A DNA stretch of 64,000 nt from Halorussus caseinilyticus (lineage in GTDB: Archaea > Halobacteriota > Halobacteria > Halobacteriales > Haladaptataceae): assembly GCF_029338395.1 (NCBI RefSeq), contig NZ_CP119809.1, forward strand, positions 744,001-808,000. Reading direction: 5' to 3'. The notes beneath the pieces were generated by a model, which worked only from the letters and a program-made list of their open reading frames with translations, was not told the DNA's origin and searched no databases. How positions within the stretch are numbered: position 1 is the first letter of the stretch; the number at the start of each line of letters is the position of its first letter. Positions 1-64,000 of this stretch are shown here, piece by piece. The position numbers were made by a program, and so were the translations under genes.

Positions 1-114
1 ACGGTTTCGGTCACACTCCCACTGTCGCGTCGGGGACAGATAAATTTCGTCGGTTCGGGGTCCAGTTCGCGGTTCGACCGAGGGTCCGTTCCACCGAGCG
101 CACGCGTGCCGGAC

Positions 115-924
115 TCACTCCCCGATGTCCGCCTTCACCTCGTCGGCGTAGCTATCGGCCAGTCGCGTCGGTTCCGGGAGTTTGTAGCCATCGCAGAGCC
201 GCGCCACGAGGTCCGTCGTCGTCTCGGCACTCACGCGGTGGCCGGGGCTGACGTAGAGGGGATTGACGTGGCGCGTCTCGGGGTCGTCGTACTGTCGCGA
301 CTGGTAGGCGTAGCCGATGACCGTCCCCGGCGGCGCGGTCACGCCGTCGTCCGATTCGATGGCGACCCGCGCGCCCTCCGGCAGGTGGCCGTCCAGCGAC
401 TCGCGCGGGCGGCCACAGAGCAGGTTCTTGGCGACCCCGATTGCCGGAACGTCGAGGGTGACGCCGACGTGGGTGGCGATGCCCGCCTGCCGGAAGTGGA
501 TGCGCCCGCTCCCGTCGAGGACCGCGAGGTCCGGTTCGACCGCGAGTTTCTCGAACGCCGAGAGGATGGCCCCGCCCTCGCGGAACGACAGCAGGCCCGG
601 GACGTAGGGTATCTCGGTGGGTTCGACGGCGTGGACGCGCTCTATCACCTCGCCGCCGCGAGTCGCGACGATGGCGCTGACGGCCTGCTCGCCGTCGGCG
701 GCGAACGCTTGGTCCACGCCAGCGACGACGGGCGGGTCGTCCCCGCTGACCGTCCCGCCTAACTGCGTCTGCTCGGCGTCGCCCGCGCCCGCCGACACCG
801 CCTCGGGGTCGAAGTCGAACCGGTCTTCGAAGACGGCGACTTCCGCGATGTCGCGCTGGAGTCGCTCCATCTCCGCGCGCGAGAGCGAGGCGTCGGGGAC
901 GAACTCGGGGTGGACTGGTCTCAT
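115..924 (-). CDS. nfi: Endonuclease V (deoxyinosine 3' endonuclease)
   Basis: DNA repair nuclease that nicks DNA near deaminated bases, chiefly hypoxanthine. The 269-residue protein has the family signature in order: VAGVDQAF with the first metal-binding Asp (about D71), YVPGLLSFREG with the acidic Glu (about E116), and AVLDGSGRIHFRQAGIATHVG with Asp about 137. The length exceeds the bacterial form (about 220 residues) because of an acidic N-terminal extension and a longer C-terminus, as is usual in haloarchaea. It is followed on the same strand by nothing visible within the window edge (114 bases). The gene upstream on the minus strand is the rhomboid protease, about 90 bases away. Identification is firm. 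Confidence 0.93.
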   Translation of the reverse strand: MRPVHPEFVPDASLSRAEMERLQRDIAEVAVFEDRFDFDPEAVSAGAGDAEQTQLGGTVSGDDPPVVAGVDQAFAADGEQAVSAIVATRGGEVIERVHAVEPTEIPYVPGLLSFREGGAILSAFEKLAVEPDLAVLDGSGRIHFRQAGIATHVGVTLDVPAIGVAKNLLCGRPRESLDGHLPEGARVAIESDDGVTAPPGTVIGYAYQSRQYDDPETRHVNPLYVSPGHRVSAETTTDLVARLCDGYKLPEPTRLADSYADEVKADIGE

Positions 925-1014
925 GGGCGAGACGAGGGGAGGCGGCGGGAAAAGCGATTGGAAGCGACGGGACAGCGATTGAAAGCGGCGGGAAAAAGCG
1001 AGCGTGCGGGAGCG

Positions 1015-1935
1015 TCAGAACCGGCCGCCGGGTCCGCCCGGACCGCCCGGACCGCGGCCCGGACCACCGCCGCCGCCGAGTTGGAGTTCCTGCGGTGCGC
1101 GCTCGCCCTCCTGTTTGAGTTTCGCGCCGTAGGCGAGACCGATTGCGACGCCCGCGAGGTGGGCCAACTGCGCCACGCCGCCAGCGCCGATACCGCCCGT
1201 CGCGGAGACGAACACCGAATAGCCGACGAACAGCGTCGTCGCCAACCACAGCGGCATCGGGAGGATGAAGTAGAGGTAGATAGTGAGGCTGGGGTTCAGG
1301 ACGGTCAGCACGCCCAGAATCGCCGCAATCGCGCCGCTCGCGCCGACGACGCCCGACGGGATGCCCGGATACATGATTGCCGAGACGCCCGCCTGCGCGA
1401 GACCCGCGGCCATCCCCGCGACGAGGAAGAGCGCGACGAACTTCTTCGACCCGATTCGTCGCTCTACCACCGGCCCGAAGAAGTACAGCACGATGGAGTT
1501 GAGCGCGATGTGGCCGAACCCGCCGTGGGCGAAGATGGACGTGACCCACGTCCACACCCGCAGGAGGTGGTCGGACTGGAGGACGAATATCGGCCCGACC
1601 AGCCACGGGGCCGTGAGTTGGACCACCAGTTGGGCCGCGAAGGTGAGCCACATCAGTCCGAGGAACACGTAGGTCATGTTGTCCCGGAAGTAGCCAAGCG
1701 GCCCGCCCGGACCCGTGTTCACGCCGATGCGGTCGCTGACGCCCGAGGACTGACCGCCTTCGTTCACGCTGTCGTCGAAACCACTGTCGAACACGCCGTC
1801 GGGGTCGTTCCACTCGTTCAGCCCCGGACAGTCGTGACTCTCCGGAAGCCGGTGGGTAGAACAGTACGTGCCGCCGCATCTCCGGCAGTTGTACGGCATG
1901 TTCTCGTGTTCGCCACACTCGTCGCACTGCGCCAT
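1015..1935 (-). CDS. Rhomboid family intramembrane serine protease with N-terminal AN1-like zinc finger
   Basis: Polytopic membrane protease that cleaves transmembrane substrates. Residues 1-40 form a Cys/His-rich zinc finger (MAQCDECGEH, CRRCGGTYCSTHRLPESHDC) resembling the AN1 type. About six membrane segments follow. The catalytic Ser is in VVGASGAI (about S200) and the His in AQLAHLAGVAIG (about H259); the HGGFGHIALN stretch is the family's conserved His/Asn segment. The C-terminus is a Gly/Pro tail (GGGGGPGRGPGGPGGP). The zinc finger plus rhomboid layout is known in haloarchaea, so it is a family trait. The substrate cannot be inferred. Start chosen at the ATG that begins the zinc finger. 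Confidence 0.9.
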   Translation of the reverse strand: MAQCDECGEHENMPYNCRRCGGTYCSTHRLPESHDCPGLNEWNDPDGVFDSGFDDSVNEGGQSSGVSDRIGVNTGPGGPLGYFRDNMTYVFLGLMWLTFAAQLVVQLTAPWLVGPIFVLQSDHLLRVWTWVTSIFAHGGFGHIALNSIVLYFFGPVVERRIGSKKFVALFLVAGMAAGLAQAGVSAIMYPGIPSGVVGASGAIAAILGVLTVLNPSLTIYLYFILPMPLWLATTLFVGYSVFVSATGGIGAGGVAQLAHLAGVAIGLAYGAKLKQEGERAPQELQLGGGGGPGRGPGGPGGPGGRF

Positions 1936-1980
1936 TGGAAGAGTCTTGGGGGCCGGACCTGAAAGGGATTTGGGTCGTAG

Positions 1981-2007
1981 CGGGTCTCGTCGCTCCGACG
2001 AGACCCG
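1981..2007 (-). terminator. Perfect 12-bp-stem hairpin after the methyltransferase gene
   Basis: Arms 1981-1992 and 1996-2007 are perfect reverse complements around a 3-base loop. The hairpin begins 38 bases past the stop codon of the minus-strand methyltransferase gene and ends before the rhomboid start codon at 1935. The position fits a transcript 3' end or a terminator. No clear U-tract follows, so the role is inferred. Confidence 0.45.
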
Positions 2008-2044
2008 GAATCGGACGTGTCAGTCGTCGGAGTATCCGTCGGTC

Positions 2045-2734
2045 TCACTCCGACTTCCGGCCGCCGTACACCGCGAAGTTGTAGTACTGCCAGATGGACG
2101 TGACCGCCTCGAACCCGGCGTCCCGAAGCCAGACGAGTTGGTCGGTCAGCGTCGAGGGGTCGTCGTAGTCGTCGCTGGCCTGCCACTCGTCCATGAAGTC
2201 GTCTTCCTGCCACCCCTTCGAGCGCACCCAGTTTTCTATCATCTCGCCCGAGACGGTTTCGAGGTGCGGGGCGTCGAACCGAATCACGTCGCCGTTGATG
2301 AACCATCCGCCGGGGGAAAGCGACTCGTACACCGCGTCGAACAGGTCGCGCTTCCGGCCCTCGTCCAAGTGGTGTATCGCCAGCGACGAGACCACGAGGT
2401 CGTACTCGTCTTCGGCGGCCGGGTAGTCGTCGGGGAACGCGCCGCGTTCGAGGGTCGCCCGGTCGCCGAACGTCTCCAGTTTGCGCTCGGCCTCGCCGAG
2501 CATCTGCTCGCTGTGGTCCACGACGAGAACGTCGCTCTTCGGGAACCGGGTTAGAAGTTTGGTCGTGAGTTCGCCGGTGCCCGCGCCGAGTTCGAGGACG
2601 TTCACGGGGTCGTTTCGGTCGTGGGGCGGGGAGTTGAGAATCGCGTCGTGGAGTTCGTCGTAGCGCGGAACGATGGCCTCGATACCGGGGTCGTAGACGC
2701 TCGCGTCCGCGAACACTTCGCCGGGCTTTTTCAT
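2045..2734 (-). CDS. Class I SAM-dependent methyltransferase
   Basis: The 229-residue protein has a Rossmann-type SAM-binding motif I (VLELGAGTGELTTKLL, about residues 46-61), an acidic motif II (VLVVDHSEQML) and a motif-III-like YDLVVSSLAIHHLD. It matches the Methyltransf_25/UbiE-like group, which modify small molecules or proteins. The substrate is not readable from the sequence. The C-terminal part is rich in Trp/Tyr (WEDDF-like region, SIWQYYNFAVYGG). The gene stands alone between the rhomboid gene and a divergently transcribed small gene, and a palindromic hairpin follows its stop. The family assignment is sure; the specific function is open. Confidence 0.85.
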   Translation of the reverse strand: MKKPGEVFADASVYDPGIEAIVPRYDELHDAILNSPPHDRNDPVNVLELGAGTGELTTKLLTRFPKSDVLVVDHSEQMLGEAERKLETFGDRATLERGAFPDDYPAAEDEYDLVVSSLAIHHLDEGRKRDLFDAVYESLSPGGWFINGDVIRFDAPHLETVSGEMIENWVRSKGWQEDDFMDEWQASDDYDDPSTLTDQLVWLRDAGFEAVTSIWQYYNFAVYGGRKSE

Positions 2735-2907
2735 GCACCTCCGTACTCACCCCACGCTTGTATGCTTTGAACGGAGTCATACGCCGCCCGGCGATTATTT
2801 CCCGAGCGCATGCTCCGGCAGTCGTCGCCCGGACCTACGACAGGGGGTAGTCCCCCCGAGCGACGTTTCCCGGCGAATTTTTGACGCTGGCGGACCGAGA
2901 TGGGGAC

Positions 2908-3345
2908 GTGAAGGAGTACGAGCGAAAACAACTGCTCGAACGCGTCGAGCGAGAGGGCGCGACGGTCGGCGCGGACATCCCCGAGACCATCGACGTGCAG
3001 GGCGAGTCGATAGACCTCCGGGAGTTCGTCTTCGAAATCAAGCGCCGGGACACCGTGCCCGCGGGCGAACGCGACCGGGTGGACGAGGCCAAGAAGAACC
3101 TCCGGCGCGAGCGACTCCAGCGCAAGCAACTGCTCGAAGAGGGCGACATCACCCGCGAGGAGGGCGAGGAGTTGGTGTCGGCCATCGTGGGCATCGACCG
3201 CGCGCTGAACGCCCTCGAAAGCCTCGGTCCGACCAGCCTCGAACAGGAGGCCCGAGCGAAGGAGGCCGCCGACCGCAAGCGGTGGATGTCGTTCCTCAAG
3301 CAGGCGCTCGGACGCGACGACGCGGGCAAGCGCGGACGACTCTGA
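2908..3345 (+). CDS. Small helical protein, DUF5788-like
   Basis: About 145 residues, charged and largely helical, beginning VKEYERKQLLERVEREGATVG. It has no catalytic motif, signal peptide or membrane segment. I chose the GTG at 2908, where the conserved-looking start begins. An in-frame TTG at 2881 would add nine residues (TLADRDGD...) that look like leader. The sequence is of the haloarchaeal DUF5788 type, of unknown function. It sits 15 bases upstream of polX on the same strand and is probably cotranscribed with it. Family name from memory; function unknown. Confidence 0.75.
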   Translation: MKEYERKQLLERVEREGATVGADIPETIDVQGESIDLREFVFEIKRRDTVPAGERDRVDEAKKNLRRERLQRKQLLEEGDITREEGEELVSAIVGIDRALNALESLGPTSLEQEARAKEAADRKRWMSFLKQALGRDDAGKRGRL

Positions 3346-3360
3346 CGACGACCAGAAACC

Positions 3361-5100
3361 ATGAGACCCAACGCCGAAATCGCCGACTTGCTCGAAGAGT
3401 ACGCCGACCTGCTCGAAGCACAGGGCGTCGAGTACAAACACAGGACCTACCGCCGGGCGGCCGAGAGCATCCGGGACTCGCCCGAGGACATCGCGGCGTT
3501 GGCCGCCGAAGGTCCCGAGGCGGTCCAGCAGATTCAGGACGTTGGCGAGTCCATCTCGAAGAAGGTGGTCGAAGCCGTCGAGACCGGCGTCTTCGAGCAA
3601 CTGGAGGAGGCCCGCGCCGAGATGCCCGTCGAGATGGCCGCGCTCACCGGCGTCGAGGGCGTCGGTCCGAAGACGGTGGGCGACCTCTACCACGCGCTGG
3701 ACGTGCGGGACTTGGACGACCTCGAAAACGCCGCCCGCGAGGGCGAGATTCGGGACGTGTCCGGGTTCGGCGAGAAGACCGAACGGAACATCTTGGAGGG
3801 CATCGAGTTCGCCCGCCAGTCCCAAGGCCGCGAGCTTTTGGGTGACGCCCGACCCGTGGGCGAGGCGGCTCTCGACTTCTTCGAGGCCATCCCGGAGGCG
3901 GGCCGGTGTGAACTCGCTGGGTCGCTCCGGCGCTGGAAGCCCACCATCGGCGACATCGACGTGCTGGTCGGGAGTGACGACCGGCAGGCCGTCATCGACG
4001 CGTTCACCGACTGGGAGCAGGCCGACGAGGTTATCGAGGCCGGAACCGACAAAGCGGCGGTACGCTCGGAGGGCCAGCGCGTCGATTTGCGGGTCGTCGT
4101 GCCCGACGAATTCGGGTCGGCGCTCCAGTATTTCACCGGGAGCAAGCAACACAACATCCGACTCCGAAACTACGCCATCGAGCGCGACCTGAAAATCAAC
4201 GAGTACGGCGTCTTCGACGTGAGTCAGGTCGAGGACCCGAATTCCGGCCAGCGAGTCGGCCAGCGAGTCGCTGGCCGGACCGAGGACGGGATGTACGACG
4301 CACTCGAGTTGCCCTTCATCGAACCCGAGATGCGCGAGGACCGCGGGGAAATCGACGCCGCTGCGGACGGCGACCTGCCCGACCTGATAGCCGAGGGCGA
4401 GGTTCGTGGGGACCTCCACCTCCACACGGAGTGGTCCGACGGCGAGTACACCATCGAACAGATGGCCGAGGCCGCCGTCGAATTCGGCCACGACTACATC
4501 TGCGTCTCGGACCACGCCACCGGTCCGGGGATGGTCGGCGGCGTCGGACTCGACGACGAGGAGTTGCGCGAGCAACTGGCCGAGATTCGGGACCTCGAAT
4601 CGGACCTGCCCGTCACCGTCTTCGCGGGCGTCGAGGCCAACATCGCCAAGGACGGGAGTATCAGCGTCGGCGACGACCTGCTGGCGGACCTCGACTGCGT
4701 GGTCGCCTCGCCCCACAGCGGACTCGAAGGCGACGGAACCGACCGCATCGTCGCCGCCATCGAACACCCGAGCGTGGACATCATCGGTCATCCCAGCGGT
4801 CGGATGATTCACCGGCGACCCGGCGTCGAGTTGGACATCGACGTGGTGGCCCGCGCCGCCGCCGAGAACGACACCGCCCTCGAAATCAACAGCAACCCCC
4901 ACCGCCTCGACCTGTGGGGGAGCGCGGTCAAGCAGGTCGTCGAGTGTGGCGCGACCATCGCCATCGACACCGACGCCCACTCTCCGCCGGAGTACGAGTA
5001 CGTCCGGTACGGCGTCCATACCGCCCGGCGCGGGTGGGCGCAGGCCGACGACGTGCTGAACACCCGCGACGCCGAGGGCGTCCGGGACTTCCTCCACTGA
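3361..5100 (+). CDS. polX: DNA polymerase/3'-5' exonuclease PolX
   Basis: Family X polymerase for gap filling in base-excision repair, fused to a PHP phosphoesterase domain. In order: N-terminal helix-hairpin-helix 8-kDa-like region (EVADLLEEYADLLEAQG-type, then TGVEGVGPKTVGDLYHAL), nucleotidyltransferase palm with the acidic pair in PTIGDIDVLVGS near residue 196, and a C-terminal PHP domain from about residue 350 (GDLHLHTEWSDGEYT, VSDHATG, HPSGR, DTDAHSP) with intact metal ligands. The length of 579 residues is typical of bacterial and archaeal PolX. It ends one base before the start of the Mut7-C gene, so they probably share a transcript. Confidence 0.95.
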   Translation: MRPNAEIADLLEEYADLLEAQGVEYKHRTYRRAAESIRDSPEDIAALAAEGPEAVQQIQDVGESISKKVVEAVETGVFEQLEEARAEMPVEMAALTGVEGVGPKTVGDLYHALDVRDLDDLENAAREGEIRDVSGFGEKTERNILEGIEFARQSQGRELLGDARPVGEAALDFFEAIPEAGRCELAGSLRRWKPTIGDIDVLVGSDDRQAVIDAFTDWEQADEVIEAGTDKAAVRSEGQRVDLRVVVPDEFGSALQYFTGSKQHNIRLRNYAIERDLKINEYGVFDVSQVEDPNSGQRVGQRVAGRTEDGMYDALELPFIEPEMREDRGEIDAAADGDLPDLIAEGEVRGDLHLHTEWSDGEYTIEQMAEAAVEFGHDYICVSDHATGPGMVGGVGLDDEELREQLAEIRDLESDLPVTVFAGVEANIAKDGSISVGDDLLADLDCVVASPHSGLEGDGTDRIVAAIEHPSVDIIGHPSGRMIHRRPGVELDIDVVARAAAENDTALEINSNPHRLDLWGSAVKQVVECGATIAIDTDAHSPPEYEYVRYGVHTARRGWAQADDVLNTRDAEGVRDFLH

Positions 5101-5101
5101 G

Positions 5102-5575
5102 ATGGCCGACGACCAATCGCGCCGGACGCCCGCCGACGCGCCCCTCCTGCTCGACGTGATGCTCGGCAAGTTGGCGACCTACCTCAGGATGTGTGGCTAC
5201 GACGCGGCCTACGCGCTGGACCGGGGTATCGAGGCCGACGACGCGCTTGCGGACCTCGCCGATTCGGAGGGCCGACTGCTGGTGACGCGGGACTCGGAAC
5301 TGGCCTCGCGCGCGGGCGGACTACTTATAAAATCGCTCGACGTGACCGACCAACTCCACGAACTGGCGAACGCCGGGTTCGCGCTGGAACTCTCGGACCC
5401 GGCGCGGTGCGCCGAGTGCAACGCGGCGTTGGTCGCGGTGGCGGCGGGCGCGGAGACGCCCGAGTACGCGCCCGACACCGACGAGTTCCGGGTCTGGCGG
5501 TGTCCGGACTGCGGTCAGCACTTCTGGAAAGGGAGTCACTGGGAGTCGGTCGAAGAGACGCTTTCGGAACTCTAA
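5102..5575 (+). CDS. Mut7-C RNase-domain protein with C-terminal zinc ribbon
   Basis: The 157-residue protein has a PIN-like Mut7-C fold: LLDVMLGKLATYLRMCGYD near residue 18, the acidic EADDALADLA stretch and LLVTRDSELASRA. A C-terminal zinc ribbon has two Cys pairs (CAECNAALV and CPDCGQHFWKGSHW). This family is predicted to be a ribonuclease; no archaeal substrate is known to me. It starts directly after polX. Its stop overlaps by four bases the stop of the convergent gene at 5572, so there is no room for a separate terminator. Confidence 0.88.
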   Translation: MADDQSRRTPADAPLLLDVMLGKLATYLRMCGYDAAYALDRGIEADDALADLADSEGRLLVTRDSELASRAGGLLIKSLDVTDQLHELANAGFALELSDPARCAECNAALVAVAAGAETPEYAPDTDEFRVWRCPDCGQHFWKGSHWESVEETLSEL

Positions 5576-6615
5576 CTGTTCGGTTCCCACTCCTCGCAGG
5601 CGTCCATGTCGTCCATCGTCCGGCCGTAGTAGCCACACCGGGGTTGCATCCCCTCGTTGGTCCGGACGTACTCGAAGTGCCGACAGTTGCCACAGTAGGC
5701 GTCGGTGGTTCGCTGGCGGGGTTGGGCAGGGGCGTCGGCGTCGTCCAGCGGCGACGTGATGTCGTCGTCCGTCGTGCCGCCGTCGCTCGTCGGGACGCCT
5801 CGGCCGGAGGTGGCGGTCCGCTGGTTCGGGGTCCGCCGGTTCGGGGTTCGCCGCCCCGGTTGGTTCGTCTGCGTCGGCGTCTCGCCGTCCGGGGTGTCTC
5901 CCATGAAGGCGACGCCGCCGAGTCCGGTCTCGGAGGGGTCGGTCCCGGAAGGGTCGGCCCCGGCGGAGTCGGCCCCGAAGCGGTCGACGGCGACCGGTTC
6001 GGGGTCGTTGTCGGGGTTCCCGGCGGCCGAGTCCGCGAGTCCGGTCCGGAGCGCGCGCACCTCGTCCAAGTTCTCGAAGTTCTCCAGTTCGCCCTTCTGG
6101 ACTTCGACGGTCCGGACCTCGCCCTCGTGAGCGACTTCGAGCGTCACGGTCCCGCCGGGGTCGTTTCGCGTCTTGAAGTTGACGACGGCGACGAACAGGC
6201 ATCCGAAGGTGACGAGGACGCCGAAGAAGTAGACGGCGACGACCGGCAGGGTGAGGTCTGCCGGACCGTCGGACCCCGCCCACTTGTAGGGATAGGCGTA
6301 GGTGAACAGCGCCACGCCGAGTATCGAGACGCCCGCGCCGATTGCGGCCGCGGCCCGGACGCGTTGGCTGGCGGGGAGGACGCTGAAGATGCCGACGAAC
6401 ACCGCCGGTACGCCGAGTCCGGCGAGGACGCCCGCGACTTCCCGACCTTGCCACCACTCCAGTCCCACGGCCGATTCGACGCCCGTCGTGGAGACGACGA
6501 TGGCCAGCACGACGAGCAGTGCCCCGGCGGTGAACAGGCAGACTCCGAGGTAGAGGAGGCGGACGTTCCCGACTTCGCCGACGTTCTCCTCGTAGGCGTC
6601 CGCGAGGCTTGTCAT
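5572..6615 (-). CDS. Membrane protein with C-terminal Cys-rich (zinc-ribbon-like) tail
   Basis: About 347 residues starting MTSLADAYEENVGEVGNVR. An in-frame ATG eight codons upstream (at 6639) is less likely. Four or so hydrophobic segments fill residues 20-130. A long acidic, Pro/Thr-rich linker follows, with Gln-Pro repeats around NRRTPNQRTA. The tail has a compact metal-binding motif (YCGNCRHFEY then RCGYYGRTMDDMDACEEW). This architecture is common in haloarchaeal proteins of unknown function (DUF7139-like, from memory). A role in sensing or assembly at the membrane is possible, but nothing in the neighbours decides it. Confidence 0.8.
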   Translation of the reverse strand: MTSLADAYEENVGEVGNVRLLYLGVCLFTAGALLVVLAIVVSTTGVESAVGLEWWQGREVAGVLAGLGVPAVFVGIFSVLPASQRVRAAAAIGAGVSILGVALFTYAYPYKWAGSDGPADLTLPVVAVYFFGVLVTFGCLFVAVVNFKTRNDPGGTVTLEVAHEGEVRTVEVQKGELENFENLDEVRALRTGLADSAAGNPDNDPEPVAVDRFGADSAGADPSGTDPSETGLGGVAFMGDTPDGETPTQTNQPGRRTPNRRTPNQRTATSGRGVPTSDGGTTDDDITSPLDDADAPAQPRQRTTDAYCGNCRHFEYVRTNEGMQPRCGYYGRTMDDMDACEEWEPNS

Positions 6616-6701
6616 GCCCGGACAAATGTACGCTAACAAGTAAACGTTGCGTCAGACGTTCCTCGTCCGGGCTGACGTGTCTTCGAGGTGGAACGTTCGG
6701 G

Positions 6702-7997
6702 TCAGTCGTCGGCCGCCGCGGTCGCGTGGTCCGGGGCGGGTTCCATCGTGAACAACCACGCGAAGACGGCGGCCGAGACGACGATGAACGCCGCGGCGGT
6801 CCAGAACGCCACGAGGACCGACGTGGCGTCCCAGATGGCCCCGACCAGCACCGGGCCGCCGACCTGTCCGACTTTCCACGCGATTGACCGAAGCGAGAGG
6901 CTGGACCCCACCGCGTCGAAGTGTTCGCCCTCCTCCACGAACAGCGCCATGCTCGCCGGAAGTCGAAGGCTGTCGGCCACGCCGAGGACCGCGTAGGCCG
7001 CGAACAGCACGAAGAAGGCCCCGGGGAGCGCCAGCGACGTGCCGAACGCCGTGAGCGTCGTGCCGGGGACGTACCCCTCGGCGAACCCCGCGAGGGGGAC
7101 GAGCGCGGTGCCGAGCGCGTAGGTCAGCGCGCCGGCGAGGATGAACCGATACTTCTCGCCGAAGCGGTCGGTCAGGTCGCCGACCTTCCCCTGCGTGAGC
7201 GACTTGGTGAGTTTGCCCCCGGCCATGATGCCGCCGATGACCAAGGCGTTGATGCCGAACTCGGTCCGGGCGTAGATGGGCAGGAAGATGATGACCGCCA
7301 TCTTGCCGACGCTGAACGCCCCGCGGAAGAAGACCAGCGCCTTGATTGCCCGGCGCTCCATCAGGTCCGCGAGCGTCTCGTAGCCGGTGGCTTCCTCGGG
7401 GTCCGCCCGACCGCCGGGGTTGTCCCGGAGGAACGCGAACACCGCGAGGAACGCGCCGACGGTGATGACCGACAGGACGGCGTAGGTGACTTCGAAGTCG
7501 TAGAGAAACAGGAGCAGGCCGCCGAACACGTCGCCGAGCAGACTGGAGAACGCGCCGACCTGATTGTAGGTGCCTATCCAGAGTCCTCGGGAGTCGTCGG
7601 GGCTGATTTCGCCGATGACGGTGGTGCCGGTCAACCAGAGGATGCTCGCCGAGAAGCCCTGCACGACCCGGAGCAGGATGACGTGTTCGACGCCGGAGGC
7701 GAACGCGAACCCGACGAACACGACGACGTTGAGCGCCAGACCCGCGAGCAGGAACTTCTTCGAGTCCCGCAGGTCGATGTACCGGCCCAGCGGCAGGACG
7801 ATGAGCAACTGAATCGCGGCGAACGCCGTGCCGAACAGTCCTTCGACGGTACCCGATGTGTCGAACATGTCGGCGTACAGCGCCAGCGCGATGAGGATGG
7901 TCGAGTAGGCCTGACTCCGGGCGAACGCGGTGCTGGCGAGCGCGACGAACTCGCGGTTCCCGAACAGACGGAGCGACCCGCCGCTGGACTCGGCCAC
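6702..7997 (-). CDS. MFS transporter
   Basis: About 431 residues with twelve predicted membrane helices, typical of the major facilitator superfamily. The intracellular loop 2-3 has the conserved basic motif (LGRYIDLRDSKKFLLAG), and a related one recurs between helices 8 and 9 (VGDLTDRFGEKYRFILAG). I chose the GTG at 7997 (VAESSGGSLRLFGNREF); the longer reading from 8060 adds a basic, non-conserved leader. A TATA-like TTATTA lies about 30 bases upstream of this GTG, consistent with a leaderless message. Substrate unknown; a drug or metabolite exporter is likely. Confidence 0.88.
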   Translation of the reverse strand: MAESSGGSLRLFGNREFVALASTAFARSQAYSTILIALALYADMFDTSGTVEGLFGTAFAAIQLLIVLPLGRYIDLRDSKKFLLAGLALNVVVFVGFAFASGVEHVILLRVVQGFSASILWLTGTTVIGEISPDDSRGLWIGTYNQVGAFSSLLGDVFGGLLLFLYDFEVTYAVLSVITVGAFLAVFAFLRDNPGGRADPEEATGYETLADLMERRAIKALVFFRGAFSVGKMAVIIFLPIYARTEFGINALVIGGIMAGGKLTKSLTQGKVGDLTDRFGEKYRFILAGALTYALGTALVPLAGFAEGYVPGTTLTAFGTSLALPGAFFVLFAAYAVLGVADSLRLPASMALFVEEGEHFDAVGSSLSLRSIAWKVGQVGGPVLVGAIWDATSVLVAFWTAAAFIVVSAAVFAWLFTMEPAPDHATAAADD

Positions 7998-8114
7998 TGT
8001 TACGAATCGAAATAGCAGACGGGCCGGTAATAAGTCCACGGCTCGCGGAAACCGTCGCACCGAGGGCTATTCCCGCGGCGAAACGAGCGCGGCAGAAACG
8101 AAGTGGAGAGACCC

Positions 8115-8684
8115 TCACTCGCCGGTCGTGACGGTTTCGGCGTCTCCGACGAGTGCGAACGTCGCTCGCGCCCGCGTCGGGGTCGTCCCGCGGTTCGGGA
8201 CCCGAACCAGCAGGAGGTGGAGCGGTGCGTTGTTGAGTCCGCTCCCGGCCTCGTACTCGCCGATTCGAAGTCGCAGGGTTTCGGTGCCGACGCCTTCGAC
8301 CGACTCGACCACGAGTCGGTTCTTTCCGGCCGAGACGCGGGCCGACACCGCGACGACGGCGTTCTCCGCGAAGTCCGTCGCCGCGAGGAACGACCGACTC
8401 CGCTCGGACAGCACCGGCTCGCGCAGCCGACTGCCCCAGTCGTCGTCGGTCAGCAACGCGACTCGCGGCGGTTCGCCCGCCGGAAACGGGTTTTTCGGGA
8501 GATTCCACTGCCCGACGACGGCGTGTGGCGTCTCGTTCACCGTCGGTGTCGTGGCTGTCGTAGATGGGTCGTCCGTCGTCGGCTTGTCGGTCGTCTCGTC
8601 GGCGTCGGACTGCGACGACCCGAGACACCCGGTGAGACTCGTGCAGACGGCGAACGCACCGGCGACGACTGTTCGGCGTTTCAT
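8115..8684 (-). CDS. Secreted lipoprotein of unknown function
   Basis: 189 residues from the ATG at 8684 (MKRRTVVAGAFAVCTSLTGC). A twin-basic start, a hydrophobic core and a lipobox-like LTGC (Cys about 20) indicate export and lipid anchoring. A Thr/Asp-rich low-complexity spacer (about residues 24-50) separates the anchor from a beta-rich domain. That domain contains VVGQWNLPKNPFPAGEPPR and no enzymatic motif I recognise. It lies just downstream (22 bases) of the subtilase-like gene on the same strand, so the two surface proteins could be cotranscribed. Confidence 0.75.
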   Translation of the reverse strand: MKRRTVVAGAFAVCTSLTGCLGSSQSDADETTDKPTTDDPSTTATTPTVNETPHAVVGQWNLPKNPFPAGEPPRVALLTDDDWGSRLREPVLSERSRSFLAATDFAENAVVAVSARVSAGKNRLVVESVEGVGTETLRLRIGEYEAGSGLNNAPLHLLLVRVPNRGTTPTRARATFALVGDAETVTTGE

Positions 8685-8706
8685 CTTCGAAGCCTCCGGC
8701 ACGGGG

Positions 8707-10233
8707 TTACGTGAGGTCGGGGACGTGAAGCACGTCGCCGGAGTTGGAGGACTCGCTCGGACACACGGTGTGGTTGTTCATGCCGTGGTACTTAGACCTG
8801 TGGGTGCCGTAACCGGTCGAACCGTGGACCGAGTGGTGGACGGCACCGCCGGCCGCGACCACAGGTGCGGCGAACGACGTTCCCGCGATGTTGTTGCCCG
8901 CGTCGGTGTCGAACGAGTAACACGCGTACACGTCCGGTTGGAACGAACGCTGTCCCGCGGCGTTGTAACACCACGAGCAGTACGTCGTGTTGAAGTTATC
9001 GTCGTAGTAGAGGATGCTCCCGTAGTTTGAGGCGGGGTCACAGCTATATCCACCCGAGCAACTTCCGTTGTAGCCACCGACGCCGATGGTGAAGTACGAC
9101 GTTGCGGGGTGGCAGACCTCGTACTCCTTGTCGTCGTTTCCGGTAGCGCACGTAATCATGTAGCCTGCGCTACAGTAGGAGTCGAGTTCCTCACAGAGCG
9201 TGCTGGGACACGTCCCCTCGTTGGCGGCCGTCTCGACGGACGTGCTACAAATCGGGATGTCGTTTTTCGTCGCGTAGTCTATCGCGTTGCGGAAGGCGCT
9301 GGTTACGACCTTGTTGTCGCTGTCGTCCCACACCTTGAGCGGTACGATGAGGTTGGATTCAGGGTCGCCTTCCTTGAGCATGTACGCAACGGTATCGGCA
9401 CAGTCCGTTCCGTGGCTATCGCCCGTTCGCCAGTCGCTGTCCACGAAGTCTTTCGCTTTGTTGGTGTCGATACCGATGGACTCGGCCCAGTTCTTACTCC
9501 ACGATGTGGTACTCGGATACCCGGTACCGATGACGCCGACCTGCGTGTAGGTCGTGAGGTCGTAGACCTCGCTGTCGAAGGAGTTGTGACTCGACGTTTT
9601 GAGGTCGTCTGCGGTCGGGTTGCTCGCCTGCGTCGAGATGTCGTTCGTCTCTCCGTCGGGGACCTCCAACGCCGGGTCGTGGCCGATTTCCAAAACGAAG
9701 TCGAGCGCCGCGATTTTCGGGATGTCGCCTACGGCGACGTTCGAGAGACCGACCTTGGTCGAGACAACATCCGGGACGAACACCACGTCGCCGTACTTCT
9801 TCAGTTCTTTGACCTCAGTCTCGGTCGGTCGCCAACCGTGAAGCGGTCGTTCGTACTGCCCCTTCGAGTACATCTCCGAGCGCTCGCCGCACGTGCTGAC
9901 AGTGAGGTCAACTGTGCCGCTGGCGCTGTCCGAGAGTTTCTGCCGGAGGTCGTGGGTCATGAGATGACCCACCTTTCCGGACTTCTCGTAGCTCTCGAGT
10001 TGTCGCTTGACGGATGGGAGTTCCGAGATGTGCCGGAAGTACGCATCGCTCTCGAACGAGGGTCCGGACCCCGTCTTCGGGTAGGGGTTCGGCGTCCGCT
10101 TTCGGCTCGGTGCGGCGAGGGCAGACGACGCTCCGACAAAACTCGTTGCAGTGACTACGCCGACGCCTTGGAGGAAACGACGGCGACCAGTTTCGCTACT
10201 GTACTCCGTTTCGTCGTTTTCTCGCGGGGACAT
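8707..10233 (-). CDS. Secreted S8 (subtilisin-like) family protein lacking the catalytic Asp
   Basis: 508 residues from the ATG at 10233 (MSPRENDETEYSSETGRRRF). A twin-arginine signal (GRRRFLQGVGVVTATSF) ends near APS. The peptidase core keeps the His (GDSHGTDCADTV, H274), the oxyanion Asn (CATGNDD, N366) and the nucleophile (AGTSFAAPVVAAGGA, S453). The Asp position, normally in a VIDTG motif, reads VIGTG, so the Asp is replaced by Gly236. The mature part has an exceptional number of Cys residues for a haloarchaeal protein, suggesting disulfides. It could be a pseudoprotease or use another acid. Residue numbers are for this start. Confidence 0.82.
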   Translation of the reverse strand: MSPRENDETEYSSETGRRRFLQGVGVVTATSFVGASSALAAPSRKRTPNPYPKTGSGPSFESDAYFRHISELPSVKRQLESYEKSGKVGHLMTHDLRQKLSDSASGTVDLTVSTCGERSEMYSKGQYERPLHGWRPTETEVKELKKYGDVVFVPDVVSTKVGLSNVAVGDIPKIAALDFVLEIGHDPALEVPDGETNDISTQASNPTADDLKTSSHNSFDSEVYDLTTYTQVGVIGTGYPSTTSWSKNWAESIGIDTNKAKDFVDSDWRTGDSHGTDCADTVAYMLKEGDPESNLIVPLKVWDDSDNKVVTSAFRNAIDYATKNDIPICSTSVETAANEGTCPSTLCEELDSYCSAGYMITCATGNDDKEYEVCHPATSYFTIGVGGYNGSCSGGYSCDPASNYGSILYYDDNFNTTYCSWCYNAAGQRSFQPDVYACYSFDTDAGNNIAGTSFAAPVVAAGGAVHHSVHGSTGYGTHRSKYHGMNNHTVCPSESSNSGDVLHVPDLT

Positions 10234-10469
10234 CACCGCGATTATATCCACACAAGTGTTAAAAATCTAATGGCAAAAAAGTAAATTACAACGCTAATGT
10301 AGAACTGATAGTTCGATTCGGGCCGTAGTTCGACCAGCGGTGCGTATTTCAAGGAGGGTCTAGCCCGTGGCCGGTCCAGTCTGGACTCGACGGACGGTCA
10401 CCTACGGGACGCGGACGACGGAAAAATTCGAAAGTCGGACGAACCGGTTCGACGGAACCGAGCGAGGCG

Positions 10470-10883
10470 TCAGTCGTCCAAGTCCTCAACGGCGTCGGCG
10501 ATGCGCTGGAGTTGGCGGGTCGCGTCCCGAACTTCGTCGCGGAGTTGTCGCACCTCGCGGACGAGTTCCTCGTTGCCAGCGGACTCTTCCTCGCGGCCGG
10601 GGCCGCCCATTCCGGGCGGGCCGCCGCCCATGCCGCCGGGTCCGCCGCCGCCCATCATGCCGCCCATCATCTGCGCGAACGGGTTGCCCCCGCCCATGCC
10701 GCCGGGACCGCCGCCGCCCATCATCTCTTCCATCTTCTCGCGTCGGTCGCCCTCCTCGCCCTCGCCTTCCTCGGCGCGCTTCTCTCGAATCTCCTCGACT
10801 CGCTCGCGGAAGGACTTCTCCTCGCCCTCGCCGCCTTCGGATTCGGTTTCGTCAGGTGCGTTCTCGTTGGAGTCGTCTGCCAT
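10470..10883 (-). CDS. Gly/Met-rich low-complexity protein
   Basis: 137 residues. The N-terminus is a highly acidic charged helix (residues 1-50), the middle (about 51-97) is Gly/Met/Pro repeats such as EEMMGGGGPGGMGGGNPF, and the C-terminus is a helix (ELVREVRQLRDEVRDATRQL). The overall form suggests a coiled-coil tail on a disordered linker. I recognise no domain. The reverse strand is also open in this stretch because of composition, but the acidic reading is the haloarchaeal-like one. It stands alone. Function unknown. Confidence 0.65.
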   Translation of the reverse strand: MADDSNENAPDETESEGGEGEEKSFRERVEEIREKRAEEGEGEEGDRREKMEEMMGGGGPGGMGGGNPFAQMMGGMMGGGGPGGMGGGPPGMGGPGREEESAGNEELVREVRQLRDEVRDATRQLQRIADAVEDLDD

Positions 10884-11193
10884 GCGTCGGGGTTCGGGTC
10901 CGAAGTGGAAAAACGTGGTGTCTCGGTCTGACGGCCGAGACCCGAGAGTCGGCGGCGGCCTTCGCGGGCTTGGAGTCGTATATTTATTGCTCTAAGCAAT
11001 GCGAAAGCATGTTTTGCAATCGTATAGTTGCTTCTCCGGTCGTTACCGTCCGACCGGCGCGTGGTGGGGAGACCCTCGTACGTGGCGCGACCCGCAGGGT
11101 CGCGCCGTCACCGGCACGCGTCGCTCACACTTCCGAACGGTCGCGGACCGAATCGCGCGAAAAACCGACGCCGCCCGCGTCGCACCCGACGAG
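10884..11193. other. Non-coding stretch between two minus-strand genes
   Basis: No convincing gene. The left part holds an AT-rich patch near 10976-11032 (TATTTATTGC and neighbours) that would suit the promoter of the Gly/Met-rich gene. The right part is GC-rich and contains the perfect hairpin at 11084-11106. Confidence 0.5.
11084..11106 (-). terminator. Perfect 10-bp-stem hairpin downstream of the HAH_0734-like gene
   Basis: Arms 11084-11093 and 11097-11106 are perfect reverse complements around a 3-base loop. It lies 88 bases past the stop codon of the minus-strand gene at 11194 and about 200 bases before the next start at 10883. The role as a terminator or transcript end is inferred from position and shape. 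Confidence 0.4.
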
Positions 11194-11463
11194 TTACGCG
11201 ACGGCGACTTCCTCGGCGCGCTTCACGATGTCGATGTCCTCGGCGTCCGCCGACTCGGTTTCGAGCCAGTGGGGGACGTAGTTTCGCTTCTCGAAGTCCT
11301 CGCGCTCGTCTTCGGTGCCGATGACGCACCACAGTTGGGGTTCGTCGGGACCGTGCCAGTCGCCCTGCCGACTGATGGCGAAGCAGACGCGCTCGTCGCC
11401 GTCGTAGTCGATGACGGCGTTCTTCCGGATGCCGGGGTCCCCGTGGATGATGAGTCGCTTCAT
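11194..11463 (-). CDS. HAH_0734-like small protein
   Basis: 89 residues beginning MKRLIIHGDPGIRKNAVIDYDG and continuing with CFAISRQGDWHGPDEPQLWCV. This is a small conserved haloarchaeal family, named from memory after Haloarcula HAH_0734, with no assigned function. The two Cys and several Trp/His residues are spread without a metal-binding spacing. I chose the ATG at 11463; the open frame extends upstream to 11727 only through repeat DNA that reads as basic low-complexity peptide. There is no operon partner. Confidence 0.8.
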   Translation of the reverse strand: MKRLIIHGDPGIRKNAVIDYDGDERVCFAISRQGDWHGPDEPQLWCVIGTEDEREDFEKRNYVPHWLETESADAEDIDIVKRAEEVAVA

Positions 11464-11898
11464 GCGCGGCGATTCGGAAGGCGCGGGGTTAAACGCTTCG
11501 GGACTGCTTCGTCGCGGATTTTCGGCGGTCTTCGCGTTCGGTCGGCCTTCGAGCGTCATCACCGACGACGGCACAGTCATCGCTACTGTCGGGACCGCGA
11601 CGACGAAGGCCCCGAAAGCCCCCGCCCGCTCGCTACGTACCGCAGGAACCGGAGAGACTGCCTTTTCCTCGAAAGCCCCCGCCCGCTCGCGGTCGCTCTG
11701 CGGGATATTCTCGTTCGCTTCGCTCACTCGAATAGTAGCCCGCAGAGACGACCACGTAAACGCGAGCGGGCGGCCCCTTTATCCACCCGACGGCGGTTGG
11801 TTGGCCGAGCGTTTGCTGGCGGTTGGTGAGACGAGCGTTCGCTGGCGGTTGGTGAGACGAGCGGGCGAAAAATCGAGGGAAATCGGGAAGCGACCGGG
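11464..11898. repeat. Interspersed-repeat region with internal direct repeats (family 2)
   Basis: No gene of its own. Positions 11613-11633 and 11670-11690 are identical 21-base direct repeats. Positions 11654-11680 match 18792-18818 exactly in inverted orientation over 27 bases. Positions 11811-11836 and 11837-11862 are two 26-base tandem units differing at one base (core GGCGGTTGGTGAGACGAG). The same core with one change reappears near 31085. The combination suggests a remnant of a small non-autonomous element. Confidence 0.65.
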
Positions 11899-12801
11899 TT
11901 AGACGTACGAACCGAGGTGGTTCTGGTGGTAGACGATTTCGTCCGAGAGGTTCGTCAGGTAGCCCGAGTGGTTGTCGCCGACCTGACCGGTCCCGTCGAA
12001 GTCGGTGTAGTTCGGCGCGGGCGTGTTGCCGTCTTCGGCACCCGTCTCGCCGAGGGCTTGGTCGAACTCGATGGTGTTGTAAACCCACTGAAGAACGTCG
12101 TCGGCCTCGCTGTAGTAGTTGAACGCGCCCGTGACCACGTTAGAGATGGCGTTGTAGGTATCGGGCCACTCTTGGGTAGGCGCTTCGTTGTCCTGTGCGG
12201 CACCGAGCAGGTGAGTCGTGAGGACTTCGTAGCCGTTGTCCGTGAACCACGACCCGTTCAGCGACCGGAGCGAACTCAGCAGAACCTGCGCGCCCAGCGA
12301 GTGACTGACGAACCGGACGTTCGCGCTCGGGCAGTTGTACTTGAGGTCCACCGCGAACTGGGCGAGTTTCGGACCGTTGCCCTGCGCGGCATTCTGGGCC
12401 TCGCCCCATCCGTAGTCTACGCCGCCGCCAACGTCGTTGTCCCACGTGTAGCCGACGACGGTACCGTCGTATCCGGCCGCGGTGAGTTCGTCTCGGGCGT
12501 GGCTAATCTTGTCGTGGGCGGCTTGTTCGGCGTCCGACTCGCTACTCTTCTTGTCCCATCCGTGGATGAAGACGGTCAGGTCGCCGACGCAACCCGTATC
12601 GACGCCGGGCACGTCGCCGCTGGTGTCGTACTCGAAGGTCCCGTACCCGGACTTGAGGTTGCCGTCGTCGTCGAAGTGGTCCCGCGTCGAGATGAGGGGC
12701 ACGTCCGACGCCGCCGCGGTGCCGGTGGAACCGACGACTGCGGCGAGTCCGGTGGTGGTCACTGCGCTACGCTTCAGAAACGTCCGTCGATTGAACGTCA
12801 T
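11899..12801 (-). CDS. Secreted alpha/beta hydrolase (lipase-like), Tat-exported
   Basis: 300 residues. A textbook twin-arginine signal (NRRTFLKRSAVTTTG) ends near AAASDVP. The mature part has a lipase-type oxyanion segment (LTVFIHGWDKK, about residue 80) and a nucleophile elbow SHSLG with Ser about 168. Candidate acid and His residues lie further on (YSEADDVLQW, HQNHLGSYV). Only three Cys are present. It would act outside the cell on an ester or lipid, but the substrate is not apparent. It is alone on the minus strand, with an AT-rich promoter region at 12810-12860. Confidence 0.82.
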   Translation of the reverse strand: MTFNRRTFLKRSAVTTTGLAAVVGSTGTAAASDVPLISTRDHFDDDGNLKSGYGTFEYDTSGDVPGVDTGCVGDLTVFIHGWDKKSSESDAEQAAHDKISHARDELTAAGYDGTVVGYTWDNDVGGGVDYGWGEAQNAAQGNGPKLAQFAVDLKYNCPSANVRFVSHSLGAQVLLSSLRSLNGSWFTDNGYEVLTTHLLGAAQDNEAPTQEWPDTYNAISNVVTGAFNYYSEADDVLQWVYNTIEFDQALGETGAEDGNTPAPNYTDFDGTGQVGDNHSGYLTNLSDEIVYHQNHLGSYV

Positions 12802-12863
12802 GATACCACCATCTACGCGGTTTCACTTATTACTTTCTTACACAAAAATAAATGTGGAAACAG

Positions 12864-13259
12864 TTATCGGAGGAAGTCCGCGATTGCGTCGGCCACAGAG
12901 TCGTGTCGGTTCTCGACTCGGCGCTCGTAGCAGGTCGTACAGACGAGACCCGAGTCGCCGACCGGCGTGCGCTCGGGGTCGTCCCGTCCGAAGTAGTAGC
13001 CGCAGTCGGCACACACCAACAGTTCGTCCACCGGTACGAGCCACCCCCTGAGCGACCCGTAAGCCGCTTCCCCGGAGAGCAGGTCGTCGGGCGCGAGTTC
13101 GTCGGGCCAGTGGGCCGACCGCGCGAGACGGTCGGCGTGGTTCTCGTTGACGTGGGTGGCCCCTCGTTCGCGGGCGTGCCGTCTGGCCGCGGCGCTGTTC
13201 TCGCCGGTCGCGTGGACGCGGTGGTCGCAGTGGACGCACTCGAAGCGATGTTCGGCCAT
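12864..13259 (-). CDS. Zinc-finger protein with two Cys pairs
   Basis: 131 residues from the ATG at 13259 (MAEHRFECVHCDHRVHATG). A Cys pair with following His residues opens the protein (CVHC, HDRVHATG-like). A second ribbon lies in the C-terminal half (LLVCADCGYYFGRDDPER, then LVCTTCYERR). It is probably a small metal-binding, nucleic-acid or regulatory protein, but I do not recognise the family. Its start overlaps the stop of a possible 75-residue frame (TAATG junction). The longer frame upstream is basic and not protein-like. Confidence 0.7.
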   Translation of the reverse strand: MAEHRFECVHCDHRVHATGENSAAARRHARERGATHVNENHADRLARSAHWPDELAPDDLLSGEAAYGSLRGWLVPVDELLVCADCGYYFGRDDPERTPVGDSGLVCTTCYERRVENRHDSVADAIADFLR

Positions 13260-13486
13260 TATACTGACTCGTGAGACTCGCTTCGTTCGGCGTTCGGTAC
13301 TGCTCGCTCGGCGAGTTCGCAGACGCTCGCCTCGCCCTTGGGCACCCGACAACTCCGGCGGGTCTGCCGGAAGTGGGAGTCGCGCGCACGCGGACTCCCC
13401 CGCCGGTGAGTCAGGTAGTCGTTCCGGACGCGCTGGACCGGCGCACTCGCCCCTGCCGAAGTCAGCAGTTCGGCGATGCCGGTCAT
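13259..13486 (-). CDS. Possible small ORF coupled to the zinc-finger gene
   Basis: 75 codons beginning MTGIAELLTSAGASAPVQRV. It ends in a TAATG overlap with the next start, the arrangement of translationally coupled genes. The composition is Arg-rich rather than acidic and no domain is visible, so it may be chance. Listed at low confidence because of the stop-start overlap alone. Confidence 0.25.
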   Translation of the reverse strand: MTGIAELLTSAGASAPVQRVRNDYLTHRRGSPRARDSHFRQTRRSCRVPKGEASVCELAERAVPNAERSESHESV

Positions 13487-13808
13487 CGTCCGTCCCCTCG
13501 CCTCGGACGTTGACACGCGAGCGACCCCGTACCGTCCATTTCCGTACCGCGCGCCCCGAGTTACATGACAGATTTTCATAGTCTCCTCCGAGGACCGCGG
13601 GTCGGGCCGCGAGCGCCGACACACCACCACGTCCCGTCGTTCCGCGGTCGTTACCCCGACATTTGGCGGGGCGTAACTTAAAATCGCTCCACGCGAGGTG
13701 AAAGTAAAATCGGCGGCGACCCGACCGGGGTTCGGACTCGGCGACGGCGATTGTGAACCAAACGGGTTTTAAGCCCCGTGGCCTTACACCACGGCAAGGT
13801 AGATATCT
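13487..13808. other. Non-coding region upstream of the translation operon
   Basis: No supported gene. A TATA-like TTTTAAG at 13767-13773 is followed by a 6-bp-stem inverted repeat around 13776-13794 (CCGTGG and CCACGG arms) and then the start of rpl44e at 13809. This is the likely promoter and leader of the operon. Confidence 0.5.
13767..13773 (+). promoter_or_regulatory. Putative TATA box of the rpl44e operon
   Basis: The sequence TTTTAAG lies 36 bases before the rpl44e start codon, within a GC-rich surround, so a short leader carrying the CCGTGG/CCACGG hairpin would result. Assigned by position only. Confidence 0.4.
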
Positions 13809-14090
13809 ATGCAGATGCCACGACGGTTCAATACGTACTGCCCGCACTGCAAGGCACACGAAGAACACGAAGTCGAGAAGGTTCGTACCGGTCGCTCGAC
13901 CGGGATGAAGTGGGACCAGCGCAAACAGCGCGAAGGCTCGAAGGGTATCGGGAACCGCGGCCGGTTCTCCAAGGTGCCCGGCGGGGACAAGCCCACGAAG
14001 AAGACCGACCTCAAGTACCGCTGTAGCGAGTGTGGCAAGGCCCACCTCCGAGAGGGATGGCGCGCTGGCCGACTGGAGTTCCAGGAGTAA
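13809..14090 (+). CDS. rpl44e: 50S ribosomal protein L44e
   Basis: 93 residues, the usual family length. A zinc ribbon is made by Cys pairs near the start ([17 protein letters not shown]) and end ([20 protein letters not shown]). The basic centre ([18 protein letters not shown]) would contact 23S rRNA near the E site. It is the first gene of a conserved archaeal block rpl44e-rps27e-aif2a-nop10-pac2 and is followed after three bases by rps27e. Confidence 0.97.
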
Positions 14091-14093
14091 ACC

Positions 14094-14267
14094 ATGGCAG
14101 GAAACTTTTACACCGTCCAATGCCCGGACTGTGACAACGAACAGACCGTCTTCGGCAAAGCCTCGACCGAGGTCGCGTGCGCCGTCTGCGGTGCGACCCT
14201 CGCTCGGCCGACCGGCGGCGACGCCGAATTCGAAGGCGAAGTGACCGAGACGGTAGAAGCGCGATGA
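14094..14267 (+). CDS. rps27e: 30S ribosomal protein S27e
   Basis: 57 residues ([20 protein letters not shown]). A four-Cys zinc ribbon is formed by CPDC and CAVCGATL, as in archaeal S27e. The stop codon overlaps the start of aIF2-alpha in an ATGA junction, a sign of translational coupling. Confidence 0.96.
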
Positions 14268-15064
14268 AGTACAGCGGCTGGCCTGAACCCGGCGAACTCG
14301 TCGTCGGGAAGATAGACGAAATCGAGGACTTCGGCGTCTTCGTGGACCTCTCGGAGTACGAGGGCAAGCGTGGTCTCATCCACGTCAGCGAAGTCGCCAG
14401 CGGGTGGATTAAGAACATCCGCGACCACGTCAACGAGGGCCAGACGGTCGTCTGCAAGGTACTCGAGGTAGACGAGAGCGCCCAGCAGATTGACCTCTCG
14501 CTGAAGGACGTAAACGACCACCAGCACTCCGAGAAGATTCAGGAGTGGAAAAACGAGCAGAAGGCGGACAACTGGATGGAACTGGCCTTCGGCGAGGACG
14601 TGGACGACGACAAGTACGCGCACGTCGCCAACGAGATGCTCGCGGAGTTCGGCGGTCTCTACAGCGGCTTCGAACAGGCGGCCATCCACGGTCCCGAAGC
14701 CCTCGAAGACAGCGACCTGACCGACGAGGAAGTCGAGCGAATCGTGGACACCGCCCGCGAGAACGTCTCGGTGCCCTACGTCAAGGTCACGGGCTACGTG
14801 GACCTCGAAAGCTCCGCGGAGAGCGGCGTGGACGACATCAAGGAAGCCCTCCAAGCCGCGGAGGGCAACGGCGACATCCCCGAAGAGGTCGAACTCGAAG
14901 TGACCTACGTGGGTGCGCCCGAGTACCGCATCCGGGTGAAAGCGCCCAACTACAAGACCGCCGAGTCCCAACTCGAAGAGAGCGCGGCGCGCGCGCGCTC
15001 TGCCATCGAGTCGGTCGGCGGCACGGGGTCGTTCCACCGCGAACGACAGACCGAAGACGAGTAA
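14264..15064 (+). CDS. eif2a: Translation initiation factor aIF2 subunit alpha
   Basis: 266 residues. This is the subunit of the heterotrimeric aIF2 that helps bring initiator Met-tRNA to the small ribosomal subunit. Residues 1-85 are an S1-type RNA-binding domain ([35 protein letters not shown]). A helical middle (about 90-175) and an alpha/beta C-terminal domain ([29 protein letters not shown]) follow, matching the family from end to end. The ATG at 14264 overlaps the rps27e stop. There is no eukaryote-style regulatory Ser loop obvious. Confidence 0.96.
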
Positions 15065-15092
15065 GCCGACGAACGCCGACGACGAACCGACA

Positions 15093-15275
15093 ATGAAATC
15101 CGACATTCGCGTCTGCTCGGCGTGGCGCGACCGCCACGTTCGGCCGGTTTACACCCTTTCTGAGACCTGTCCGGAGTGCGGAGCCGACGCCGTCAACAGC
15201 GCACCCGCGCCGTTCAATCCCGAGGACCCGCATGGCGAATACCGACGCGCACTTAAGGAGCGCGCCCGCGAGTAA
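15093..15275 (+). CDS. nop10: H/ACA RNP protein Nop10
   Basis: 60 residues, the normal Nop10 size. It is a core subunit of the H/ACA ribonucleoprotein that guides pseudouridylation of rRNA. Visible motifs are the N-terminal CSAWRDRHVRPVYTLSETCPECG with the zinc-ribbon Cys residues and the C-terminal PAPFNPEDPHGEYRRALK tail that binds Cbf5. It lies 28 bases after aIF2-alpha, the usual archaeal context. Confidence 0.96.
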   Translation: MKSDIRVCSAWRDRHVRPVYTLSETCPECGADAVNSAPAPFNPEDPHGEYRRALKERARE

Positions 15276-15280
15276 GCCAT

Positions 15281-16039
15281 ATGAACGAACTCGACATCGA
15301 GGCAGTCGCCGACCCAGACCTGCGGGACCCGGTTCTCGTCGAGGGACTACCGGGCGTGGGTCACGTCGGAAAACTCGCGGCCGACCACCTCGTCGAAGAG
15401 AAAGAAAGCGAGTTGGTGCGACGAGTCTACTCCGAACACCTCCCGCCGCAGGTATCGGTCTCCGACGACGGCACGACTGAACTGGCGTGCGCGGAGATTC
15501 ACGCCGTCGAACTCGAGGACCGCGACCTGTTGGTACTGACCGGCGACCATCAGGCCAGCGACAACGCGGGCCACTACCGACTGACCGGCGCGTTCCTCGA
15601 CGCGGCCGAGTCGTTCGAAGTCGAGACGGTCTACGCACTCGGCGGCGTTCCGACGGGCGAACTCATGGACGAGTACGCAGTCGTCGGCGCGGCAACCGAC
15701 GCCGACTTCGTTGCGGAACTGGAGGACGCGGGCGTCGAGTTCCGCGAGGACGAACCCGCGGGCGGCATCGTCGGTACCAGCGGTCTCTTGCTCGGACTCG
15801 GCGAGCGCCGTGGACTCCGCGCGACCTGTCTGATGGGCGAGACCAGCGGCTACCTCGTTGACCCCAAGAGCGCGCGGGCCGTCCTCGAAGTGTTAGAGGA
15901 CGTACTCGGCTTCGAGGTCAACTTCGACTCGCTGGAGGAACGCGCCGAGGAGATGGAAGACGTGGCGAACAAGATTCAGGAGATGGAGAACCAGCAGTCC
16001 GGGATGCCAAGCGACGAGAACCTGCGGTACATCGGGTAA
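15281..16039 (+). CDS. Proteasome assembly chaperone family protein (PAC2)
   Basis: 252 residues of the PAC2/COG2047 type: LVEGLPGVGHVGKLAADHLVE near the start, LLVLTGDHQASDNAGHYRLTG in the middle and TSGLLLGLGERRGLRATCLMGET later. The C-terminus is a charged helix (RAEEMEDVANKIQEMENQQ). Archaeal members are thought to help proteasome assembly or an ATP-grasp-linked function; the role here is by family only. It starts six bases after nop10 and closes the operon. It converges with the next gene, three bases apart. Confidence 0.9.
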   Translation: MNELDIEAVADPDLRDPVLVEGLPGVGHVGKLAADHLVEEKESELVRRVYSEHLPPQVSVSDDGTTELACAEIHAVELEDRDLLVLTGDHQASDNAGHYRLTGAFLDAAESFEVETVYALGGVPTGELMDEYAVVGAATDADFVAELEDAGVEFREDEPAGGIVGTSGLLLGLGERRGLRATCLMGETSGYLVDPKSARAVLEVLEDVLGFEVNFDSLEERAEEMEDVANKIQEMENQQSGMPSDENLRYIG

Positions 16040-16041
16040 CG

Positions 16042-16578
16042 CTACTCGAACAGTTCGTATTTTCGCTCGGAGTAGGTGTGATACGTCGCCGAGAGTCCGA
16101 ACAGCGCCACGAGGTACCACGACCAGAACTCGATACCGAACTGGGAGACGAACACGAGGTCGAACTGAACCGCCAGAAGCGTGACGACGCCGAGGACGCT
16201 CACGCCGAGGTAGTAGGTCGCCCACGAGATGTCGTCTTCCGAGACCACTTCCATGTACACTTCGACCTCCTCGGCCCGTTCGCGGAGTTCTAACACCTGC
16301 TCGCGCTGGTCGTAGTCTACGATTTCGAGGTCGTCGAGTTTCGGGAGGTGCGTCTGATGAAGCGAGACGTAGACGCTCTTGCGCACGTCGCGGGGCGGCG
16401 GCGACTCCCCGGTCTCGACGGTGGCGATGTGTTCGGCCAGCGCGTCCACCGACAGCGGCCCGTCGGCGTCTCGGAGGTGTTGAATCGCGTGCCGCCGCCG
16501 GTCGTTCCGAAGGACGTTGTGTATCTCGCCGGGTTCGAGTTCGCCTTTGCGGTCCGAGTTCGAGTCCTTTACTGTCAT
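16042..16578 (-). CDS. DUF7344-like winged-helix regulator with two membrane helices
   Basis: 178 residues. The N-terminal half (about 20-100) is a winged helix of the haloarchaeal type (NVLRNDRRRHAIQHLRDADG, then RKSVYVSLHQTHLPKLDDL). The C-terminal half has two hydrophobic segments (YYLGVSVLGVVTLLAVQF, WYLVALFGLSATYHTY), so the DNA-binding part would be tethered at the membrane. A paralogue with the same layout lies at 48769-49332. Targets are unknown. Confidence 0.82.
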   Translation of the reverse strand: MTVKDSNSDRKGELEPGEIHNVLRNDRRRHAIQHLRDADGPLSVDALAEHIATVETGESPPPRDVRKSVYVSLHQTHLPKLDDLEIVDYDQREQVLELRERAEEVEVYMEVVSEDDISWATYYLGVSVLGVVTLLAVQFDLVFVSQFGIEFWSWYLVALFGLSATYHTYSERKYELFE

Positions 16579-16715
16579 ATGTTAGAAACTATACGGGTGT
16601 GACATACTGTTCGTTCAATCTAAGGCGACGGACATTAATGTTATCCCCGTTCGGGACGGCGCGCCCTCGGAAGACCGGCGGGAGATTCTTTACCGCACAG
16701 TCCCTACACCCTCGC

Positions 16716-17291
16716 GTGTTGCCCGAATGGTTGGTCGTCGGTCTCTGGCTTTCGGCCGGGGTCGGGGTCCTCATCGGCGTCATCTTCGTCGCCGGGGCGC
16801 GGCTCTACCCGAACCCGCCCTCGAACGCCACCTACACCACTGGTGAGGGCCGACGCCGCGTCGAGATTCGCCAGTACCTCTCGGCCATCGGCGAGACGTT
16901 CGCCGAGGACCACTTCGTTGAGGGTCAACACGTCGCGTTCTACCTCCCCGAACGCGACGTGGCAATCACCTTCGACGCTCGGGCCTACTTCCGAATCGAG
17001 CGGTCGCCGACCTACGCGGTCCTCGTGGAACACGAGATGCCCGGCATGCATCTGGGCGACCGCCTGCCGTTCGAGACGCCCGACGTGTCCGACGACGACG
17101 AGGACGAACGCGTGGACCCGACCGAAGCGGCGTTCGCCATCCTCGGGGTGCCCCGCGGAGCGACCCTCTCGGAGGTCAAACGCGCCTACCGGGAGAAGGT
17201 CAAGGAGGTCCACCCCGACCACGGCGGCGACCACGAGGAATTCCAACAGGTCCGGGAGGCCTACACCACGGCGAAGAACCGCGTGAGCTAG
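16716..17291 (+). CDS. Membrane-anchored J-domain (DnaJ-like) protein
   Basis: About 191 residues from GTG 16716 (TTG at 16719 is equally possible: LPEWLVVGLWLSAGVGV). An N-terminal membrane helix precedes a beta-rich region (FYLPERDVAITFDARAYF). A C-terminal J domain (about 145-190) starts at AAFAILGVPRGATLSEVKRAYREK and carries the key HPD (KEVHPDHGG). It would recruit and stimulate an Hsp70 at the membrane. The longer open frame from 16599 has a basic leader with no similarity to the rest. It converges with the gene at 17288, overlapping four bases. Confidence 0.85.
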   Translation: MLPEWLVVGLWLSAGVGVLIGVIFVAGARLYPNPPSNATYTTGEGRRRVEIRQYLSAIGETFAEDHFVEGQHVAFYLPERDVAITFDARAYFRIERSPTYAVLVEHEMPGMHLGDRLPFETPDVSDDDEDERVDPTEAAFAILGVPRGATLSEVKRAYREKVKEVHPDHGGDHEEFQQVREAYTTAKNRVS

Positions 17292-18073
17292 GATTCGAGT
17301 TCCGAGACCTCGTAGGCGATGTTTTCGTCCCGAAGCGCGTCGGTGACCCGACCCACGAGGTCGGCCGTAGCGACGACGATTGCGTCGAGTCCCCGGCCCG
17401 CCGCTTCCGCGGCCACCTCGCCCGCCGCGAACGTCGTCGCGGGACTACAGTCGGCCCGCCGGAGCGCAACGACCGCTTCGACGCCCGCGGCGGCCACGAG
17501 GTCGGCCGACTCGCAGGCCGCGGTCAGGGCGTCGGTATCCGTGGCAGTCGCGCCGCCAGACCGGACCGGCGGGACCTGAAAGACGGTGACAGAACCGGGG
17601 TCGAAGTCGATGATGCCCTCGAATCCAGTCACACCCACGTCCGCGCCCGCCTCGGCGTCGGTGGTGGCGACGCCGGTCGCCGGTCCCGCCTCGCCGGGAG
17701 TCGCGTGGAGGAGACCGTCCCGAAGCGAGAGCGTCACCGAGTCGCCCTCTTCCACGTCGTCGGTGGCGATAGCGGCCTCCTCTTGGACGCTCCCGAGGAT
17801 GTCGTCGGTGACGTGGTCGGCGTACCGGCGCACGTCCGTCGCCTCTCGGAGAAGCCAATCGACGCCCTCCTTGGTGACGGTGTAGCGCGACCGACCCTCT
17901 TTCTCGACCAGTTCGTCCTCGACCAGCGCCCGGATGTACTCGCTGACGGCCTGACTGGTCACGCCGACCGCCTCGGCGATTTCGCCCTGACTCACCGCCG
18001 GTTGGCGGTCCGCGATTTCGGCGAGGATGCGAAACCGGGTCGCGGCGCGCTTGTTCTCCAGTACGTCGGCCAT
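17288..18073 (-). CDS. Winged-helix transcriptional regulator (MarR/TrmB-like)
   Basis: 261 residues. The N-terminal winged helix is clear (RFRILAEIADRQPAVSQGEIAEAVGVTSQAVSEY split over about residues 13-48, wing YTVTKEGVDWLL). The remaining 180 residues form an alpha/beta domain rich in Ala, with VGVTGFEGIIDFDPGSVTVF and VEAVVALRRADCSP, probably a ligand or signal domain. A DUF7839-like haloarchaeal family is my best match from memory. It is autonomous, with an AT-rich promoter between it and the PIN gene. Confidence 0.8.
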   Translation of the reverse strand: MADVLENKRAATRFRILAEIADRQPAVSQGEIAEAVGVTSQAVSEYIRALVEDELVEKEGRSRYTVTKEGVDWLLREATDVRRYADHVTDDILGSVQEEAAIATDDVEEGDSVTLSLRDGLLHATPGEAGPATGVATTDAEAGADVGVTGFEGIIDFDPGSVTVFQVPPVRSGGATATDTDALTAACESADLVAAAGVEAVVALRRADCSPATTFAAGEVAAEAAGRGLDAIVVATADLVGRVTDALRDENIAYEVSELES

Positions 18074-18211
18074 GTGTACGACGTTTCACCACGACGAATA
18101 TAAATCCCCGGCGGTTGGCTATCGGAGAGTCGGCGGGAGACGGGTCGCGGGTCCTGCCGGGCGTGGTCCCGTTCGGAAACGTTTTTTACCGGACGCCGCT
18201 CTACGGGTTCC

Positions 18212-18637
18212 GTGCCCCGTCCGACGGTCGTCTTCGACACCAACGTCCTCGTCGCGGAACTCGCCTTCCCCGAGGAGCCACCGGCCTGCGTCTCGCTCGC
18301 GGAGTCCGGACGGGTCGAAGTCGCCGTCTCGCCCGCGCTCGTCCGGGAGTTCGCGGCGGTCCTGCGGTACGACCACCTGCCGATTTCGGCGCTCGACCCC
18401 GAACGTCGCGCGGAAGCAATCGAGCGCGTGGTCGGGGTCGCCCGCGTGGTCGAACCCGCGGTCCGGGTCCGCGCCGCCCGAGACGCCGACGACGACGCGG
18501 TTCTCGAATGCGCAGTGGCCTCGGCCGCCGACGTAATCGTCTCCGACGACTTCCACCTTCGGAACCTCGACGGCATCGCGGGCGTGCGCGTCCTCACCCG
18601 CGAGGCGTTCCTCGACTGCCACGCCGACCACTCTTGA
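18212..18637 (+). CDS. PIN-domain protein (putative toxin-like nuclease)
   Basis: 141 residues starting with GTG (MPRPTVVFDTNVLVAELAF). Acidic residues of the PIN active site are visible: FDTN (D9), an Asp/Glu cluster in the middle (ARDADDDAVLECAV) and VIVSDDFHLRN near residue 110. PIN nucleases are often toxins paired with a small antitoxin, but no antitoxin ORF is adjacent; the left neighbour is a divergent regulator. It could instead be a solitary RNase of the COG1569 type. Confidence 0.85.
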   Translation: MPRPTVVFDTNVLVAELAFPEEPPACVSLAESGRVEVAVSPALVREFAAVLRYDHLPISALDPERRAEAIERVVGVARVVEPAVRVRAARDADDDAVLECAVASAADVIVSDDFHLRNLDGIAGVRVLTREAFLDCHADHS

Positions 18638-19018
18638 GGTATGTTTCAGTTATTTAGATAGTTTCTAAGACAATCTATTTTGGTCTTTAAGCAATATTTA
18701 GTTATATATGCCGGGTGGGTCCGGGCGAGCGACCGGACGCGCTCGGCCGACCGGTCCACGGCGAACGCTCGGCCGACTAACCGCCGCGGGTGGGGGCTTT
18801 CGAGGAAAAGGCAGTCTCTACATCGTCTGCGGTTGCTGTCGCGGTACGGAGAGAGCAGGCGAGGGCTTTCTGAGCCTGCGTCACCACAATTCCGGCAGTT
18901 GCGGTACGTAGCGAGCGGACGAGAACTGCCGAGGACGAAAACGTTCCGACACCCACACTTCCGAGCGACGACTCGCGGACCGCAACCCCGAAGACGGCCG
19001 CCGTCCAATCCCGCACCG
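18638..19018. repeat. AT-rich patch followed by family-2 interspersed repeat
   Basis: No gene. Positions 18640-18712 are strongly AT-rich, in contrast to the surroundings. From about 18735 to 18950 the sequence is related, in inverted orientation, to 11560-11860, including an exact 27-base match at 18792-18818. The right edge abuts the start of the phosphoesterase gene. Confidence 0.6.
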
Positions 19019-19714
19019 ATGGACGCGCAGTTCCGCGACCGGGCGGTCTACCTCCCCGACGAGGACGCGCTGGTCGTCGCCGACCTCCACGTCGGGAGAG
19101 ACGCGGCCTCGGCGGTCGAACTCCCGTTGGGCGAGCGCGCGGACCTGACCGAGCGACTCGCCGACCTGCTGGCGGCGTTCGACCCCGCGGAGGTCGTAAT
19201 CGCTGGCGACCTGCTCCACGCCTTCGACCGGGTGCCCGAGGGCGTGGCCGGGACTGTCGCGGCGCTCCGCGAGACGGCCGAGGCGGCGGGCGCGACGTTC
19301 GTGGTCGTCCGCGGAAACCACGACGAGATGCTCGATTCGGTGCTGGAGGGGACCGGGATTTCCGCCCGCGGGGAGTACCGCGTCGGCGAGACGCTGGTCC
19401 ACCACGGCCACGCGCGACCGGAGGGCGAAGCGGCCCGTTACGTCGTCGGCCACGACCACCCGGCCATCGAAATCGAGGGCAAGCGCCACCCCTGTCTGCT
19501 GTACGGTCCGGGGACGTTCCGCGGCGCGGACGTGGTGATGCTCCCCGCGTTCAACCGCCTCGCGCCCGGCACGACGGTCAACGGAATGGGGGCGCGGGAC
19601 TTCCAGTCGCCGGTCGTGACCGACGCCGATGCGTTGCGGCCGGTGGTGTGGGATTCGGAGGGCGAGGACGTGCTGTCGTTTCCGCCCTTGGGCGAGTTCC
19701 GGCGGATGCTCTGA
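19019..19714 (+). CDS. Metallophosphoesterase
   Basis: 231 residues from the ATG at 19019. The calcineurin-like signature is complete: DLHVGRD (D and H ligands), VIAGDLLHAFDR, VVRGNHDEML, and the late His motifs VHHGHARPE and VVGHDHPA. It belongs to the COG1407 type, predicted ICC-like phosphoesterase, often linked with DNA helicases in archaea; no helicase is adjacent here. The open frame upstream of the chosen start runs through repeat DNA and is not protein-like. Confidence 0.9.
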   Translation: MDAQFRDRAVYLPDEDALVVADLHVGRDAASAVELPLGERADLTERLADLLAAFDPAEVVIAGDLLHAFDRVPEGVAGTVAALRETAEAAGATFVVVRGNHDEMLDSVLEGTGISARGEYRVGETLVHHGHARPEGEAARYVVGHDHPAIEIEGKRHPCLLYGPGTFRGADVVMLPAFNRLAPGTTVNGMGARDFQSPVVTDADALRPVVWDSEGEDVLSFPPLGEFRRML

Positions 19715-20083
19715 GTTCGGCGGCGTTCGTGGTAATTCTCGGAGAGTCGAAGCGTCTCGTCGTCTGGGAGAGTCGAAGTCGTCGTCTCGGAGAAAAAGGC
19801 ACGTAGCTAGCTTCAGGCTTGAGCCAATGAAGACCGCACAGCACCGCTCAGCACCGCGACCGCGGGCCACGTCCTCCCCAACCGACTGCGTTGCCTGCGG
19901 CCGCAGGTCAGCGAGACGCTTCGCGTCTCGCAAGCCTCGCTCCCTCCGGTCGCTGTGCTACTCGTCCCTCGCGCGGGTGGGCGCGGCCACTTGCGGGCCG
20001 CGCCCGCACGCGCCGGGATGAGTGTCGAGGACGGTTCGCGCCGGGGTGGAAAGGTCAGTCAACTACGTCTGAAGTGGTCGGAG
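19715..20083. repeat. Hairpin-type interspersed repeat, copy D (minus orientation)
   Basis: No gene. Positions 19806-19829 contain the inverted form of the tail module TTCAAGCCTGAAGCTAG seen at 48447-48466 and 56796-56815. Positions 19970-20016 are an exact 47-base inverted copy of 48255-48301 and include a GC-rich hairpin. The stretch 19850-19890 also matches 48390-48430 with few differences. The AT/GC pattern and shared ends indicate a related element at both loci. Confidence 0.75.
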
Positions 20084-21358
20084 CTACGCTCGAAACTCCA
20101 ACTCGAAGTCCCGAGCGACCCGTTTCGCGGCCTCACGGCCGCTCACCATCGCGGCGTTCAGCGACGAGGCGTCGGTGTACTCACCCGCGAGGTAGACCGG
20201 ACCCTCCGGCGCGCGCACGTCGGGCAGGCCGTCGTGGACCCCCGGCGGTTGGGCGAACTGCGCGAACTCGATTCTGCTGGTGTGGAGCGGTTCGAGGTCG
20301 AGTCTGCGCTCGGGGTACCACGAGTCGAGCGTCCGGGTCGTCCTCGCGGCGAGGTCCTCGTCGGGGTCGTCGGACACCCCGAGGTAGGTCGCGCTCAGCA
20401 GGTTCCGGTCCTCGGGCGCGTACTCGGGCGCGACCGCGGAGAGCTGGGCGACTTGGTTCGGCGCGTCGGACTCGGCGTTCAACAGGAGTCGCTTCCCGGC
20501 GTCGAGTTCCGGGCCGTCGAAGGCGTAGTACTGGGTGACACACCCTTTCGCGTCGGTCGGAATCGACTCGACGCCGGTCAACTCGCGGGCCTGCTTGGGG
20601 TCGGTGGCGACCACCACCGCGTCGGCGCTGGTCGAGTCCCGGCCGAGTTCGACTTCGGGGTCGCTCGCGTGCGGGTCGAGGTCCGTGACCGTCTCGTCGG
20701 TCACGAACTCGACGCCCGCGTCGCGGGCGGTCTCGGCCAGTTGCTCGCTGACCGCCGCCATCCCGCGGGCCGGGACCGCGATGCGCCCGACCGTCAGCAT
20801 CTTGAACGTGAACTCGAACACCTTCTTCGAGGTGCCGAGACTCCGGTCTAACGTGATACCGCCGTAGAACGGCGCGGCGAAGTTCTCCACGAACTGGTCG
20901 GAGAAGCCCCGGTCGCGGAGGTACTCGCGGGTGGACTCGTCCGGTCCGGCGAAAATCTCCCGGTCGGGCTTGTCGGCGAGTTCCCGCCGGAGTTCCAGCA
21001 CTCGGAGTTTGTCCCGGAGCGTCACCTCCCGATTGAACGCGGTTTCGAGCGCGGCGTCCACGTCCCGGAAGGGGTCGGCGAGCGTCGAGCGCTCGCCCGG
21101 CCGAGCGACGACCGCACCGGGCTTGAAGTACCGGAGGTCGAGGGCGTCGAAGTCGAGTTCCCGTCGGGCCGCGGGGTAGGCGGTGAAAAGCACCTGAAAC
21201 CCCCGGTCGAAGACGAACCCGTCGCGGCGGAGCGACCGCACCCGCCCGCCGAGGTCCGACTGGCGCTCGAAGAGTCGCACGTCCGCGCCCGCCTCCGCGA
21301 GGTGGCGACTAGCGACCAGTCCGGCGAGTCCACCGCCAGCGACGACGACATCGGTCAT
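20084..21358 (-). CDS. FAD-dependent NAD(P)-binding amine oxidase/phytoene desaturase-like oxidoreductase
   Basis: 424 residues. The N-terminal dinucleotide fold is VVVAGGGLAGLVASRHLAEAG followed by the RSDLGGRVRSLRRDGF stretch typical of amine-oxidase/desaturase flavoproteins. The C-terminal FAD motif is VYLAGEYTDASSLNAAMVSGREAA. The middle holds the substrate domain (VTDETVTDLD... VVATDP). It probably acts on a membrane lipid or carotenoid-like substrate, which cannot be named. It is monocistronic, divergent from the DUF5789-like gene. Confidence 0.88.
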   Translation of the reverse strand: MTDVVVAGGGLAGLVASRHLAEAGADVRLFERQSDLGGRVRSLRRDGFVFDRGFQVLFTAYPAARRELDFDALDLRYFKPGAVVARPGERSTLADPFRDVDAALETAFNREVTLRDKLRVLELRRELADKPDREIFAGPDESTREYLRDRGFSDQFVENFAAPFYGGITLDRSLGTSKKVFEFTFKMLTVGRIAVPARGMAAVSEQLAETARDAGVEFVTDETVTDLDPHASDPEVELGRDSTSADAVVVATDPKQARELTGVESIPTDAKGCVTQYYAFDGPELDAGKRLLLNAESDAPNQVAQLSAVAPEYAPEDRNLLSATYLGVSDDPDEDLAARTTRTLDSWYPERRLDLEPLHTSRIEFAQFAQPPGVHDGLPDVRAPEGPVYLAGEYTDASSLNAAMVSGREAAKRVARDFELEFRA

Positions 21359-21486
21359 GGCCGGACGTTCGGTCGCGCATCACAAAGTTTCTCTGCTCCG
21401 AGAAGACGCGACGGCGGGGTTTTCACCGACGCCGGACTCGGAAACTGCCGACAACACCTAAGGTGTGACCCACCGTACCGAGTCGC

Positions 21487-21744
21487 ATGGCACGGGAGGT
21501 CAAACTCAGCCGCGTCGAAACAGTCCTCGGCGAACTCTCTTACCCGGCAGACCGGGCGGACGCCGCCAGCGAGTTCGAGGACGTGACGCTGTTGCTCGCG
21601 GACGGGGAGCGTAACTTGGGGGAACTAATCGCGGACGTTCCGGCCGACGAGTTCGACTCGACCGACGAACTCCAGTCCGAAATCAACAACGTCCTGCCGC
21701 GCGAGGCGGTGGGCGAACCCTACCAGTCGGAGGGCGAGGGATAA
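21487..21744 (+). CDS. Small DUF5789-like protein
   Basis: 85 residues (MAREVKLSRVETVLGELSYP), acidic and soluble. It has a compact alpha/beta look and the motif EDVTLLLADGERNLGELIAD. It resembles the haloarchaeal DUF5789 group (from memory), of unknown function. It lies 43 bases upstream of tfs on the same strand, which suggests cotranscription. Confidence 0.75.
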   Translation: MAREVKLSRVETVLGELSYPADRADAASEFEDVTLLLADGERNLGELIADVPADEFDSTDELQSEINNVLPREAVGEPYQSEGEG

Positions 21745-21787
21745 AACACGGCGCTTAACTTGCCCCGTCGGTTACGGCGTGACAACG

Positions 21788-22102
21788 ATGGAGTTCTGTG
21801 ACGAGTGCGGTTCGATGATGAAAGCCGAGGACGAACTGTGGGTGTGTGGCAGTTGCGGTCACAAGGAACCGAAAGACCCCGACGCCAACTACGTCGTCAC
21901 CGAGGACCAAGAAGTCAGCGAGGTCATCGAGTCCGGCGACGAGGAGAACACCGCCCTGCCGACCACCGAGGCCCACTGCCCGGAGTGTGACAACGACACC
22001 GCCCGATGGTACATGCAACAGATTCGGGCGGCCGACGAGAGCGAGACTCGATTCTTCGTCTGTACCGAGTGCGACCACAAGTGGCGAGAGGACGACAACT
22101 AG
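21788..22102 (+). CDS. tfs: Transcription factor S (TFS, TFIIS-like)
   Basis: 104 residues from ATG 21788; an in-frame GTG three codons upstream is less typical. It has two zinc ribbons: FCDECGSMMKAEDELWVCGSCG and CPECDNDTARWYMQQIRAADES with CTECDHKWRE. The second carries the acidic hairpin (RAADES) that stimulates RNA cleavage by backtracked RNA polymerase. Size and order match archaeal TFS. A run of six T residues follows four bases after the stop. Confidence 0.95.
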   Translation: MEFCDECGSMMKAEDELWVCGSCGHKEPKDPDANYVVTEDQEVSEVIESGDEENTALPTTEAHCPECDNDTARWYMQQIRAADESETRFFVCTECDHKWREDDN

Positions 22103-22105
22103 CCA

Positions 22106-22115
22106 CCTTTTTTCT
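22106..22115 (+). terminator. Oligo-T terminator after tfs
   Basis: The sequence after the tfs stop reads CCTTTTTTCTTC, an archaeal-type T-tract terminator. It is unusual here because the surroundings are GC-rich. Confidence 0.6.
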
Positions 22116-22317
22116 TCGTCGGGTGCCGGACACCGCTCCTCGAAAAAAGCTGCACCGTCAGAGACAAGCTCTGACGAGCCTTCGTTCGCTTCGCTCACGA
22201 AGAGACCAAAAAGTCCCGCTCGCTCACTCTCTGGTCGTTCGCTCGCGGTGAGCGTGCTGGTCCGGTTCGGCGGCGTAACTGGCGGGAGTCGGCGGCGTGA
22301 CCGCCGATTTCGCCGCT

Positions 22318-23121
22318 CTACTCCACCACCTGCCGGACCCGGCCCTTCCCCTCCTTGACGACGTACTTCAGCACGTCGCCGCCCTCCGGGAGCGAGTAGA
22401 GGTCGCCGAGGTCGTCGGGCGACCGGGGTTCGACGCCGCGCGAGACGTTCCGGACGCCCTTCACGAGTACGTCGTCGGAGACCGAAAACAGGCGTCTCCG
22501 GACGGCGGGCCACGTCGGGGCCTCGGCGATGTCCACCGGTTCGTAGGCGACGATGGCCCCGCCGTCGAGCGTTTCGGAGAGTCGCTGGAGGGTCACGCCC
22601 GCGGTGTCCTCGTCGTGGAGGTACTCCCAAAATCCGGAGGGCATCCCGCGGTACTTCCGCAGGTCGCCGTGGTGAAAGCTGAGGACGCCGTGGTCCGGCG
22701 CGTCGAGTACGTCGCCCTTGAGGATACCGAACCCGAACCGAATCGCCACGTCCGCCTCGCCGACCGTCTCGACGGCGTGGTCGGGCAGGACGTTGCCGAA
22801 GTCGGGTGCGGGGTCGGGTTCGACCGCCAGCGTCTCGGGGCCACCCAGTCCCGCGATGTCGCCCACCTCCCGCGGTCGGCGGTACGGCGGCCGGTCGGTG
22901 AACCGGAACGCCGCGCCGACCGGCGTCCAGAGCGGATACTCGCGCACTCGGTCGAGGTAGTGGTCGAGTCCGCCGTCGCTCCCGGCGACCGACCCGGTAC
23001 TCCGGACGACGTGGCTGACCTCGGCGTCGGTCCGGGCGAGCATCGCCTCGACTGCGCTGGCCTGCCACGCCGGAACGTCGGTCCCGCGGACTAACAGCGC
23101 GACTTCGAGCGTGTCTGACAT
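22318..23121 (-). CDS. Formyltransferase-family protein
   Basis: 267 residues. The core motif of formyl transferases appears as VLSFHHGDLRKYRGMPSGFWEYLHDEDTAGVTLQRLSETL spread over residues 147-190, with the His and the later Asp typical of the hydride-formyl transfer site (VLSFHHG, LDGGAIV). The N-terminal segment is family-like but divergent. Members modify sugar nucleotides or methionyl-tRNA. This one is not Fmt, as it lacks the C-terminal tRNA domain. The true substrate is unknown. Confidence 0.82.
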   Translation of the reverse strand: MSDTLEVALLVRGTDVPAWQASAVEAMLARTDAEVSHVVRSTGSVAGSDGGLDHYLDRVREYPLWTPVGAAFRFTDRPPYRRPREVGDIAGLGGPETLAVEPDPAPDFGNVLPDHAVETVGEADVAIRFGFGILKGDVLDAPDHGVLSFHHGDLRKYRGMPSGFWEYLHDEDTAGVTLQRLSETLDGGAIVAYEPVDIAEAPTWPAVRRRLFSVSDDVLVKGVRNVSRGVEPRSPDDLGDLYSLPEGGDVLKYVVKEGKGRVRQVVE

Positions 23122-23213
23122 GGGAGTCTTGTCGGACGGAACGCCCGCTGTGGGCTTTGTTATGCGGCGACTGACTCCCGAAGGGGCCGCTTACGAAAGA
23201 ACAGGCGGCGATT

Positions 23214-23248
23214 GGTCCGGTCGCGTCCGGACCGGACGCGACCGGACC
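23214..23248 (-). terminator. Perfect 35-base palindrome after trmI
   Basis: Two 17-base arms around a single central A are perfect reverse complements. It starts 41 bases past the stop codon of the minus-strand trmI gene and ends about 90 bases before the formyltransferase start. Its length and position suggest a transcript 3'-end structure. A binding site for a dimeric regulator is the other reading. Confidence 0.5.
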
Positions 23249-23288
23249 GGCCGAGCAGGGCCGGAATCGCCGGGTCGGGAGCGACCGA

Positions 23289-24023
23289 CTACGGCCGTCG
23301 CGCGAACGACAGATAGCCGGTGTGACCGACACCAGCGGTCGAGGGCCGCGACCCTCGGTCGTCGAAGTCCATCCGGCGCTGGATGGTCTCGAACGTCTCC
23401 ACGTCGGCGAGACCGGTCTCGCGGGCCGACTCGACCACCTCGCGGGTGTGTTCCACGAACGGCGAGTAGACCGCGACGAATCCGCCGCGGGCCAACAGGT
23501 CGGGCGCGCGAGCGACGACTTCCGGCGCGTCCTCGGTGTCGAGGGTCAGCACGTCGAACTCGCCGAGGTCCGCGCTGGCGTCGCCAATCTCGTCGGTCAC
23601 GTCGCCGACCCGAACGTCAACCCGGTCGGTCACGTCCGCCATCTCCATGTTCCCGCGAGCGACTTCCGCGAAGTCGGGGTCGCGTTCGAACGTCGTCACC
23701 TCGGCACCCATCCGGCCGAGGTAGGCCGAGAGGACGCCGGTTCCGGTCCCGGCGTCCAGCACGCGGTCGCCGCGGCCGATTCCGGTGTGGCCGACGATGA
23801 GGCCCACGTCGCGGGGCATCATCGGCGCGCCGGTGCGCTCGAAGTGGTTGAACAGGTCCGGACCGCGCAGGCGTCGGACCTCGAACGGTTCGCCCAGATG
23901 GGTCTCCAGCGTCTGGCCGGGTTCCACGTCCTCGGGAACGTCGAGGACGCCGAGGTCGGTCTGGAGTTCCTCGCCGGGTTCCCGGAGGTACTCCCGGTCG
24001 CCGTGGACGAGCAGGACCGTCAC
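23289..24023 (-). CDS. trmI: tRNA (adenine-N1)-methyltransferase TrmI
   Basis: 244 residues. It uses SAM to methylate adenine N1 in the T-loop (position 58, in archaea also 57) of tRNA. The N-terminal beta domain (VLDVPEDVEPGQTLETHLG) precedes a Rossmann core (RVLDAGTGTGVLSAYLGRMG, VTTFERDPDF) with the family motif LDTEDAPEVV. It begins with GTG in a GTGA overlap with the end of nac, so nac-trmI is an operon. No paralogue is nearby. Confidence 0.9.
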   Translation of the reverse strand: MTVLLVHGDREYLREPGEELQTDLGVLDVPEDVEPGQTLETHLGEPFEVRRLRGPDLFNHFERTGAPMMPRDVGLIVGHTGIGRGDRVLDAGTGTGVLSAYLGRMGAEVTTFERDPDFAEVARGNMEMADVTDRVDVRVGDVTDEIGDASADLGEFDVLTLDTEDAPEVVARAPDLLARGGFVAVYSPFVEHTREVVESARETGLADVETFETIQRRMDFDDRGSRPSTAGVGHTGYLSFARRP

Positions 24024-24409
24024 TCTAACCGCTCGACCGCGGCCGCGAGGTCGCCGTCGGTCGCTTCGAGGGCGTCTCGGGCGTCGTCCTCGGTCACGCC
24101 GGTTCGCTGGGCGACGATTTCAACGTCCTCGTCGGGGATGCCGCCAGCGTTGCCCGCGTCCTCGCTGGACTCGACTGCTGTGGCCCCGCCCGCGCCGTCG
24201 CGGGTCTCGGGTTCGCCGACGACCTGATAGGTCTCTTGGCCGCGGGCGTCCATCACGGTGATGTCGGGGTTGTCGAACACCAGTTGCTCGCCGTCGCTCT
24301 TGGTGATGACGACCTCTTCGGCGTCGAGTTCGTCTACGTCGATACCCATCTGCTTCATCATTTGCTGCATTTTGCGAGGGTCTAGTCCCCCGCCGCCTCC
24401 TCCGAACAT
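24020..24409 (-). CDS. nac: Nascent polypeptide-associated complex protein (archaeal NAC)
   Basis: 129 residues from the ATG at 24409. It opens with a Gly-rich segment (MFGGGGGGLDPRKMQQMMKQMG), then the NAC beta-barrel (VVITKSDGEQLVFDNPDITVM) and an acidic linker. A C-terminal UBA domain (IVAQRTGVTEDDARDALEATDGDL) closes it. It binds nascent chains at the ribosome. It is the first gene of the nac-trmI pair. Confidence 0.94.
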   Translation of the reverse strand: MFGGGGGGLDPRKMQQMMKQMGIDVDELDAEEVVITKSDGEQLVFDNPDITVMDARGQETYQVVGEPETRDGAGGATAVESSEDAGNAGGIPDEDVEIVAQRTGVTEDDARDALEATDGDLAAAVERLE

Positions 24410-24556
24410 ACTCAAGTGGTCGGAGCGTGAGGAAATAAGACTGGCGGACCGGCCACGAGCGAACGCCCGACTCGGTGCGGCCGACCCCACTCGGGGCGGC
24501 CGACACGACTTCGACTCGCCGACAGGTTTCTTGTCCCGGCCGTCGAGAGGTAGCGT

Positions 24557-25753
24557 ATGCCCCGACGATGGGCCGCGTTCGCGCTCGCAGTCTGTCTCGC
24601 GTTCGGTCTCGCGGTGGTTCCGCCCGCCACTACGCAGGACGGCACGGTCGTCGGGCGGCCGAACTTCGACCTCGTGGTTTCGGACAACCGGGTCGCGCCC
24701 GGCGAGACCACGACGCTCTCGGCGGTGCTGGTCAACGACGCGCGGGTGTTCCGCGGCGGCGACCCCCGCGACGAGGAACGGGTCACGACCGCCTACAACG
24801 TCTCGGTTCGCCCCCAGACCGAGCAGTTCGGAAACCGACTCGCCGAGGGACTCTCGTTCGAGACCGGTCGCGTCCCGGTCGGCGTGGTGCCGCCGGGAGT
24901 CACCGGCCCGATACCGTTCGAGGTGGCGGTCGGACGACTCCCGCCCGGCGAGTACCGAGTCCCGTTCGAAGTGAACTTCTCCTACACTGCCTCCGTCCAA
25001 CCGAACCAGACGGTCACGCTCCGGACCAGAACCGAGACGCTGAACGCGAGGATAGTCGTCGAGTCCGACCCGCGACTCCGACTCGTCGCCGCCTCCGAAC
25101 AGTCGCTGTCTCCGGGCGAGAGCGAAGTCGTCCGCTTCGCGGTGACGAACGTCGGGACCGAACCGGCCAGCGAGGTCGGAGTCACCCTCTCGACCGACAA
25201 CGGGTCGGTGTACTTCGGCACCCGACTCGACCGCCGGGCGAAGGCCGGGTTCTACGTCCCGTCGCTCGCGCCCGGTGAGACCGAAACCCTCGAAGTCCCG
25301 ACGGGGGCAGACGACGCGACCGAACCCGGAAGCTACCTCGTCACCGGGCAGGCGACCTACCGCGACGAGTCGGGGAGAGTCCGCGAGAGCGACTGGCTGG
25401 CGACCGGCATCGACGTGCGCGTCGGCGGGCAGAATCAGTCCTCGTTCTCGCCCGCGCCCTCGCGGACCATCACGGCCATCCCGGTGTCGAAGTCGGCCAT
25501 CGCGTCGGCCGAGAGTTCGGCCCGCCCGACACCGAGCAGGGTTCCCTCCTCGTGGACGATTGCAACTTCGTCGCCGGGTCGGACTTCGGGACCCGCCGCG
25601 GCGACGAACTTGGCGAAGACGTTCTTGCCGTCGCGGACGAACGGTTCGCTCTCGTCGCCGACGACGACCCGGCCCGCCGGGGGTTCGAGCGCCGCCGCGA
25701 CCCGACGGCCTCCTTCGAGTCCGAGCGTGAACCGGCCGTCCGTGCCGTAGGTC
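24557..25753 (+). CDS. Secreted COG1361-like protein, apparently 3'-truncated
   Basis: The first 290 codons read as an exported Ig-like or CARDB-like surface protein: signal peptide MPRRWAAFALAVCLAFGLAV, then VSDNRVAPGETTTLSAVLVN and a second repeat VESDPRLRLVAASEQSLSPGE with VRFAVTNVGTEPA. From about residue 294 (nucleotide 25435) the frame runs antisense to the PUA gene and turns into Ser/Pro/Arg low-complexity peptide. The protein therefore seems to have lost its normal C-terminal domain and membrane anchor. Its true 3' end cannot be told from a stop codon. Confidence 0.6.
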
Positions 25754-25920
25754 ACGAGGCGTCCGGCGTCGGCGATGACCTGTTGTGGCCGTCCCGTGGA
25801 GGACCGTTTGACCGCTCGGTCCTCGCCGTCGGGGAACAGCACCGCGCCGACGCCCGCCCCGAACTGGTAGTCAGCGATGGTCCGAAGTCGAGGGAGGTCG
25901 TCGGTGTGAGTCGTACTCAT
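25435..25920 (-). CDS. PUA-domain RNA-binding protein
   Basis: 161 residues from the ATG at 25920 (MSTTHTDDLPRLRTIADYQFG). The PUA fold is clear: ADYQFGAGVGAVLF, RLVTYGTDGRFTLGLEGGRR, FAKFVAAAGPEVRPGDEVAIVHEEG. PUA domains bind modified or structured RNA, and archaeal free-standing copies lack a known partner. It overlaps in antisense the tail of the COG1361-like frame, and it is the better supported gene there. Confidence 0.85.
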   Translation of the reverse strand: MSTTHTDDLPRLRTIADYQFGAGVGAVLFPDGEDRAVKRSSTGRPQQVIADAGRLVTYGTDGRFTLGLEGGRRVAAALEPPAGRVVVGDESEPFVRDGKNVFAKFVAAAGPEVRPGDEVAIVHEEGTLLGVGRAELSADAMADFDTGMAVMVREGAGENED

Positions 25921-26127
25921 CGGCCGCGAGTTCGGGTCGCCCGGCGAAAAGCTTGGCTCTTCGTCCGCGACGACGCCGCGGGTCGCCGAGCGCCCGATTT
26001 CGGGACGAACAGGGCGGGGTGTGGTAACGTGAGCCGAACCACAGTGAAACAATTTAATTAACAATCATTACGTTCTCCGGCGGTTTCGGTTTGATTTATA
26101 TCCTTGGAGCGGCTACCAGCGACTACA

Positions 26128-26298
26128 ATGAAAGCAAACCTCGGTCTCGCACTCGTCGTCGTCGCCGGTCTCGCCGTCTTCGCCATCGCAACCACGCAGA
26201 CGTTCACGACTTACGTCCTCTCGTCGGTCGCGGTTCTCCTCATGGCGGCGGGCGCGCTCCTGAGCGGCACCGCCGACGAAGACGGCCGCCCGGTCTAA
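26128..26298 (+). CDS. Small two-helix membrane protein
   Basis: 56 residues (MKANLGLALVVVAGLAVFAI). Two hydrophobic helices (LGLALVVVAGLAVFAIATT and FTTYVLSSVAVLLMAAGALL) are followed by an acidic tail. I recognise no family. An ATG eight codons upstream is possible but the internal one fits the hydrophobic start. It converges with the NYN gene after 28 bases. Confidence 0.6.
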   Translation: MKANLGLALVVVAGLAVFAIATTQTFTTYVLSSVAVLLMAAGALLSGTADEDGRPV

Positions 26299-26326
26299 TT
26301 GCGGTCCGATTCGACAGTCGCACCGT

Positions 26327-26824
26327 TCAGAGCAGGAACGTGTCGGGCCGTTCGGACATGTCGATGAAGGCGTCTGCGGCCTGAATCAGTTCTTCCGAAG
26401 TCGATTCCTCGAAGCTAGTGACTTCCGTCCGCACGCCCTCGTGTCGGAGGTGAGAACAGAGCCGCGAGAAGTCGCCGTCGCCGGTACAGAGGATGACGGT
26501 ATCGACGTGGTTCGCCAGCGTCACGGCGTCTAAGCTCATGCCAACGTCCCAGTCGGCCTTCTTGGTCCCGTCGCCGAACGTCTTGAGTTCCTTGATTTTG
26601 GTCTCGAAGCCGATGTCCGCGAGCGCCTCGAAGAAGCGCTCTTCGTCGGGACTGTCGGCCTGAATCACGTAGGCGATGGCACGGGTGAGTTCGCGGTCCT
26701 GCACCGACTTTTCGAGAACCGCGGAGTAGTCGATGTTTCGACTGTAGACGCTCTGGGCAGTGTGATAGAGATTTTGGGCGTCCGCGAGGACTGCGACCCG
26801 CTGGTGCGGGTGAATTTCGGTCAT
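26327..26824 (-). CDS. NYN-domain (LabA/DUF88-like) protein
   Basis: 165 residues of the NYN endoribonuclease fold: VAVLADAQNLYHTAQSVY with the first Asp, DWDVGMSLDAVTLANHVDTVILCTGDGDFSRL with the second acidic pair, and FEESTSEELIQAADAFIDM. The acidic residues needed for metal-dependent RNA cleavage are all present. LabA-like archaeal members are common and poorly characterised. It is monocistronic. Confidence 0.88.
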   Translation of the reverse strand: MTEIHPHQRVAVLADAQNLYHTAQSVYSRNIDYSAVLEKSVQDRELTRAIAYVIQADSPDEERFFEALADIGFETKIKELKTFGDGTKKADWDVGMSLDAVTLANHVDTVILCTGDGDFSRLCSHLRHEGVRTEVTSFEESTSEELIQAADAFIDMSERPDTFLL

Positions 26825-26916
26825 GAGACAAGATTGGTACGCCCTGCGGTATAAATCTCCCCAACAACCTTTTCCAGCGGGCGCGCCCCGAGCGGCGCGC
26901 CCTCGTGACCGGTCGG

Positions 26917-27444
26917 TCAGCCACAGCGTGGCGACTCACTCCGCGGCGCGAGGCTGACGACGCGGGTGTCGCCGTAGGTCGTTTCGGCGTGGCGTTCGTG
27001 GTGGCCGACCAAACAGAAGTCGGGGCCGAGGGCGTCGAGGAGTTCGTCGATTCGCTCGCACCCAGCGTCGTAGCCGTAGTAAATCAGACCGTGGGGCGCT
27101 TCGTGGGTCAAGAGTACGTCCACGTCTTCGACCCGCTTCAGGCGCGCTACGTCCTCGCGGACGAAGTGGCGTCGGCGCTCGCCCGCGAGGTCCGCGCGCG
27201 ACTCGTCGTACTTCGTCGGCGCGTAGTTGCCCGAGAGACCCGCCACGCGCAGGCCCTCGACTTCGGCCGCGGTACTGGCGAGCAGGCGGGCGTTCCGGAC
27301 GGTCACGCTCGCGGGGTCGTCGCCGCGCCGGAGGGCGTCGATGGCGTCGAAGTCCTCGTTGTTCCCGGCGACGAAGTAGGTCGGGACCGGCAGGTCGCCC
27401 GTCTGCAACGCGGCATCGGCGTGGGCGTCTCCGAGGACGAGCAT
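26917..27444 (-). CDS. Degenerate YfcE-like metallophosphoesterase (paralogue 1)
   Basis: 175 residues from the ATG at 27444 (MLVLGDAHADAALQTGDLPV). It is a close paralogue of the gene at 27981 (NNEDFDAIDALR, EVEGLRVAGLSGNYAPT, VLLTHEAPHGL, ETTYGDTRVVSLA shared). Compared with that copy it lacks about 19 residues after GDAHAD and about 5 after GDL, and its C-terminus ends in an unrelated SPRCG. The metal-ligand motifs GDAH, GDL, GNNED and HE are still present. It may be folding-defective or a shortened variant. Confidence 0.65.
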   Translation of the reverse strand: MLVLGDAHADAALQTGDLPVPTYFVAGNNEDFDAIDALRRGDDPASVTVRNARLLASTAAEVEGLRVAGLSGNYAPTKYDESRADLAGERRRHFVREDVARLKRVEDVDVLLTHEAPHGLIYYGYDAGCERIDELLDALGPDFCLVGHHERHAETTYGDTRVVSLAPRSESPRCG

Positions 27445-27980
27445 CGCCGGATACTCGCCGGGGACGGACCTAAACGCTGTGGCTTGCCGGAGTCCGTCCC
27501 GACCCTCCACCGGACCGCGCTCGGACCACCGACCACGGGACGCGCCGCGTCTGCGCTCGCGCCTGCGGTTCCGCGCGAGCGCAGACGCACGCGGGGAGGA
27601 ACGGGGGCGCGGTGCTGTGCGGTTGCGTTGCGGTCGGCGGTAGCGGTGCGGTTGCGGTCTTCATCGGCGTCGGCGATAGTGCAGTCGGCGGTGCGGTTGC
27701 GGTCTGATTAGCTCCCAGAGATACGGACTCGCTGGTTCGCGGTCGGCGGCAGTCAACGAACGACGACAATCAGCGACCAGCAATAGTCAGCAAACGACGA
27801 CAGTCAACGAACGGCAACAGTCAGCGAACAGCAACAGTCAGCGAACGACGACAGTCAACGGCGCAGTGCGGTCGGCCACGCCGCGGGACTGCGCCGCGCC
27901 ACGGGCGCCGAAAGAAATCTCAACAAGTCTAAGAGCAATCTATATCTATCTAAAGAGTATCTAGAAAATTCTCAAAGCAT
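27445..27980. repeat. Hairpin-type interspersed repeat, copy A, with a tandem array
   Basis: No gene. Positions 27547-27562 and 27573-27588 form a perfect 16-bp stem with a 10-base loop. The module GCGGGGAGGAACGGG follows at 27591. From 27538 to 27720 the sequence matches 44130-44405 in inverted orientation. Positions 27752-27853 hold six 17-base units with the pattern GTCARCGAACRRCRACA. Positions 27905-27975 are strongly AT-rich. The region separates the two phosphoesterase paralogues. Confidence 0.75.
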
Positions 27981-28622
27981 TTACGAGGAAGGCGTCGAAT
28001 AGGAAGTCAGTTCCAGCGTCTCGGGGTTCAAGTCGTAGTAGCGTTCGCCGACCGCGGCGAGACTCACGACGCGGGTGTCGCCGTAGGTCGTCTCGGCGTG
28101 TTCGTGGTGGTGGCCCACCAAGCAGAGCCGTGGCTCTAGCGCCTCCAGCAACCCGTCGATGTGTTCACACCCCACTTCGTAGGACTCCTCGACCGGCAGG
28201 CCGTGGGGCGCTTCGTGGGTCAGGAGTACGTCCACGTCCTCGACTTGTTTCAGGCGCTCTACGTCCCCGCGGACGAAGTGGCGTCGGCGCTCGCCCTGTA
28301 GGTTCGGGCGGGGGCGCTCGAACTGGGTCGGAGCGTAGTTGCCCGAGAGACCCGCCACGCGCAGGCCCTCGATTTCGACCGCCTCGTCGGTCAGCAGGTG
28401 GGCGTTCGTGACCGCGGAACTCTCGACGCGGCCGTGTCGGAGGGCGTCGATGGTGTCGAAGTCCTCGTTGTTTCCGGCGATGAAGTAGGTCGGAATCGGC
28501 AGGTCGTAGTAGAGCAGGTCGCCCAACTGCAAGGCGACATCGGCGTCGGCCTCGCGGTAGGCGGCGAACAGTGCGCGCCGATTGTCGGGGTCGTCGGCGT
28601 GGGCGTCTCCGAGAACGAGCAT
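27981..28622 (-). CDS. YfcE-like metallophosphoesterase (paralogue 2, complete)
   Basis: 213 residues (MLVLGDAHADDPDNRRALFA). The metal-ligand motifs are complete: LGDAHAD, LQLGDLLYYDLP, IAGNNEDFDTID, LLTHEAPHGL, LVGHHHEHAETT. It belongs to the small YfcE/MJ0936 class of phosphodiesterases. A close, deleted copy lies 536 bases further left in the same direction, so a tandem duplication is evident. The C-terminus here (YYDLNPETLELTSY) is the intact one. Confidence 0.88.
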   Translation of the reverse strand: MLVLGDAHADDPDNRRALFAAYREADADVALQLGDLLYYDLPIPTYFIAGNNEDFDTIDALRHGRVESSAVTNAHLLTDEAVEIEGLRVAGLSGNYAPTQFERPRPNLQGERRRHFVRGDVERLKQVEDVDVLLTHEAPHGLPVEESYEVGCEHIDGLLEALEPRLCLVGHHHEHAETTYGDTRVVSLAAVGERYYDLNPETLELTSYSTPSS

Positions 28623-28746
28623 TAATCACCGGTTCGTCGGTCGGAAAGATAAAACCCACTCTCGGGCGGCGGTTCCGGGCGTGATGATTTCGAGCGGGAA
28701 GTGACGTGACTGAAATATATCGTAACATAGAGATACGACTGCCGCG

Positions 28747-28752
28747 TTTACA
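28747..28752 (+). promoter_or_regulatory. Putative TATA box of the ART cassette
   Basis: TTTACA sits about 22-25 bases upstream of the GTG at 28772, the spacing expected for a leaderless haloarchaeal transcript. The region 28690-28750 is AT-rich with more candidate boxes (AAATATATC near 28712). Confidence 0.35.
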
Positions 28753-28771
28753 CGCTCGAAAGTAGAGAACC

Positions 28772-29833
28772 GTGTCAGACCCAGAAGAGGCCCGTGATAG
28801 TACTCTCTCCCCGCGCTTCGACTGTAGAGGTGCGACGGACTACGAAGCCGAATACGGACTCAACCTCGCTGATACAGACCCGCTGACTTACCGCTCGGAG
28901 TTCTGTGACGAGTTCGGTCGAAGAGCGGAGTACGAGGCGTTGTCGTTCAAGGAGGAGTGTCGCCTCCTCAGCGCGCTCGGTGACGTTCACGACCCGCGAA
29001 ACGTCTGTCGAGTTCTCGACGCGCATTACCGCTGGAAAGTCTCTTCGAATCCGCGAGAACACGACCATCCACAGCGTCACGAACACCTGTTCAAGGAGAC
29101 GTTCGGGGTCGATTGTGACGTTCGTGGAGAGAATCCTCCATCGGACCGACCCGATTCGGAAGACTGCGCGGTCGCCGGGGACCTGTACTGCGTGACGCAA
29201 GCGTTTCTCGACCGGACGGTCGGGTCGGAGTTGACCGTGTATCGCGGCCTGTCGCGCAACGCCTCGACACTCGTCGCGCAGGCACTCCGCGCGGAGACGC
29301 AACCAGTGTACGAAGTGCGCGCGACCGTACTCAAGAACTTCACGGCCTCCGAAGCGTTCACGTCCTTTTACAGCCCCCTCGTCCTTCGGCTCGACGTTCC
29401 GCGCACGGCTATCGCTATCGCGGCCGACCATCTCGTCAAGCATCGGGAAGACGGCAGTCCCGCCGAACGGGACGCCGAGTATCGAGTTTTCGGTGACGAA
29501 ATCGGGACTGTCCGTCCCCGCGATATCTACTTGTACGTCGATGAGGAACGGACTTCGTTATTCGATTTTCTCGCAACGAAGGAGTCGTTCACGAGGGCAG
29601 AACATCTGTGTTACGTCGATGCGATACGCCACTTGGCGGAAAGCGACGAACGAATCACGGACGACCCCGGTTTCGCTCGGATTGCAGATTGGTACGGAAC
29701 GCTCGCAACCGACGAATACGAGTTCGCAGAGGCCATAGAAGGAGTGGTTAATTACGTCGTCGGGCGGGCGAACGAACTTCCGCGTGATTGGAACGAAGAC
29801 GTAGCGGCGAAGTTCGGAGCGAAACGCATCTGA
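28772..29833 (+). CDS. Putative ADP-ribosyltransferase (ART-fold) protein, cassette gene 1
   Basis: 353 residues. I see an R-S-E type ART signature: LTVYRGLSRNAS with Arg158, VLKNFTASEAF with the STS-like Ser193, and ERDAEYRVFGD with a D-x-E (Asp234, Glu236). About 150 residues come before the catalytic part and may be a regulatory or pore-blocking domain, with EYEALSFKEECRLL and QRHEHLFKETFG. There is no signal or membrane segment, so it would act in the cytoplasm. It heads the three-gene cassette and shows lower GC and looser codon use than its flanks. A toxin role is inferred from the domain and the neighbours; the target is unknown. I rate the ART call moderately, by motif only. Confidence 0.55.
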   Translation: MSDPEEARDSTLSPRFDCRGATDYEAEYGLNLADTDPLTYRSEFCDEFGRRAEYEALSFKEECRLLSALGDVHDPRNVCRVLDAHYRWKVSSNPREHDHPQRHEHLFKETFGVDCDVRGENPPSDRPDSEDCAVAGDLYCVTQAFLDRTVGSELTVYRGLSRNASTLVAQALRAETQPVYEVRATVLKNFTASEAFTSFYSPLVLRLDVPRTAIAIAADHLVKHREDGSPAERDAEYRVFGDEIGTVRPRDIYLYVDEERTSLFDFLATKESFTRAEHLCYVDAIRHLAESDERITDDPGFARIADWYGTLATDEYEFAEAIEGVVNYVVGRANELPRDWNEDVAAKFGAKRI

Positions 29834-29884
29834 ACAAAACGTATAAGACTGTCGGAGATAAATACGAACGTAAGAGACCCACTT

Positions 29885-30463
29885 ATGTCGGACGAGGAAC
29901 CCACGATTACGGTTGACCTCCGCAACGAGAGCGAAGAGTGGGTTCAGTACGCGAAAAATCGGAAAGCGTCGCGCTCGGAGATAGAGGTGGACGAACAATC
30001 GCTCGAAACGGAGACGAGGCGGAAACTCCAGAGGGCTATTCGCCAATATCTCGAAAGTTTAGACAACGATGTTCTCGACATCTCGACGTGTTTCGACCTT
30101 TCGGACAACCAGCTTTTCGACAGACTCGCCGGAATCGTCGTCCGACAGGTGCGGAACGTCGAGACCGTCCGGAACGACGTGCAGAAACGACTCCAGGCCG
30201 ACGAGAGCGTCTCGGCGTTCGAACTCCCGAAACGAACCCGCGAGGCGACGGCGGAGTACCTCGTCGAGGAAGCGATCGGAAAAGCCGAAATCCGAAGCGT
30301 GGCGGACCGCCTCCTCGACAAGGAACGAGAGACGCTCGACACCGAACGATTCGGGACCGACACGTCATCGACGGAGACCAACTGGGCTTCGGACGGGATA
30401 TTTCGGATGACGGAGGGAGTACGGACGGTCGAAAACAGAACTCGATTGAACAGTCGGGGGTAA
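29885..30463 (+). CDS. Helical protein of unknown function, cassette gene 2 (candidate antitoxin)
   Basis: 192 residues, mostly helical (RRKLQRAIRQYLESLDNDV, FDRLAGIVVRQVRNVETVRN, TREATAEYLVEEAIGKAEI). It has no recognised domain. The C-terminus is less structured and holds a hydrophobic-aromatic stretch (NWASDGIFRMTEGV), the kind of segment that chaperones bind in TAC antitoxins. It starts 51 bases after the ART gene and has its own TATA-like sequence (GTATAAG near 29840). The antitoxin assignment rests on position and size only. Confidence 0.6.
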   Translation: MSDEEPTITVDLRNESEEWVQYAKNRKASRSEIEVDEQSLETETRRKLQRAIRQYLESLDNDVLDISTCFDLSDNQLFDRLAGIVVRQVRNVETVRNDVQKRLQADESVSAFELPKRTREATAEYLVEEAIGKAEIRSVADRLLDKERETLDTERFGTDTSSTETNWASDGIFRMTEGVRTVENRTRLNSRG

Positions 30464-30515
30464 CGAGAGGGCGCGTCGGCCCGTTCAACGGCACTACTTC
30501 TACGACGAACAACGA

Positions 30516-30992
30516 ATGAGACCAACAGAGTACCACATCACCGACTTGGATTTGTTTCTCTCGGAGATTTCTCCGGGTCAGACGCGTCCCGCGCGGACGA
30601 GATTCGAGATATCGTACAGTAGCAACCCGCAGTACGAAACCGACATCGGTGCGTTCGTCGCCGCCTTCGAACTTGAAGCGCAACTGTACGAGAGTGAGAC
30701 CTCCACGGCCGAAATCGAAGGGTCTGCCGACCCCGCGGGCACCATCGAATGTCAGTTTCTCGTTATTGTCAAGGGAAACAGAGAGGAGTTCGAGTCCGTG
30801 TTAGAAAAGTGGAAAGACGACGGTTACAACACCGTATCCTCCGACTTCCGTGCCCATCTGGAGGAGGGAATCACGGACGAAATCGTCGTGCCGATAGCGG
30901 GTCTACTGCGCCCATCGTATCGCGGTTTAGTTCCCAGTCTGCGGGCGAGCGACGACCTCGCGGAGCCATCCGTAACGGACGACCGAGAGTGA
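30516..30992 (+). CDS. SecB-like protein (putative), cassette gene 3
   Basis: 158 residues. The order of elements follows SecB: beta strands EYHITDLDLFLSEIS and TRFEISYSSNPQYETD, then AFVAAFELEAQLYES, a third strand GTIECQFLVIVKGN, then a helix EEFESVLEKWKDD, an Arg in the SDFRAHLEEG position and the hydrophobic IVVPIAGLLRP tail. SecB is a bacterial export chaperone that is rare in archaea; SecB-like proteins serve as the chaperone of toxin-antitoxin-chaperone systems. The match is my reading by eye and needs a structure or profile search. It starts 52 bases after gene 2. Confidence 0.45.
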   Translation: MRPTEYHITDLDLFLSEISPGQTRPARTRFEISYSSNPQYETDIGAFVAAFELEAQLYESETSTAEIEGSADPAGTIECQFLVIVKGNREEFESVLEKWKDDGYNTVSSDFRAHLEEGITDEIVVPIAGLLRPSYRGLVPSLRASDDLAEPSVTDDRE

Positions 30993-31281
30993 GTCCTCCC
31001 AGACGAAGCCCGTCATGTCGGGAAAATATAGTACGAACACCGACGTGAGGCAGGTATCGCACCCTGCGCAAAGACTAAGTTCGCGGCGGTTAGTGAGACG
31101 AGTATGCACGCCGACGCCGCCGCGGTCGGACGCGCTTTTTCGGCCACTGGCGGGTCGGTCGGTTTTTCGGGGCTGAAACGCACAAAACCCGGTTACTGAT
31201 AGGTCCTCGGCGGCGTGGCGACCCGTCGTTGGCCGTACTCGTTCTGCACCGCGCGCCGACCAGTCCCGAACACGACGCAAC
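30993..31281. other. Cassette right boundary and dapA upstream region
   Basis: No gene. A sequence at 31082-31098 (GCGGTTAGTGAGACGAG) resembles the tandem unit at 11811-11862 with one change. The region between about 31190 and 31281 is the presumed promoter of the lysine operon, but I see no convincing TATA box. Confidence 0.4.
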
Positions 31282-32184
31282 ATGACACGTACCGACGAAC
31301 CCTTCAGTGGGGTCTACCCGGCGATGACGACCCCCTTCGACTCCGACGACAGTATCGACTTCGAGCAACTTCGCGCAGACGCCCGGCGACTCGCGGACGC
31401 GGGCGTAGGCGGCCTGCTGGCGGTCGGTTCGACCGGCGAGAGCGCGACTCTGACCCACGACGAACACGTCGAAGTCGTGGAAGCAGTCACCGACGCCGTG
31501 GACGTTCCGGTCATCGCGGGTTCCGGAAGCAACTCCACTCGCGAGGCCCTCGAACTCTCGCGGCGCTCTGCGGACGCCGGGGCCGACGCCCTGCTTCTCA
31601 TCTCGCCGTACTACAACAAGCCCGAACCCGAGGGGATGGAGAACCACTACCGGACCGTCGCCGACGAGGTTGACCTGCCACAAATCGTCTACAACGTCCC
31701 GTCCAGAACCGGGCGCAACGTCGCCGTCGAGACCGTCGCTTCGCTCGCCGAACACGAGAACATCGCGGGTTACAAGGCCGCAAGCGGCGACCTGAACCGA
31801 ATCGGCGAGGTGATAGAGCGCACCCGCGAGGAGAACTTCTCGGTTCTCTCGGGCGACGACTTCCTCACGCTCCCGTTGCTGTCGCTCGGCGCGACCGGCA
31901 CCATCAGCGTCTCGGCGAACGTCGAACCCGAGCGCACCGCGGCGCTGGTCGAGGCGGCGCTGTCGGGCGACTACTCCGAGGCCCGCGGGATTCACGAGGA
32001 ACTCGCGCCGCTGGTCCGCGCGCTGTTCTCCGAGACCAACCCCATCCCGGTCAAGGAGGCGATGGAGATTCGGGGCTACGGCCCGGCGCGCCTGCGCTCG
32101 CCGCTGACCCGCCTCTCGGCGGAACCGCGGGCAGAACTTGCGGGAATCCTCGGTGAGTTAGAGGGGCGACCCGCTGGAATATAG
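31282..32184 (+). CDS. dapA: 4-hydroxy-tetrahydrodipicolinate synthase
   Basis: 300 residues. It condenses pyruvate with aspartate semialdehyde, the first committed step of the diaminopimelate-lysine pathway. Motifs: FSGVYPAMTTPFDSD, VGGLLAVGSTGESATLT, LLISPYYNKPEPEGM, PQIVYNVPSRTG and the Schiff-base Lys in IAGYKAASGDL. It is the first gene of a tightly packed lysine operon; dapB starts two bases after its stop. Confidence 0.95.
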   Translation: MTRTDEPFSGVYPAMTTPFDSDDSIDFEQLRADARRLADAGVGGLLAVGSTGESATLTHDEHVEVVEAVTDAVDVPVIAGSGSNSTREALELSRRSADAGADALLLISPYYNKPEPEGMENHYRTVADEVDLPQIVYNVPSRTGRNVAVETVASLAEHENIAGYKAASGDLNRIGEVIERTREENFSVLSGDDFLTLPLLSLGATGTISVSANVEPERTAALVEAALSGDYSEARGIHEELAPLVRALFSETNPIPVKEAMEIRGYGPARLRSPLTRLSAEPRAELAGILGELEGRPAGI

Positions 32185-32186
32185 CA

Positions 32187-33025
32187 ATGAGCGTAGCTAT
32201 CGCAGTAACCGGCGCGACCGGTCGGATGGGTCAGGCAGTCCTCGCGGCCGCGAGCGAACGCGAGGACGTGACCGTCGCGCTCGCAGTCAACCGCGACCCC
32301 GACCCTTCCGGGGCGGAGTCGGCCGACGGAGACGCCGACAGGTCGGCGTCGGTCGCGGGCGTCCCGGTCGAACCGGCCTGCGAGTTCGACCGACTGCTCG
32401 CCGAACGCGACCCCGATGCCGTCGTGGACTTCACAGGTCCCGCGAGCAGTCAGAACTACGTCGCAGTCGCGGCCGAGGCCGGAGTCGCAAGCGTGGTGGG
32501 AACGACCGGATTCGACGACGAGGGCGAGCAGGCGCTCCGGGAACTCGCCGAGTACGCGCCCGTCCTGAAGGCCTCGAACTTCGGCCGCGGCGTCCACGCC
32601 CTGCTGTCGGCGGTCGAGTCCGCGGTCGCCGACCTGCCGGGCTACGACGTAGAGATTACCGAGACCCACCACAACCGCAAACGCGACGCCCCGAGCGGGA
32701 CCGCCAAGACGATTCTGGAGACCGTAGAGGACGCGCGCGCCGACTCCGGCGCGCGCGTCCACGGCCGAGAAGGAGAAGCCCCCGCGAAGCGGGAGAAATC
32801 GGCGTCCACGCCCGCCGTGCGGGGGCCATCACCGGCGAACACGAAGTCCTGCTGGCTGGCAACCACGAGGAGGTCCGACTCACCCACCGCGCCGAGGACC
32901 GCGGCGTCTTCGCCGAGGGAGCAGTGGACGCGGCGGTTTGGCTCGCAGGCCGGGACCCCGGCTGGTACGACTTCGCGGACGTAGTGGCAGGGCAAGAAGC
33001 AATCGAAGGGAGTGACCGACGATGA
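32187..33025 (+). pseudogene. dapB: 4-hydroxy-tetrahydrodipicolinate reductase with a frameshift
   Basis: The gene reduces HTPA to tetrahydrodipicolinate with NAD(P)H. The N-terminal fold (IAVTGATGRMGQAVL), KASNFGRGVHALL and the catalytic THHNRKRDAPSGTAKT are intact. After GREGEAP the frame breaks at a run of five C (32779-32783), and the expected continuation GEIGVHARRAGAITGEHEVLL, VRLTHRAEDRGVFAEGAV and VVAGQEAIEGSD lies in the shifted frame to 33025. One more C restores 279 residues. The stop of the shifted frame overlaps the dapD start (ATGA). A sequencing error or recent mutation is more likely than a programmed shift. Confidence 0.85.
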
Positions 33026-33855
33026 GTCTGGAATCCGACATCGAAGACCTGTGGCACCGATACGACGACGGCGACCTCTCGGCCGACTCTGCAAGCCGCG
33101 AGGAACTCGACGCGCTCGAGGACTTCCTCGACGCACTCGAAACCGGCGAGGTCCGGGCGGCCGAGAAGCGAGACGGCGCGTGGCAGTCCAACGAGTGGGT
33201 CAAGCGGGGCATCCTGCTGAACTTCGGCCTGCGCGAGATTTCGGGGCGGGAGTACGGCGACGTGACCTACCACGACGTGTTACCCCTGCGCGAGACCGGT
33301 GACTTGCCGACTCGCGGCACCCGCAACACTCCCGACGGGACGGTCCTGCGGCGCGGGGCCTACGTCGGCAGTGATTGCATCCTGATGAGTCCGAGTTTCG
33401 TCAACGTCGGCGCGCACGTCGGCGACGGAACCCTCGTGGACTCCTGTGACACCGTGGGGTCGTGCGCCCAAATCGGCGCGGACGTGAAGTTGGGCGCGAA
33501 CACCCTCGTCGGCGGCGTCCTCGAACCGGTCGAAGACGCGCCGGTCGTCGTAGAAGACGGGGCCTCGCTCGGCGCGGGGTGTCGCGTCACCTCGGGGTTC
33601 GTCGTGGGCGAGAACTCCGTGGTCGCCGAGAACACCCTTCTCACGCCCCGGATTCCGGTCTACGACCTCGTAGAGGAGGAAGTCGTCTACGGCCACCTCC
33701 CGCCAGAGCGCCGGGCGTTCACCCGGTTCGTGGAGTCGTCGGTCGGCGACCACGACCTGTTCGAGGGCGGGGCCTACAAGCCCGCGGTCGTGGCGATGGA
33801 CGTGGAGGAGACCACCCTCGAAGGCGTCGAACGCGAGGAGGCCCTGCGAGAATGA
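33022..33855 (+). CDS. dapD: Tetrahydrodipicolinate N-succinyltransferase
   Basis: 277 residues. It succinylates tetrahydrodipicolinate, which places this organism on the succinylase branch. The left-handed beta-helix with hexapeptide repeats is obvious (VGAHVGDGTLVDSCDTVGS, QIGADVKLGANTLVGGVLEP, IVVEDGASLGAGC-like). The C-terminal FVVGENSVVAENTLL and PPERRAF end follow. It overlaps lysA by an ATGA junction. Confidence 0.95.
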   Translation: MSLESDIEDLWHRYDDGDLSADSASREELDALEDFLDALETGEVRAAEKRDGAWQSNEWVKRGILLNFGLREISGREYGDVTYHDVLPLRETGDLPTRGTRNTPDGTVLRRGAYVGSDCILMSPSFVNVGAHVGDGTLVDSCDTVGSCAQIGADVKLGANTLVGGVLEPVEDAPVVVEDGASLGAGCRVTSGFVVGENSVVAENTLLTPRIPVYDLVEEEVVYGHLPPERRAFTRFVESSVGDHDLFEGGAYKPAVVAMDVEETTLEGVEREEALRE

Positions 33856-35111
33856 ACGCCACGAAGACCCGTAACCCGCCGATTCGACGCCTCGACGACT
33901 GGTCGGCCGACCGACTCCGGGACGTGGCCGACGAGTACGGGACGCCGGTGTACGCCCTCGATTTGACCCGCGTTCGGGAGAACTACCGCCGGATGGCCGA
34001 GGCGTTCCCCGACGCCGACGTGTACTACGCCGCGAAAGCCAACACCGCCCGGCCGGTCGTGCGCGCGCTCGCGGACGAGGGCGCGGGCGTCGAGTGTGCG
34101 TCTGCGGGTGAACTCGCGCGAACCCTCGACGCGGGCGTCGAGGGTTCGCGCGTCCACTACACCGCGGTCAACCCGCCAGCGCGCGATTTGGACGTGGCGG
34201 TCGGACTCGCCGACGAACACCCGGACCTGACGATTACGGCGGGCGCGGCCGACACCCTCGACAGACTCGCCGAACGCGGGTACGACGGCCGGGTGTGCCT
34301 GCGAGTCAATCCCGGCGTGGGCGCGGGCCACCACGAAAAGGTGGCGACCGGCGCGGACGCCAAGTTCGGCGTGCCCTACGACCGGGCGGGCGACCTGTCT
34401 GAGGACGCCGCGGGCGACTTCGAGGTGGTCGGTCTCCACGCCCACGCCGGAAGCGGCATCTCGGGCGAGGACCTCTCGGCCCACCGGGAACTCGTCTCGC
34501 GGATGGGCGAGTTGGCGCGCGAAGTCGCCGACCGCGGCGTGGACCTCGACTTCGTGGACGTGGGCGGTGGCTTCGGGGTCCCCTACCGGCCGGACGACGA
34601 CCCCCTCGACGTGCAAGCGGTCGCCGAGGCGACCCGCGAGGCGTTGGGCGAGGTCGAGGCGACCCTCGCGGTCGAACCCGGCCGCTACCTCGTCGCCGAC
34701 GCCGGGGTCCTGCTGACCGAGGTCAACACGGTCAAGGAAGTTCCGGAGGGCGTCGCGGTCGGCGTCAGCGCGGGAATGACCGCCCTCGCCCGGCCCGCAA
34801 TCTACGACGCCCACCACGAACTCCGGAGTCTGGCCCCCGACGCCGAGAGTCGCCCGGTCCGCGAGGTGTCGGTCGCCGGGCCGGTGTGCGAGAGCGCCGA
34901 CACCTTCGGCGACCACTGGTTGCCCGACCCCGAGCGCGGCGACCTGCTGGCGGTCGGCAACGCCGGGGCCTACGGCTACGAGATGGCGAGTCAGTACAAC
35001 TCCCGCCCGCGTCCGGCGTCGGTCGTCCTCGAAGACGACTCGGCGCGCGTGGCGCGACGGCGCGAGACGATTGCGGACGTGACGGCGGTCGAACCGGAGG
35101 ACGAACCATGA
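33852..35111 (+). CDS. lysA: Diaminopimelate decarboxylase
   Basis: 419 residues. It is a PLP enzyme that decarboxylates meso-diaminopimelate to lysine. The PLP Lys lies in VYYAAKANTARPV; the glycine loop is DVGGGFGVPY, the substrate loop EPGRYLVADAG, and the active-site Cys is in VAGPVCESADTFG. The start overlaps the dapD stop by four bases, and its stop overlaps dapF. Confidence 0.95.
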   Translation: MNATKTRNPPIRRLDDWSADRLRDVADEYGTPVYALDLTRVRENYRRMAEAFPDADVYYAAKANTARPVVRALADEGAGVECASAGELARTLDAGVEGSRVHYTAVNPPARDLDVAVGLADEHPDLTITAGAADTLDRLAERGYDGRVCLRVNPGVGAGHHEKVATGADAKFGVPYDRAGDLSEDAAGDFEVVGLHAHAGSGISGEDLSAHRELVSRMGELAREVADRGVDLDFVDVGGGFGVPYRPDDDPLDVQAVAEATREALGEVEATLAVEPGRYLVADAGVLLTEVNTVKEVPEGVAVGVSAGMTALARPAIYDAHHELRSLAPDAESRPVREVSVAGPVCESADTFGDHWLPDPERGDLLAVGNAGAYGYEMASQYNSRPRPASVVLEDDSARVARRRETIADVTAVEPEDEP

Positions 35112-36010
35112 GCATCGAGTACGAGAAGTTTCACGGCAGTGGCAACGATTTCGTAGTAGTAGACGCGAGCGAGTACGTTCCCGACAGGCGGGCGTTCGCT
35201 CGGGAAGTGTGCGACCGGGGCGACGGGGTGAGTACCGACGGCGGCGAAGCGACCGGCGCGACCCGCGAGTCGGTCGGGGCCGACGGGACGCTGTTTCTGG
35301 CGCTCGAAGACCAGTTCTCGCCGCCGCGTGCGGTGATGACGCTGGTCCAACCCGACGGTTCGACCGCGGAGATGTGCGGTAACGGCGCTCGGTGCGCCGC
35401 GAAGTGGGCCGCCGAGCGGACCGGCGCGGACGAAATCATGCTCGACACGCAGGCGGGCACGCGCCGGGCGGAAGTCCGCGACGACGGCGTGACCATCGAG
35501 ATGGGCGAACCGTCGTTCGCGCCGGGGTGCGTGCCCCTCGCGTCCGACTACGACGAACCGCTGGTACAGGAGTCGGTCGCGGGTATCGAAGTGACCGCGG
35601 TGAACACCGGCGTCCCCCACGCCGTCGCGTTCGTCGAGGACGTGGCCGAGGTGGACCTCGAAGCGGTCGCTCCCGAAATTCGGCACGCCGACGCCTTCCC
35701 CGAGGGCGCGAACGTCACGTTCGCGTCCCCTCGGAGCGAGCGAGAGGGCGACGGAGGCTTCGACCAGCGGACCTTCGAGCGCGGCGTCGAGGGCGAGACC
35801 CGAGCGTGCGGCACCGGAGCGGTCGCAATCGCGGTGGTCGCGCGACGACTCGGCCGACTCGACGCTGACGACGTGGCGGTCTTCCCCCCGGGCGGCCGAC
35901 TCGACGTGTCGTACCAAGGCGGCCGGGCGACCCTGACGGGTCCGGCCGAACGCGAGTTCGAGGGCGAGGTGGCTTCGACACCCGGACCTCGACAGGTCCG
36001 CGAGGCATGA
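35108..36010 (+). CDS. dapF: Diaminopimelate epimerase
   Basis: 300 residues. It converts LL- to meso-diaminopimelate. The two catalytic Cys are in AEMCGNGARC and ETRACGTGAVA. FHGSGNDFVVVDA opens it. Between CDRGDGV and VGADGTLFLAL there is an extra segment of about 14 residues (STDGGEATGATRES) not found in bacterial DapF; haloarchaeal relatives also have a longer loop here. Overlaps lysA and dapE by four bases each. Confidence 0.93.
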   Translation: MSIEYEKFHGSGNDFVVVDASEYVPDRRAFAREVCDRGDGVSTDGGEATGATRESVGADGTLFLALEDQFSPPRAVMTLVQPDGSTAEMCGNGARCAAKWAAERTGADEIMLDTQAGTRRAEVRDDGVTIEMGEPSFAPGCVPLASDYDEPLVQESVAGIEVTAVNTGVPHAVAFVEDVAEVDLEAVAPEIRHADAFPEGANVTFASPRSEREGDGGFDQRTFERGVEGETRACGTGAVAIAVVARRLGRLDADDVAVFPPGGRLDVSYQGGRATLTGPAEREFEGEVASTPGPRQVREA

Positions 36011-37116
36011 GCTTCGACCCCATCGACTTCCTCGAACGCGCGGTCCGGACTCCCTCCCACGAGGACGTGACCGCGATGCGCGACCTGTTGGTCGAGACGC
36101 TCGAAAGCGCGGACGCCGACGTGTCGGTGTCGGTGGACGACGCCGGGAACACGCTGGCAGTGCGCGAGTCGGGCCGCGAGGGACCCCACGTCGTCCTGAA
36201 CACCCACATCGACACCGTGCCGCCCCACGTCTCCTTCTCGCGGGAGGGCCGCGGGACCGACGACGACACCATCCGCGGCCGGGGGTCCTGCGACGCGAAG
36301 GGACCGCTGGCGGCGATGCTCGCGGCGTTTCTCGGCGCGCGGGTCGAACGCGGCCGGGTGACGCTCGCGGTCACGCCCGACGAGGAGACGAACTCGACGG
36401 GGGCCGCGGCGCTCGACTTCGACCCCGAACCCGACGCGGTTATCGTGGGCGAACCCACGGAACTCGACGTGTGCAACGCCGCCAAGGGTCGGTTTCAGGC
36501 CACGGTCACAGTACGGGGCGCGAACGCTCACGCCGCCGAACCGCAGGCGGGGGTCAACGCGGTCCGGGCGGCCGGGGACCTGCTCGCGGCGCTCGACTCG
36601 TTCGACGACCGGGCGGACCGCCCGGAGTCGAGCGATGCGCTCGGGGCGGCCACGCTGACGCCGACGACCATCGAGGGCGGCACCGCCACGAATCAGGTGC
36701 CCGCGACGTGTTCGTTCGTCGTGGACCGCCGGAGCGTCCCGCCGGAGTCCGCCGAGGGCTTCCGGTCGGCGCTGGAGGACCATCTCCAAGCCCGCGTCTC
36801 GACCGAGCGACCCGTCGAGGTGTCGGTGGCGCTGGCCGACCGGACGACGCCGTTTCTGGCGGCGTTCGAGACGCCGACCGACTCCCGACTGGTCGAGACG
36901 CTCCGGGCGGCCAGCGACGGGGCGGTCCGACCGTTCGGTGCCGCGACCGAGGCGTCGTACTTCGCGGAGGTGGCCCCGACGGTGGTGTTCGGGCCGGGGT
37001 CGCTGGCCGACGACGAGGGCGCGGTGGCCCACGCGCCGCGCGAGTACGTTCGCACCGCGGACGTGACTCGCGCGGCCGACGCCATCGAGACGGCGCTGGC
37101 GGACCTTCTAGAGTAA
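36007..37116 (+). CDS. dapE: M20 metallopeptidase, succinyl-diaminopimelate desuccinylase-like
   Basis: 369 residues. The M20 di-zinc motifs are present: LNTHIDTVPPH, RGRGSCDAKGPLAAML and VTPDEETNSTGA. The dimerisation domain lies in the middle (VTVRGANAHAAEPQAGVNA) and the late His in AHAPREYVRT. It removes succinate from succinyl-DAP, consistent with its place at the end of the operon. The family also includes acetylornithine and other deacetylases, so the exact substrate is inferred from context. Confidence 0.9.
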   Translation: MSFDPIDFLERAVRTPSHEDVTAMRDLLVETLESADADVSVSVDDAGNTLAVRESGREGPHVVLNTHIDTVPPHVSFSREGRGTDDDTIRGRGSCDAKGPLAAMLAAFLGARVERGRVTLAVTPDEETNSTGAAALDFDPEPDAVIVGEPTELDVCNAAKGRFQATVTVRGANAHAAEPQAGVNAVRAAGDLLAALDSFDDRADRPESSDALGAATLTPTTIEGGTATNQVPATCSFVVDRRSVPPESAEGFRSALEDHLQARVSTERPVEVSVALADRTTPFLAAFETPTDSRLVETLRAASDGAVRPFGAATEASYFAEVAPTVVFGPGSLADDEGAVAHAPREYVRTADVTRAADAIETALADLLE

Positions 37117-37231
37117 GGCTCGAACGTGTTTCGGCAGGATTCGAACGTCTCTTAGGAATCCAAATACGCCTTAGACACATCTGTAGATAGTTTTAAACTA
37201 GCTATAAATGGTCGAAGATGCCCGGGCGTGC

Positions 37232-37258
37232 GGGCGTGACCGCGGTGCGGTCACGCCC
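37232..37258 (+). terminator. Perfect 12-bp-stem hairpin after dapE
   Basis: Arms 37232-37243 and 37247-37258 are perfect reverse complements with a 3-base loop. It lies 116 bases after the lysine operon stop, so it could end that transcript. It may equally be part of the neighbouring repeat. Confidence 0.4.
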
Positions 37259-37469
37259 ATCAGGAGGGTGGCCGTGACGAACGCAGTGAGTCACGGTGTA
37301 GTGCGGTCGTGGTGTAGTGTGGTCGTGGTGTAGTGCGGTCGTGGTGTAGTGCGGTCGTGATTCGGCCGGGTCCGATTGGTTCGAACGATAGCGCTCCGCT
37401 TCCGCCCCCTCGCCCACCGTGGGTTTCGACCCCGCTACCTCCGAAGAATTAACAACAACTAGAGTAGTT

Positions 37470-37478
37470 AATTATAAG
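37470..37478 (+). promoter_or_regulatory. Putative TATA box before the Tat-exported protein
   Basis: AATTATAAG lies 30-38 bases before the ATG at 37508 inside an AT-rich stretch, a good match for a haloarchaeal promoter. Confidence 0.5.
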
Positions 37479-37507
37479 TTTTACAGGTGCAAAAATTGCC
37501 TTGAATC

Positions 37508-38545
37508 ATGTCAGACGATTCGTCCAGCTCGAACCGCACCGACCGACGAACGTTCCTGCGCGCGACCGGGGTAGCCCTCGGAGCCGCGACGATTCCCGCG
37601 GCGGCGAGCGCCCGCGGTCCCGCCGAAAGCGACGCCCACGTCGCCAAGGCCGACTTCTCGAACGGCATCTCGGCCGACCGCATCCGGGAGATTCGCCAGT
37701 CCGCGCTCGCGGAGTACAACGCCCGCGGCGGCGACCTCGACGTGACGCCGGTCGTCTCGGACCCCGACCCCGAGGACGGCACCGTCGTCTCGTACGCCTA
37801 CAAACTCGACCAGAACGGCGTTCCCCACCAGTACACCGGTATCGCGGGTGACGCCGGGTCCGCTGGCCGACTCCACGGCAAGGCCGCCGACCGCGCCCGC
37901 GCGTTCGACCGGACTTCGACAGTGAGTACCGACGACGTGACCACCCAGTCCTCGTGGGACAACATCCTCCACGACGAGGCCGACTACTGTTCGGACCCGT
38001 ACGGTTGCGTCACCAACAACCTCGACCTCAAGCAGTTGGGGAGCGACGGCGACTCGACCCAAGACGCCTACGCCGTCAAGCACTTCTTCGTGATGGAACC
38101 GGGCATCCAGAAGTACGGTTCCGACTGGGTGAACCACGTCGGCGAACCCAAACACGACTGGAGTCAGAACGACATGGGCAACGCCGACCTCAACGAGTAC
38201 GACCCGCTGGGCACTCACGACGGTAGCCAGAGCATCAAGGTCTCGGTCGGCACCAGCGGTGCGGACCTCGGGTGGAGTTACACCCAACCGGCGGTCACGA
38301 CCATCGACAACTCCAGTCCCAGCGGCAACTACGCGACGTGGGACGAGGAGTTCAACAGCGACGACGCCCGCCAGAACACCAACGGCATGAAGCCCGGCAG
38401 TTCCTGCTGGATAGACCAAGAGGCCGCCGGTAGCGGCCAGTACGACCTGATGGACCTCGTCTCGAAGGGGACGTTCTATCAGGGCGGGTGGACCTCCGAC
38501 ACCTACTACCTCAAGCACACCTTCAACGTCAAGGTCAACTACTGA
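37508..38545 (+). CDS. Tat-exported protein of unknown function
   Basis: 345 residues. The twin-arginine signal is DRRTFLRATGVALGAATI, cleaved near ASARG. The mature part is rich in Asp, Asn, Ser and aromatic residues with beta-sheet character (VGTSGADLGWSYTQPAVTTI, NYATWDEEFNSDDARQ). I recognise no family. A pair of Cys (DYCSDPYGC) could form a disulfide. It is monocistronic. Confidence 0.75.
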   Translation: MSDDSSSSNRTDRRTFLRATGVALGAATIPAAASARGPAESDAHVAKADFSNGISADRIREIRQSALAEYNARGGDLDVTPVVSDPDPEDGTVVSYAYKLDQNGVPHQYTGIAGDAGSAGRLHGKAADRARAFDRTSTVSTDDVTTQSSWDNILHDEADYCSDPYGCVTNNLDLKQLGSDGDSTQDAYAVKHFFVMEPGIQKYGSDWVNHVGEPKHDWSQNDMGNADLNEYDPLGTHDGSQSIKVSVGTSGADLGWSYTQPAVTTIDNSSPSGNYATWDEEFNSDDARQNTNGMKPGSSCWIDQEAAGSGQYDLMDLVSKGTFYQGGWTSDTYYLKHTFNVKVNY

Positions 38546-38569
38546 CGACGCGCGCCCGCCGCGAGCGGA

Positions 38570-39010
38570 CTACAACCGCACCCAGTACACCGGCCGGTCG
38601 GGAAACTGGCGTCGGCGGACCGCCTCCGACGTGAGCGCGAACCCGACCGAACCCATTCCTATCGACGCCTTCCCGAACGTCGTCCGCCAGTTGAAGAACA
38701 TCCGCCGGGTCAGGACGTAGTACGTGTCGTCCTTGTCCACGCCCAACTTCCCCATCTTCTCGCGCTTGCCCGGCAGTTGGTCGGCGCGCCGGACCGCGAC
38801 CGCCTCGCCCGCGATTGCCCGGTCCACGATTTCCTTCTGGCGGCCGTCGAGTTCCTCGTACCGGCTGAACTCGTGGAGTTCCGGGGCTTGGCCCGTCACC
38901 GTATCGACCCTCTTCACCTCGTACTCGTACGCGCCGATGCCCGCCACGAACGCGCCGACGACGAGACAGAACCCGACGAACAGCATGAGAAACTGGAGGC
39001 TCTTTCCCAT
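38570..39010 (-). CDS. Small two-helix membrane protein, DUF7979-like (paralogue 1)
   Basis: 146 residues from the ATG at 39010 (MGKSLQFLMLFVGFCLVVGA). Membrane helices lie at both ends with a globular part between (YEELDGRQKEIVDRAIAGE, YYVLTRRMFFNWRTTFG). It is clearly paralogous to the gene at 39055 (same length, EIVDRAIAGE/TVDRAVAGE and TRRxFFNWRTTFG). The family is DUF7979-like by memory. Function unknown. Confidence 0.78.
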   Translation of the reverse strand: MGKSLQFLMLFVGFCLVVGAFVAGIGAYEYEVKRVDTVTGQAPELHEFSRYEELDGRQKEIVDRAIAGEAVAVRRADQLPGKREKMGKLGVDKDDTYYVLTRRMFFNWRTTFGKASIGMGSVGFALTSEAVRRRQFPDRPVYWVRL

Positions 39011-39054
39011 AGCCGAACCTATCCGGACTGTCACAAGTCGTTTTCCCCGCGGCG

Positions 39055-39495
39055 TCACCGCGCGGTCCAGAACGGCGTCCGATGCGGGAAGTGGTGTCGC
39101 CGGATGGCTTCGCTGATTGCCGCGACGCCCGCGAGAGCCATCCCGACTGCGCTCGCGCCGAACGTCGTCCGCCAGTTGAAGAAGACCCGGCGAGTCAGCA
39201 GGTGGAGTTCGCCGTCGCGTTCGACCGCGATTTTCCCCTTCGTCTTGCGCGGTCCGGGCAGGTCGCTCGGGTCGCGGAAGACGAGTCGTTCGCCCGCGAC
39301 GGCCCGGTCCACGGTGCGCTGGTCGCGGTCGGACAGCGAGTCGTAGGAGACCAGCGTCTCCGCGTCGTCGGGAACCGCGTCGGTGGTTCCGAGCGACGTG
39401 ACCTCGTACTCGAACGCGCCGACGCCGACCACGACTGCGCCGGTCAGGAGGAAGACGCCCGCGAAGAAGAGCGCGAAGTGAACGCTGTCGGTCAT
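39055..39495 (-). CDS. Small two-helix membrane protein, DUF7979-like (paralogue 2)
   Basis: 146 residues (MTDSVHFALFFAGVFLLTGA). The layout equals that of the gene 44 bases downstream (RTVDRAVAGERLVFRDP, LLTRRVFFNWRTTFGASA, AISEAIRRHHFPHRT). Two adjacent, equally long copies indicate tandem duplication. It is preceded by an AT-rich promoter at 39510-39530. Confidence 0.78.
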   Translation of the reverse strand: MTDSVHFALFFAGVFLLTGAVVVGVGAFEYEVTSLGTTDAVPDDAETLVSYDSLSDRDQRTVDRAVAGERLVFRDPSDLPGPRKTKGKIAVERDGELHLLTRRVFFNWRTTFGASAVGMALAGVAAISEAIRRHHFPHRTPFWTAR

Positions 39496-39584
39496 GCTTC
39501 CGAAGTACGCGCGTGCTTATATATCGTTTTCGCCGGGGGAGGATTCCGGCGGTCCGATACACCGAGCGTCCACCCGCGATTTCG

Positions 39585-40970
39585 CTACTCGTCGTCCAGC
39601 GCGTCCACCATCCCGCCCGCGACGCCCGTGTACCCGGCGGGCGTCAGGGCCAGCAGTTCCTCGCGGGTCCTCTCGTCAACGTCCAAGTCCGCGAAGAGGT
39701 CACGGAAGTCCTCCAAGGTCACGCGCCGACCCCGCGTCAGGTCCTTGACTCGCTCGTAGGCGTCGTCGTGGCCCTCCCGCCGGAGGATGGTCTGGACCGC
39801 CTCGCCGATGATTTCGGGGGTCGCGTCGAGGTCGTCGCGCATGACCTGCTCGTTGGGCACCACCTTGCCGAGTCCGGCCCGTAGCTTGACGTACCCGAGC
39901 AGACAGTAGGCGAACGCCGCGCCGACGTTTCGCTTGACGGTGGAGTCCGAGAGGTCCCGCTGGAGGCGCGAGGAGGTCACGTAGTCGCCCAGAAACACGA
40001 GGTCGGCGTTCGCCTTCGAGAGGTTGCCCTCGCTGTTCTCGAAGTCGATGGGGTTGACCTTGTGTGGCATCGTGGACGAACCCGTCTCGCCCTCGGTGGC
40101 TTCCTGCCCCAGATACCGGTCGCTGACGTAGCGCCACGCGTCCCGGTCCAAGTCCAGCAGGACGTTGTTCGCGCCGCGCAGGGCGTCGAACAGTTCCGCG
40201 AGGTCGTCGCAGGGGTTGACCTGCGTGGTCAGCGGGGCCTGTTCGAGACCGAGGTCCGACACGAACTCGCGGGCGAACGCTCGCCAGTCTACGTCGGGGT
40301 AGGCCGCGACGTGGGCGGCGTAGGTGCCCGACGCGCCCGCCAACTTGCCCTGTAGTCCGTCGCGGGCGTCCTTGACCCGGCCAATCGCGCGGCCGAGTCG
40401 GGAGGCGAAGACGGCCATCTCCTTGCCGAAGGTCGTGGGGGTCGCCGGTTGGCCGTGGGTGCGCGCGAGCATGGGCACGTCCGCGTACTCGCGGGCGAGG
40501 TCCGCGAGCGCGCCCCGGACCTCGCGGAGTTCCGGCAGAAGCACGTCTTCGACCGCGCCGTTCACCAGCAGTCGGTAGGCGAGGTTGTTCACGTCCTCGC
40601 TGGTCAGCGCGAAGTGAATCCACGACGAGGCCGCCTGTGCGCTCTCGGGCAGGTTCTCGCGCACGAAGTACTCGACGGCTTTCACGTCGTGGTTGGTCGC
40701 GGCGTAGTCGCGGTACCCCTCGGTCTCGATTCGCTTGACGAGTTCGGCGTCCTCGGCGTCGAACTCCTCGTAGAGCGCCCGGAGAGCGTCGCGCTCGCCG
40801 TCGCCCAGTTCCAGCGGGGTCGCGTCGAGGTCCGCCAGCGCGAGCAGGTACTCTACTTCGACCTGCACGCGGGCGCGCATGAGCGCGGCCTCGCTCGCGT
40901 ACTCGCGCAGGGGTTCGGTTCGACCGGCGTACCGTCCGTCGAGCGGCGAGACGGCGTAGAGGGAGTTCAT
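39585..40970 (-). CDS. purB: Adenylosuccinate lyase
   Basis: 461 residues from the ATG at 40970 (MNSLYAVSPLDGRYAGRTEP). It makes fumarate elimination steps in purine synthesis, both in the SAICAR and AMP branches. The fumarase/ASL signature is GSSTMPHKVNPIDFEN and the catalytic His region is MLARTHGQPATPTTFGKE. The upstream open frame (to 41105) is Ser/Arg-rich and not conserved. It is divergent from purNH, which suggests shared control. Confidence 0.95.
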   Translation of the reverse strand: MNSLYAVSPLDGRYAGRTEPLREYASEAALMRARVQVEVEYLLALADLDATPLELGDGERDALRALYEEFDAEDAELVKRIETEGYRDYAATNHDVKAVEYFVRENLPESAQAASSWIHFALTSEDVNNLAYRLLVNGAVEDVLLPELREVRGALADLAREYADVPMLARTHGQPATPTTFGKEMAVFASRLGRAIGRVKDARDGLQGKLAGASGTYAAHVAAYPDVDWRAFAREFVSDLGLEQAPLTTQVNPCDDLAELFDALRGANNVLLDLDRDAWRYVSDRYLGQEATEGETGSSTMPHKVNPIDFENSEGNLSKANADLVFLGDYVTSSRLQRDLSDSTVKRNVGAAFAYCLLGYVKLRAGLGKVVPNEQVMRDDLDATPEIIGEAVQTILRREGHDDAYERVKDLTRGRRVTLEDFRDLFADLDVDERTREELLALTPAGYTGVAGGMVDALDDE

Positions 40971-41137
40971 GCCCGAATCTGGCCGGGCGCGGGGCAAAAG
41001 CGTGTCGGTCGAAGTCGTCATAGTCGTGCATACAAGCAGGGGTGAAGCGACTATACTGGCGAAAAGTATGCTCGTTCTTGCACACATGCTCGGTCGAGAC
41101 CGCAATGCCTTTTTCCTCCGCTGGCGGGGATTCGAAC
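40971..41137. promoter_or_regulatory. Divergent purB/purNH promoter region
   Basis: This 167-base gap separates the divergent starts. TATA-like sequences occur near 41054 (CTATACTGG) and 41068 (AGTATGCTC). Similar short motifs (GCATACAAG near 41027 and TTGCACACATG near 41078) lie on either side, which could be operator half-sites, but the match is weak. Confidence 0.4.
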
Positions 41138-42763
41138 ATGACTCGAATCGCGGGACTCGCCAGCAATCGCGGACGGAACCTGATGCACATGGCCGACCGG
41201 TCGCCCGGCGGCGCAGAACTCGGCGTGGTGCTGACCAACGACGCCGACGCGCCCGTACTGGAGAGCGCCCGGAAGCGCGGTATCCCGACGGAAGTCGTGG
41301 AACGCGACGAGGGCGAGAGCCGACGAGACCACGAACAGCGAGTCGTCGCGGCCCTCGCGGAGTACGACTTCGACCTCGTGTGTCTCGACGGCTACATGCG
41401 CATCCTCTCTGAGACGTTCCTCGCCGAGACGCCGACGACGCTGAACGTCCACCCCTCGCTGTTGCCGTCGTTCCCCGGCGTGGACGCCCACCGGCAGGTG
41501 CTGGACGCGGGCGTGAAGACCACGGGTTGCACGGTCCACGTCGTCACCGACGCCACCGACGAGGCGGGCGAGGTCGTAGAGAGCGAGGTGGACGCCGGAC
41601 CGGTCGTGACCCAAGAGCCGATTCCGGTCTACGACGGCGACGACGAGAGCGACCTGAAAGAGCGCGTCCTCTACGAGGGCGAATTCAAAGCCTACCCGCG
41701 CGCAGTCCGGTGGTTCGCCGAGGGTCGCGTCGAGGTGGCCGACGACCGGAGCGAGGTCCGCGTCTCGGGCGACGAGGGCGGCGAGTTCCCGGCCCGGCGA
41801 GTCGAGACGGCCGACCGCGCGGCCGACCTCCGGTACGGCGAGAACCCCCATCAGGGCGCCGCGCTCTACGGTGACGCGACCTGCGAGGAGGCCAGCGTCG
41901 TGGACGCCTCGCAGTTGAACGAGGGCGCGAAGGGGATGGGCTACAACAACTACAACGACGCCGACGCCGCGCTGAATCTGGTCAAGGAGTTCGACCGCCC
42001 GGCCGCGGCGGTCATCAAGCACACCAACCCGGCGGGATGCGCCACGGCCGAGACGCTGGCGGAGGCCTACGACCGGGCGCTCGCCACCGACCCCAAGAGC
42101 GCGTTCGGCGGCATCGTCGCGCTGAACCGCGAGTGCGACGAGACCACCGCCGAGCAGGTTATCGACTCGTTCAAGGAAGTCGTGGTCGCGCCGGGGTACA
42201 CCGACGCGGCGCTCGATACCCTCTTCGAGAAGGACAACCTGCGCGTGCTGGACGTGGGAGACGAGGAGAGCTTCGGCGAGATTTCCGAGACGACGACCGA
42301 GAAGGACCTCGTTGGCGGGCGACTCGTCCAAGAGCGCGACCTGCAAGCGCCGACCCGCGACGAGTTGGAGGTCGTCACCCAGAACGAACCCACCGACGAC
42401 CAGTACGAGTCCCTGCTGTTCGCGTGGCAGACCATCAAGCACGTCAAGTCCAACGCCATCCTGTTCGCCGACGGAACCGAGACGGTCGGCGTCGGCGCGG
42501 GACAGGTCTCGCGAGTGGACGCCGTGGAGATTGCGAAGATGAAGGCCGGGAAGGACGCCGAAGGCAAGTCCGCCGAGGGCGCGGTGATGGCCTCGGACGC
42601 CTTCTTCCCGTTCCCGGACGCCATCGAAGCGGCGGCCGAGGCGGGCATCGAAGCCGTGATTCAACCCGGCGGGTCGGTCAACGACGACGACGTAATCGAG
42701 GCCGCCGACGAACACGGGATAGCGATGGTCTTCACCGGAAGCAGGTGCTTCCGGCACGACTGA
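41138..42763 (+). CDS. purNH: PurN-PurH fusion: GAR transformylase and AICAR transformylase
   Basis: 541 residues. Residues 1-200 are a PurN-type GAR formyltransferase (IAGLASNRGRNLMHMADRS, LNVHPSLLPSFPGVDAHRQ with the Asn-His pair). From about residue 230 begins the AICAR transformylase part of PurH (RYGENPHQGAALYG, KGMGYNNYNDADAALNL, IKHTNPAGCATAE, GVGAGQVSRVDAV). The IMP cyclohydrolase half of bacterial PurH is absent, as in haloarchaea that use PurO. The gene is divergent from purB. Confidence 0.93.
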   Translation: MTRIAGLASNRGRNLMHMADRSPGGAELGVVLTNDADAPVLESARKRGIPTEVVERDEGESRRDHEQRVVAALAEYDFDLVCLDGYMRILSETFLAETPTTLNVHPSLLPSFPGVDAHRQVLDAGVKTTGCTVHVVTDATDEAGEVVESEVDAGPVVTQEPIPVYDGDDESDLKERVLYEGEFKAYPRAVRWFAEGRVEVADDRSEVRVSGDEGGEFPARRVETADRAADLRYGENPHQGAALYGDATCEEASVVDASQLNEGAKGMGYNNYNDADAALNLVKEFDRPAAAVIKHTNPAGCATAETLAEAYDRALATDPKSAFGGIVALNRECDETTAEQVIDSFKEVVVAPGYTDAALDTLFEKDNLRVLDVGDEESFGEISETTTEKDLVGGRLVQERDLQAPTRDELEVVTQNEPTDDQYESLLFAWQTIKHVKSNAILFADGTETVGVGAGQVSRVDAVEIAKMKAGKDAEGKSAEGAVMASDAFFPFPDAIEAAAEAGIEAVIQPGGSVNDDDVIEAADEHGIAMVFTGSRCFRHD

Positions 42764-42942
42764 GCGCAAGCGAAGGAGTCGCCGGAAGTTCGTCGGCGTC
42801 TCCCGCGACGGCGGTGGCGCGCTCGGTCGGCGATAGCGAGCGAACTCCGGCGTCGTTCCGGGGTCGGCGACCGGCCCAGTGAACGGAAATTTTATCGCCG
42901 TCACGCTACTCGATTCCCGGCGTAGCAGTACCAGTCGAGTGT

Positions 42943-43332
42943 GTGAGGTCCGGGTTAGATTACGTCGCCGCCCAAGTAGACCACGACGGGGAGGTGTACG
43001 TCATCGACATCGGGCGGAACCGTATCCACTCGGCCCCGCTACTTCTGACTACATGGGACGACTCCACGTCAGTCGAAACCCGCTCGTTCGCCCACGCGGT
43101 CTTCGGACCGGAACACTTGGCCAAGTCGTACACTCCGGAGGAAAACGTTCGAGTCACCTACGACTTCGGTGCCGAACCGCCGGGCGAGACGGACCTCGGC
43201 GAGTGGTCGTCGGTGAGACTCTACGATGTCGGGCGTGAGTTCCGCGAGTACTACCGGGAAAACAGCGGCGACTTCTACACGCCCGCCGAGAATCCCGTCG
43301 AGACGATAACGACCGTCCTCGTCGAGAGATAG
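42943..43332 (+). CDS. Small protein of unknown function
   Basis: 129 residues from a GTG (MRSGLDYVAAQVDHDGEVYV). It is acidic with mixed beta structure (RIHSAPLLLTTWDDSTS, SVRLYDVGREFREYY). No motif is recognised. A TATA-like TTTTATC near 42891 sits 45-50 bases upstream. An AT-rich stretch at 43340-43400 follows the stop. It may be a truncated member of a larger family. Confidence 0.55.
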   Translation: MRSGLDYVAAQVDHDGEVYVIDIGRNRIHSAPLLLTTWDDSTSVETRSFAHAVFGPEHLAKSYTPEENVRVTYDFGAEPPGETDLGEWSSVRLYDVGREFREYYRENSGDFYTPAENPVETITTVLVER

Positions 43333-43544
43333 GACCCGGATATACGAGAAATCGTTTAAGAATTAAAATTATATTTCTAACATCACTGAATGATTTTCTA
43401 ACCCGCATCTGTGTGTTCCTCGTGCGACTCGAAACCGCGACGAGGGACCGACCCGTTCCGAGTCACGCCACCGTGGGTCCGACTCCCGACGGTCGTCTCC
43501 CGGAAGACGAGAGTTGAAGTGCGACCGACGCCAATCCCCGGACG

Positions 43545-44060
43545 ATGGGACTGTTAGGCGACGGGAGAGTCAGGGCGTTGCTCGCGGGGTTCGTTCTCTC
43601 GCTGTTCGCGCTTCTGGGCATCGCCGCGGTCGGTCTGCTGGCGGCGGTATCGGTGCTTGCCCAACCCACCCCGACGACGCCGTTCGTCGTCGCGCTGGTC
43701 GAAGCGGTGGCCCCGTACGTCGTCGCCGCCGTCGTCGTCGGCGGCGTCTCGTTCCTCTTGCTAGCGTGGCTGTCGGTCGCGGCGGTCCGCCGGGCGTCGA
43801 TGCCCCGCGACGACCGCCTCGCGCGCCTCGCCCGACTGGTCGAACGCTACTCGTCGGAGGCCCGGCAGGTGGGTCTGGCCGACCACTTCGAACCCACCAC
43901 CGACGACCGCATCGAGGAGTTGAAACGGCGCTACGTCGAGGGCGAACTCACCGAACTGGAGTACGAGCGCCGCTTGCAGGAGTTGATGGACGAGGAGGGC
44001 GTCAGCGACGAACGCGTCCGCCACGAGCGGAGTCGGACGGACTTCGAGTTCGAGCGGTGA
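43545..44060 (+). CDS. Membrane protein with C-terminal SHOCT domain
   Basis: 171 residues. Two membrane helices (LLAGFVLSLFALLGIAAVGL and VVAAVVVGGVSFLLLAWL) are followed by a charged cytoplasmic part. A SHOCT-type motif occurs near 120-150 (DRIEELKRRYVEGELTELE, YERRLQELMDEE). SHOCT domains are small oligomerisation-like modules common on bacterial and archaeal membrane proteins. Function unknown; monocistronic. Confidence 0.8.
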   Translation: MGLLGDGRVRALLAGFVLSLFALLGIAAVGLLAAVSVLAQPTPTTPFVVALVEAVAPYVVAAVVVGGVSFLLLAWLSVAAVRRASMPRDDRLARLARLVERYSSEARQVGLADHFEPTTDDRIEELKRRYVEGELTELEYERRLQELMDEEGVSDERVRHERSRTDFEFER

Positions 44061-44524
44061 GTTTTCAGGGAGGTGCGTCGGGCGAACTGTTCGTGAGTAG
44101 ACGGCGGTCGGGGACCGACGACTGCGTGAGCTAATCAGAACCGCACAGCACCGTGACAGTATCGCACAGCACCGTGACAGTATCGCACAGCACCGTGACT
44201 GCAACTGCAACCGTCAACCGCACCGTAACCGCACCGTGACTGCAACTGCAACCGTCAACCGCACCGTGACTGCAACCGTCAACCGCACTATCGCCGACTC
44301 CGATGAAGACCGCCACCGCAACCGCACCGCGCCCCGTTCCTCCCCGCGTGCGTCTGCGCTCGCGGGGAACCGCGAGCGCGAGCGCAGACGCGGCGCATCC
44401 TGTCGGTGGGTCGGACGGGGGCGTCCCGTGGATTGGTGAGTCGAGACACTGAAACGACAGGTCTCGGCGTCCCCCGGCGTTCCGGTCCGACACGCTAAAG
44501 CACGCCGCGTCTGTTCACGCAGAC
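44061..44524. repeat. Hairpin-type interspersed repeat, copy B (minus orientation), with tandem arrays
   Basis: No gene. Three 21-base units start at 44142, 44163 and 44184. More degenerate units (CCGCACCGTGACTGC) continue to about 44300. A perfect 15-bp stem is formed by 44350-44364 and 44377-44391. The whole 44130-44405 segment is the inverted counterpart of 27538-27720, including the GGGGAGGAAC module. Confidence 0.75.
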
Positions 44525-47005
44525 ATGGACTACCACGAGGCGGCGAACTTCCTGTTCGACCTGCGTCGGTTCCGCCCCAAACCGGGCACGGAATCGACCG
44601 CGGAGTTGCTCGCCCACCTCGGTGACCCCCACGAGGGGGTCGATTTCGTGCAGGTGGCCGGGTCGAACGGGAAGGGTTCGACGGCTAGAATGGCCGAGCG
44701 CGCCCTTCGGGAGACGGGGTTGGACGTGGGGTTGTACACCTCGCCGCACTTCGACGACGTGCGCGAGCGAGTCCGGGTCGGCGGGCGCAAGATTTCGAAG
44801 GCCGCGCTCTCGGAGTACGTCGAGTCGGTCCGGGAGTACGTCGAGGACCGGGCCGCCGACGGCGAGGCACCGACGTTCTTCGAGGTCATGACCGGTCTCG
44901 CGCTCTGGTACTTCGGGCGCGAGGGGGTGGACGTTGCGGTCCTCGAAGTCGGCATCGGCGGCCGGTACGACGCCACCAGCGTCGTCAACCCCGTCGCCAG
45001 CGCGGTCACGAGCGTCACCTTGGAACACACCGGCATCATCGGCGAGACCATCGAGGAAATCGCCCACGACAAGGCCCACGTCGCGCCCGACGACGCGCCG
45101 CTGGTCACCGCGACGACCGGCGAGGCGTTCGACAACGTTCGGGCCTGCGCCGGGGACGTACTCCGAGTCGGCACCGACGACCACGCGGACGACCCGCCGG
45201 ACGTGCGCGTCGAGTACCGCGGCCGGACCAACCACACCGAGGCGGCCGTCTCGCTCGCCGGACCCGACTGGGAGGTCGAGACCGAGATTCCCCTGCTCGG
45301 CGAGTATCAGGCCCGGAACGCGGGCGTGGCGGCGGCGCTGGCCCGGCAGGTCGCGGCCCACCGCGACCTGCCGGAGTCGGCGCTGGACGCCGACGCACTC
45401 GCTCGCGGCCTCCGGAAGGCCGACTGGCCCGGCCGGTTCGAGGTGATGGGCCGGGACCCCGTGGTCGTCCTCGACGGGGCGCACAACCCCGGCGCGTGCG
45501 AGGCTCTGGCCGACACCCTCGCGGAGTTCGACGCCGAGACCGGCGACTTCCACCTCGTCTTCGGCGCGATGCACGACAAGGACCTCCGCGGGATGGCCGA
45601 CGCTCTCCCGACGCCCGACCGAATGGTCGCCTGCCAACCGAACTTAGACCGCGCGGAGGACGAGGCGGTCGTCGCCCGAGCGTTCGAGGAGTCGGGCGCG
45701 GACGACGTTCGCACCCGGAACTCGGTCGAGGACGCGGTGGAGAACGCGCTTGAGGCCGCGGACGACGACGACCTCGTGGTCGTCACGGGGTCGCTGTTCG
45801 CCGTCGCGGAGGCCCGGACGCGCTGGACCCGGGCCGAGATTCCCAAGCGCATCGGAAATCTGGACGACGCGCGCGAGGCCTTGGAGGGCGCGGACGTGAC
45901 CGACCCCGGCGTCTGGCGGATGCGCGGGAAGGCGGTCCACCGCGTCCTCAAGACCCGTGTGCAGGTCCGACAGGCCCGCTACCTCAAAGAGGAGATGCTG
46001 AGCCTCGGCGGGGAGTGTGCGCTCTCGGGGACCAACGAACAGGACGACCAGAACGTGGACGTGGTGTTGATGGGCACCCTCGCGCAGTTCAAGCGCCTCG
46101 CCGGGAAACTCGACGGCCAACCCTACGGCCTGTCGGTGTTCGCCGACGACGTGCGCGAGACGCTGGGCATCCAGACCGACCCCGACCGCCGGGGCTACCC
46201 GTGGGAGGACGGCACCGCGGTCATGGGCGTGTTGAACGTCACGCCCGACTCGTTCCACGACGGCGGCCGCTACGAGGCCGTCGAGGACGCGGTGGCCCGA
46301 GCCGAGGAGATGGTCGAGGCGGGCGCGGACATCGTAGACGTGGGCGGCGAGTCCACCCGCCCCGGCGCGGACGAGATTCCGGTCGAAGACGAAATCGACC
46401 GCGTGGTCCCGGTAATCGAGCGCATCGCCGACCTCGGCGCGATGGTCTCCATCGACACACGGAAGGCCGCAGTCGCCGAGGCCGCCCTCGACGCCGGGGC
46501 CGACATCCTGAACGACGTGTCGGGTCTCGAAGACCCCGAGATGCGATTCGTCGCGGCAGAGTACGACGCGCCAATCGTCGTGATGCACAGCGTCGACGCG
46601 CCCGTGGTCCCCGAGAGGGACGTTCACTACGACGACGTGGTGGAGGACGTGATAGACGAACTGGAGGAGAAGGTCCTGCTGGCCGAAAAAGCCGGACTCG
46701 ACCGCGAGCAAATCATCGTGGACCCCGGTCTCGGCTTCGGGAAGCAATCGGCCGAGAGCTTCGAGTTGCTCGGCCGGACCGACGAGTTCCACGCGCTGGA
46801 GTGTCCCGTCCTCGTCGGCCACTCCCACAAGTCGATGTTCGGCCTGATTGGAGAGGACGACGACAGAACGGCCGCGACGGTGGCCGGGACCGCAATCGCG
46901 GCCGAACGCGGGGCCGACATCGTTCGGGTCCACGACGTTGCCGAGAACGTCGCCGCGGTGAACGCGGTGGAGGCCGCGGACGGGCCGGAGCGGTTCGAAG
47001 AATAG
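44525..47005 (+). CDS. folCP: FolC-FolP fusion: folylpolyglutamate/dihydrofolate synthase plus dihydropteroate synthase
   Basis: 826 residues. Residues 1-430 are Mur-ligase-like FolC with the P-loop VAGSNGKGSTARMAERAL and the C-terminal domain VVLDGAHNPGACEAL. A linker of about 130 residues (RVLKTRVQVRQARYLKEE, LMGTLAQFKRLAGKLDGQ) is haloarchaea-type. From about residue 564 lies FolP (VMGVLNVTPDSFHDGGRYE, DVGGESTRPGADEI, VSIDTRKAAVAEA, DPGLGFGKQSAES, GHSHKSMFGL). It joins two steps of folate synthesis. This hybrid is known in Haloferax. Confidence 0.93.
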   Translation: MDYHEAANFLFDLRRFRPKPGTESTAELLAHLGDPHEGVDFVQVAGSNGKGSTARMAERALRETGLDVGLYTSPHFDDVRERVRVGGRKISKAALSEYVESVREYVEDRAADGEAPTFFEVMTGLALWYFGREGVDVAVLEVGIGGRYDATSVVNPVASAVTSVTLEHTGIIGETIEEIAHDKAHVAPDDAPLVTATTGEAFDNVRACAGDVLRVGTDDHADDPPDVRVEYRGRTNHTEAAVSLAGPDWEVETEIPLLGEYQARNAGVAAALARQVAAHRDLPESALDADALARGLRKADWPGRFEVMGRDPVVVLDGAHNPGACEALADTLAEFDAETGDFHLVFGAMHDKDLRGMADALPTPDRMVACQPNLDRAEDEAVVARAFEESGADDVRTRNSVEDAVENALEAADDDDLVVVTGSLFAVAEARTRWTRAEIPKRIGNLDDAREALEGADVTDPGVWRMRGKAVHRVLKTRVQVRQARYLKEEMLSLGGECALSGTNEQDDQNVDVVLMGTLAQFKRLAGKLDGQPYGLSVFADDVRETLGIQTDPDRRGYPWEDGTAVMGVLNVTPDSFHDGGRYEAVEDAVARAEEMVEAGADIVDVGGESTRPGADEIPVEDEIDRVVPVIERIADLGAMVSIDTRKAAVAEAALDAGADILNDVSGLEDPEMRFVAAEYDAPIVVMHSVDAPVVPERDVHYDDVVEDVIDELEEKVLLAEKAGLDREQIIVDPGLGFGKQSAESFELLGRTDEFHALECPVLVGHSHKSMFGLIGEDDDRTAATVAGTAIAAERGADIVRVHDVAENVAAVNAVEAADGPERFEE

Positions 47006-47033
47006 CGGGGCGACGCGACCGACCGCCTCGTTT

Positions 47034-48167
47034 TTACAGCAACACGACCAGAACCACCAGTAGCGCCACCACCAACACGACGCCGCCCGCGACGGCCGCG
47101 GGTTCGACCCAACTCATCCGCTCTTTCGCCTCGTCGTAGGCGGTCAGGTACTTGTCCAGCACCTGCTCGTCGTCGTAGTCCGCGAAGTTCTCGTTGTAGT
47201 CCATCGGGTCCATCTCGCTGGCGGTGAGGAGGGCGTCGGTGAGTTCCTGCTCGCTGGTCGTTCGGAAGGCGCGGTCCTGCTGTTCGACCAGTTCGTGGGC
47301 GCTCGACTCGACGTGGTACTCCACGACGCCCGCGCACCCGCACGCCAGTGCCCGGAGCAAGTCGGTCGGGAACGCCTCCCGGCGGGCGGTCTGGGCGTAG
47401 ACGTGCGCGCCCTTGAACGCCGCGAGTCGGTTTTCGAGCGGTTGGTCGCCAGCGAACGACACCCGGTCGTCGATTCGCAGGTCCCGGACCTGCCGCTCGT
47501 ACACCTCGCGCTCGGGACCGTCGCCGATGACGACGGCCGACCAGTCGTGGTCCCGGAGTTCGGCCAGCGCCAGAAGCAGGCTTTCGAGGTTGGCGTCGGC
47601 GTCGAGTCGCCGGGAGTAAACGATGTCGGCGACTTCGCGGGCCGGGGCCGCGCGGATTGCGTTCAGGTCGATGCCGTTGGGGACGACCCGGACCGCCTCG
47701 CCGTCCGCGCCGAGTTCCCGGACGCGAGTCCGGACGGTTTCGGAGGGCGTGAGAACGAGGTCCGGGACGCTCGCGGCGAGACGCCACCGCGGGTCGTCGG
47801 CGTCACCGGTGTCGGGCGACTCGTACCAGTCCACGACCAGCGGTGCCCGGAGGAAGAGACTGGCGACTTTCGCGGCGAGGACGTGTGTCGGGTCGGCGGC
47901 GGTGGCCTGAATCACGTCCGGGTCTACGGCCCGGAGGACTGCCGGGAGCGCGACGGCGAATCGGCCCTCGCCGGGCGCGTCGGTGACTGCCCGGTAGGTC
48001 ACGCCGTCCTGTTCGAACGAGTCGTGGTCGCCGTCCCACCACTGCGCGCAACAGACAACCACGTCGTGGCCCCGGCCAGAGAGCGCCTCGGCAGTGCGCC
48101 GGATTCGTCGCGTTGCCCCCGTCCCGCGGTGTTGGGCCACCGTCTCCGAGACGAACGCGACGCGCAT
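47034..48167 (-). CDS. Family 4-type glycosyltransferase with C-terminal membrane anchor
   Basis: 377 residues from the ATG at 48167 (MRVAFVSETVAQHRGTGATR). GT-B fold: N-terminal half AEALSGRGHDVVVCCAQWWDG, and a C-terminal nucleotide-sugar site VSFAGDQPLENRLAAFKGAH with VYAQTARREAFPTDLLRALACGCAG (E-x7-E-like). A single membrane segment of about 20 hydrophobic residues closes the protein (VVLVVALLVVLVVLL). The donor and acceptor are unknown. It converges with folCP after 28 bases. Confidence 0.82.
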   Translation of the reverse strand: MRVAFVSETVAQHRGTGATRRIRRTAEALSGRGHDVVVCCAQWWDGDHDSFEQDGVTYRAVTDAPGEGRFAVALPAVLRAVDPDVIQATAADPTHVLAAKVASLFLRAPLVVDWYESPDTGDADDPRWRLAASVPDLVLTPSETVRTRVRELGADGEAVRVVPNGIDLNAIRAAPAREVADIVYSRRLDADANLESLLLALAELRDHDWSAVVIGDGPEREVYERQVRDLRIDDRVSFAGDQPLENRLAAFKGAHVYAQTARREAFPTDLLRALACGCAGVVEYHVESSAHELVEQQDRAFRTTSEQELTDALLTASEMDPMDYNENFADYDDEQVLDKYLTAYDEAKERMSWVEPAAVAGGVVLVVALLVVLVVLL

Positions 48168-48768
48168 ACGAAGCGCCACGAAGCGACCGACTAAAAACCC
48201 AACCTTTCTCGTCTCCGCGCTCGCCCGCCGCGCGCCAGCGTGACTCCCCCCGGTCCGGCGCGTGCGGGCGCGGCCCGCAAGTGGCCGCGCCCACCCGCGC
48301 GAGGTCGTCGGCGGTGTGCGCCGACTGCTCGGCAGACCGGATTGTCTGCCGGTGGACGACCGAACGAGCGCCGAAGGCGCGAGTGAGGGAGTCGGTTGGG
48401 GAGGGCGTGGCCCGCGGTGGCGGTGCGGGACGGGTGCGGTCTGATTGGTTCAAGCCTGAAGCTAGTGACTTTCTCGTCTCCCGTCCCTCGTCTCTCCGTC
48501 TCCCATCTCTCCCGTCCCTCGTCTCTCCGTCTCCCATCTCTCCCGTCCCTCGTCTCTCCGTCTCCCATCTCTCCCGTCCCTCGTCTCTCCGTCTCCCATC
48601 TCTCCCGTCCCTCGTCTCCCACCCCGCCGTCCCCAGTTTTCCCTCCACGCCCGCCGGTCCACGGACGAACTTCGCGCGTCGCCAGCAGACATAACCAAAG
48701 ATACCCGAAAGACAACTATACAATCCTCTACAAAATCTACAGCTGTTTCAACAACACGTAAATAAGTC
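48168..48768. repeat. Hairpin-type interspersed repeat, copy C, and a 31-bp minisatellite
   Basis: No gene. Positions 48255-48301 duplicate 19970-20016 (inverted, 47 exact bases) and contain a 10-bp stem hairpin (48266-48275 and 48283-48292). The tail module ends near 48466. From 48479 to about 48620 a perfect 31-base unit repeats four times plus a partial copy. Positions 48690-48768 are AT-rich. Confidence 0.8.
48479..48620. repeat. 31-bp tandem repeat (minisatellite), 4 full units plus part
   Basis: Units begin at 48479, 48510, 48541, 48572 and 48603 with the core TCCCGTCCCTCGTCTCTCC and are identical. The unit is not a multiple of three and no protein reading is credible. A perfect array like this is often variable in copy number between strains. 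Confidence 0.85.
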
Positions 48769-49332
48769 TCAGTCGTTCACTTCGAGGATGAAGTCCGGCG
48801 CGGCGTTGTTCGCGCGTCGTCGCCAGCGCCGCAGGTCGTGGGTGTGGAACAGCGCCGTCACGCCGAACACGGCGATGACGAGCAGGGCATACTGGACGCC
48901 CGAGAGGAGCGTGAAGGGGTAGAGATTCGCCCACACCGAGGCGAGGACGAGGAGGCTCACCGCCGCGAGTCCGAGGTACAACCGGTGCCACGGGAGGGAG
49001 GCCTGCGGGTCGCTGGCGAGTTGCAGGTCGAGTCTGGCGGCCTTGTCGGTCGTTCGGACCAGACTCTGTTCGGCCTCGTACTCGAGAACTCCCGCCGACT
49101 CCAGTTTCGGCAGGTGGGTCTGGTGGAGCGCACTGTACACCGACTTTCGTTGGCTCGGTGAAATCTCGGATACGGACGTGTCGTTCTCCCACGCCGCGAC
49201 TTGCTCGGCGAGTTCGCCGAGTTCCACCGGACCGCCGTATCGCTGGAGGTAGTAGAGTACGTACCGACGGCGGAGGTTCTTCACGGCGTCGAAGACTTCC
49301 TCGCGGGAAGTCCGTGTGCTTTCAGTTGCCAT
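48769..49332 (-). CDS. DUF7344-like winged-helix regulator with two membrane helices (paralogue)
   Basis: 187 residues. The N-terminal winged helix (EVFDAVKNLRRRYVLYYLQR, SQRKSVYSALHQTHLPKLES) and two hydrophobic helices (LYLGLAAVSLLVLASVW, YALLVIAVFGVTALF) match the gene at 16042 in architecture. It is a presumed membrane-tethered regulator. A repeat array lies immediately downstream. Confidence 0.82.
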   Translation of the reverse strand: MATESTRTSREEVFDAVKNLRRRYVLYYLQRYGGPVELGELAEQVAAWENDTSVSEISPSQRKSVYSALHQTHLPKLESAGVLEYEAEQSLVRTTDKAARLDLQLASDPQASLPWHRLYLGLAAVSLLVLASVWANLYPFTLLSGVQYALLVIAVFGVTALFHTHDLRRWRRRANNAAPDFILEVND

Positions 49333-49740
49333 CCTCGTTGGAGAAAACGGAGGATAGAAACGCTCATAAACCGATTCGACTGTTTACGCGGTCCCCGAAA
49401 TCGTTCAACGATTCAACCGAAAGTTGCCCGGCGGGGTTCGGGCAGAAACTCTTCGTTCCGAGACGGCGGCGAGACTCGAACCCGTAGCCGAAACCGCGAC
49501 TGCCGACCTCCGGAGTCGTCGGACCGGACGGTCGGTCGGACTCCCGGCGCGTTCCACCGTCGGGACGCCCAGCGGAAGCCTCGTGACCCACCGGCGTTAG
49601 AACCACCTGTTACTACGAGTTCCATTGCTGATTTCGACTTCGCGGTGGGTATAGGCTCTGTCTACCGCGTTCGCGCCGACCGCTCCGGCGGAACCGCTCC
49701 GACGAGGCGAACCGCTCGCCGTGACTCGGTACCGGGACCG
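49333..49740. other. Gap of 408 bases with no supported gene
   Basis: Short open frames here are Arg/Pro-rich and not protein-like. A GGGTTCGAGTC-like string on the minus strand near 49470 recalls a tRNA T-arm, but no cloverleaf can be formed around it. I see no other signal. Confidence 0.4.
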
Positions 49741-50284
49741 TCAGTCGTCGTTTCCGTCGCCTTCGCCACCGCTTTTCTCTCCGCCGTCGTTCCCGTCCCC
49801 GTTTCCAGTTCCGTTGTTTCGCTCGCCGTCGTCGCCGCTCTCGCTCGCGTTCGGCACTGCGGCGACCGACCATCCGGCGAGGTCGCCGCGTCCCGCCCCG
49901 ACGAGGGTCGCGTCGGCCTCGGCCAGCGAGACGGTCCCCGAGAGTTCGTCCGTCTCGCCGCCGTAGACGATGTGGACCGCGCCGGTCGCGGTGTCCTCGC
50001 CGGTCGCGTTGTACGACGGCGCGCCGACCAGCAGGTCGGCCGCGCCGTCGCCGTTCACGTCGCCGACCGCGGCGACCGACCATCCGGCGAGGTCGCCGCG
50101 TCCCGCCCCGACGACTTCGGCGTCTGCGTCCCCGAGTTCGACCCGGCCGGACGGACCACCGCCTTCGTGGGAGGCGCGCCCCGTCGCGTCGGCGGCGTCG
50201 GTCCGCGCGAGTCCCGACGCCGAGTGCAGTTGCCGCCACGACCAACGTCACGACTGCGACCACACGAACCCGAGTCCGATTCAT
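49741..50284 (-). pseudogene. Broken FG-GAP (integrin-alpha-like) secreted protein
   Basis: The ATG at 50284 starts a signal peptide (MNRTRVRVVAVVTLVVAATA). Near 50197-50206 the frame shifts by one base. In the new frame follow two FG-GAP blades (VGAGRGDLAGWSVAAVGDVN, NGDGAADLLVGAPSYNATGE) and then a Gly/Asn/Asp-rich tail to 49741. FG-GAP propellers normally have about seven blades. A 46-base perfect direct repeat (49859-49904 and 50069-50114) marks the blade repeat. A frameshift plus loss of blades indicates decay. Confidence 0.6.
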
Positions 50285-50445
50285 TTCTCGGGTCGGGGTT
50301 CGCGGTTTCCCGGTTTTGTTAATCACCCGGTGAACCGGCGTAATCGGCTGTTTCCCGAGGCGAACGCGCCCCGGCGAAACCGCGTCCCGGCCGACCGACT
50401 TCCGGAGTCCAAAGCGATTTAGCTGTCGGCTGATAACCACGAGGC

Positions 50446-52248
50446 ATGGCAACGTACGACTTCGAGCGCTATCTCAACGTGCGGAGCGCGAACACGCCGT
50501 CGTTCGGTCCCGACGGCGAGCGCCTCTCCTTTCTGATGGACACCACGGGCGTCCCGCAGGTGTGGCGACTCGACGGTCCCCGCGAGTGGCCCCAGCAACT
50601 CACCTTCGAGGAGGAGGCGGTCGGGTTCGCCGACTGGTCGCCCGAGCGCGACGAGTTGATATTCGGCATGGACGAGGGCGGCAACGAGCGCACCCAGTTG
50701 TTCCGTCTCGATGGGGACGGCGAGACGGTCACGCCCCTGACCGACGAACCCGACGCCATCCACTACTGGGGCGGGTGGAACTCCGACGGGTCGCAGTTCG
50801 CGTTCGCGTCGAACCGCCGCGACGAGTCGGTCTTCGACGTGTACGTGCAGGGCCGCGACGACGACGAGGCCGAACTGGTCTACGAGAGCGATAGCTGGTT
50901 CACCGTCACCGGGTGGAGTCCCGACGACGACGCCCTCGCGCTCGTGGAGATGCACTCCAGTTTCGACTACGACGTGTACGTCCTCGATTTGGAGTCTGGC
51001 GAGTTGAACCACCTGACGCCACACGAGGGCGACGTGCGCTACGGGCAGGTCAACTGGGGTCCGGACGGAGGCGCGCTCTACCTCACCACCGACGAGGGTG
51101 CCGACACCGAGTACCTCGCGCGCCTCGACGTGGCGTCCGGGGACCTAGACCCCGTGGTCGAGGCGGGCGACTGGAACGTCGAGAGTCTCACCGTGGACGA
51201 GGACACCGGCCGGTTCATCTTCGGTCGAAACGTCGAGGGCTACACCGAGTTGACCGTCGCCGAGTTCACGGGCGAGACCGACTTCCGGGAACTCTCGACC
51301 CCGGACGGTCTCCCGCGGGGCATCGTCGGCGGCATGACGTTCGACGACGACGCCGACCGGTTCGCAGTCACCGTCACCGGGAGTACCGAGAACTCGAACG
51401 TCTACGTCGTGGACGCCGAGTCGGGCGACTTCGAGCGCTGGACCGACGCCGCGACCGCGGGTCTCCCGAAGGAGTCGTTCGTGGAACCCGAACTGGTTCG
51501 CTACGAGTCGTTCGACGGCCGCGAGATTCCGGCGTTCTTCTCCGTGCCCGAGGACGCCGAAGCGGGCGAGACCCCCGTCGTCGTGGACATCCACGGCGGT
51601 CCCGAGAGCCAGCGCCGACCCATGTTCTACTCGGTCAAGCAGTACTTCCTGAACCGGGGCTACGCCTTCCTCGAACCCAACGTCCGGGGGTCGATGGGCT
51701 ACGGCAAGGCCTACACCCACTTGGACGACGTGGAAAAGCGGATGGACTCGGTGGCCGACATCGAGGCCGGTGTCGAGTGGCTTCGGGACCAGCAGGTCGT
51801 TGACCCCGACCGCATCGTCGCCATGGGCGGGTCCTACGGCGGGTTCATGGTCCTCGCGGCGCTGACGGAGTACCCCGACCTCTGGGCGGCGGGCGTGGAC
51901 ATCGTGGGTATCGCCAACTTCGTCACCTTCCTCGAAAACACGGGCGACTGGCGGCGCGAACACCGCGAGGCCGAGTACGGGTCGCTGGAGTCGGACCGTG
52001 AGTTCCTCGAATCCATCAGTCCCATCAACAACATCGAGAACATAGAGGCACCTCTGTTGGTCCTCCACGGCGCGAACGACCCCCGCGTCCCGGTCGGCGA
52101 GGCCGAGCAGATAGCCGACGTAGCGGCCGAACAGGGCGTCCCGGTCGAGAAACTCGTCTTCGAGGACGAGGGCCACGGCTTCTCGAAGCTCGAAAACCGC
52201 ATCGAGGCCTACACGACAGTCGCGGACTTCCTCGACACGCACGTCTAA
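50446..52248 (+). CDS. S9 family prolyl-oligopeptidase/acylaminoacyl peptidase
   Basis: 600 residues. A beta-propeller (residues 1-340) with repeated LDxDG-type blades comes before an alpha/beta hydrolase domain. The nucleophile is in MGGSYGGFMVLAAL (Ser about 463), the Asp in LHGANDPRVPVGEAEQ and the His in FEDEGHGFSK. It would digest short peptides in the cytoplasm; there is no signal peptide. It is followed by an ABC exporter operon 94 bases later. Confidence 0.92.
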   Translation: MATYDFERYLNVRSANTPSFGPDGERLSFLMDTTGVPQVWRLDGPREWPQQLTFEEEAVGFADWSPERDELIFGMDEGGNERTQLFRLDGDGETVTPLTDEPDAIHYWGGWNSDGSQFAFASNRRDESVFDVYVQGRDDDEAELVYESDSWFTVTGWSPDDDALALVEMHSSFDYDVYVLDLESGELNHLTPHEGDVRYGQVNWGPDGGALYLTTDEGADTEYLARLDVASGDLDPVVEAGDWNVESLTVDEDTGRFIFGRNVEGYTELTVAEFTGETDFRELSTPDGLPRGIVGGMTFDDDADRFAVTVTGSTENSNVYVVDAESGDFERWTDAATAGLPKESFVEPELVRYESFDGREIPAFFSVPEDAEAGETPVVVDIHGGPESQRRPMFYSVKQYFLNRGYAFLEPNVRGSMGYGKAYTHLDDVEKRMDSVADIEAGVEWLRDQQVVDPDRIVAMGGSYGGFMVLAALTEYPDLWAAGVDIVGIANFVTFLENTGDWRREHREAEYGSLESDREFLESISPINNIENIEAPLLVLHGANDPRVPVGEAEQIADVAAEQGVPVEKLVFEDEGHGFSKLENRIEAYTTVADFLDTHV

Positions 52249-52307
52249 GCTCTGTTGCTCGACGGGCAGGGTCGGCCTGACCCTCTCGCTGGCTCCGATG
52301 CGTTCGC

Positions 52308-52318
52308 AAATCAATAAG
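52308..52318 (+). promoter_or_regulatory. Putative TATA region of the ABC exporter operon
   Basis: The AATCAATAAGT stretch lies about 25-35 bases upstream of the GTG at 52343, the spacing expected for a leaderless start. This supports GTG 52343 rather than the ATG at 52298. Confidence 0.4.
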
Positions 52319-52342
52319 TGTCGGCGCGCCCACGACGCGAAC

Positions 52343-53302
52343 GTGACTGCCATCGACACGACCGACCTGACCAAGCGATTCGGCGACGACGTACTCGCCG
52401 TCGATTCGCTCGACCTCACGGTCGAATCGGGGGAGATATTCGGCTTCCTCGGTCCGAACGGGGCGGGCAAGTCTACGACCATCAACGTGCTGTTGGACTT
52501 CATCCGCCCGACCGACGGGTCGGCCGAGGTGCTGGGCTACGACGCCCAGCGCGAGACCCAAGCCATCCGCGAGCGGGTCGGCGTCCTGCCCGAGGGAGCG
52601 ACCCTCTACGACCGACTCACCGGCCGGGAACACGTCTCGTGGGTCGCCGAGACCAAGGACGCGGACGCCGACCCGGACGCGATTCTCGACCGGGTGGGAC
52701 TCGACCCGTCGGCCCGCGAGCGCCGCGCCGGTGGCTACTCGAAGGGGATGAGCCAGCGCCTCGCGTTGGGGATGGCGCTGGTCGGCGACCCGGACCTGCT
52801 GATTCTGGACGAACCGTCGTCGGGACTCGACCCCAACGGGATTCAGGAGATGCGCGAGTTGCTCCGCGAGGAAGCGAGTCGCGGCACCACCATCTTCTTC
52901 TCCAGCCACATCCTGCCGCAGGTCGAAGCGGTCTGCGACCGAGTAGGCATCATGAGCGACGGGCGACTCGTCGCCGAGGACACCATCGCGGGCCTCCGAG
53001 ACGCCTCGGGCGGGACCAGCCGGATTACGGCGACGGTGGACCGCGTGCCCGCGGACCTCGACCTCGCGGCGCTCGCGGGCGTCGAGCGCGCGAGCGCCGA
53101 CGGTAAGGCCATCACCGCGGTCTGCTCGAACCCCGGCGCGAAAATCGAGGTGCTGAAGCGAATCGACGAGGTGGCCACCGTCCGCGACGTTCACTCCGAG
53201 GAAGCCTCGCTCGAAGAGTTGTTCAACCGGTACACCCACGAGGACCCCGACGTGAACCGCGAAACCGGCGAGACAGAGGAGTCCCCGGAGGTGGCGGCGT
53301 GA
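52343..53302 (+). CDS. ABC transporter ATP-binding protein
   Basis: 319 residues from the GTG at 52343 (VTAIDTTDLTKRFGDDVLAV). Walker A is FLGPNGAGKSTTIN, the signature GGYSKGMSQRLALG, and Walker B LLILDEPSSGLDPNG. The C-terminal extension (after about residue 225) is typical of exporters of the CcmA/NatA kind. It overlaps the permease gene by a GTGA junction. The substrate is unknown; antibiotic, lipid or surface-component export is possible. Confidence 0.92.
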   Translation: MTAIDTTDLTKRFGDDVLAVDSLDLTVESGEIFGFLGPNGAGKSTTINVLLDFIRPTDGSAEVLGYDAQRETQAIRERVGVLPEGATLYDRLTGREHVSWVAETKDADADPDAILDRVGLDPSARERRAGGYSKGMSQRLALGMALVGDPDLLILDEPSSGLDPNGIQEMRELLREEASRGTTIFFSSHILPQVEAVCDRVGIMSDGRLVAEDTIAGLRDASGGTSRITATVDRVPADLDLAALAGVERASADGKAITAVCSNPGAKIEVLKRIDEVATVRDVHSEEASLEELFNRYTHEDPDVNRETGETEESPEVAA

Positions 53303-54132
53303 GTCTCGCCGCGGTGGTCCGCAAGGACTTCAAGGACGTTCGCCGGGCGAAACTGCTGTGGTTCGTCGGCGGCATCTACACCCTGTTCGCCGTGCTGTTC
53401 TTCTACACCGGGAGTACCGGCGAGAACCCGCGGGTCCTCCGGCAACTCTGGAACATGTCGGGTCTCGCGGTGCTTTTCATCCCGCTGGTCGCGCTCGTCG
53501 CGGCCTACCTCTCTATCGCCGGTGAGCGCGAGTCGGGGAGCATCAAGTTCCTGCTGTCGATTCCGAACCGGCGTCGGGACGTGGTGTTCGGCAAGTACCT
53601 CTCGCGGGCGGGTCTCGTCACCGGGGCCATTCTGCTGGCGTTCGGGGTCGCGGCGGTGCTGTCGGCGGTGTGGTACCCCGAAGCGAAGTTGGCGACGTTC
53701 GCCCGCGTGGTCGGCCTGACGCTGTTCTACACGCTGGCGTACGTCTCGGTCGCGGTGGGCATCTCGGCGCTGACTGCCTCCCGGTCGCGGGCGATGGCCG
53801 GGTCCATCGGCTACTTCTTCGTGTTCAACGTCCTCTGGATTCAGGGGTCGGCGTTCTCGGTCGTGGGTGCGCTCCGGTTCGTCTTCGAGGACACCCTCGG
53901 CGTCGAACTCGCGGCCAACACCGAGTCGCTCGTCCAGAGTCTGAGTCCGACGAGTGCCTACCTCCAGTCGCTCCGCCTCGCGTTTCCGGCGGGCTACCGG
54001 GACCTGCCGCCCGCCGACCCCTCGACGCCGTTCTATCTCGAACCCGAGTTCATGCTGGTCGTCCTCGCGGCGTGGGTGGTCGCTCCCCTGCTGGTGGGCT
54101 TCTGGCGGTTCCAGCGCGCCGAACTCGGGTAG
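53299..54132 (+). CDS. ABC transporter permease
   Basis: 277 residues from GTG, with six membrane segments of the ABC-2 type (LWFVGGIYTLFAVLFFYTG, LFIPLVALVAAYLSIAGERE, LFYTLAYVSVAVGISAL). The sequence ERESGSIKFLLSIPNRRRDV is the motif found after the second helix in this family. Forms one exporter with the upstream ATPase. Confidence 0.9.
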   Translation: MSLAAVVRKDFKDVRRAKLLWFVGGIYTLFAVLFFYTGSTGENPRVLRQLWNMSGLAVLFIPLVALVAAYLSIAGERESGSIKFLLSIPNRRRDVVFGKYLSRAGLVTGAILLAFGVAAVLSAVWYPEAKLATFARVVGLTLFYTLAYVSVAVGISALTASRSRAMAGSIGYFFVFNVLWIQGSAFSVVGALRFVFEDTLGVELAANTESLVQSLSPTSAYLQSLRLAFPAGYRDLPPADPSTPFYLEPEFMLVVLAAWVVAPLLVGFWRFQRAELG

Positions 54133-54201
54133 CGGACTCGTCTCCGCTGTTCTCGGGTAGCGACCGTCACTTCCTTCTTCGGTCCGGCCGAACCGTCGGC
54201 A

Positions 54202-54738
54202 ATGACCGTTACCGAGCGTTCGCGCCGTCGGGTCCGGGACGCCCTCGACCGCCTCGAACGCGAGTACGCGAGCGTCGAGCGAGTCGAGAAGGCGTGGGAC
54301 CACCCGCCGGAAGCGTACCGGGGCGTCCGCGAGCGGTTCGAGGCCGGAACCCTCGGCGGGGCGGGCGTCTGGGCGACCGACGAGACGGACCGGGTCCTGC
54401 TGGTTCGCCACGAGGGAGAGTCGGCGTGGAGCGACCCCGGCGGCAAGCAGGAAGCGGGCGAGAGCCTCGAAGCGGCCGCCCGGCGCGAGACCCGCGAGGA
54501 GAGCGGCGTCGAGGTCGAGATTACCGGCGTCCGGCAGGCCCACCGCGTCGAGATTCGGGACGCCGAGGGAGAGCAACCGGCGATTCACCGCCTCATCGTG
54601 ATTTTCGACGGCGAGCGCGTCTCGGGCGAGGTGCGGCCGCGGGAGGGCGAAATCGCCGAGGTCCGGTGGTGGCGCGACCGGCCCGACGACCTGCTGTATC
54701 CCGAACTGGCCGACTTCCCGATTCCGGGCGCGGAGTGA
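54202..54738 (+). CDS. Nudix hydrolase
   Basis: 178 residues. The Nudix box is GGKQEAGESLEAAARRETRE with EESG following, complete. An N-terminal helical extension (about 50 residues) precedes the catalytic domain. Nudix proteins hydrolyse nucleoside-diphosphate-linked compounds; the substrate is unknown. It is 69 bases after the ABC permease. Confidence 0.9.
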   Translation: MTVTERSRRRVRDALDRLEREYASVERVEKAWDHPPEAYRGVRERFEAGTLGGAGVWATDETDRVLLVRHEGESAWSDPGGKQEAGESLEAAARRETREESGVEVEITGVRQAHRVEIRDAEGEQPAIHRLIVIFDGERVSGEVRPREGEIAEVRWWRDRPDDLLYPELADFPIPGAE

Positions 54739-54804
54739 CGCCCGACACCGGCAGTTCCGAACGCGACGGACAGACGTAAGTCGCTCAATCGGCTACGTTC
54801 GTCC

Positions 54805-55242
54805 ATGTCAGGCGATTCGACGGAGAGCGACGTAGCGCAGGAAACGACCGACGACGACGGGCCGAAGACCCACTCGACTTCGTTCAAAATCGCCCGCGCG
54901 CTGTTCGGCGGCGTGCTGGCGTTCACGGCGCTGGACAACTTCCGGAAGTTGGACGAGATGATTGCGTTCGCCGACAGCGAGGGCGCGCCCGCGGCCGAGC
55001 GGTCGGTTCCGGCCATCAGCGGGAGTCTGCTGTTCGGCGGTCTGGGCATCGCGGCGTGGAAACTCCCGCGACTCGCCGCCGGAGCGGTCGCCACCTTCTT
55101 CGTCGCCATCACGCCGGTCATGCACGACTTCTGGTCGAGAGACGACGACGAGGAGAAAGAGCAACACGCGATTCACTTCCTGAAGAACGCCGCGCTCCTC
55201 GGCGGCGCGCTGGCGTTCCTCCGCGTCGCGCAGGACGACTGA
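54805..55242 (+). CDS. DoxX-family membrane protein
   Basis: 145 residues. An acidic soluble N-terminus (about 28 residues) is followed by four membrane helices (IARALFGGVLAFTALDNF, SGSLLFGGLGIAAWKLP, AVATFFVAITPVMHDFW, LLGGALAFLRVAQDD) with the DoxX-like GVLAFTALDNFRKLD. DoxX proteins have roles in quinone or thiosulfate metabolism in some species; here the role is unknown. Confidence 0.8.
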   Translation: MSGDSTESDVAQETTDDDGPKTHSTSFKIARALFGGVLAFTALDNFRKLDEMIAFADSEGAPAAERSVPAISGSLLFGGLGIAAWKLPRLAAGAVATFFVAITPVMHDFWSRDDDEEKEQHAIHFLKNAALLGGALAFLRVAQDD

Positions 55243-55282
55243 GCGGCGAGACGCGCGAGCGACGGCCGGATGCGACCCGCGC

Positions 55283-56332
55283 TCAGATGACGCCGGTCGT
55301 CTCGGCCGCTTCGATGGCGGCGTCCTCGTTCATCCCGTTGCCCAGAATCGTGTAGCGGTCCCGAATCTCGTGGGCCGCGGTCAGCGCCGCGACGACCGTC
55401 TCGTCCTCGATACCGAGTTCGGCCGCGGTGGTGGGCGCGCCGATGGTTGCGAGCGCCTGCTTGATGCCCCGCCAGTCGCCCCCGTGGAGATACTCGGCGA
55501 CGACGGTGCCGACGCCGACCTGATGGCCGTGGAGCGCCGCGTCGGGGACCATCCGGTCGAGTTGGTGAGAAAAGAGGTGTTCCGCGCCGGAGGCCGGGCG
55601 CGAGGACCCCGCGATGGACATCGCCACGCCCGAGGAGACCAGCGCCTTCACGACCACCCACGCCGATTCTTCGAGACCCTGCTTGATGGAGTCGGCGTTG
55701 CCGACCAGCATCTCGGCGGTCATCTCGGCGAGCGCGGCCGAGTAGTGGGAGTACTCGACGTTCTGGAGGCGGTTGGCGAGTCGCCAGTCTTTGACCGCGG
55801 TGTAGTTGCTGATGATGTCGGCGCACCCGGCGGTGGTGAGTCGCCACGGCGCGTCGGCCAGAATCTCGGTGTCGGCGACGACCGCAAGCGGCGGTTCGGC
55901 GGCCACGCTGTGGCGGGTGTCGCCCTCCGGGACCGAACCCCGGCCCGAGACGATGCCGTCGTGACTCGCGGCGGTCGGGACCGAGACGAATCCGGTGCCG
56001 AGGTCGTCGCTGGCCATCTTCGCGATGTCGATGGCCTTCCCGCCGCCGACGCCGACGAGGTAGCCAGCGTCTACCTCGCGGGCCACCTCGATGACGCGCT
56101 GGACCGACTCGAAACTCGCTGACTCGATTTCCACGATTGCGGGGTCGTCGCCCGCCGCCTCGAAGTCGGCGGCCACGCGCTCGGCGGCCACCTCCCGCGG
56201 GGTGGGACTGGTGACGACCAGCGGACGGCCCTGTAGGTGGAGTTCGGAGACGGCCTCGACGGTCTGGTCGAGGACGCCGTGGCCTACCAGTACGTTGCGC
56301 GGCAGGCGAATCCACGTCGTTTTGTCGAACAT
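55283..56332 (-). CDS. egsA: sn-glycerol-1-phosphate dehydrogenase
   Basis: 349 residues. It reduces dihydroxyacetone phosphate to sn-glycerol-1-phosphate, the stereochemical hallmark of archaeal lipids. The nucleotide-binding part is GVGGGKAIDIAKM with STAASHDGIVS-like SVPTAASHDGIVSGRGS. The Zn ligands lie in ADIISNYTAVKDW, SGAEHLFSHQLD and ALHGHQVGVG. The family and length match. Strong archaeal marker. Confidence 0.95.
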   Translation of the reverse strand: MFDKTTWIRLPRNVLVGHGVLDQTVEAVSELHLQGRPLVVTSPTPREVAAERVAADFEAAGDDPAIVEIESASFESVQRVIEVAREVDAGYLVGVGGGKAIDIAKMASDDLGTGFVSVPTAASHDGIVSGRGSVPEGDTRHSVAAEPPLAVVADTEILADAPWRLTTAGCADIISNYTAVKDWRLANRLQNVEYSHYSAALAEMTAEMLVGNADSIKQGLEESAWVVVKALVSSGVAMSIAGSSRPASGAEHLFSHQLDRMVPDAALHGHQVGVGTVVAEYLHGGDWRGIKQALATIGAPTTAAELGIEDETVVAALTAAHEIRDRYTILGNGMNEDAAIEAAETTGVI

Positions 56333-56979
56333 ACCCGCTACTCTATGGCGGGCGGGGAAAACAGTTTACCTCTCTGTCGGGACGGATTCGACTGCTCGCG
56401 GTGGTTTCGGCGGTGCGCGTTTTCGGACGACACCGACGACGGAGATTCGGAGGTAGACGGCGACGAGAGATTTCGGGGATGGACGGCGGCGAGAGATTTC
56501 GGGGATGGACGGCGACGACAGCGAGTTGGAGGAAGACGACGGACCGCGACCGACTGCTTGAACCAACGACTCGTTCCACCGGCCGACCCCTCGTGGACGG
56601 TGACAGTCCGCGCTCCCGTGGAACGTTCCGAATCGCGCGACGTGAGAGTCACCGACCACGGGACGCGAAAGTATCACCGACCACGGGACGCGAAAGTATT
56701 ACCGACCACGGGACGCGCACCGCGAGCGCCGACAGGCGCGAGCGGTGCGGGGAGGAACGGGGGCGCGGTGCGGTGGCGGTGCCGTGCGGTCATGATTGGT
56801 TCAAGCCTGAAGCTAGCCGTTCGAGTCGTCCGCGGTCGCTGTGCGGTGGCGGTCCGAGGCATCGTCGTTCCTTCGACCAAACAGACGACGACCAAACAGA
56901 CGACGGAAACATATAAACGTCCGAAGGAAAGGTAAAAATGTCCGAAAGAAACACAAACACTCCCGAAAGAAACCGCTAT
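56333..56979. repeat. Hairpin-type interspersed repeat, copy E, with tandem units
   Basis: No gene. Two 24-base repeats lie at 56465-56488 and 56491-56514. Three 25-base units begin at 56649, 56674 and 56699. A near-perfect GC-rich palindrome follows at about 56717-56750, then the GCGGGGAGGAACGGG module at 56747 and the tail module ending near 56815. A purine-rich AT-leaning stretch (56880-56960) closes it. Confidence 0.75.
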
Positions 56980-57651
56980 CTACTTCCGAACCGTCCCGTG
57001 CGAGGACCGCCACCCCGCTTTCGGCGACTCCGGAACGCCCCGGAGGGCGTGGCGGACCGCCAGCAGGTGCCGGGCGAACACCGCACCGGCGAGTAGTCCC
57101 GCGCCGACCACCGCACTCGCCGAAAATCCGGCGACCGGGACCGCGAGCAACCACTCGGGGAGGGCCACCGCGCCGGAGACGACCAGAAGCCACGCCGTCG
57201 CGCCCGCGGCCTGAAGCACCGCGAGTCCGACCGTCGCGCGCTGGACCAGCGAGGCGAGGGCGTTCCGGTCGCGGACGGCGTTGTCCACCGCGGTGTGGCG
57301 CGGGACCAGCGCAATCGAAAGCGCGAGTCCGGCGGCCACGACGCCGAGGACGCCCTCGGCCCACCGGACCACCGCGAACCAGCACACCCACAGCGCGGTT
57401 TCGGCCAGCGTGAGACCCGCGACCGCCTGCGCCGGAATCGGCCGACTCCACCCGTTGACGGTGACGTGGACTAAAAGCGCCTCCACGAGCATCCCGGCCG
57501 AGAGACCGCCCACGCCGACCAGCGCGGGCACCGAGAGTGGGTCGGCGTCGGCCATCAGTCCGAACCACACCGACAGCGCAGTGACCTCGACGGCCGTCAG
57601 ACAGACGACCCCGACGCCTCTGACCGTCGTCCGAATCGTCTCGCGTATCAT
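56980..57651 (-). CDS. Polytopic membrane protein of unknown function
   Basis: 223 residues from the ATG at 57651 (MIRETIRTTVRGVGVVCLTA). Seven or so hydrophobic segments alternate with short loops (VCLTAVEVTALSVWFGLM, ALWVCWFAVVRWAEGVL, LLAVPVAGFSASAVVGAGLL). No family recognised. The frame extends upstream to 57774 without support. A hairpin is found upstream, after the epimerase gene. Confidence 0.7.
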   Translation of the reverse strand: MIRETIRTTVRGVGVVCLTAVEVTALSVWFGLMADADPLSVPALVGVGGLSAGMLVEALLVHVTVNGWSRPIPAQAVAGLTLAETALWVCWFAVVRWAEGVLGVVAAGLALSIALVPRHTAVDNAVRDRNALASLVQRATVGLAVLQAAGATAWLLVVSGAVALPEWLLAVPVAGFSASAVVGAGLLAGAVFARHLLAVRHALRGVPESPKAGWRSSHGTVRK

Positions 57652-57801
57652 GGTCGGCCCCGCGAGCAGTGGGACGTTCGGTGGCGATGCCGGGTCATGT
57701 CCCGAGAGTGAACCCCGAGTGTGTTTGTTATCAGCCTCCTGAAACCGGTAGCGCGGCCCTGCGAACGGTCTCAAATCGTGATTAACGTCGGGAGATGCGG
57801 G

Positions 57802-57824
57802 GTCGGCGAGTCCGACTCGCCGAC
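57802..57824 (-). terminator. Perfect 10-bp-stem hairpin after the epimerase gene
   Basis: Arms 57802-57811 and 57815-57824 are perfect reverse complements with a 3-base loop. It begins 38 bases past the stop codon of the minus-strand epimerase gene, the same spacing as the hairpin at 1981-2007. Confidence 0.45.
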
Positions 57825-57861
57825 ACGCGGAATCGAGCGGCGGGACCCCGCCTTCGACCGC

Positions 57862-58851
57862 TCAGAGCGTGTCTAACACGCCCAGAACGCGCTCTTCGGC
57901 CTCCCGGCCGGGGTCGTACTCGCTCCCGTCCCGGTCGCTGTCGAGGTGTTCGACCACGGTTCGCTCCATCGCCTCGGAAAGCGGTGTCGAGTCCCACCCC
58001 AGATTCGCCAGTTTGTCCGTGTCCAGCACGTGGGGGTAGTCCCGGTAGAGAACGTAGTCCTCGGGCGCGAGGTCCGCCGCCGCGAGTTCACGCTCTCCCG
58101 CGTGGACAATCTCTACGTCGGTGTCCAGTGCGTCCCCAATCAGTTCGACCATCTCGTCTATCGTCACGATTCGGCGGTCCCCGACGTTGTAGGACTCGCC
58201 GGGCGTGCCCTCCTCGGCGACGGTTCGGAGCGCACTCGCCACGTCCTCGACGTAGGCGCGGTGCCACACGTTGTCGCCGTCGCCCGGCACGACCACCCGG
58301 TCGTAGTTGACTACCCGGTCAATCCAGTAGTCGAGTCGCTCGGTGTAGTCGTGGGGACCGTAGACGATGCAGGGCCGGACGCTGTAGGCGTTGACGCCGC
58401 GCTCTGCGGCCGCCCGAATCGCCCGGTCGCCCTCGGCCTTCCGGTTGCCGTAGGTCTCCGAGGTGTCGTCGGTGGCCTGCTCGCGCGTGCAGGGCCGGAG
58501 TTCGGTCTCGCCCTCGCGCTTGGGAATCTCCTCGTTGCCGTAGGCGTCGCCCGACGAGATGTAGACGTAGGCGTCGGCGTCCGAGAAGATTTCCGTGGCG
58601 GCCCGGACCTCCCGAGGCTTGTACGCCACGCAGTCGAACACGGCGTCGGGTTCGACTTCGCGCGCGGCCTGTTCTAACGCCGACTCGTTGGTCCGGTCGC
58701 CCTCGTAGTGGGCCACGCCGTCGGTGTCGGCGAAGGGGTTGTCGTGGTTCCCGCGGTTGAAAATCGTCACGTCGTAGTCGTGGTCGAGCAACTCCGAGAC
58801 GAGGTGGCGGCCGATGAACCGCGTGCCGCCGACGACGAGTGCGGTGTCCAT
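57862..58851 (-). CDS. NAD-dependent epimerase/dehydratase family protein
   Basis: 329 residues. Extended SDR with an N-terminal VVGGTRFIGRHLVSELL, the active site YGNRKAEGD (Tyr-x3-Lys) and SSGDAYGNEE. The PCIVYGPHDYTERLDYW and YVEDVASAL motifs occur as in sugar-nucleotide epimerases. It probably acts on a nucleotide sugar, but the GGTRFIG form is also found in the isoflavone-reductase/CSP41-like subgroup. Substrate undetermined. Confidence 0.86.
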   Translation of the reverse strand: MDTALVVGGTRFIGRHLVSELLDHDYDVTIFNRGNHDNPFADTDGVAHYEGDRTNESALEQAAREVEPDAVFDCVAYKPREVRAATEIFSDADAYVYISSGDAYGNEEIPKREGETELRPCTREQATDDTSETYGNRKAEGDRAIRAAAERGVNAYSVRPCIVYGPHDYTERLDYWIDRVVNYDRVVVPGDGDNVWHRAYVEDVASALRTVAEEGTPGESYNVGDRRIVTIDEMVELIGDALDTDVEIVHAGERELAAADLAPEDYVLYRDYPHVLDTDKLANLGWDSTPLSEAMERTVVEHLDSDRDGSEYDPGREAEERVLGVLDTL

Positions 58852-59058
58852 GCCCGCGCTTGGACGGCGCGTCCCAAAGACCTACTGGAGTCGGAAACCC
58901 GCCCCGACGACCGAGAATCCCACGCCCGGGCAGTTTCTCGCCCGAACCGAGACGATTGGGTAGGAGTCCGGCACGGACTCCACCGACCGTCCGGTTTTCG
59001 TCTGATTTGCGCGAATCGGGTAGAACGTTTATCAGTGAAAACGTCGAATAGATGGACC

Positions 59059-59823
59059 ATGGGACAGAGAGAGGTCGAGTCCGACGGAATCGAAATCCGC
59101 GAAGCCAAGTCGGATGACGTGGAGGGCATCCGAAACGTCGCGCTGGAGTCGCTCCGGGCGTCCTACGCCGACGTTCTCGACCGGGAAGTCGTCGAAACCG
59201 CGGTCGAGAACTGGTACGCAGACGACGCGATGGACGCCGAACTCGACGAGGAGGGGATGGTCTACCTCGTCGCCGTCGCGGGCGACACGGTGGTCGGGTT
59301 CTCCCAGAGTCTGGTCCTCCCCGAGGACCCGACCGGCACCATCCTCTGGTTGCACGTGGACCCGGACAACCGCGACAGCGGCGTCGGGTCCACTCTCCTG
59401 AAACACACCCAAGCCGTCCTCTCGGAGCGCGGCGTCGAACGCGTCGCCGCGGAGGTGCTGGCTGGCAACGAGAACGGCAACCGCTTCTACGAGGCCAACG
59501 GCTTCGAGAAGGCAACCGAGCGCGAGACCGAAATCGGCGACGGGACCTACGTCGAGAACGTCTACGTCCAAGCGGGCAAAGAGCAGTTCGAGACCCGCGA
59601 GTACGACGGCCGGACCCTCTACGTCAACTGGGCCGAGAACGAGCGCGGGTCGAAGGCCCCGTTCTTCGCGGCCTACAGCGACGAGGACGCCGAGGACCTC
59701 TACGGATGGTTCTGCTCGAACTGCGAGAGCTTCGACACCGCGATGGACTCGATGGAGCGGTTGGAGTGCAACCAGTGCGGGAACACGAAGAAGCCGGTTC
59801 GGTGGGACGCGTCGTATCTGTAA
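59059..59823 (+). CDS. GNAT N-acetyltransferase fused to a C-terminal zinc ribbon
   Basis: 254 residues. Residues 1-160 are a GNAT domain with the acetyl-CoA loop (HVDPDNRDSGVGSTLLKH) and NGNRFYEANGFEK. The C-terminal part (about 175-254) is a DUF5816-like zinc ribbon (WFCSNCESF, LECNQCGNTKKPVRW). The fusion is common in haloarchaea. The acetylated substrate is unknown. It is transcribed divergently from the epimerase. Confidence 0.88.
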   Translation: MGQREVESDGIEIREAKSDDVEGIRNVALESLRASYADVLDREVVETAVENWYADDAMDAELDEEGMVYLVAVAGDTVVGFSQSLVLPEDPTGTILWLHVDPDNRDSGVGSTLLKHTQAVLSERGVERVAAEVLAGNENGNRFYEANGFEKATERETEIGDGTYVENVYVQAGKEQFETREYDGRTLYVNWAENERGSKAPFFAAYSDEDAEDLYGWFCSNCESFDTAMDSMERLECNQCGNTKKPVRWDASYL

Positions 59824-59890
59824 CGAATCAGCCGTTCATTCTAAATTCAACCAGAAGTATTTAGTACCGAATTATACAGCATTCTAACCG

Positions 59891-61051
59891 ATGAAAGCGG
59901 ATGACGAAGGCAAAATAGATATATCTTCCAGCATTTCTGAGTCAGAATGGGAGACTTGGTATGAGGAAGCACAGCGACGGGTTGATAACCAGATTGAAAC
60001 TAATCGGTGGCTTCAAGAACAAGCCGCTCAGTATCTCCGGATTCTATTAACCGCCATAGGTTTAATAGTCACCACTTCTTCTTTACTTATTTCCACTTTT
60101 TCCACATCTTTGTTGACACTACCGCTATCCGAATTCAATATAGGGAATTTAGCTAGGGAGTTAGCTAGCTCCAGATATTTAAGTTATAATTTTGCTATAT
60201 TTTTGTATGTATTACTACTGATGTCTGGTGTTTATTCCCTGTATCTGTCAGTATTTTCATTTATAGTGGAAATACCAAAGAATTTGTTAGTTATATTGGA
60301 TTTAAATCTTCTTAGTACCGGAGTAGACTTTAAATCATTAAAGCTGAAAAAGGATTTCCCCTCAAAGGAATTTCAAGAAAAGATACTCAAAGAATATTCG
60401 GAAACTATCGAAGGGAATAGAGAGATAATTCAAAAGAAACAAGAAAACTGGCAGAATGGGTATAATGCATTATGGTCTTCATTTAGGCGTTTTCTCGCTA
60501 GCGTGGGATTATTCTTTCCAATTATTGGTATAAGGGAACCATTTCTCGCCATATTAGCAAGTGTTTTGTTAGGTATGTTTATAATATTTTGGTTAATCCA
60601 GAGAATACCTAATAAACACGCCAAGAGATGCTTAGTCTTTAATTGGAAGCTTGATGTAGGGTGGGCATTTATAACTCTATATGCTTTTCTCATTATAAGT
60701 GAGTGGATAAAGAGTGGAAATACGATGAATTCAGTCTTTTCAATCATTATTTTTCTTATTTTGATAGCTCTTGTGTTTGTATCTGCACGCATGAATATGA
60801 GTTTATTTTCGGCATATCTCCTCCGAACTCTCGGGATTTCTATAATATCGTTTATTGTTTACTTTCTTTTTGCTCTTAATGAGGGTGATTTTCAAAACAT
60901 TGCCGCTACTTCCATGGGAACACGGATTTCTATGTCAGTCGTATTCTCAGGATTTATAACAACAGTATTTATGCTAGGAGGAACTGCAACAAGAAAGTCT
61001 ATAGAAAAGGCGAAAGAAGCGAAAGAATTTATGATAGATTTGATTACTTAA
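59891..61051 (+). CDS. AT-rich membrane protein of unknown function
   Basis: 386 residues. N-terminal charged helix (SEWETWYEEAQRRVDNQIET), then two membrane helices (LLTAIGLIVTTSSLLIS, FAIFLYVLLLMSGVYSL), a coiled-coil-like segment (KEFQEKILKEYSETIEGN) and about five further helices. It is Ile/Lys/Asn-rich and visibly AT-rich, quite unlike its neighbours. No family recognised. Its stop overlaps by four bases the stop of gltB (convergent). The make-up suggests recent horizontal acquisition; a membrane effector of a defence system is one possibility but nothing shows it. Confidence 0.7.
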   Translation: MKADDEGKIDISSSISESEWETWYEEAQRRVDNQIETNRWLQEQAAQYLRILLTAIGLIVTTSSLLISTFSTSLLTLPLSEFNIGNLARELASSRYLSYNFAIFLYVLLLMSGVYSLYLSVFSFIVEIPKNLLVILDLNLLSTGVDFKSLKLKKDFPSKEFQEKILKEYSETIEGNREIIQKKQENWQNGYNALWSSFRRFLASVGLFFPIIGIREPFLAILASVLLGMFIIFWLIQRIPNKHAKRCLVFNWKLDVGWAFITLYAFLIISEWIKSGNTMNSVFSIIIFLILIALVFVSARMNMSLFSAYLLRTLGISIISFIVYFLFALNEGDFQNIAATSMGTRISMSVVFSGFITTVFMLGGTATRKSIEKAKEAKEFMIDLIT

Positions 61052-64000
61052 TCCGCCCCGCTCTGCACCGCTCGCCCCGAGTCCTCACGGACTCGCGCCT
61101 CCGGCGGCGGCGAGTTGCGCACGTCCTCGCGGCCTTCCTCCGTCACGGCGCGCTCGTAGGCCTCGGGCATCACCTTCACGAACCGCTCCAGCACCGCGTC
61201 CCAGTTCGCCAGCAGTTCCTCGGCGCGCTCGCTGTCGGTGTAGGCCGCGTGGTTCTCCACGAGGCGGCGCAGGACGTTCTCGTCACGCTCCGACAGCGAG
61301 GTTTCGAGGCTGACCATCCCCTTGTTCACGCTCTCGGCGAAGTCGCCCGACTCGTCGAGAACGTACGCGACCCCGCCGCTCATCCCCGCGGCGAAGTTCT
61401 TGCCCGTCTCGCCCAGCACCGCCACGACGCCGCCGGTCATGTACTCGCAACCGTGGTCGCCGACGCCCTCCACGACGGCTTTCACGCCGGAGTTGCGGAC
61501 CGCGAACCGCTCGCCAGCGAGACCGTTGACGTAGACCTCGCCGCCGGTCGCGCCGTAGAGCGCGACGTTGCCGACCACGACGTTCTCAGTGGGGTCGTAG
61601 GCCGCCGACTCGGGCGTCGAGACGGCGATTCGTCCGCCCGAAAGCCCCTTGCCGAGGTAGTCGTTGGCCGCGCCGGTGAGGTGGAAGTCCACGCCCGACT
61701 GGAGGAACGCCCCGAAGCTCTGGCCCGCGGTGCCCCGGAAGTCCACGGAGAGCGTCCCGGTCGGTAGACCCTCTTCGCCGTGAACCTCGGAGATGCGCCC
61801 CGAGAGCATCGCGCCGACCGCGCGGTCCTCGTTGCCTATTTCGGTCTCGACGCTCGCGGGGTCGCCGTCTTCGACCGCACTCTCGGCGACTCCGAGCAGG
61901 TCCCGGTCGAGGTGGTCGGCTATCTCGTGGGTCTGCTCGCGGGTCTTGGTGCGCTGGGGACTCTCGGGGTCGCGGTCTCGGGGTTCCGCCACGACTCCCG
62001 AGAGGTCGAGAGTCCGGGCCTTCGGGTGGTCGGTCTCGCGCTGTTCGAGACACTCGACTTGACCGACCATCTCTTCGACCGTCTCGAAGCCGAGGTCGGC
62101 CATGATTTCCCGGAGTTCTTGGGCGATGAACGTCATGTAGTTGACCACGTGGTCGGGTTCGCCGGGGAACCGCTTGCGCAGGTCCTCGCGCTGGGTGGCG
62201 ACCCCGACAGGACAGGTGTTCTCGTGGCACTGGCGGGCCATCACGCACCCGGAGGTGACGAGACTCGCCGTGCCGAAGACGTACTCCTCGGCCCCGAGGA
62301 GGGCCGCGACTGCAACGTCGCGGCCCGTCTTCAGACCCCCGTCCACGCTCACGCGAATCCGCGAGCGCAGGCCGGTCTCCCGGAGCATCTGGTTGGCCTC
62401 CGCGAGACCCAACTCCCACGGCAGGCCCGCGTGCTTGATTGAGGTTCGGGGACTCGCTCCCGTGCCCCCGGAGTGACCCGAGACGTGAACCACGTCGGCG
62501 TTGGCCTTCGCCACGCCCGCGGCGATGGTCCCGATGCCGTCCTCCGAGACCAGTTTGACGTTCACGTCGGCGTCGGAGTTGGCCGACTTCAGGTCGTAGA
62601 CCAGCTGTTTGAGGTCCTCGATGGAGTAGATGTCGTGTTGGGGCGGCGGCGAGATGAGACCGACGCCGGGCGTGGCGTACCGGACGTGGGCAATCATCTC
62701 GTTGACCTTGCTCCCCGGCAGGTGGCCGCCCTCGCCGGGTTTAGACCCTTGGGCCATCTTGATTTGAATCTCCTCGGCGTTGGCGAGGTAGGCGCTGGTG
62801 ACGCCGAACCGCCCGGAGGCGACCTGCTTGACGTTGCACTCGCGTTCGGTGCCGAAGCGTTCGGGCGGTTCGCCGCCCTCTCCCGTGTTCGATTTCGCGC
62901 CGAGGCGGTTCATCGCAATCGCGTTGTTCTCGTGGGCCTCGGGCGACAGCGACCCGAGACTCATCGCGGCCGTCGAGAATCGCTCTACGATGTCCGAAAT
63001 CGGTTCGACTTCCTCGACCGGAATCGACTCGCGGCCCTCGCCGTCGAACGCCAGCAGGCCCCGGAGGGTCTGGGGACCGCCGTTCTGGTCGTCGGCGGCC
63101 TCGGCGAACTCGGCGTAGGCGTCCGAATCGTTCTCTCGGACCGCGCGCTGGAGGGTGCCGACCGTCTCGGGGTTCCACTGGTGGCGGCGGCCGTTCGAGC
63201 GATGCTCGAACTCGCCTTGGCGCTCGGGTTCGCTTCCCTCGCCGAACGCCGCGGCGTGGCGTTCGCGCAGGTCGGATTCGACGCCATCCGCGCCGACGCC
63301 CTCGGTCCGGGCGGGGGTGCCCTCGAAGTACTCCTCTACGAAGTCCGAGTCGAGTCCGACGGCCTCGAAGATTTGGGCACCGCGGTAGCTCTCGACCGTC
63401 GAGATGCCCATCTTCGCCATCGTCTTCTGGAGTCCGTCTTCGAGCGCACCGACGTAGGCGTCGATTGCGTCTGACTCGTCTGCACCCTCGGGTCCGGCCA
63501 CGATGTCCGCGATGGACTCGAACGCCAGCGTGGGGTTGACCGCGCCCGCGCCGTAGCCCACGAGACACGCGAGGTGGTGGACCGTCCGGGGGTCGCCCGA
63601 CTCCACGACGAGACCGGTGCGATTCCGGAGGCCGTTCCGGACGAGGTGGTGGTGGACCGCACCGGTCGCCAGCAGACTCGGAACCGCGAGTCTGTCAGGT
63701 CCCACGTCGCGGTCCGAGAGGACCAGAATCTCGGTGCCCGACTCGACCGCTTCGCTGGCCTCCCGGCGGACACGCTCGACCGCTGTTTCGAGGTCGGTGT
63801 CGGGGTCGTAGGTCAGGTCAACCGTCTCGGTCGGGAGGCCGCAGTCGCGGACCCCGGTCATCTCGGCGTCGGTCAGGACGGGCGAGTCCAGCACCAACTG
63901 GCGGGCGTGGTCGGGCGACTCCCCCAGCAGGTTGCGCTGGTTGCCCAACCGACTTTCGAGGCTGGTCACGCAGTCCTCGCGGATGTAGTCGATTGGCGGG
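61048..64000 (-). CDS. gltB: Glutamate synthase large subunit (partial, 5' end off the window)
   Basis: About 984 codons, open to the right edge, so the N-terminal glutaminase domain is missing. The reading continues upstream of the GTG at 63969 (PPIDYIREDC), which is internal. The central domain (GLPTETVDLTYDP) is followed by the FMN-binding synthase domain (MAQGSKPGEGGHLPGSKVN, VHVSGHSGGTGASPRTSIKH) and the Fe-S Cys cluster (CVMARQCHENTCPVGVATQ). The C-terminal GXGXG beta-helix (GMSGGVAYVLDESGDF) closes it. It transfers the amide of glutamine to 2-oxoglutarate. The stop overlaps the preceding convergent gene. Confidence 0.95.
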   Translation of the reverse strand, partial: PPIDYIREDCVTSLESRLGNQRNLLGESPDHARQLVLDSPVLTDAEMTGVRDCGLPTETVDLTYDPDTDLETAVERVRREASEAVESGTEILVLSDRDVGPDRLAVPSLLATGAVHHHLVRNGLRNRTGLVVESGDPRTVHHLACLVGYGAGAVNPTLAFESIADIVAGPEGADESDAIDAYVGALEDGLQKTMAKMGISTVESYRGAQIFEAVGLDSDFVEEYFEGTPARTEGVGADGVESDLRERHAAAFGEGSEPERQGEFEHRSNGRRHQWNPETVGTLQRAVRENDSDAYAEFAEAADDQNGGPQTLRGLLAFDGEGRESIPVEEVEPISDIVERFSTAAMSLGSLSPEAHENNAIAMNRLGAKSNTGEGGEPPERFGTERECNVKQVASGRFGVTSAYLANAEEIQIKMAQGSKPGEGGHLPGSKVNEMIAHVRYATPGVGLISPPPQHDIYSIEDLKQLVYDLKSANSDADVNVKLVSEDGIGTIAAGVAKANADVVHVSGHSGGTGASPRTSIKHAGLPWELGLAEANQMLRETGLRSRIRVSVDGGLKTGRDVAVAALLGAEEYVFGTASLVTSGCVMARQCHENTCPVGVATQREDLRKRFPGEPDHVVNYMTFIAQELREIMADLGFETVEEMVGQVECLEQRETDHPKARTLDLSGVVAEPRDRDPESPQRTKTREQTHEIADHLDRDLLGVAESAVEDGDPASVETEIGNEDRAVGAMLSGRISEVHGEEGLPTGTLSVDFRGTAGQSFGAFLQSGVDFHLTGAANDYLGKGLSGGRIAVSTPESAAYDPTENVVVGNVALYGATGGEVYVNGLAGERFAVRNSGVKAVVEGVGDHGCEYMTGGVVAVLGETGKNFAAGMSGGVAYVLDESGDFAESVNKGMVSLETSLSERDENVLRRLVENHAAYTDSERAEELLANWDAVLERFVKVMPEAYERAVTEEGREDVRNSPPPEARVREDSGRAVQSGAD

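Follow-up and report, generated by a model that had tools for sequence, protein, structure and literature searches.

Within a 64,000-nt stretch of the Halorussus caseinilyticus genome (NZ_CP119809.1, positions 744,001–808,000; hereafter the window), two intergenic places carry a long run of identical bases in opposite orientation. A sequence-only reading of the window had proposed that the run reflects recent copying or conversion between the two places and could mediate inversion of the DNA between them, which raises the question of whether the two form a special pair or are members of something more widespread. We find that the pair is not special within a high-copy family of intergenic elements, which we have named family E. 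Our leading reading, to which we give a probability of roughly 0.7, is that the family is a REP/BIME-like mosaic of hairpins without a RAYT, whose approximately 100 intergenic copies are homogenised and rearranged by recombination.

The inverted match joins two members of a high-copy family

The exact match is real and somewhat longer than first described, 50 nt and not 47, with positions 19967–20016 (+) identical to 48255–48304 (−) on direct comparison of the strings. Both copies are intergenic and in opposite orientation, and 28,238 nt separate the arms, which had been placed 28 kb apart. The spacer of copy 1 lies between the convergent predicted genes 19019–19714 (+) and 20084–21358 (−), and that of copy 2 between the predicted genes 47034–48167 (−) and 48769–49332 (−), so that copy 2 is upstream of 47034–48167. 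The shared 50 nt form a stem-loop, in agreement with the hairpin noted earlier, and the fold z-scores of the two elements are −4.8 and −3.9. The likeness also continues beyond the 50 nt, as the sequence-only reading had stated, with the two elements (about 212 nt each) aligning at 72.7% identity over 220 columns (E 8e-28). Chance is ruled out by 50 exact nucleotides and a family of about 100; the identity is far beyond chance, yet it is expected, as both copies belong to a high-copy family. Directly upstream of copy 2 is a 31-bp tandem repeat of 4.6 perfect copies (48477–48618).

A BLAST search of the 4.39-Mb genome with copy 1 returns at least 61 matching pieces (E ≤ 1e-3) on contigs C1 and C2, a count for which 40 of 294 candidate places were scored. 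The 12-nt core, allowing one mismatch, occurs 187 times, compared with 83 for a reversed control, and the exact 17-nt core 51 times against none. From these data we estimate about 100 copies of family E in this genome. All 93 distinct elements in the examined loci sit between predicted genes, with 27 in divergent, 24 in convergent, 23 in same-direction and 18 in opposite-direction spacers and one unassigned, and these 93 show no preference for gene orientation or spacer type, which rules out a general role as terminator or promoter. A coding role is likewise ruled out, as the lengths of 136 elements spread over all three phases (58, 41 and 37).

The exact core is present in 50 of 292 sampled genomes of the class. 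Within the window's own family, the Haladaptataceae, 7 of 8 genomes carry it in 12–51 copies each, while the 43 carriers outside that family have 1–8 exact cores each. Named carriers are Halorussus, Haladaptatus and one Haloarcula, in addition to MAGs, and four matching plasmid records come from Halorussus and Halobaculum. Phage records gave no match to family E; a virus-borne origin was rejected, as the rest of the element is found in none of the 22 viral contig pieces that contain the 17-mer. BLAST finds matches in each of the 17 same-genus relatives. One of them, G008, has just two, both weak, with no exact core of family E or of its sister family F (described below), and this nearly element-free species provides a natural control for the family.

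Anatomy of the element and its sister family

Read 5′ to 3′, the element consists of a head, ACCGC repeats, the core CCTCCCCAACCGAYT, hairpin B, the sequence CTCRTCC, and the long, GC-rich hairpin C, which ends in GCGCGCGCC. The core plus hairpins extend 67–248 nt after the core, and many copies have additional hairpin modules, whose points of insertion are fixed. The head is composed of GCTAGC and a species-specific stretch, CAGGCTTGAACCAAT, that is found in 51 of 78 elements in the window's genome and 3 of 58 elsewhere. Hairpin B is an imperfect helix in which TGCGnTnCTC pairs with GCGmTmCTCR, with every third pair a pyrimidine mismatch.

Copy 1 occupies 19806–20016 (+), from the GCTAGC head through ...CACGCGCCGG. 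Its conserved core, CCTCCCCAACCGACT, lies at 19873–19887 (+), and its hairpin B, with the words TGCGTTGC ... GTGCTACTC, at 19887–19964 (+), within which a two-hairpin module is inserted at about 19894–19939 (+). Copy 2 (locus L017) occupies 48255–48466 (−), with the same core at 48390–48404 (−). The 50-nt match corresponds to the 3′ hairpin, hairpin C, of each copy (19967–20016 and 48255–48304, respectively), as judged from the fold and from string identity.

A sister family, F, has the same kind of head as family E joined to a different body, and its core is found in 18 exact copies in the window's genome. One F element in the window, at 27535–27692 (−), has an ACCGC-repeat head and a body made of CCCGTTCCTCCCCGC, a hairpin and GCGTCCCGTGGTCGG; another, at 44275–44403 (+), has a 72-nt arm that is 93% complementary to 27535–27606. 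At 56700–56822 (−; the low end is approximate) an F body is carried on a family E head (GGCTAGCTTCAGGCTTGAACCAATCA...). The first F element sits between two calcineurin-like phosphoesterase genes, 26917–27444 and 27981–28622, that share directly oriented stretches of 75–91% identity. In one relative (G005, locus L366) the spacer between genes h10 and h13 has, by eye, an F element where G009, G003 and G014 have an E element.

Modules assort almost independently among copies

Among the 78 elements of the window's genome that have all parts, Mantel correlations are 0.04 between head plus core and hairpin B (p 0.23), 0.14 between head plus core and hairpin C (p 0.056) and 0.05 between hairpins B and C (p 0.15), and modules thus assort almost independently. 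Identical C hairpins form four groups among the 78, one of them the pair in the window; two of these groups, the pair included, have unrelated B hairpins, and identical B hairpins with unrelated C also occur. Copy 2 resembles an element located 1.8 Mb away (L027, C1:2586657; 92% over 215 nt) more than it does copy 1, and other 3′ hairpins located 0.6 to 2.6 Mb away are 96–98% identical over 51–55 nt. As copy 2 is closest to L027 and modules are nearly uncorrelated, the 50 nt represent one module common to otherwise different mosaics. The earlier proposal of copying or conversion therefore stands for the family, given this mosaicism and a copy 2 spacer that is element-free in most relatives (see below), though it does not extend to a recent exchange restricted to the two copies in the window.

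Sites are gained, lost and remodelled between species

When the two sites are aligned across same-genus relatives, the copy 1 spacer holds a full element in 5 of 17 (G004, G007, G015, G016 and G017) and a cut or degenerate one in G001, G006 and G009; it is element-free in six and has a different neighbour gene in three, all as scored by eye. The hairpins at this site vary between species, and internal hairpins turn over freely. By eye and core search, the copy 2 spacer is without an element in 13 of 14 relatives and has a degenerate one in G015. These comparisons show that elements are gained, lost and remodelled between species.

A rival account is that the family is mobile but non-autonomous (REPIN-, PATE- or MITE-like) and is copied by a transposase in trans, with the mosaicism secondary. 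Copy 2 is a full-length near-copy of L027, with an alignment that stops at the element borders, its spacer is empty in nearly all relatives, and the family has hairpins and close pairs that are inverted as in BIMEs: 26 of 29 pairs closer than 1.2 kb are inverted. However, the Y1 transposase domain PF01797 (E ≤ 1e-3), present in 10 of the 18 genomes searched, has no match in the window's genome or in seven relatives (G001, G002, G008, G009, G010, G013 and G016), among them G002 and G010 with 25 and 43 exact cores. This search, confined to Y1, argues against the genome now having an enzyme of the RAYT or IS200 kind. Furthermore, the 62 of 93 elements with both ends recognised have no excess of target-site duplications (mean longest direct repeat 5.5, compared with 5.4 in mismatched flanks), and no terminal inverted repeats are seen by eye, the 5′ end GCTAGCTTCAGG being unlike the 3′ end CGCGCCGG. 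With this evidence on both sides, we consider a mobile element of this kind possible but on the whole unlikely.

Several observations concern the neighbourhood of the elements. Among pairs closer than 1.2 kb in the window's genome, 10 of 11 are head to head (L161, L163, L021, L023, L026, L106, L119, L125, L148 and L156), and most of these enclose one or two small genes. An autonomous element with its gene between two copies was rejected, as the genes within close pairs are, by eye, unlike each other. One of the three direct close pairs, L286, comes from a viral contig piece that lacks the remainder of the element. A direct duplication on C2 (L106 and L164, at C2:1309–4900 and 384600–388190), of which one close pair is part, is 99.9% identical with two elements inside; it reaches the edges of the compared stretches and is therefore at least 3.6 kb long. 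Tandem repeats lie within 150 nt upstream of 20 of 62 elements and downstream of 12 of 62, a difference that is not clear. In flanks of up to 150 nt, G exceeds C on the side before the head for 54 of 61 elements of the window's genome, whatever the gene orientation, and the side after the tail is C-rich in 38 of 53; elsewhere the values are 26 of 46 and 18 of 46, and the G-rich upstream flank is thus not a trait of the family.

The elements could also form a class of their own among archaeal interspersed repeats, RAYT-free and built as a combinatorial mosaic of hairpins that a putative host or element protein recognises, although we regard this as a doubtful extension. It is equally speculative that such a protein might recognise the pyrimidine mismatches at every third pair of the hairpins, nick there and copy elements to new spacers. 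Were a class of this kind real, DNA would be flipped between inverted copies and Halorussus genomes would carry many invertible segments. The family itself makes testable both how hairpin repeats spread without a RAYT and what share of haloarchaeal genome rearrangement such repeats cause.

The fold is supported by compensating substitutions

The fold of family E is supported by substitutions that compensate each other across the stems. In hairpin B, tested on the 47 of 136 elements that belong to one word class, Watson–Crick pairs make up 92 of 94 variable cells, whereas 20,000 shuffles average 30.5 and never exceed 54; 9 of the 11 types of word pair are fully paired. Across 27 compact elements of the 136, 94.5% of 668 cells are paired in the named structure, which was drawn from the same sequences that it was scored on. 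In this set, 69 cells are changed on both sides, as against 18.6 in shuffles and 2–11 in slid controls; the 21 further pair types are less telling, as 78 of 500 shuffles reach that number (mean 18.9). RNAalifold agrees on hairpin B and on the inner stem of hairpin C, but shifts the register at the foot of C. For the inner C stems of 95 of the 136 elements, 845 of 856 cells are Watson–Crick, with 4 G-T and 5 A-C, mismatches being undercounted here because the best-pairing search tolerates few of them. The 126 whole C hairpins, foot included, have 41 G-T and 43 A-C mismatches and a conserved C-T mismatch. After hairpin B, CGTC is found in 14 of 27 compact elements, and CATC, CGGC or CAGC in the other 13.

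Covariation this strong, with conserved mismatches, is also what a structured RNA would leave if it were transcribed from the element strand and kept for a function at the RNA level. One pair of alignment columns, 17–52, mildly favours that strand, being T-G in 18 of 27 elements and T-A in 9, a pattern that fits the element strand alone. In hairpin C, on the other hand, the near-equal G-T and A-C counts, in inner stems and whole hairpins alike, favour neither strand, and the placement of elements follows neither gene strand nor spacer type. A search of Rfam 15 returns no match in the window at the gathering score, with a weak one at copy 1 (E 3.5). We therefore judge a conserved RNA to be improbable.

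Inversions end at inverted elements at two loci

The segment between the two copies is not itself inverted in any relative in which we could follow it. Among 15 of the 17 relatives (all but G010 and G011), none has the junctions expected of a flipped 28-kb segment, and 11 retain both original junctions. A recent gene conversion confined to this pair, which the 50 identical inverted nucleotides had suggested, is already contradicted as a special relation by the closer L027 and the near-identical distant hairpins; these junctions count against its having flipped the 28 kb, and we hold the reading as a whole to be highly improbable. G003 and G014 do have a smaller inversion, of genes g23–g33, whose ends fall in the copy 1 spacer and in the one where the window has an F element; no element remains at these ends in G003 or G014.

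Elsewhere, two loci do have an inverted segment bounded by elements in opposite orientation. At the first (C1:2.5335–2.5379 Mb), L007 (−) and L011 (+) are 93.7% identical over a 191-nt element, and in the window's genome the segment between them is inverted when compared with every one of the eight relatives, out of 11 examined, whose region includes gene h10. In five of the eight (G003, G007, G009, G014 and G015) an E element lies at one of the two junctions of this segment. By eye, in the window's genome (G000) as well as in G003, G009 and G014, the h10 flank meets the element head and the h13 flank the element tail, the arrangement that crossing over inside the element should give. At the second (C1:1.6057–1.6118 Mb), genes k15–k20 lie between an E+ and an E− element in G000 and G005. 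In G007 they are inverted relative to k21–k25, likewise between two elements, and in G009 they are inverted with no element detected there. Of 10 relatives, seven have the G000 order and two the inverse, and G015 is not readable. The tail flank beside k15 is common to G000, G005 and G007, and the framing elements are now just 72–90% identical over 51–120 nt within one genome. The mediation of inversion that had been proposed for the 28-kb pair therefore holds for the family, by virtue of these two loci, and not for the pair itself.

Three regions, two of which were chosen for their similar inverted pairs, contain 11 spacers with an element, and 7 of these are broken in one relative or another. 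Of the element-free spacers, the break count is 1 of 25 among those no shorter than 150 bp (p 3e-4) and 3 of 68 at any length. The seven represent fewer events, as two pairs among them are both ends of a single inversion. An unselected 400-kb comparison of G010 and G005, both directions summed, shows no clear excess, with breakpoints in 2 of 14 spacers that have an element and in 6 of 84 that have none and are no shorter than 150 bp. Rearrangements occur in G008 too, despite its almost complete lack of elements. Given how the regions were selected and the null result in the unselected 400 kb, we do not claim a general enrichment of breakpoints: inversions ending at inverted elements hold for two loci and are not a genome-wide law.

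A proposed break-and-repair origin of the REP/BIME-like mosaic

For the recombining hairpin mosaic that we favour, we propose the following course. The hairpins would make their sites prone to single-strand structure and breakage, and repair of a break may use another copy as template, thereby patching modules, including the shared 50 nt, from one copy to another. A crossover during such repair between inverted copies would flip the intervening DNA, while direct neighbours would tend to delete each other, which would leave close pairs mostly inverted. The insertion of whole elements into empty spacers would fall outside this break-and-repair account.

How does family E compare with known kinds of repeat? 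Classical MITEs are, like family E, short, non-coding and dispersed, but family E differs from them: inspection by eye shows no terminal inverted repeats, and target duplications are not in excess. PATEs, which derive from IS200/IS605 elements, have hairpins and unlike ends and are not known to have a target duplication. Family E shares these features; unlike PATEs, it occurs in a genome with no Y1 transposase found, and its internal hairpins turn over freely. In archaea, RepRanger "REPs" are described as palindromes in spacers (PMC12306157), in a main text that has no word beginning with Halo or halophil and hence describes no haloarchaeon by name. No description of family E was recognised among titles and abstract openings, mostly from non-subscription journals, and the family is apparently undescribed so far.

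Our reading likens family E to REP/BIME sequences, which are also intergenic and high in copy number, with imperfect hairpins, a mosaic arrangement and close copies in opposite orientation (PMC2817692 treats BIME orientation and copy number). By its title, PMC3733652 defines REPs by a GTAG or CGTC tag at the hairpin foot, and it gives their size as 20–40 bp, whereas family E has a head and a further 67–248 nt after the core. REP/BIME sequences are bacterial and family E is archaeal, and a passage of PMC6006769 assigns archaea only the IS200-type subclass. A RAYT accompanies REP/BIME sequences ("REPtron"); family E resembles them by its features, but its genome has no Y1 match, and this sets it apart. 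What the window opens onto is a structured family of about 100 copies, in a genome with no Y1 transposase found, that combines strong covariation, near-free exchange of modules and two inversions in a form that resembles REP/BIME mosaics.

Follow-up and report, generated by a model that had tools for sequence, protein, structure and literature searches.

A three-gene cassette of Halorussus with a SecB-like gene: a candidate archaeal toxin-antitoxin-chaperone system

Here we describe a three-gene accessory cassette in the genome of a haloarchaeon of the genus Halorussus and propose, with a probability of about 0.62, that its last gene (30516-30992, forward strand) encodes the chaperone component of a toxin-antitoxin-chaperone (TAC) cassette of archaea. 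All coordinates refer to the window, that is, the whole stretch of 64,000 nucleotides that was analysed. The proposal draws on the relatives of the encoded protein, on the fold matches of one of them, on the composition of the cassette, and on the purifying selection acting on the gene. The open reading frame runs from an ATG at 30516 to a TGA stop at 30990-30992 (158 codons), and both the coordinates and the peptides quoted for it in an earlier note on this DNA were exactly as described, the peptides being found in the translation. Among four Halorussus genomes compared, divergent pairs gave dN values of 0.11-0.17 vs dS values of 0.83-1.5; given this low dN relative to dS, the open reading frame is a real, conserved gene under purifying selection, and selection was detected on all three cassette genes.

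The cassette comprises a gene for an ADP-ribosyltransferase (ART)-like protein of 353 aa (28772-29833), a gene for a 192-aa protein of unknown family (29885-30463), and the SecB-like gene, all on the forward strand. This order is fixed in four Halorussus genomes, with the genes co-directional and separated by short gaps. Inspection of the upstream intergenic region (28623-28771, forward strand) revealed an AT-rich TATA-like stretch, likely the operon promoter, and one 9-nt inverted repeat (28688-28696/28753-28761). The whole unit (28671-31048, forward strand) lies with sharp boundaries between the genes for a phosphoesterase and dapA, which are adjacent in ten Halorussus genomes where the three cassette genes are absent. 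When one such empty site (L069) was compared by BLASTN, it aligned with 28500-28670 and 31049-31400 with just 7 nt between, and six further empty sites (L066, L068, L070, L073, L078, and L079) gave similar results, which identifies the cassette as an accessory mobile unit of exactly three genes. In another Halorussus genome (G014; L084:6191-9187) the same site is occupied by ABC-transporter genes and a gene for a Tat-signal protein, so this may be a hotspot for insertions. PADLOC found nothing on the cassette. Two observations concern the flanking genes. dapB (32187-32992) is frameshifted, with residues 1-188 in frame 3, residues 192-258 in frame 2, and the switch near 32784-32791, through either a sequencing error or a real mutation. 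Relative to the paralogue next to it, a second phosphoesterase copy (26917-27510) lacks an internal segment close to the N-terminus and is probably decaying.

Orthologues of the SecB-like protein at 73-76% identity are encoded in three further Halorussus genomes, so that only 4 of 18 Halorussus genomes carry the gene. The source genome (G000) encodes a second copy (30% identity, E 3e-17), a protein from a MAG belongs to the same family (E 9e-12), and a profile search extended the family to four more haloarchaeal genera, with an additional member on a Halomarina plasmid, for a total of about ten haloarchaea. Weak class-wide profile matches in four genomes fell inside aspartyl-tRNA synthetase genes, as assigned by translation (G215, G275, G387) or by likeness (G226), and were discarded. 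Relatives were not found in the viral contigs or the phages scanned, while on plasmids the family occurs only in a second type of module, described below.

The earlier note had recognised SecB by the order of strands and helices, and had proposed an HMM search with a SecB profile. That search was negative, Pfam SecB (PF02556) matching neither the window protein nor nine relatives at E<=10, and a PF02556 search of the whole source genome was silent while E. coli and other controls were positive. When the family was compared by hhalign with a profile of eight SecBs, the score obtained was also reached by 55 of 150 column-shuffled profiles. An alignment of RGLVPSLRASD with RGTFPQLNLAP, attractive at first, was rejected because its score lay at shuffle level and a reversed profile scored higher; a direct hhalign/HMMER comparison with Rv1957 was likewise spurious, lying at the shuffle maximum and aligning an unrelated octapeptide. 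Neither the SecB-like protein nor the 192-aa protein gave a usable match when scanned against Pfam, NCBIfam, PHROG, and PADLOC. By sequence, then, the protein is not identifiable as a SecB, none of these tests having been positive.

Fold comparisons point in another direction. AlphaFold models of the window protein and of a 28%-identical relative (L029) were each built from a three-sequence alignment. In the window protein's model, which is of low confidence (pLDDT 63.6), strands at residues 8-17, 26-30, 46-59, and 75-86 are followed by helices at residues 89-106 and 109-131, in agreement with the SecB element order that had been read from the sequence (four strands, then two helices). The element order of the L029 model, also of low confidence (pLDDT 56.4), is SecB-like as well. 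Foldseek found no SecB match with the window protein's own model. With the L029 model as query against 350,542 PDB chains, the Rv1957-ChAD complex ranked first (E 0.008, probability 0.66; runner-up E 0.21), and in a viral structure library a phage SecB, second in rank (E 0.01), led in probability (0.63). The TM-scores of the L029 matches are low (0.22-0.26, and 0.23-0.26 at most to Rv1957), as poor models would lead one to expect, and both low-confidence models are without the C-terminal helix that follows the helix-connecting loop in SecB. The low-confidence fold match of the 28%-identical relative, together with gene context, makes a SecB fold of the 158-aa protein probable, not proven; for the window protein itself, we infer the fold from this relative.

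The 353-aa protein encoded by the first gene matches phrog_24083, a phage family, at E 4e-6, and its relatives do so at up to 2.3e-9; the sole Pfam family that it touches is DRAT, below threshold (E 0.044; three members). A candidate R-S-E signature consists of R158 (VYRG), an N-F-T-x-S motif past the next strand, and E236. Both R158 and E236 are invariant in 10 homologues, six of which are only 20-27% identical, while R158 lies within a (Y/H/S)RG motif, the S-T-S motif is only partly kept, and the DRAT matches remain below the cut-off. Going by the sub-threshold Pfam matches and this reading of motifs, the protein reads as an ART of the R-S-E type, and we propose it as the toxin. The six distant homologues occur in other haloarchaeal genera. 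Two of them (L050:7181-9504 and L051:7216-9532) are followed by a gene of 92-94 aa and then by an ADP-ribosylglycohydrolase (PF03747, E 7e-66 and 6e-61). ADP-ribosylglycohydrolases of the DraG family are the natural erasers of ADP-ribosylation, and these two loci likely represent ART/eraser toxin-antitoxin pairs in haloarchaea. Two other homologues, again from other genera, have an antitoxin-like gene of 184 or 220 aa downstream and no chaperone gene. At one of these two loci (L047:4796-10686), the ART homologue and its antitoxin-like gene adjoin a gene with an ApeA N-terminal domain (E 1.7e-31) and a HerA-like ATPase gene, and the locus looks like a defence island.

In Halorussus, the gene for the 192-aa protein is always directly downstream of the ART-like gene, and this position, along with distant relatives of 184 and 220 aa (25% and 17% identity), marks the protein as the putative antitoxin. 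All four genomes with a SecB-like gene encode a 38-residue C-terminal tail on it (residues ~155-192; 30347-30460, forward strand), which contains an invariant Trp (W167), ends in TRLNSRG, and may be a ChAD-like segment, given that tail and chaperone occur together. In Halorussus G015, the same site holds a 352-aa ART and a 166-aa antitoxin whose homology ends at residue 154, with neither the tail nor a SecB-like gene; it is the single chaperone-less Halorussus homologue. The extension is thus found only where the chaperone gene is found, with G015 as the single contrasting case. In bacterial TACs, the C-terminal ChAD is confined to chaperone-dependent antitoxins, and its removal restores chaperone independence (PMC5105189). 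The joint absence in G015 is what one would expect were the 158-aa protein to serve the tail, although in this single case one accidental deletion could explain both losses. The G015 locus also offers a natural tail-less, chaperone-less control.

Under the TAC reading, the first gene would encode an ADP-ribosyltransferase toxin and the second its antitoxin, destabilised by its own tail of ~38 residues. The SecB-like protein would bind this tail and allow the antitoxin to fold or escape proteolysis, so keeping the toxin silent. Anything that removed, diverted, or blocked the chaperone, such as a virus, would cause the antitoxin to fail, and the freed ART would modify a host target (RNA or protein) and arrest the cell. 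The toxicity, chaperone dependence, and antiviral role of the cassette are all presumed.

The order of a TAC operon (toxin, antitoxin, SecB-like chaperone) is found in four genomes, provided that the ART-like protein is the toxin and the 158-aa protein is SecB-like. Should the latter assumption fail, the cassette would be a two-gene ART toxin-antitoxin system whose third gene specifies an antitoxin co-factor or second immunity protein of a non-SecB fold, the likeness arising from a common layout of all-beta followed by helices. The lack of detectable sequence similarity to any SecB tested fits this explanation, as does the failure of the window protein's own model to match a SecB; yet two independent structure libraries single out Rv1957 and a phage SecB for L029, the SecB-like family is also tied to an unrelated winged-helix module, and tail and SecB-like gene are lost together, and we regard a non-SecB co-factor as unlikely, if worth serious consideration. 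It is more doubtful still that the cassette is a DraT-like regulatory ADP-ribosylation switch (cf. nitrogenase control) with the 192-aa protein as regulator and the 158-aa protein as scaffold. Such a switch would suit the fact that DRAT alone among Pfam families is touched by the first protein, and that a DraG-family glycohydrolase follows in two relatives, but an accessory, patchy, mobile distribution fits conflict systems better than housekeeping control, as does the proximity of one relative to ApeA/HerA-like genes.

Of the two alternatives offered in the earlier note, a TAC chaperone or a distant SecB, the former is much better supported, the gene standing third in its operon and L029 being closest to Rv1957. 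A true secretion chaperone placed downstream of an ART gene by chance could draw on the SecB-type fold match and on MJ0357 of Methanocaldococcus jannaschii, an archaeal protein reported as a SecB homologue (PMC4361572). Against it, the gene is present in few Halorussus genomes, inside an accessory cassette, and SecB-like genes always adjoin toxin-like or regulator genes; furthermore, archaea are without SecA (PMC4361572), so that an export SecB would have no partner here for hand-off. We consider this explanation very improbable. The accompanying statement that archaea normally lack SecB holds across the 295 genomes sampled in the phylum, but not for M. jannaschii, whose genome matches the Pfam SecB model as a control. 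MJ0357 and the Halorussus protein would both be SecB-type proteins in an archaeon, whereas only the latter escapes that model.

Comparison with known systems supports a TAC-like organisation with different parts. CmdTAC (PD-T4-9) of E. coli ECOR22 is an mRNA-ADP-ribosylating antiphage system (PMC9519451, PMC11618068) with which the Halorussus cassette shares the order of ART toxin, poorly conserved long-tailed antitoxin, and SecB-like chaperone, as well as an accessory distribution, the comparison being one of layout and published description between a bacterial host and an archaeon; no link to CmdTAC emerged at the sequence level. CmdT, however, belongs to the diphtheria-type ARTs and has the triad H-Y-[EDQ] (PMC11618068), which was not found in the Halorussus protein, where the invariant R158 and E236 read as an R-S-E arrangement and a resemblance to DraT is seen; the cassette is an analogue of CmdTAC, not a member. 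HigB1-HigA1-Rv1957 of Mycobacterium tuberculosis likewise combines a toxin, an antitoxin with a C-terminal ChAD, and a SecB-like chaperone, the last being the top fold match of L029, and the conserved W and basic residues of the Halorussus tail recall the ChAD motifs WHRLSSYR and WARHISVR (PMC5105189). There, in contrast, the toxin is the mRNA-cleaving HigB rather than an ART-like protein, and the Halorussus antitoxin has no recognised HTH, nor does the 158-aa protein have significant sequence similarity to Rv1957. With DraT/DraG pairs, the cassette has in common the weak DRAT similarity of its ART and two distant haloarchaeal homologues beside an ADP-ribosylglycohydrolase, but 192-aa and SecB-like proteins take the place of the glycohydrolase.

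A second haloarchaeal module contains a SecB-like gene in different company. At five loci (L011, L030, L032, L033, and L062; for example L030:7182-8937 and L062:3657-5486), it lies behind a gene whose product combines a winged helix (MarR/HxlR match, E about 1e-6) with a C-terminal tail, the two genes overlapping by 4 bp in most, and the pair adjoins a divergent gene of 180-240 aa with a conserved HI(F/L)GPY motif, whose product is possibly nucleotide-processing. The arrangement is that of HigA1-Rv1957, in which an HTH antitoxin with a tail is paired with a SecB-like chaperone. Plasmids of Halobellus limi and of Halomarina carry the module too; at L031 a transposase replaces the divergent gene, and beside the SecB-like paralogue of the source genome (L007) a winged-helix gene was not found. 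The association of one SecB-like family with two unrelated partner sets fits a transferable chaperone module.

The limited literature searched on SecB or TAC in archaea or haloarchaea held no archaeal TAC system, and our results suggest that toxin-antitoxin systems under chaperone control, until now known from bacteria, are in use in archaea too. A wider proposition, for which we see the case as evenly balanced, is that archaea own chaperone-addicted systems of at least two kinds that are unrelated to each other (one of ART, novel antitoxin, and SecB-like protein; the other of winged-helix antitoxin, SecB-like protein, and divergent effector gene) served by a SecB-like family that sequence profiles have missed, and that these may be antiviral sensors. 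If the TAC reading is right, chaperone addiction of toxins would reach archaea and involve a new pair of toxin and antitoxin, there would be a branch of SecB that Pfam does not see, and a role would be explained for a SecB-type protein in organisms without SecA. One member of the second module (L033:8662-9423) carries a C-terminal extension of ~90 residues that is unseen in other SecB-like proteins of the family.
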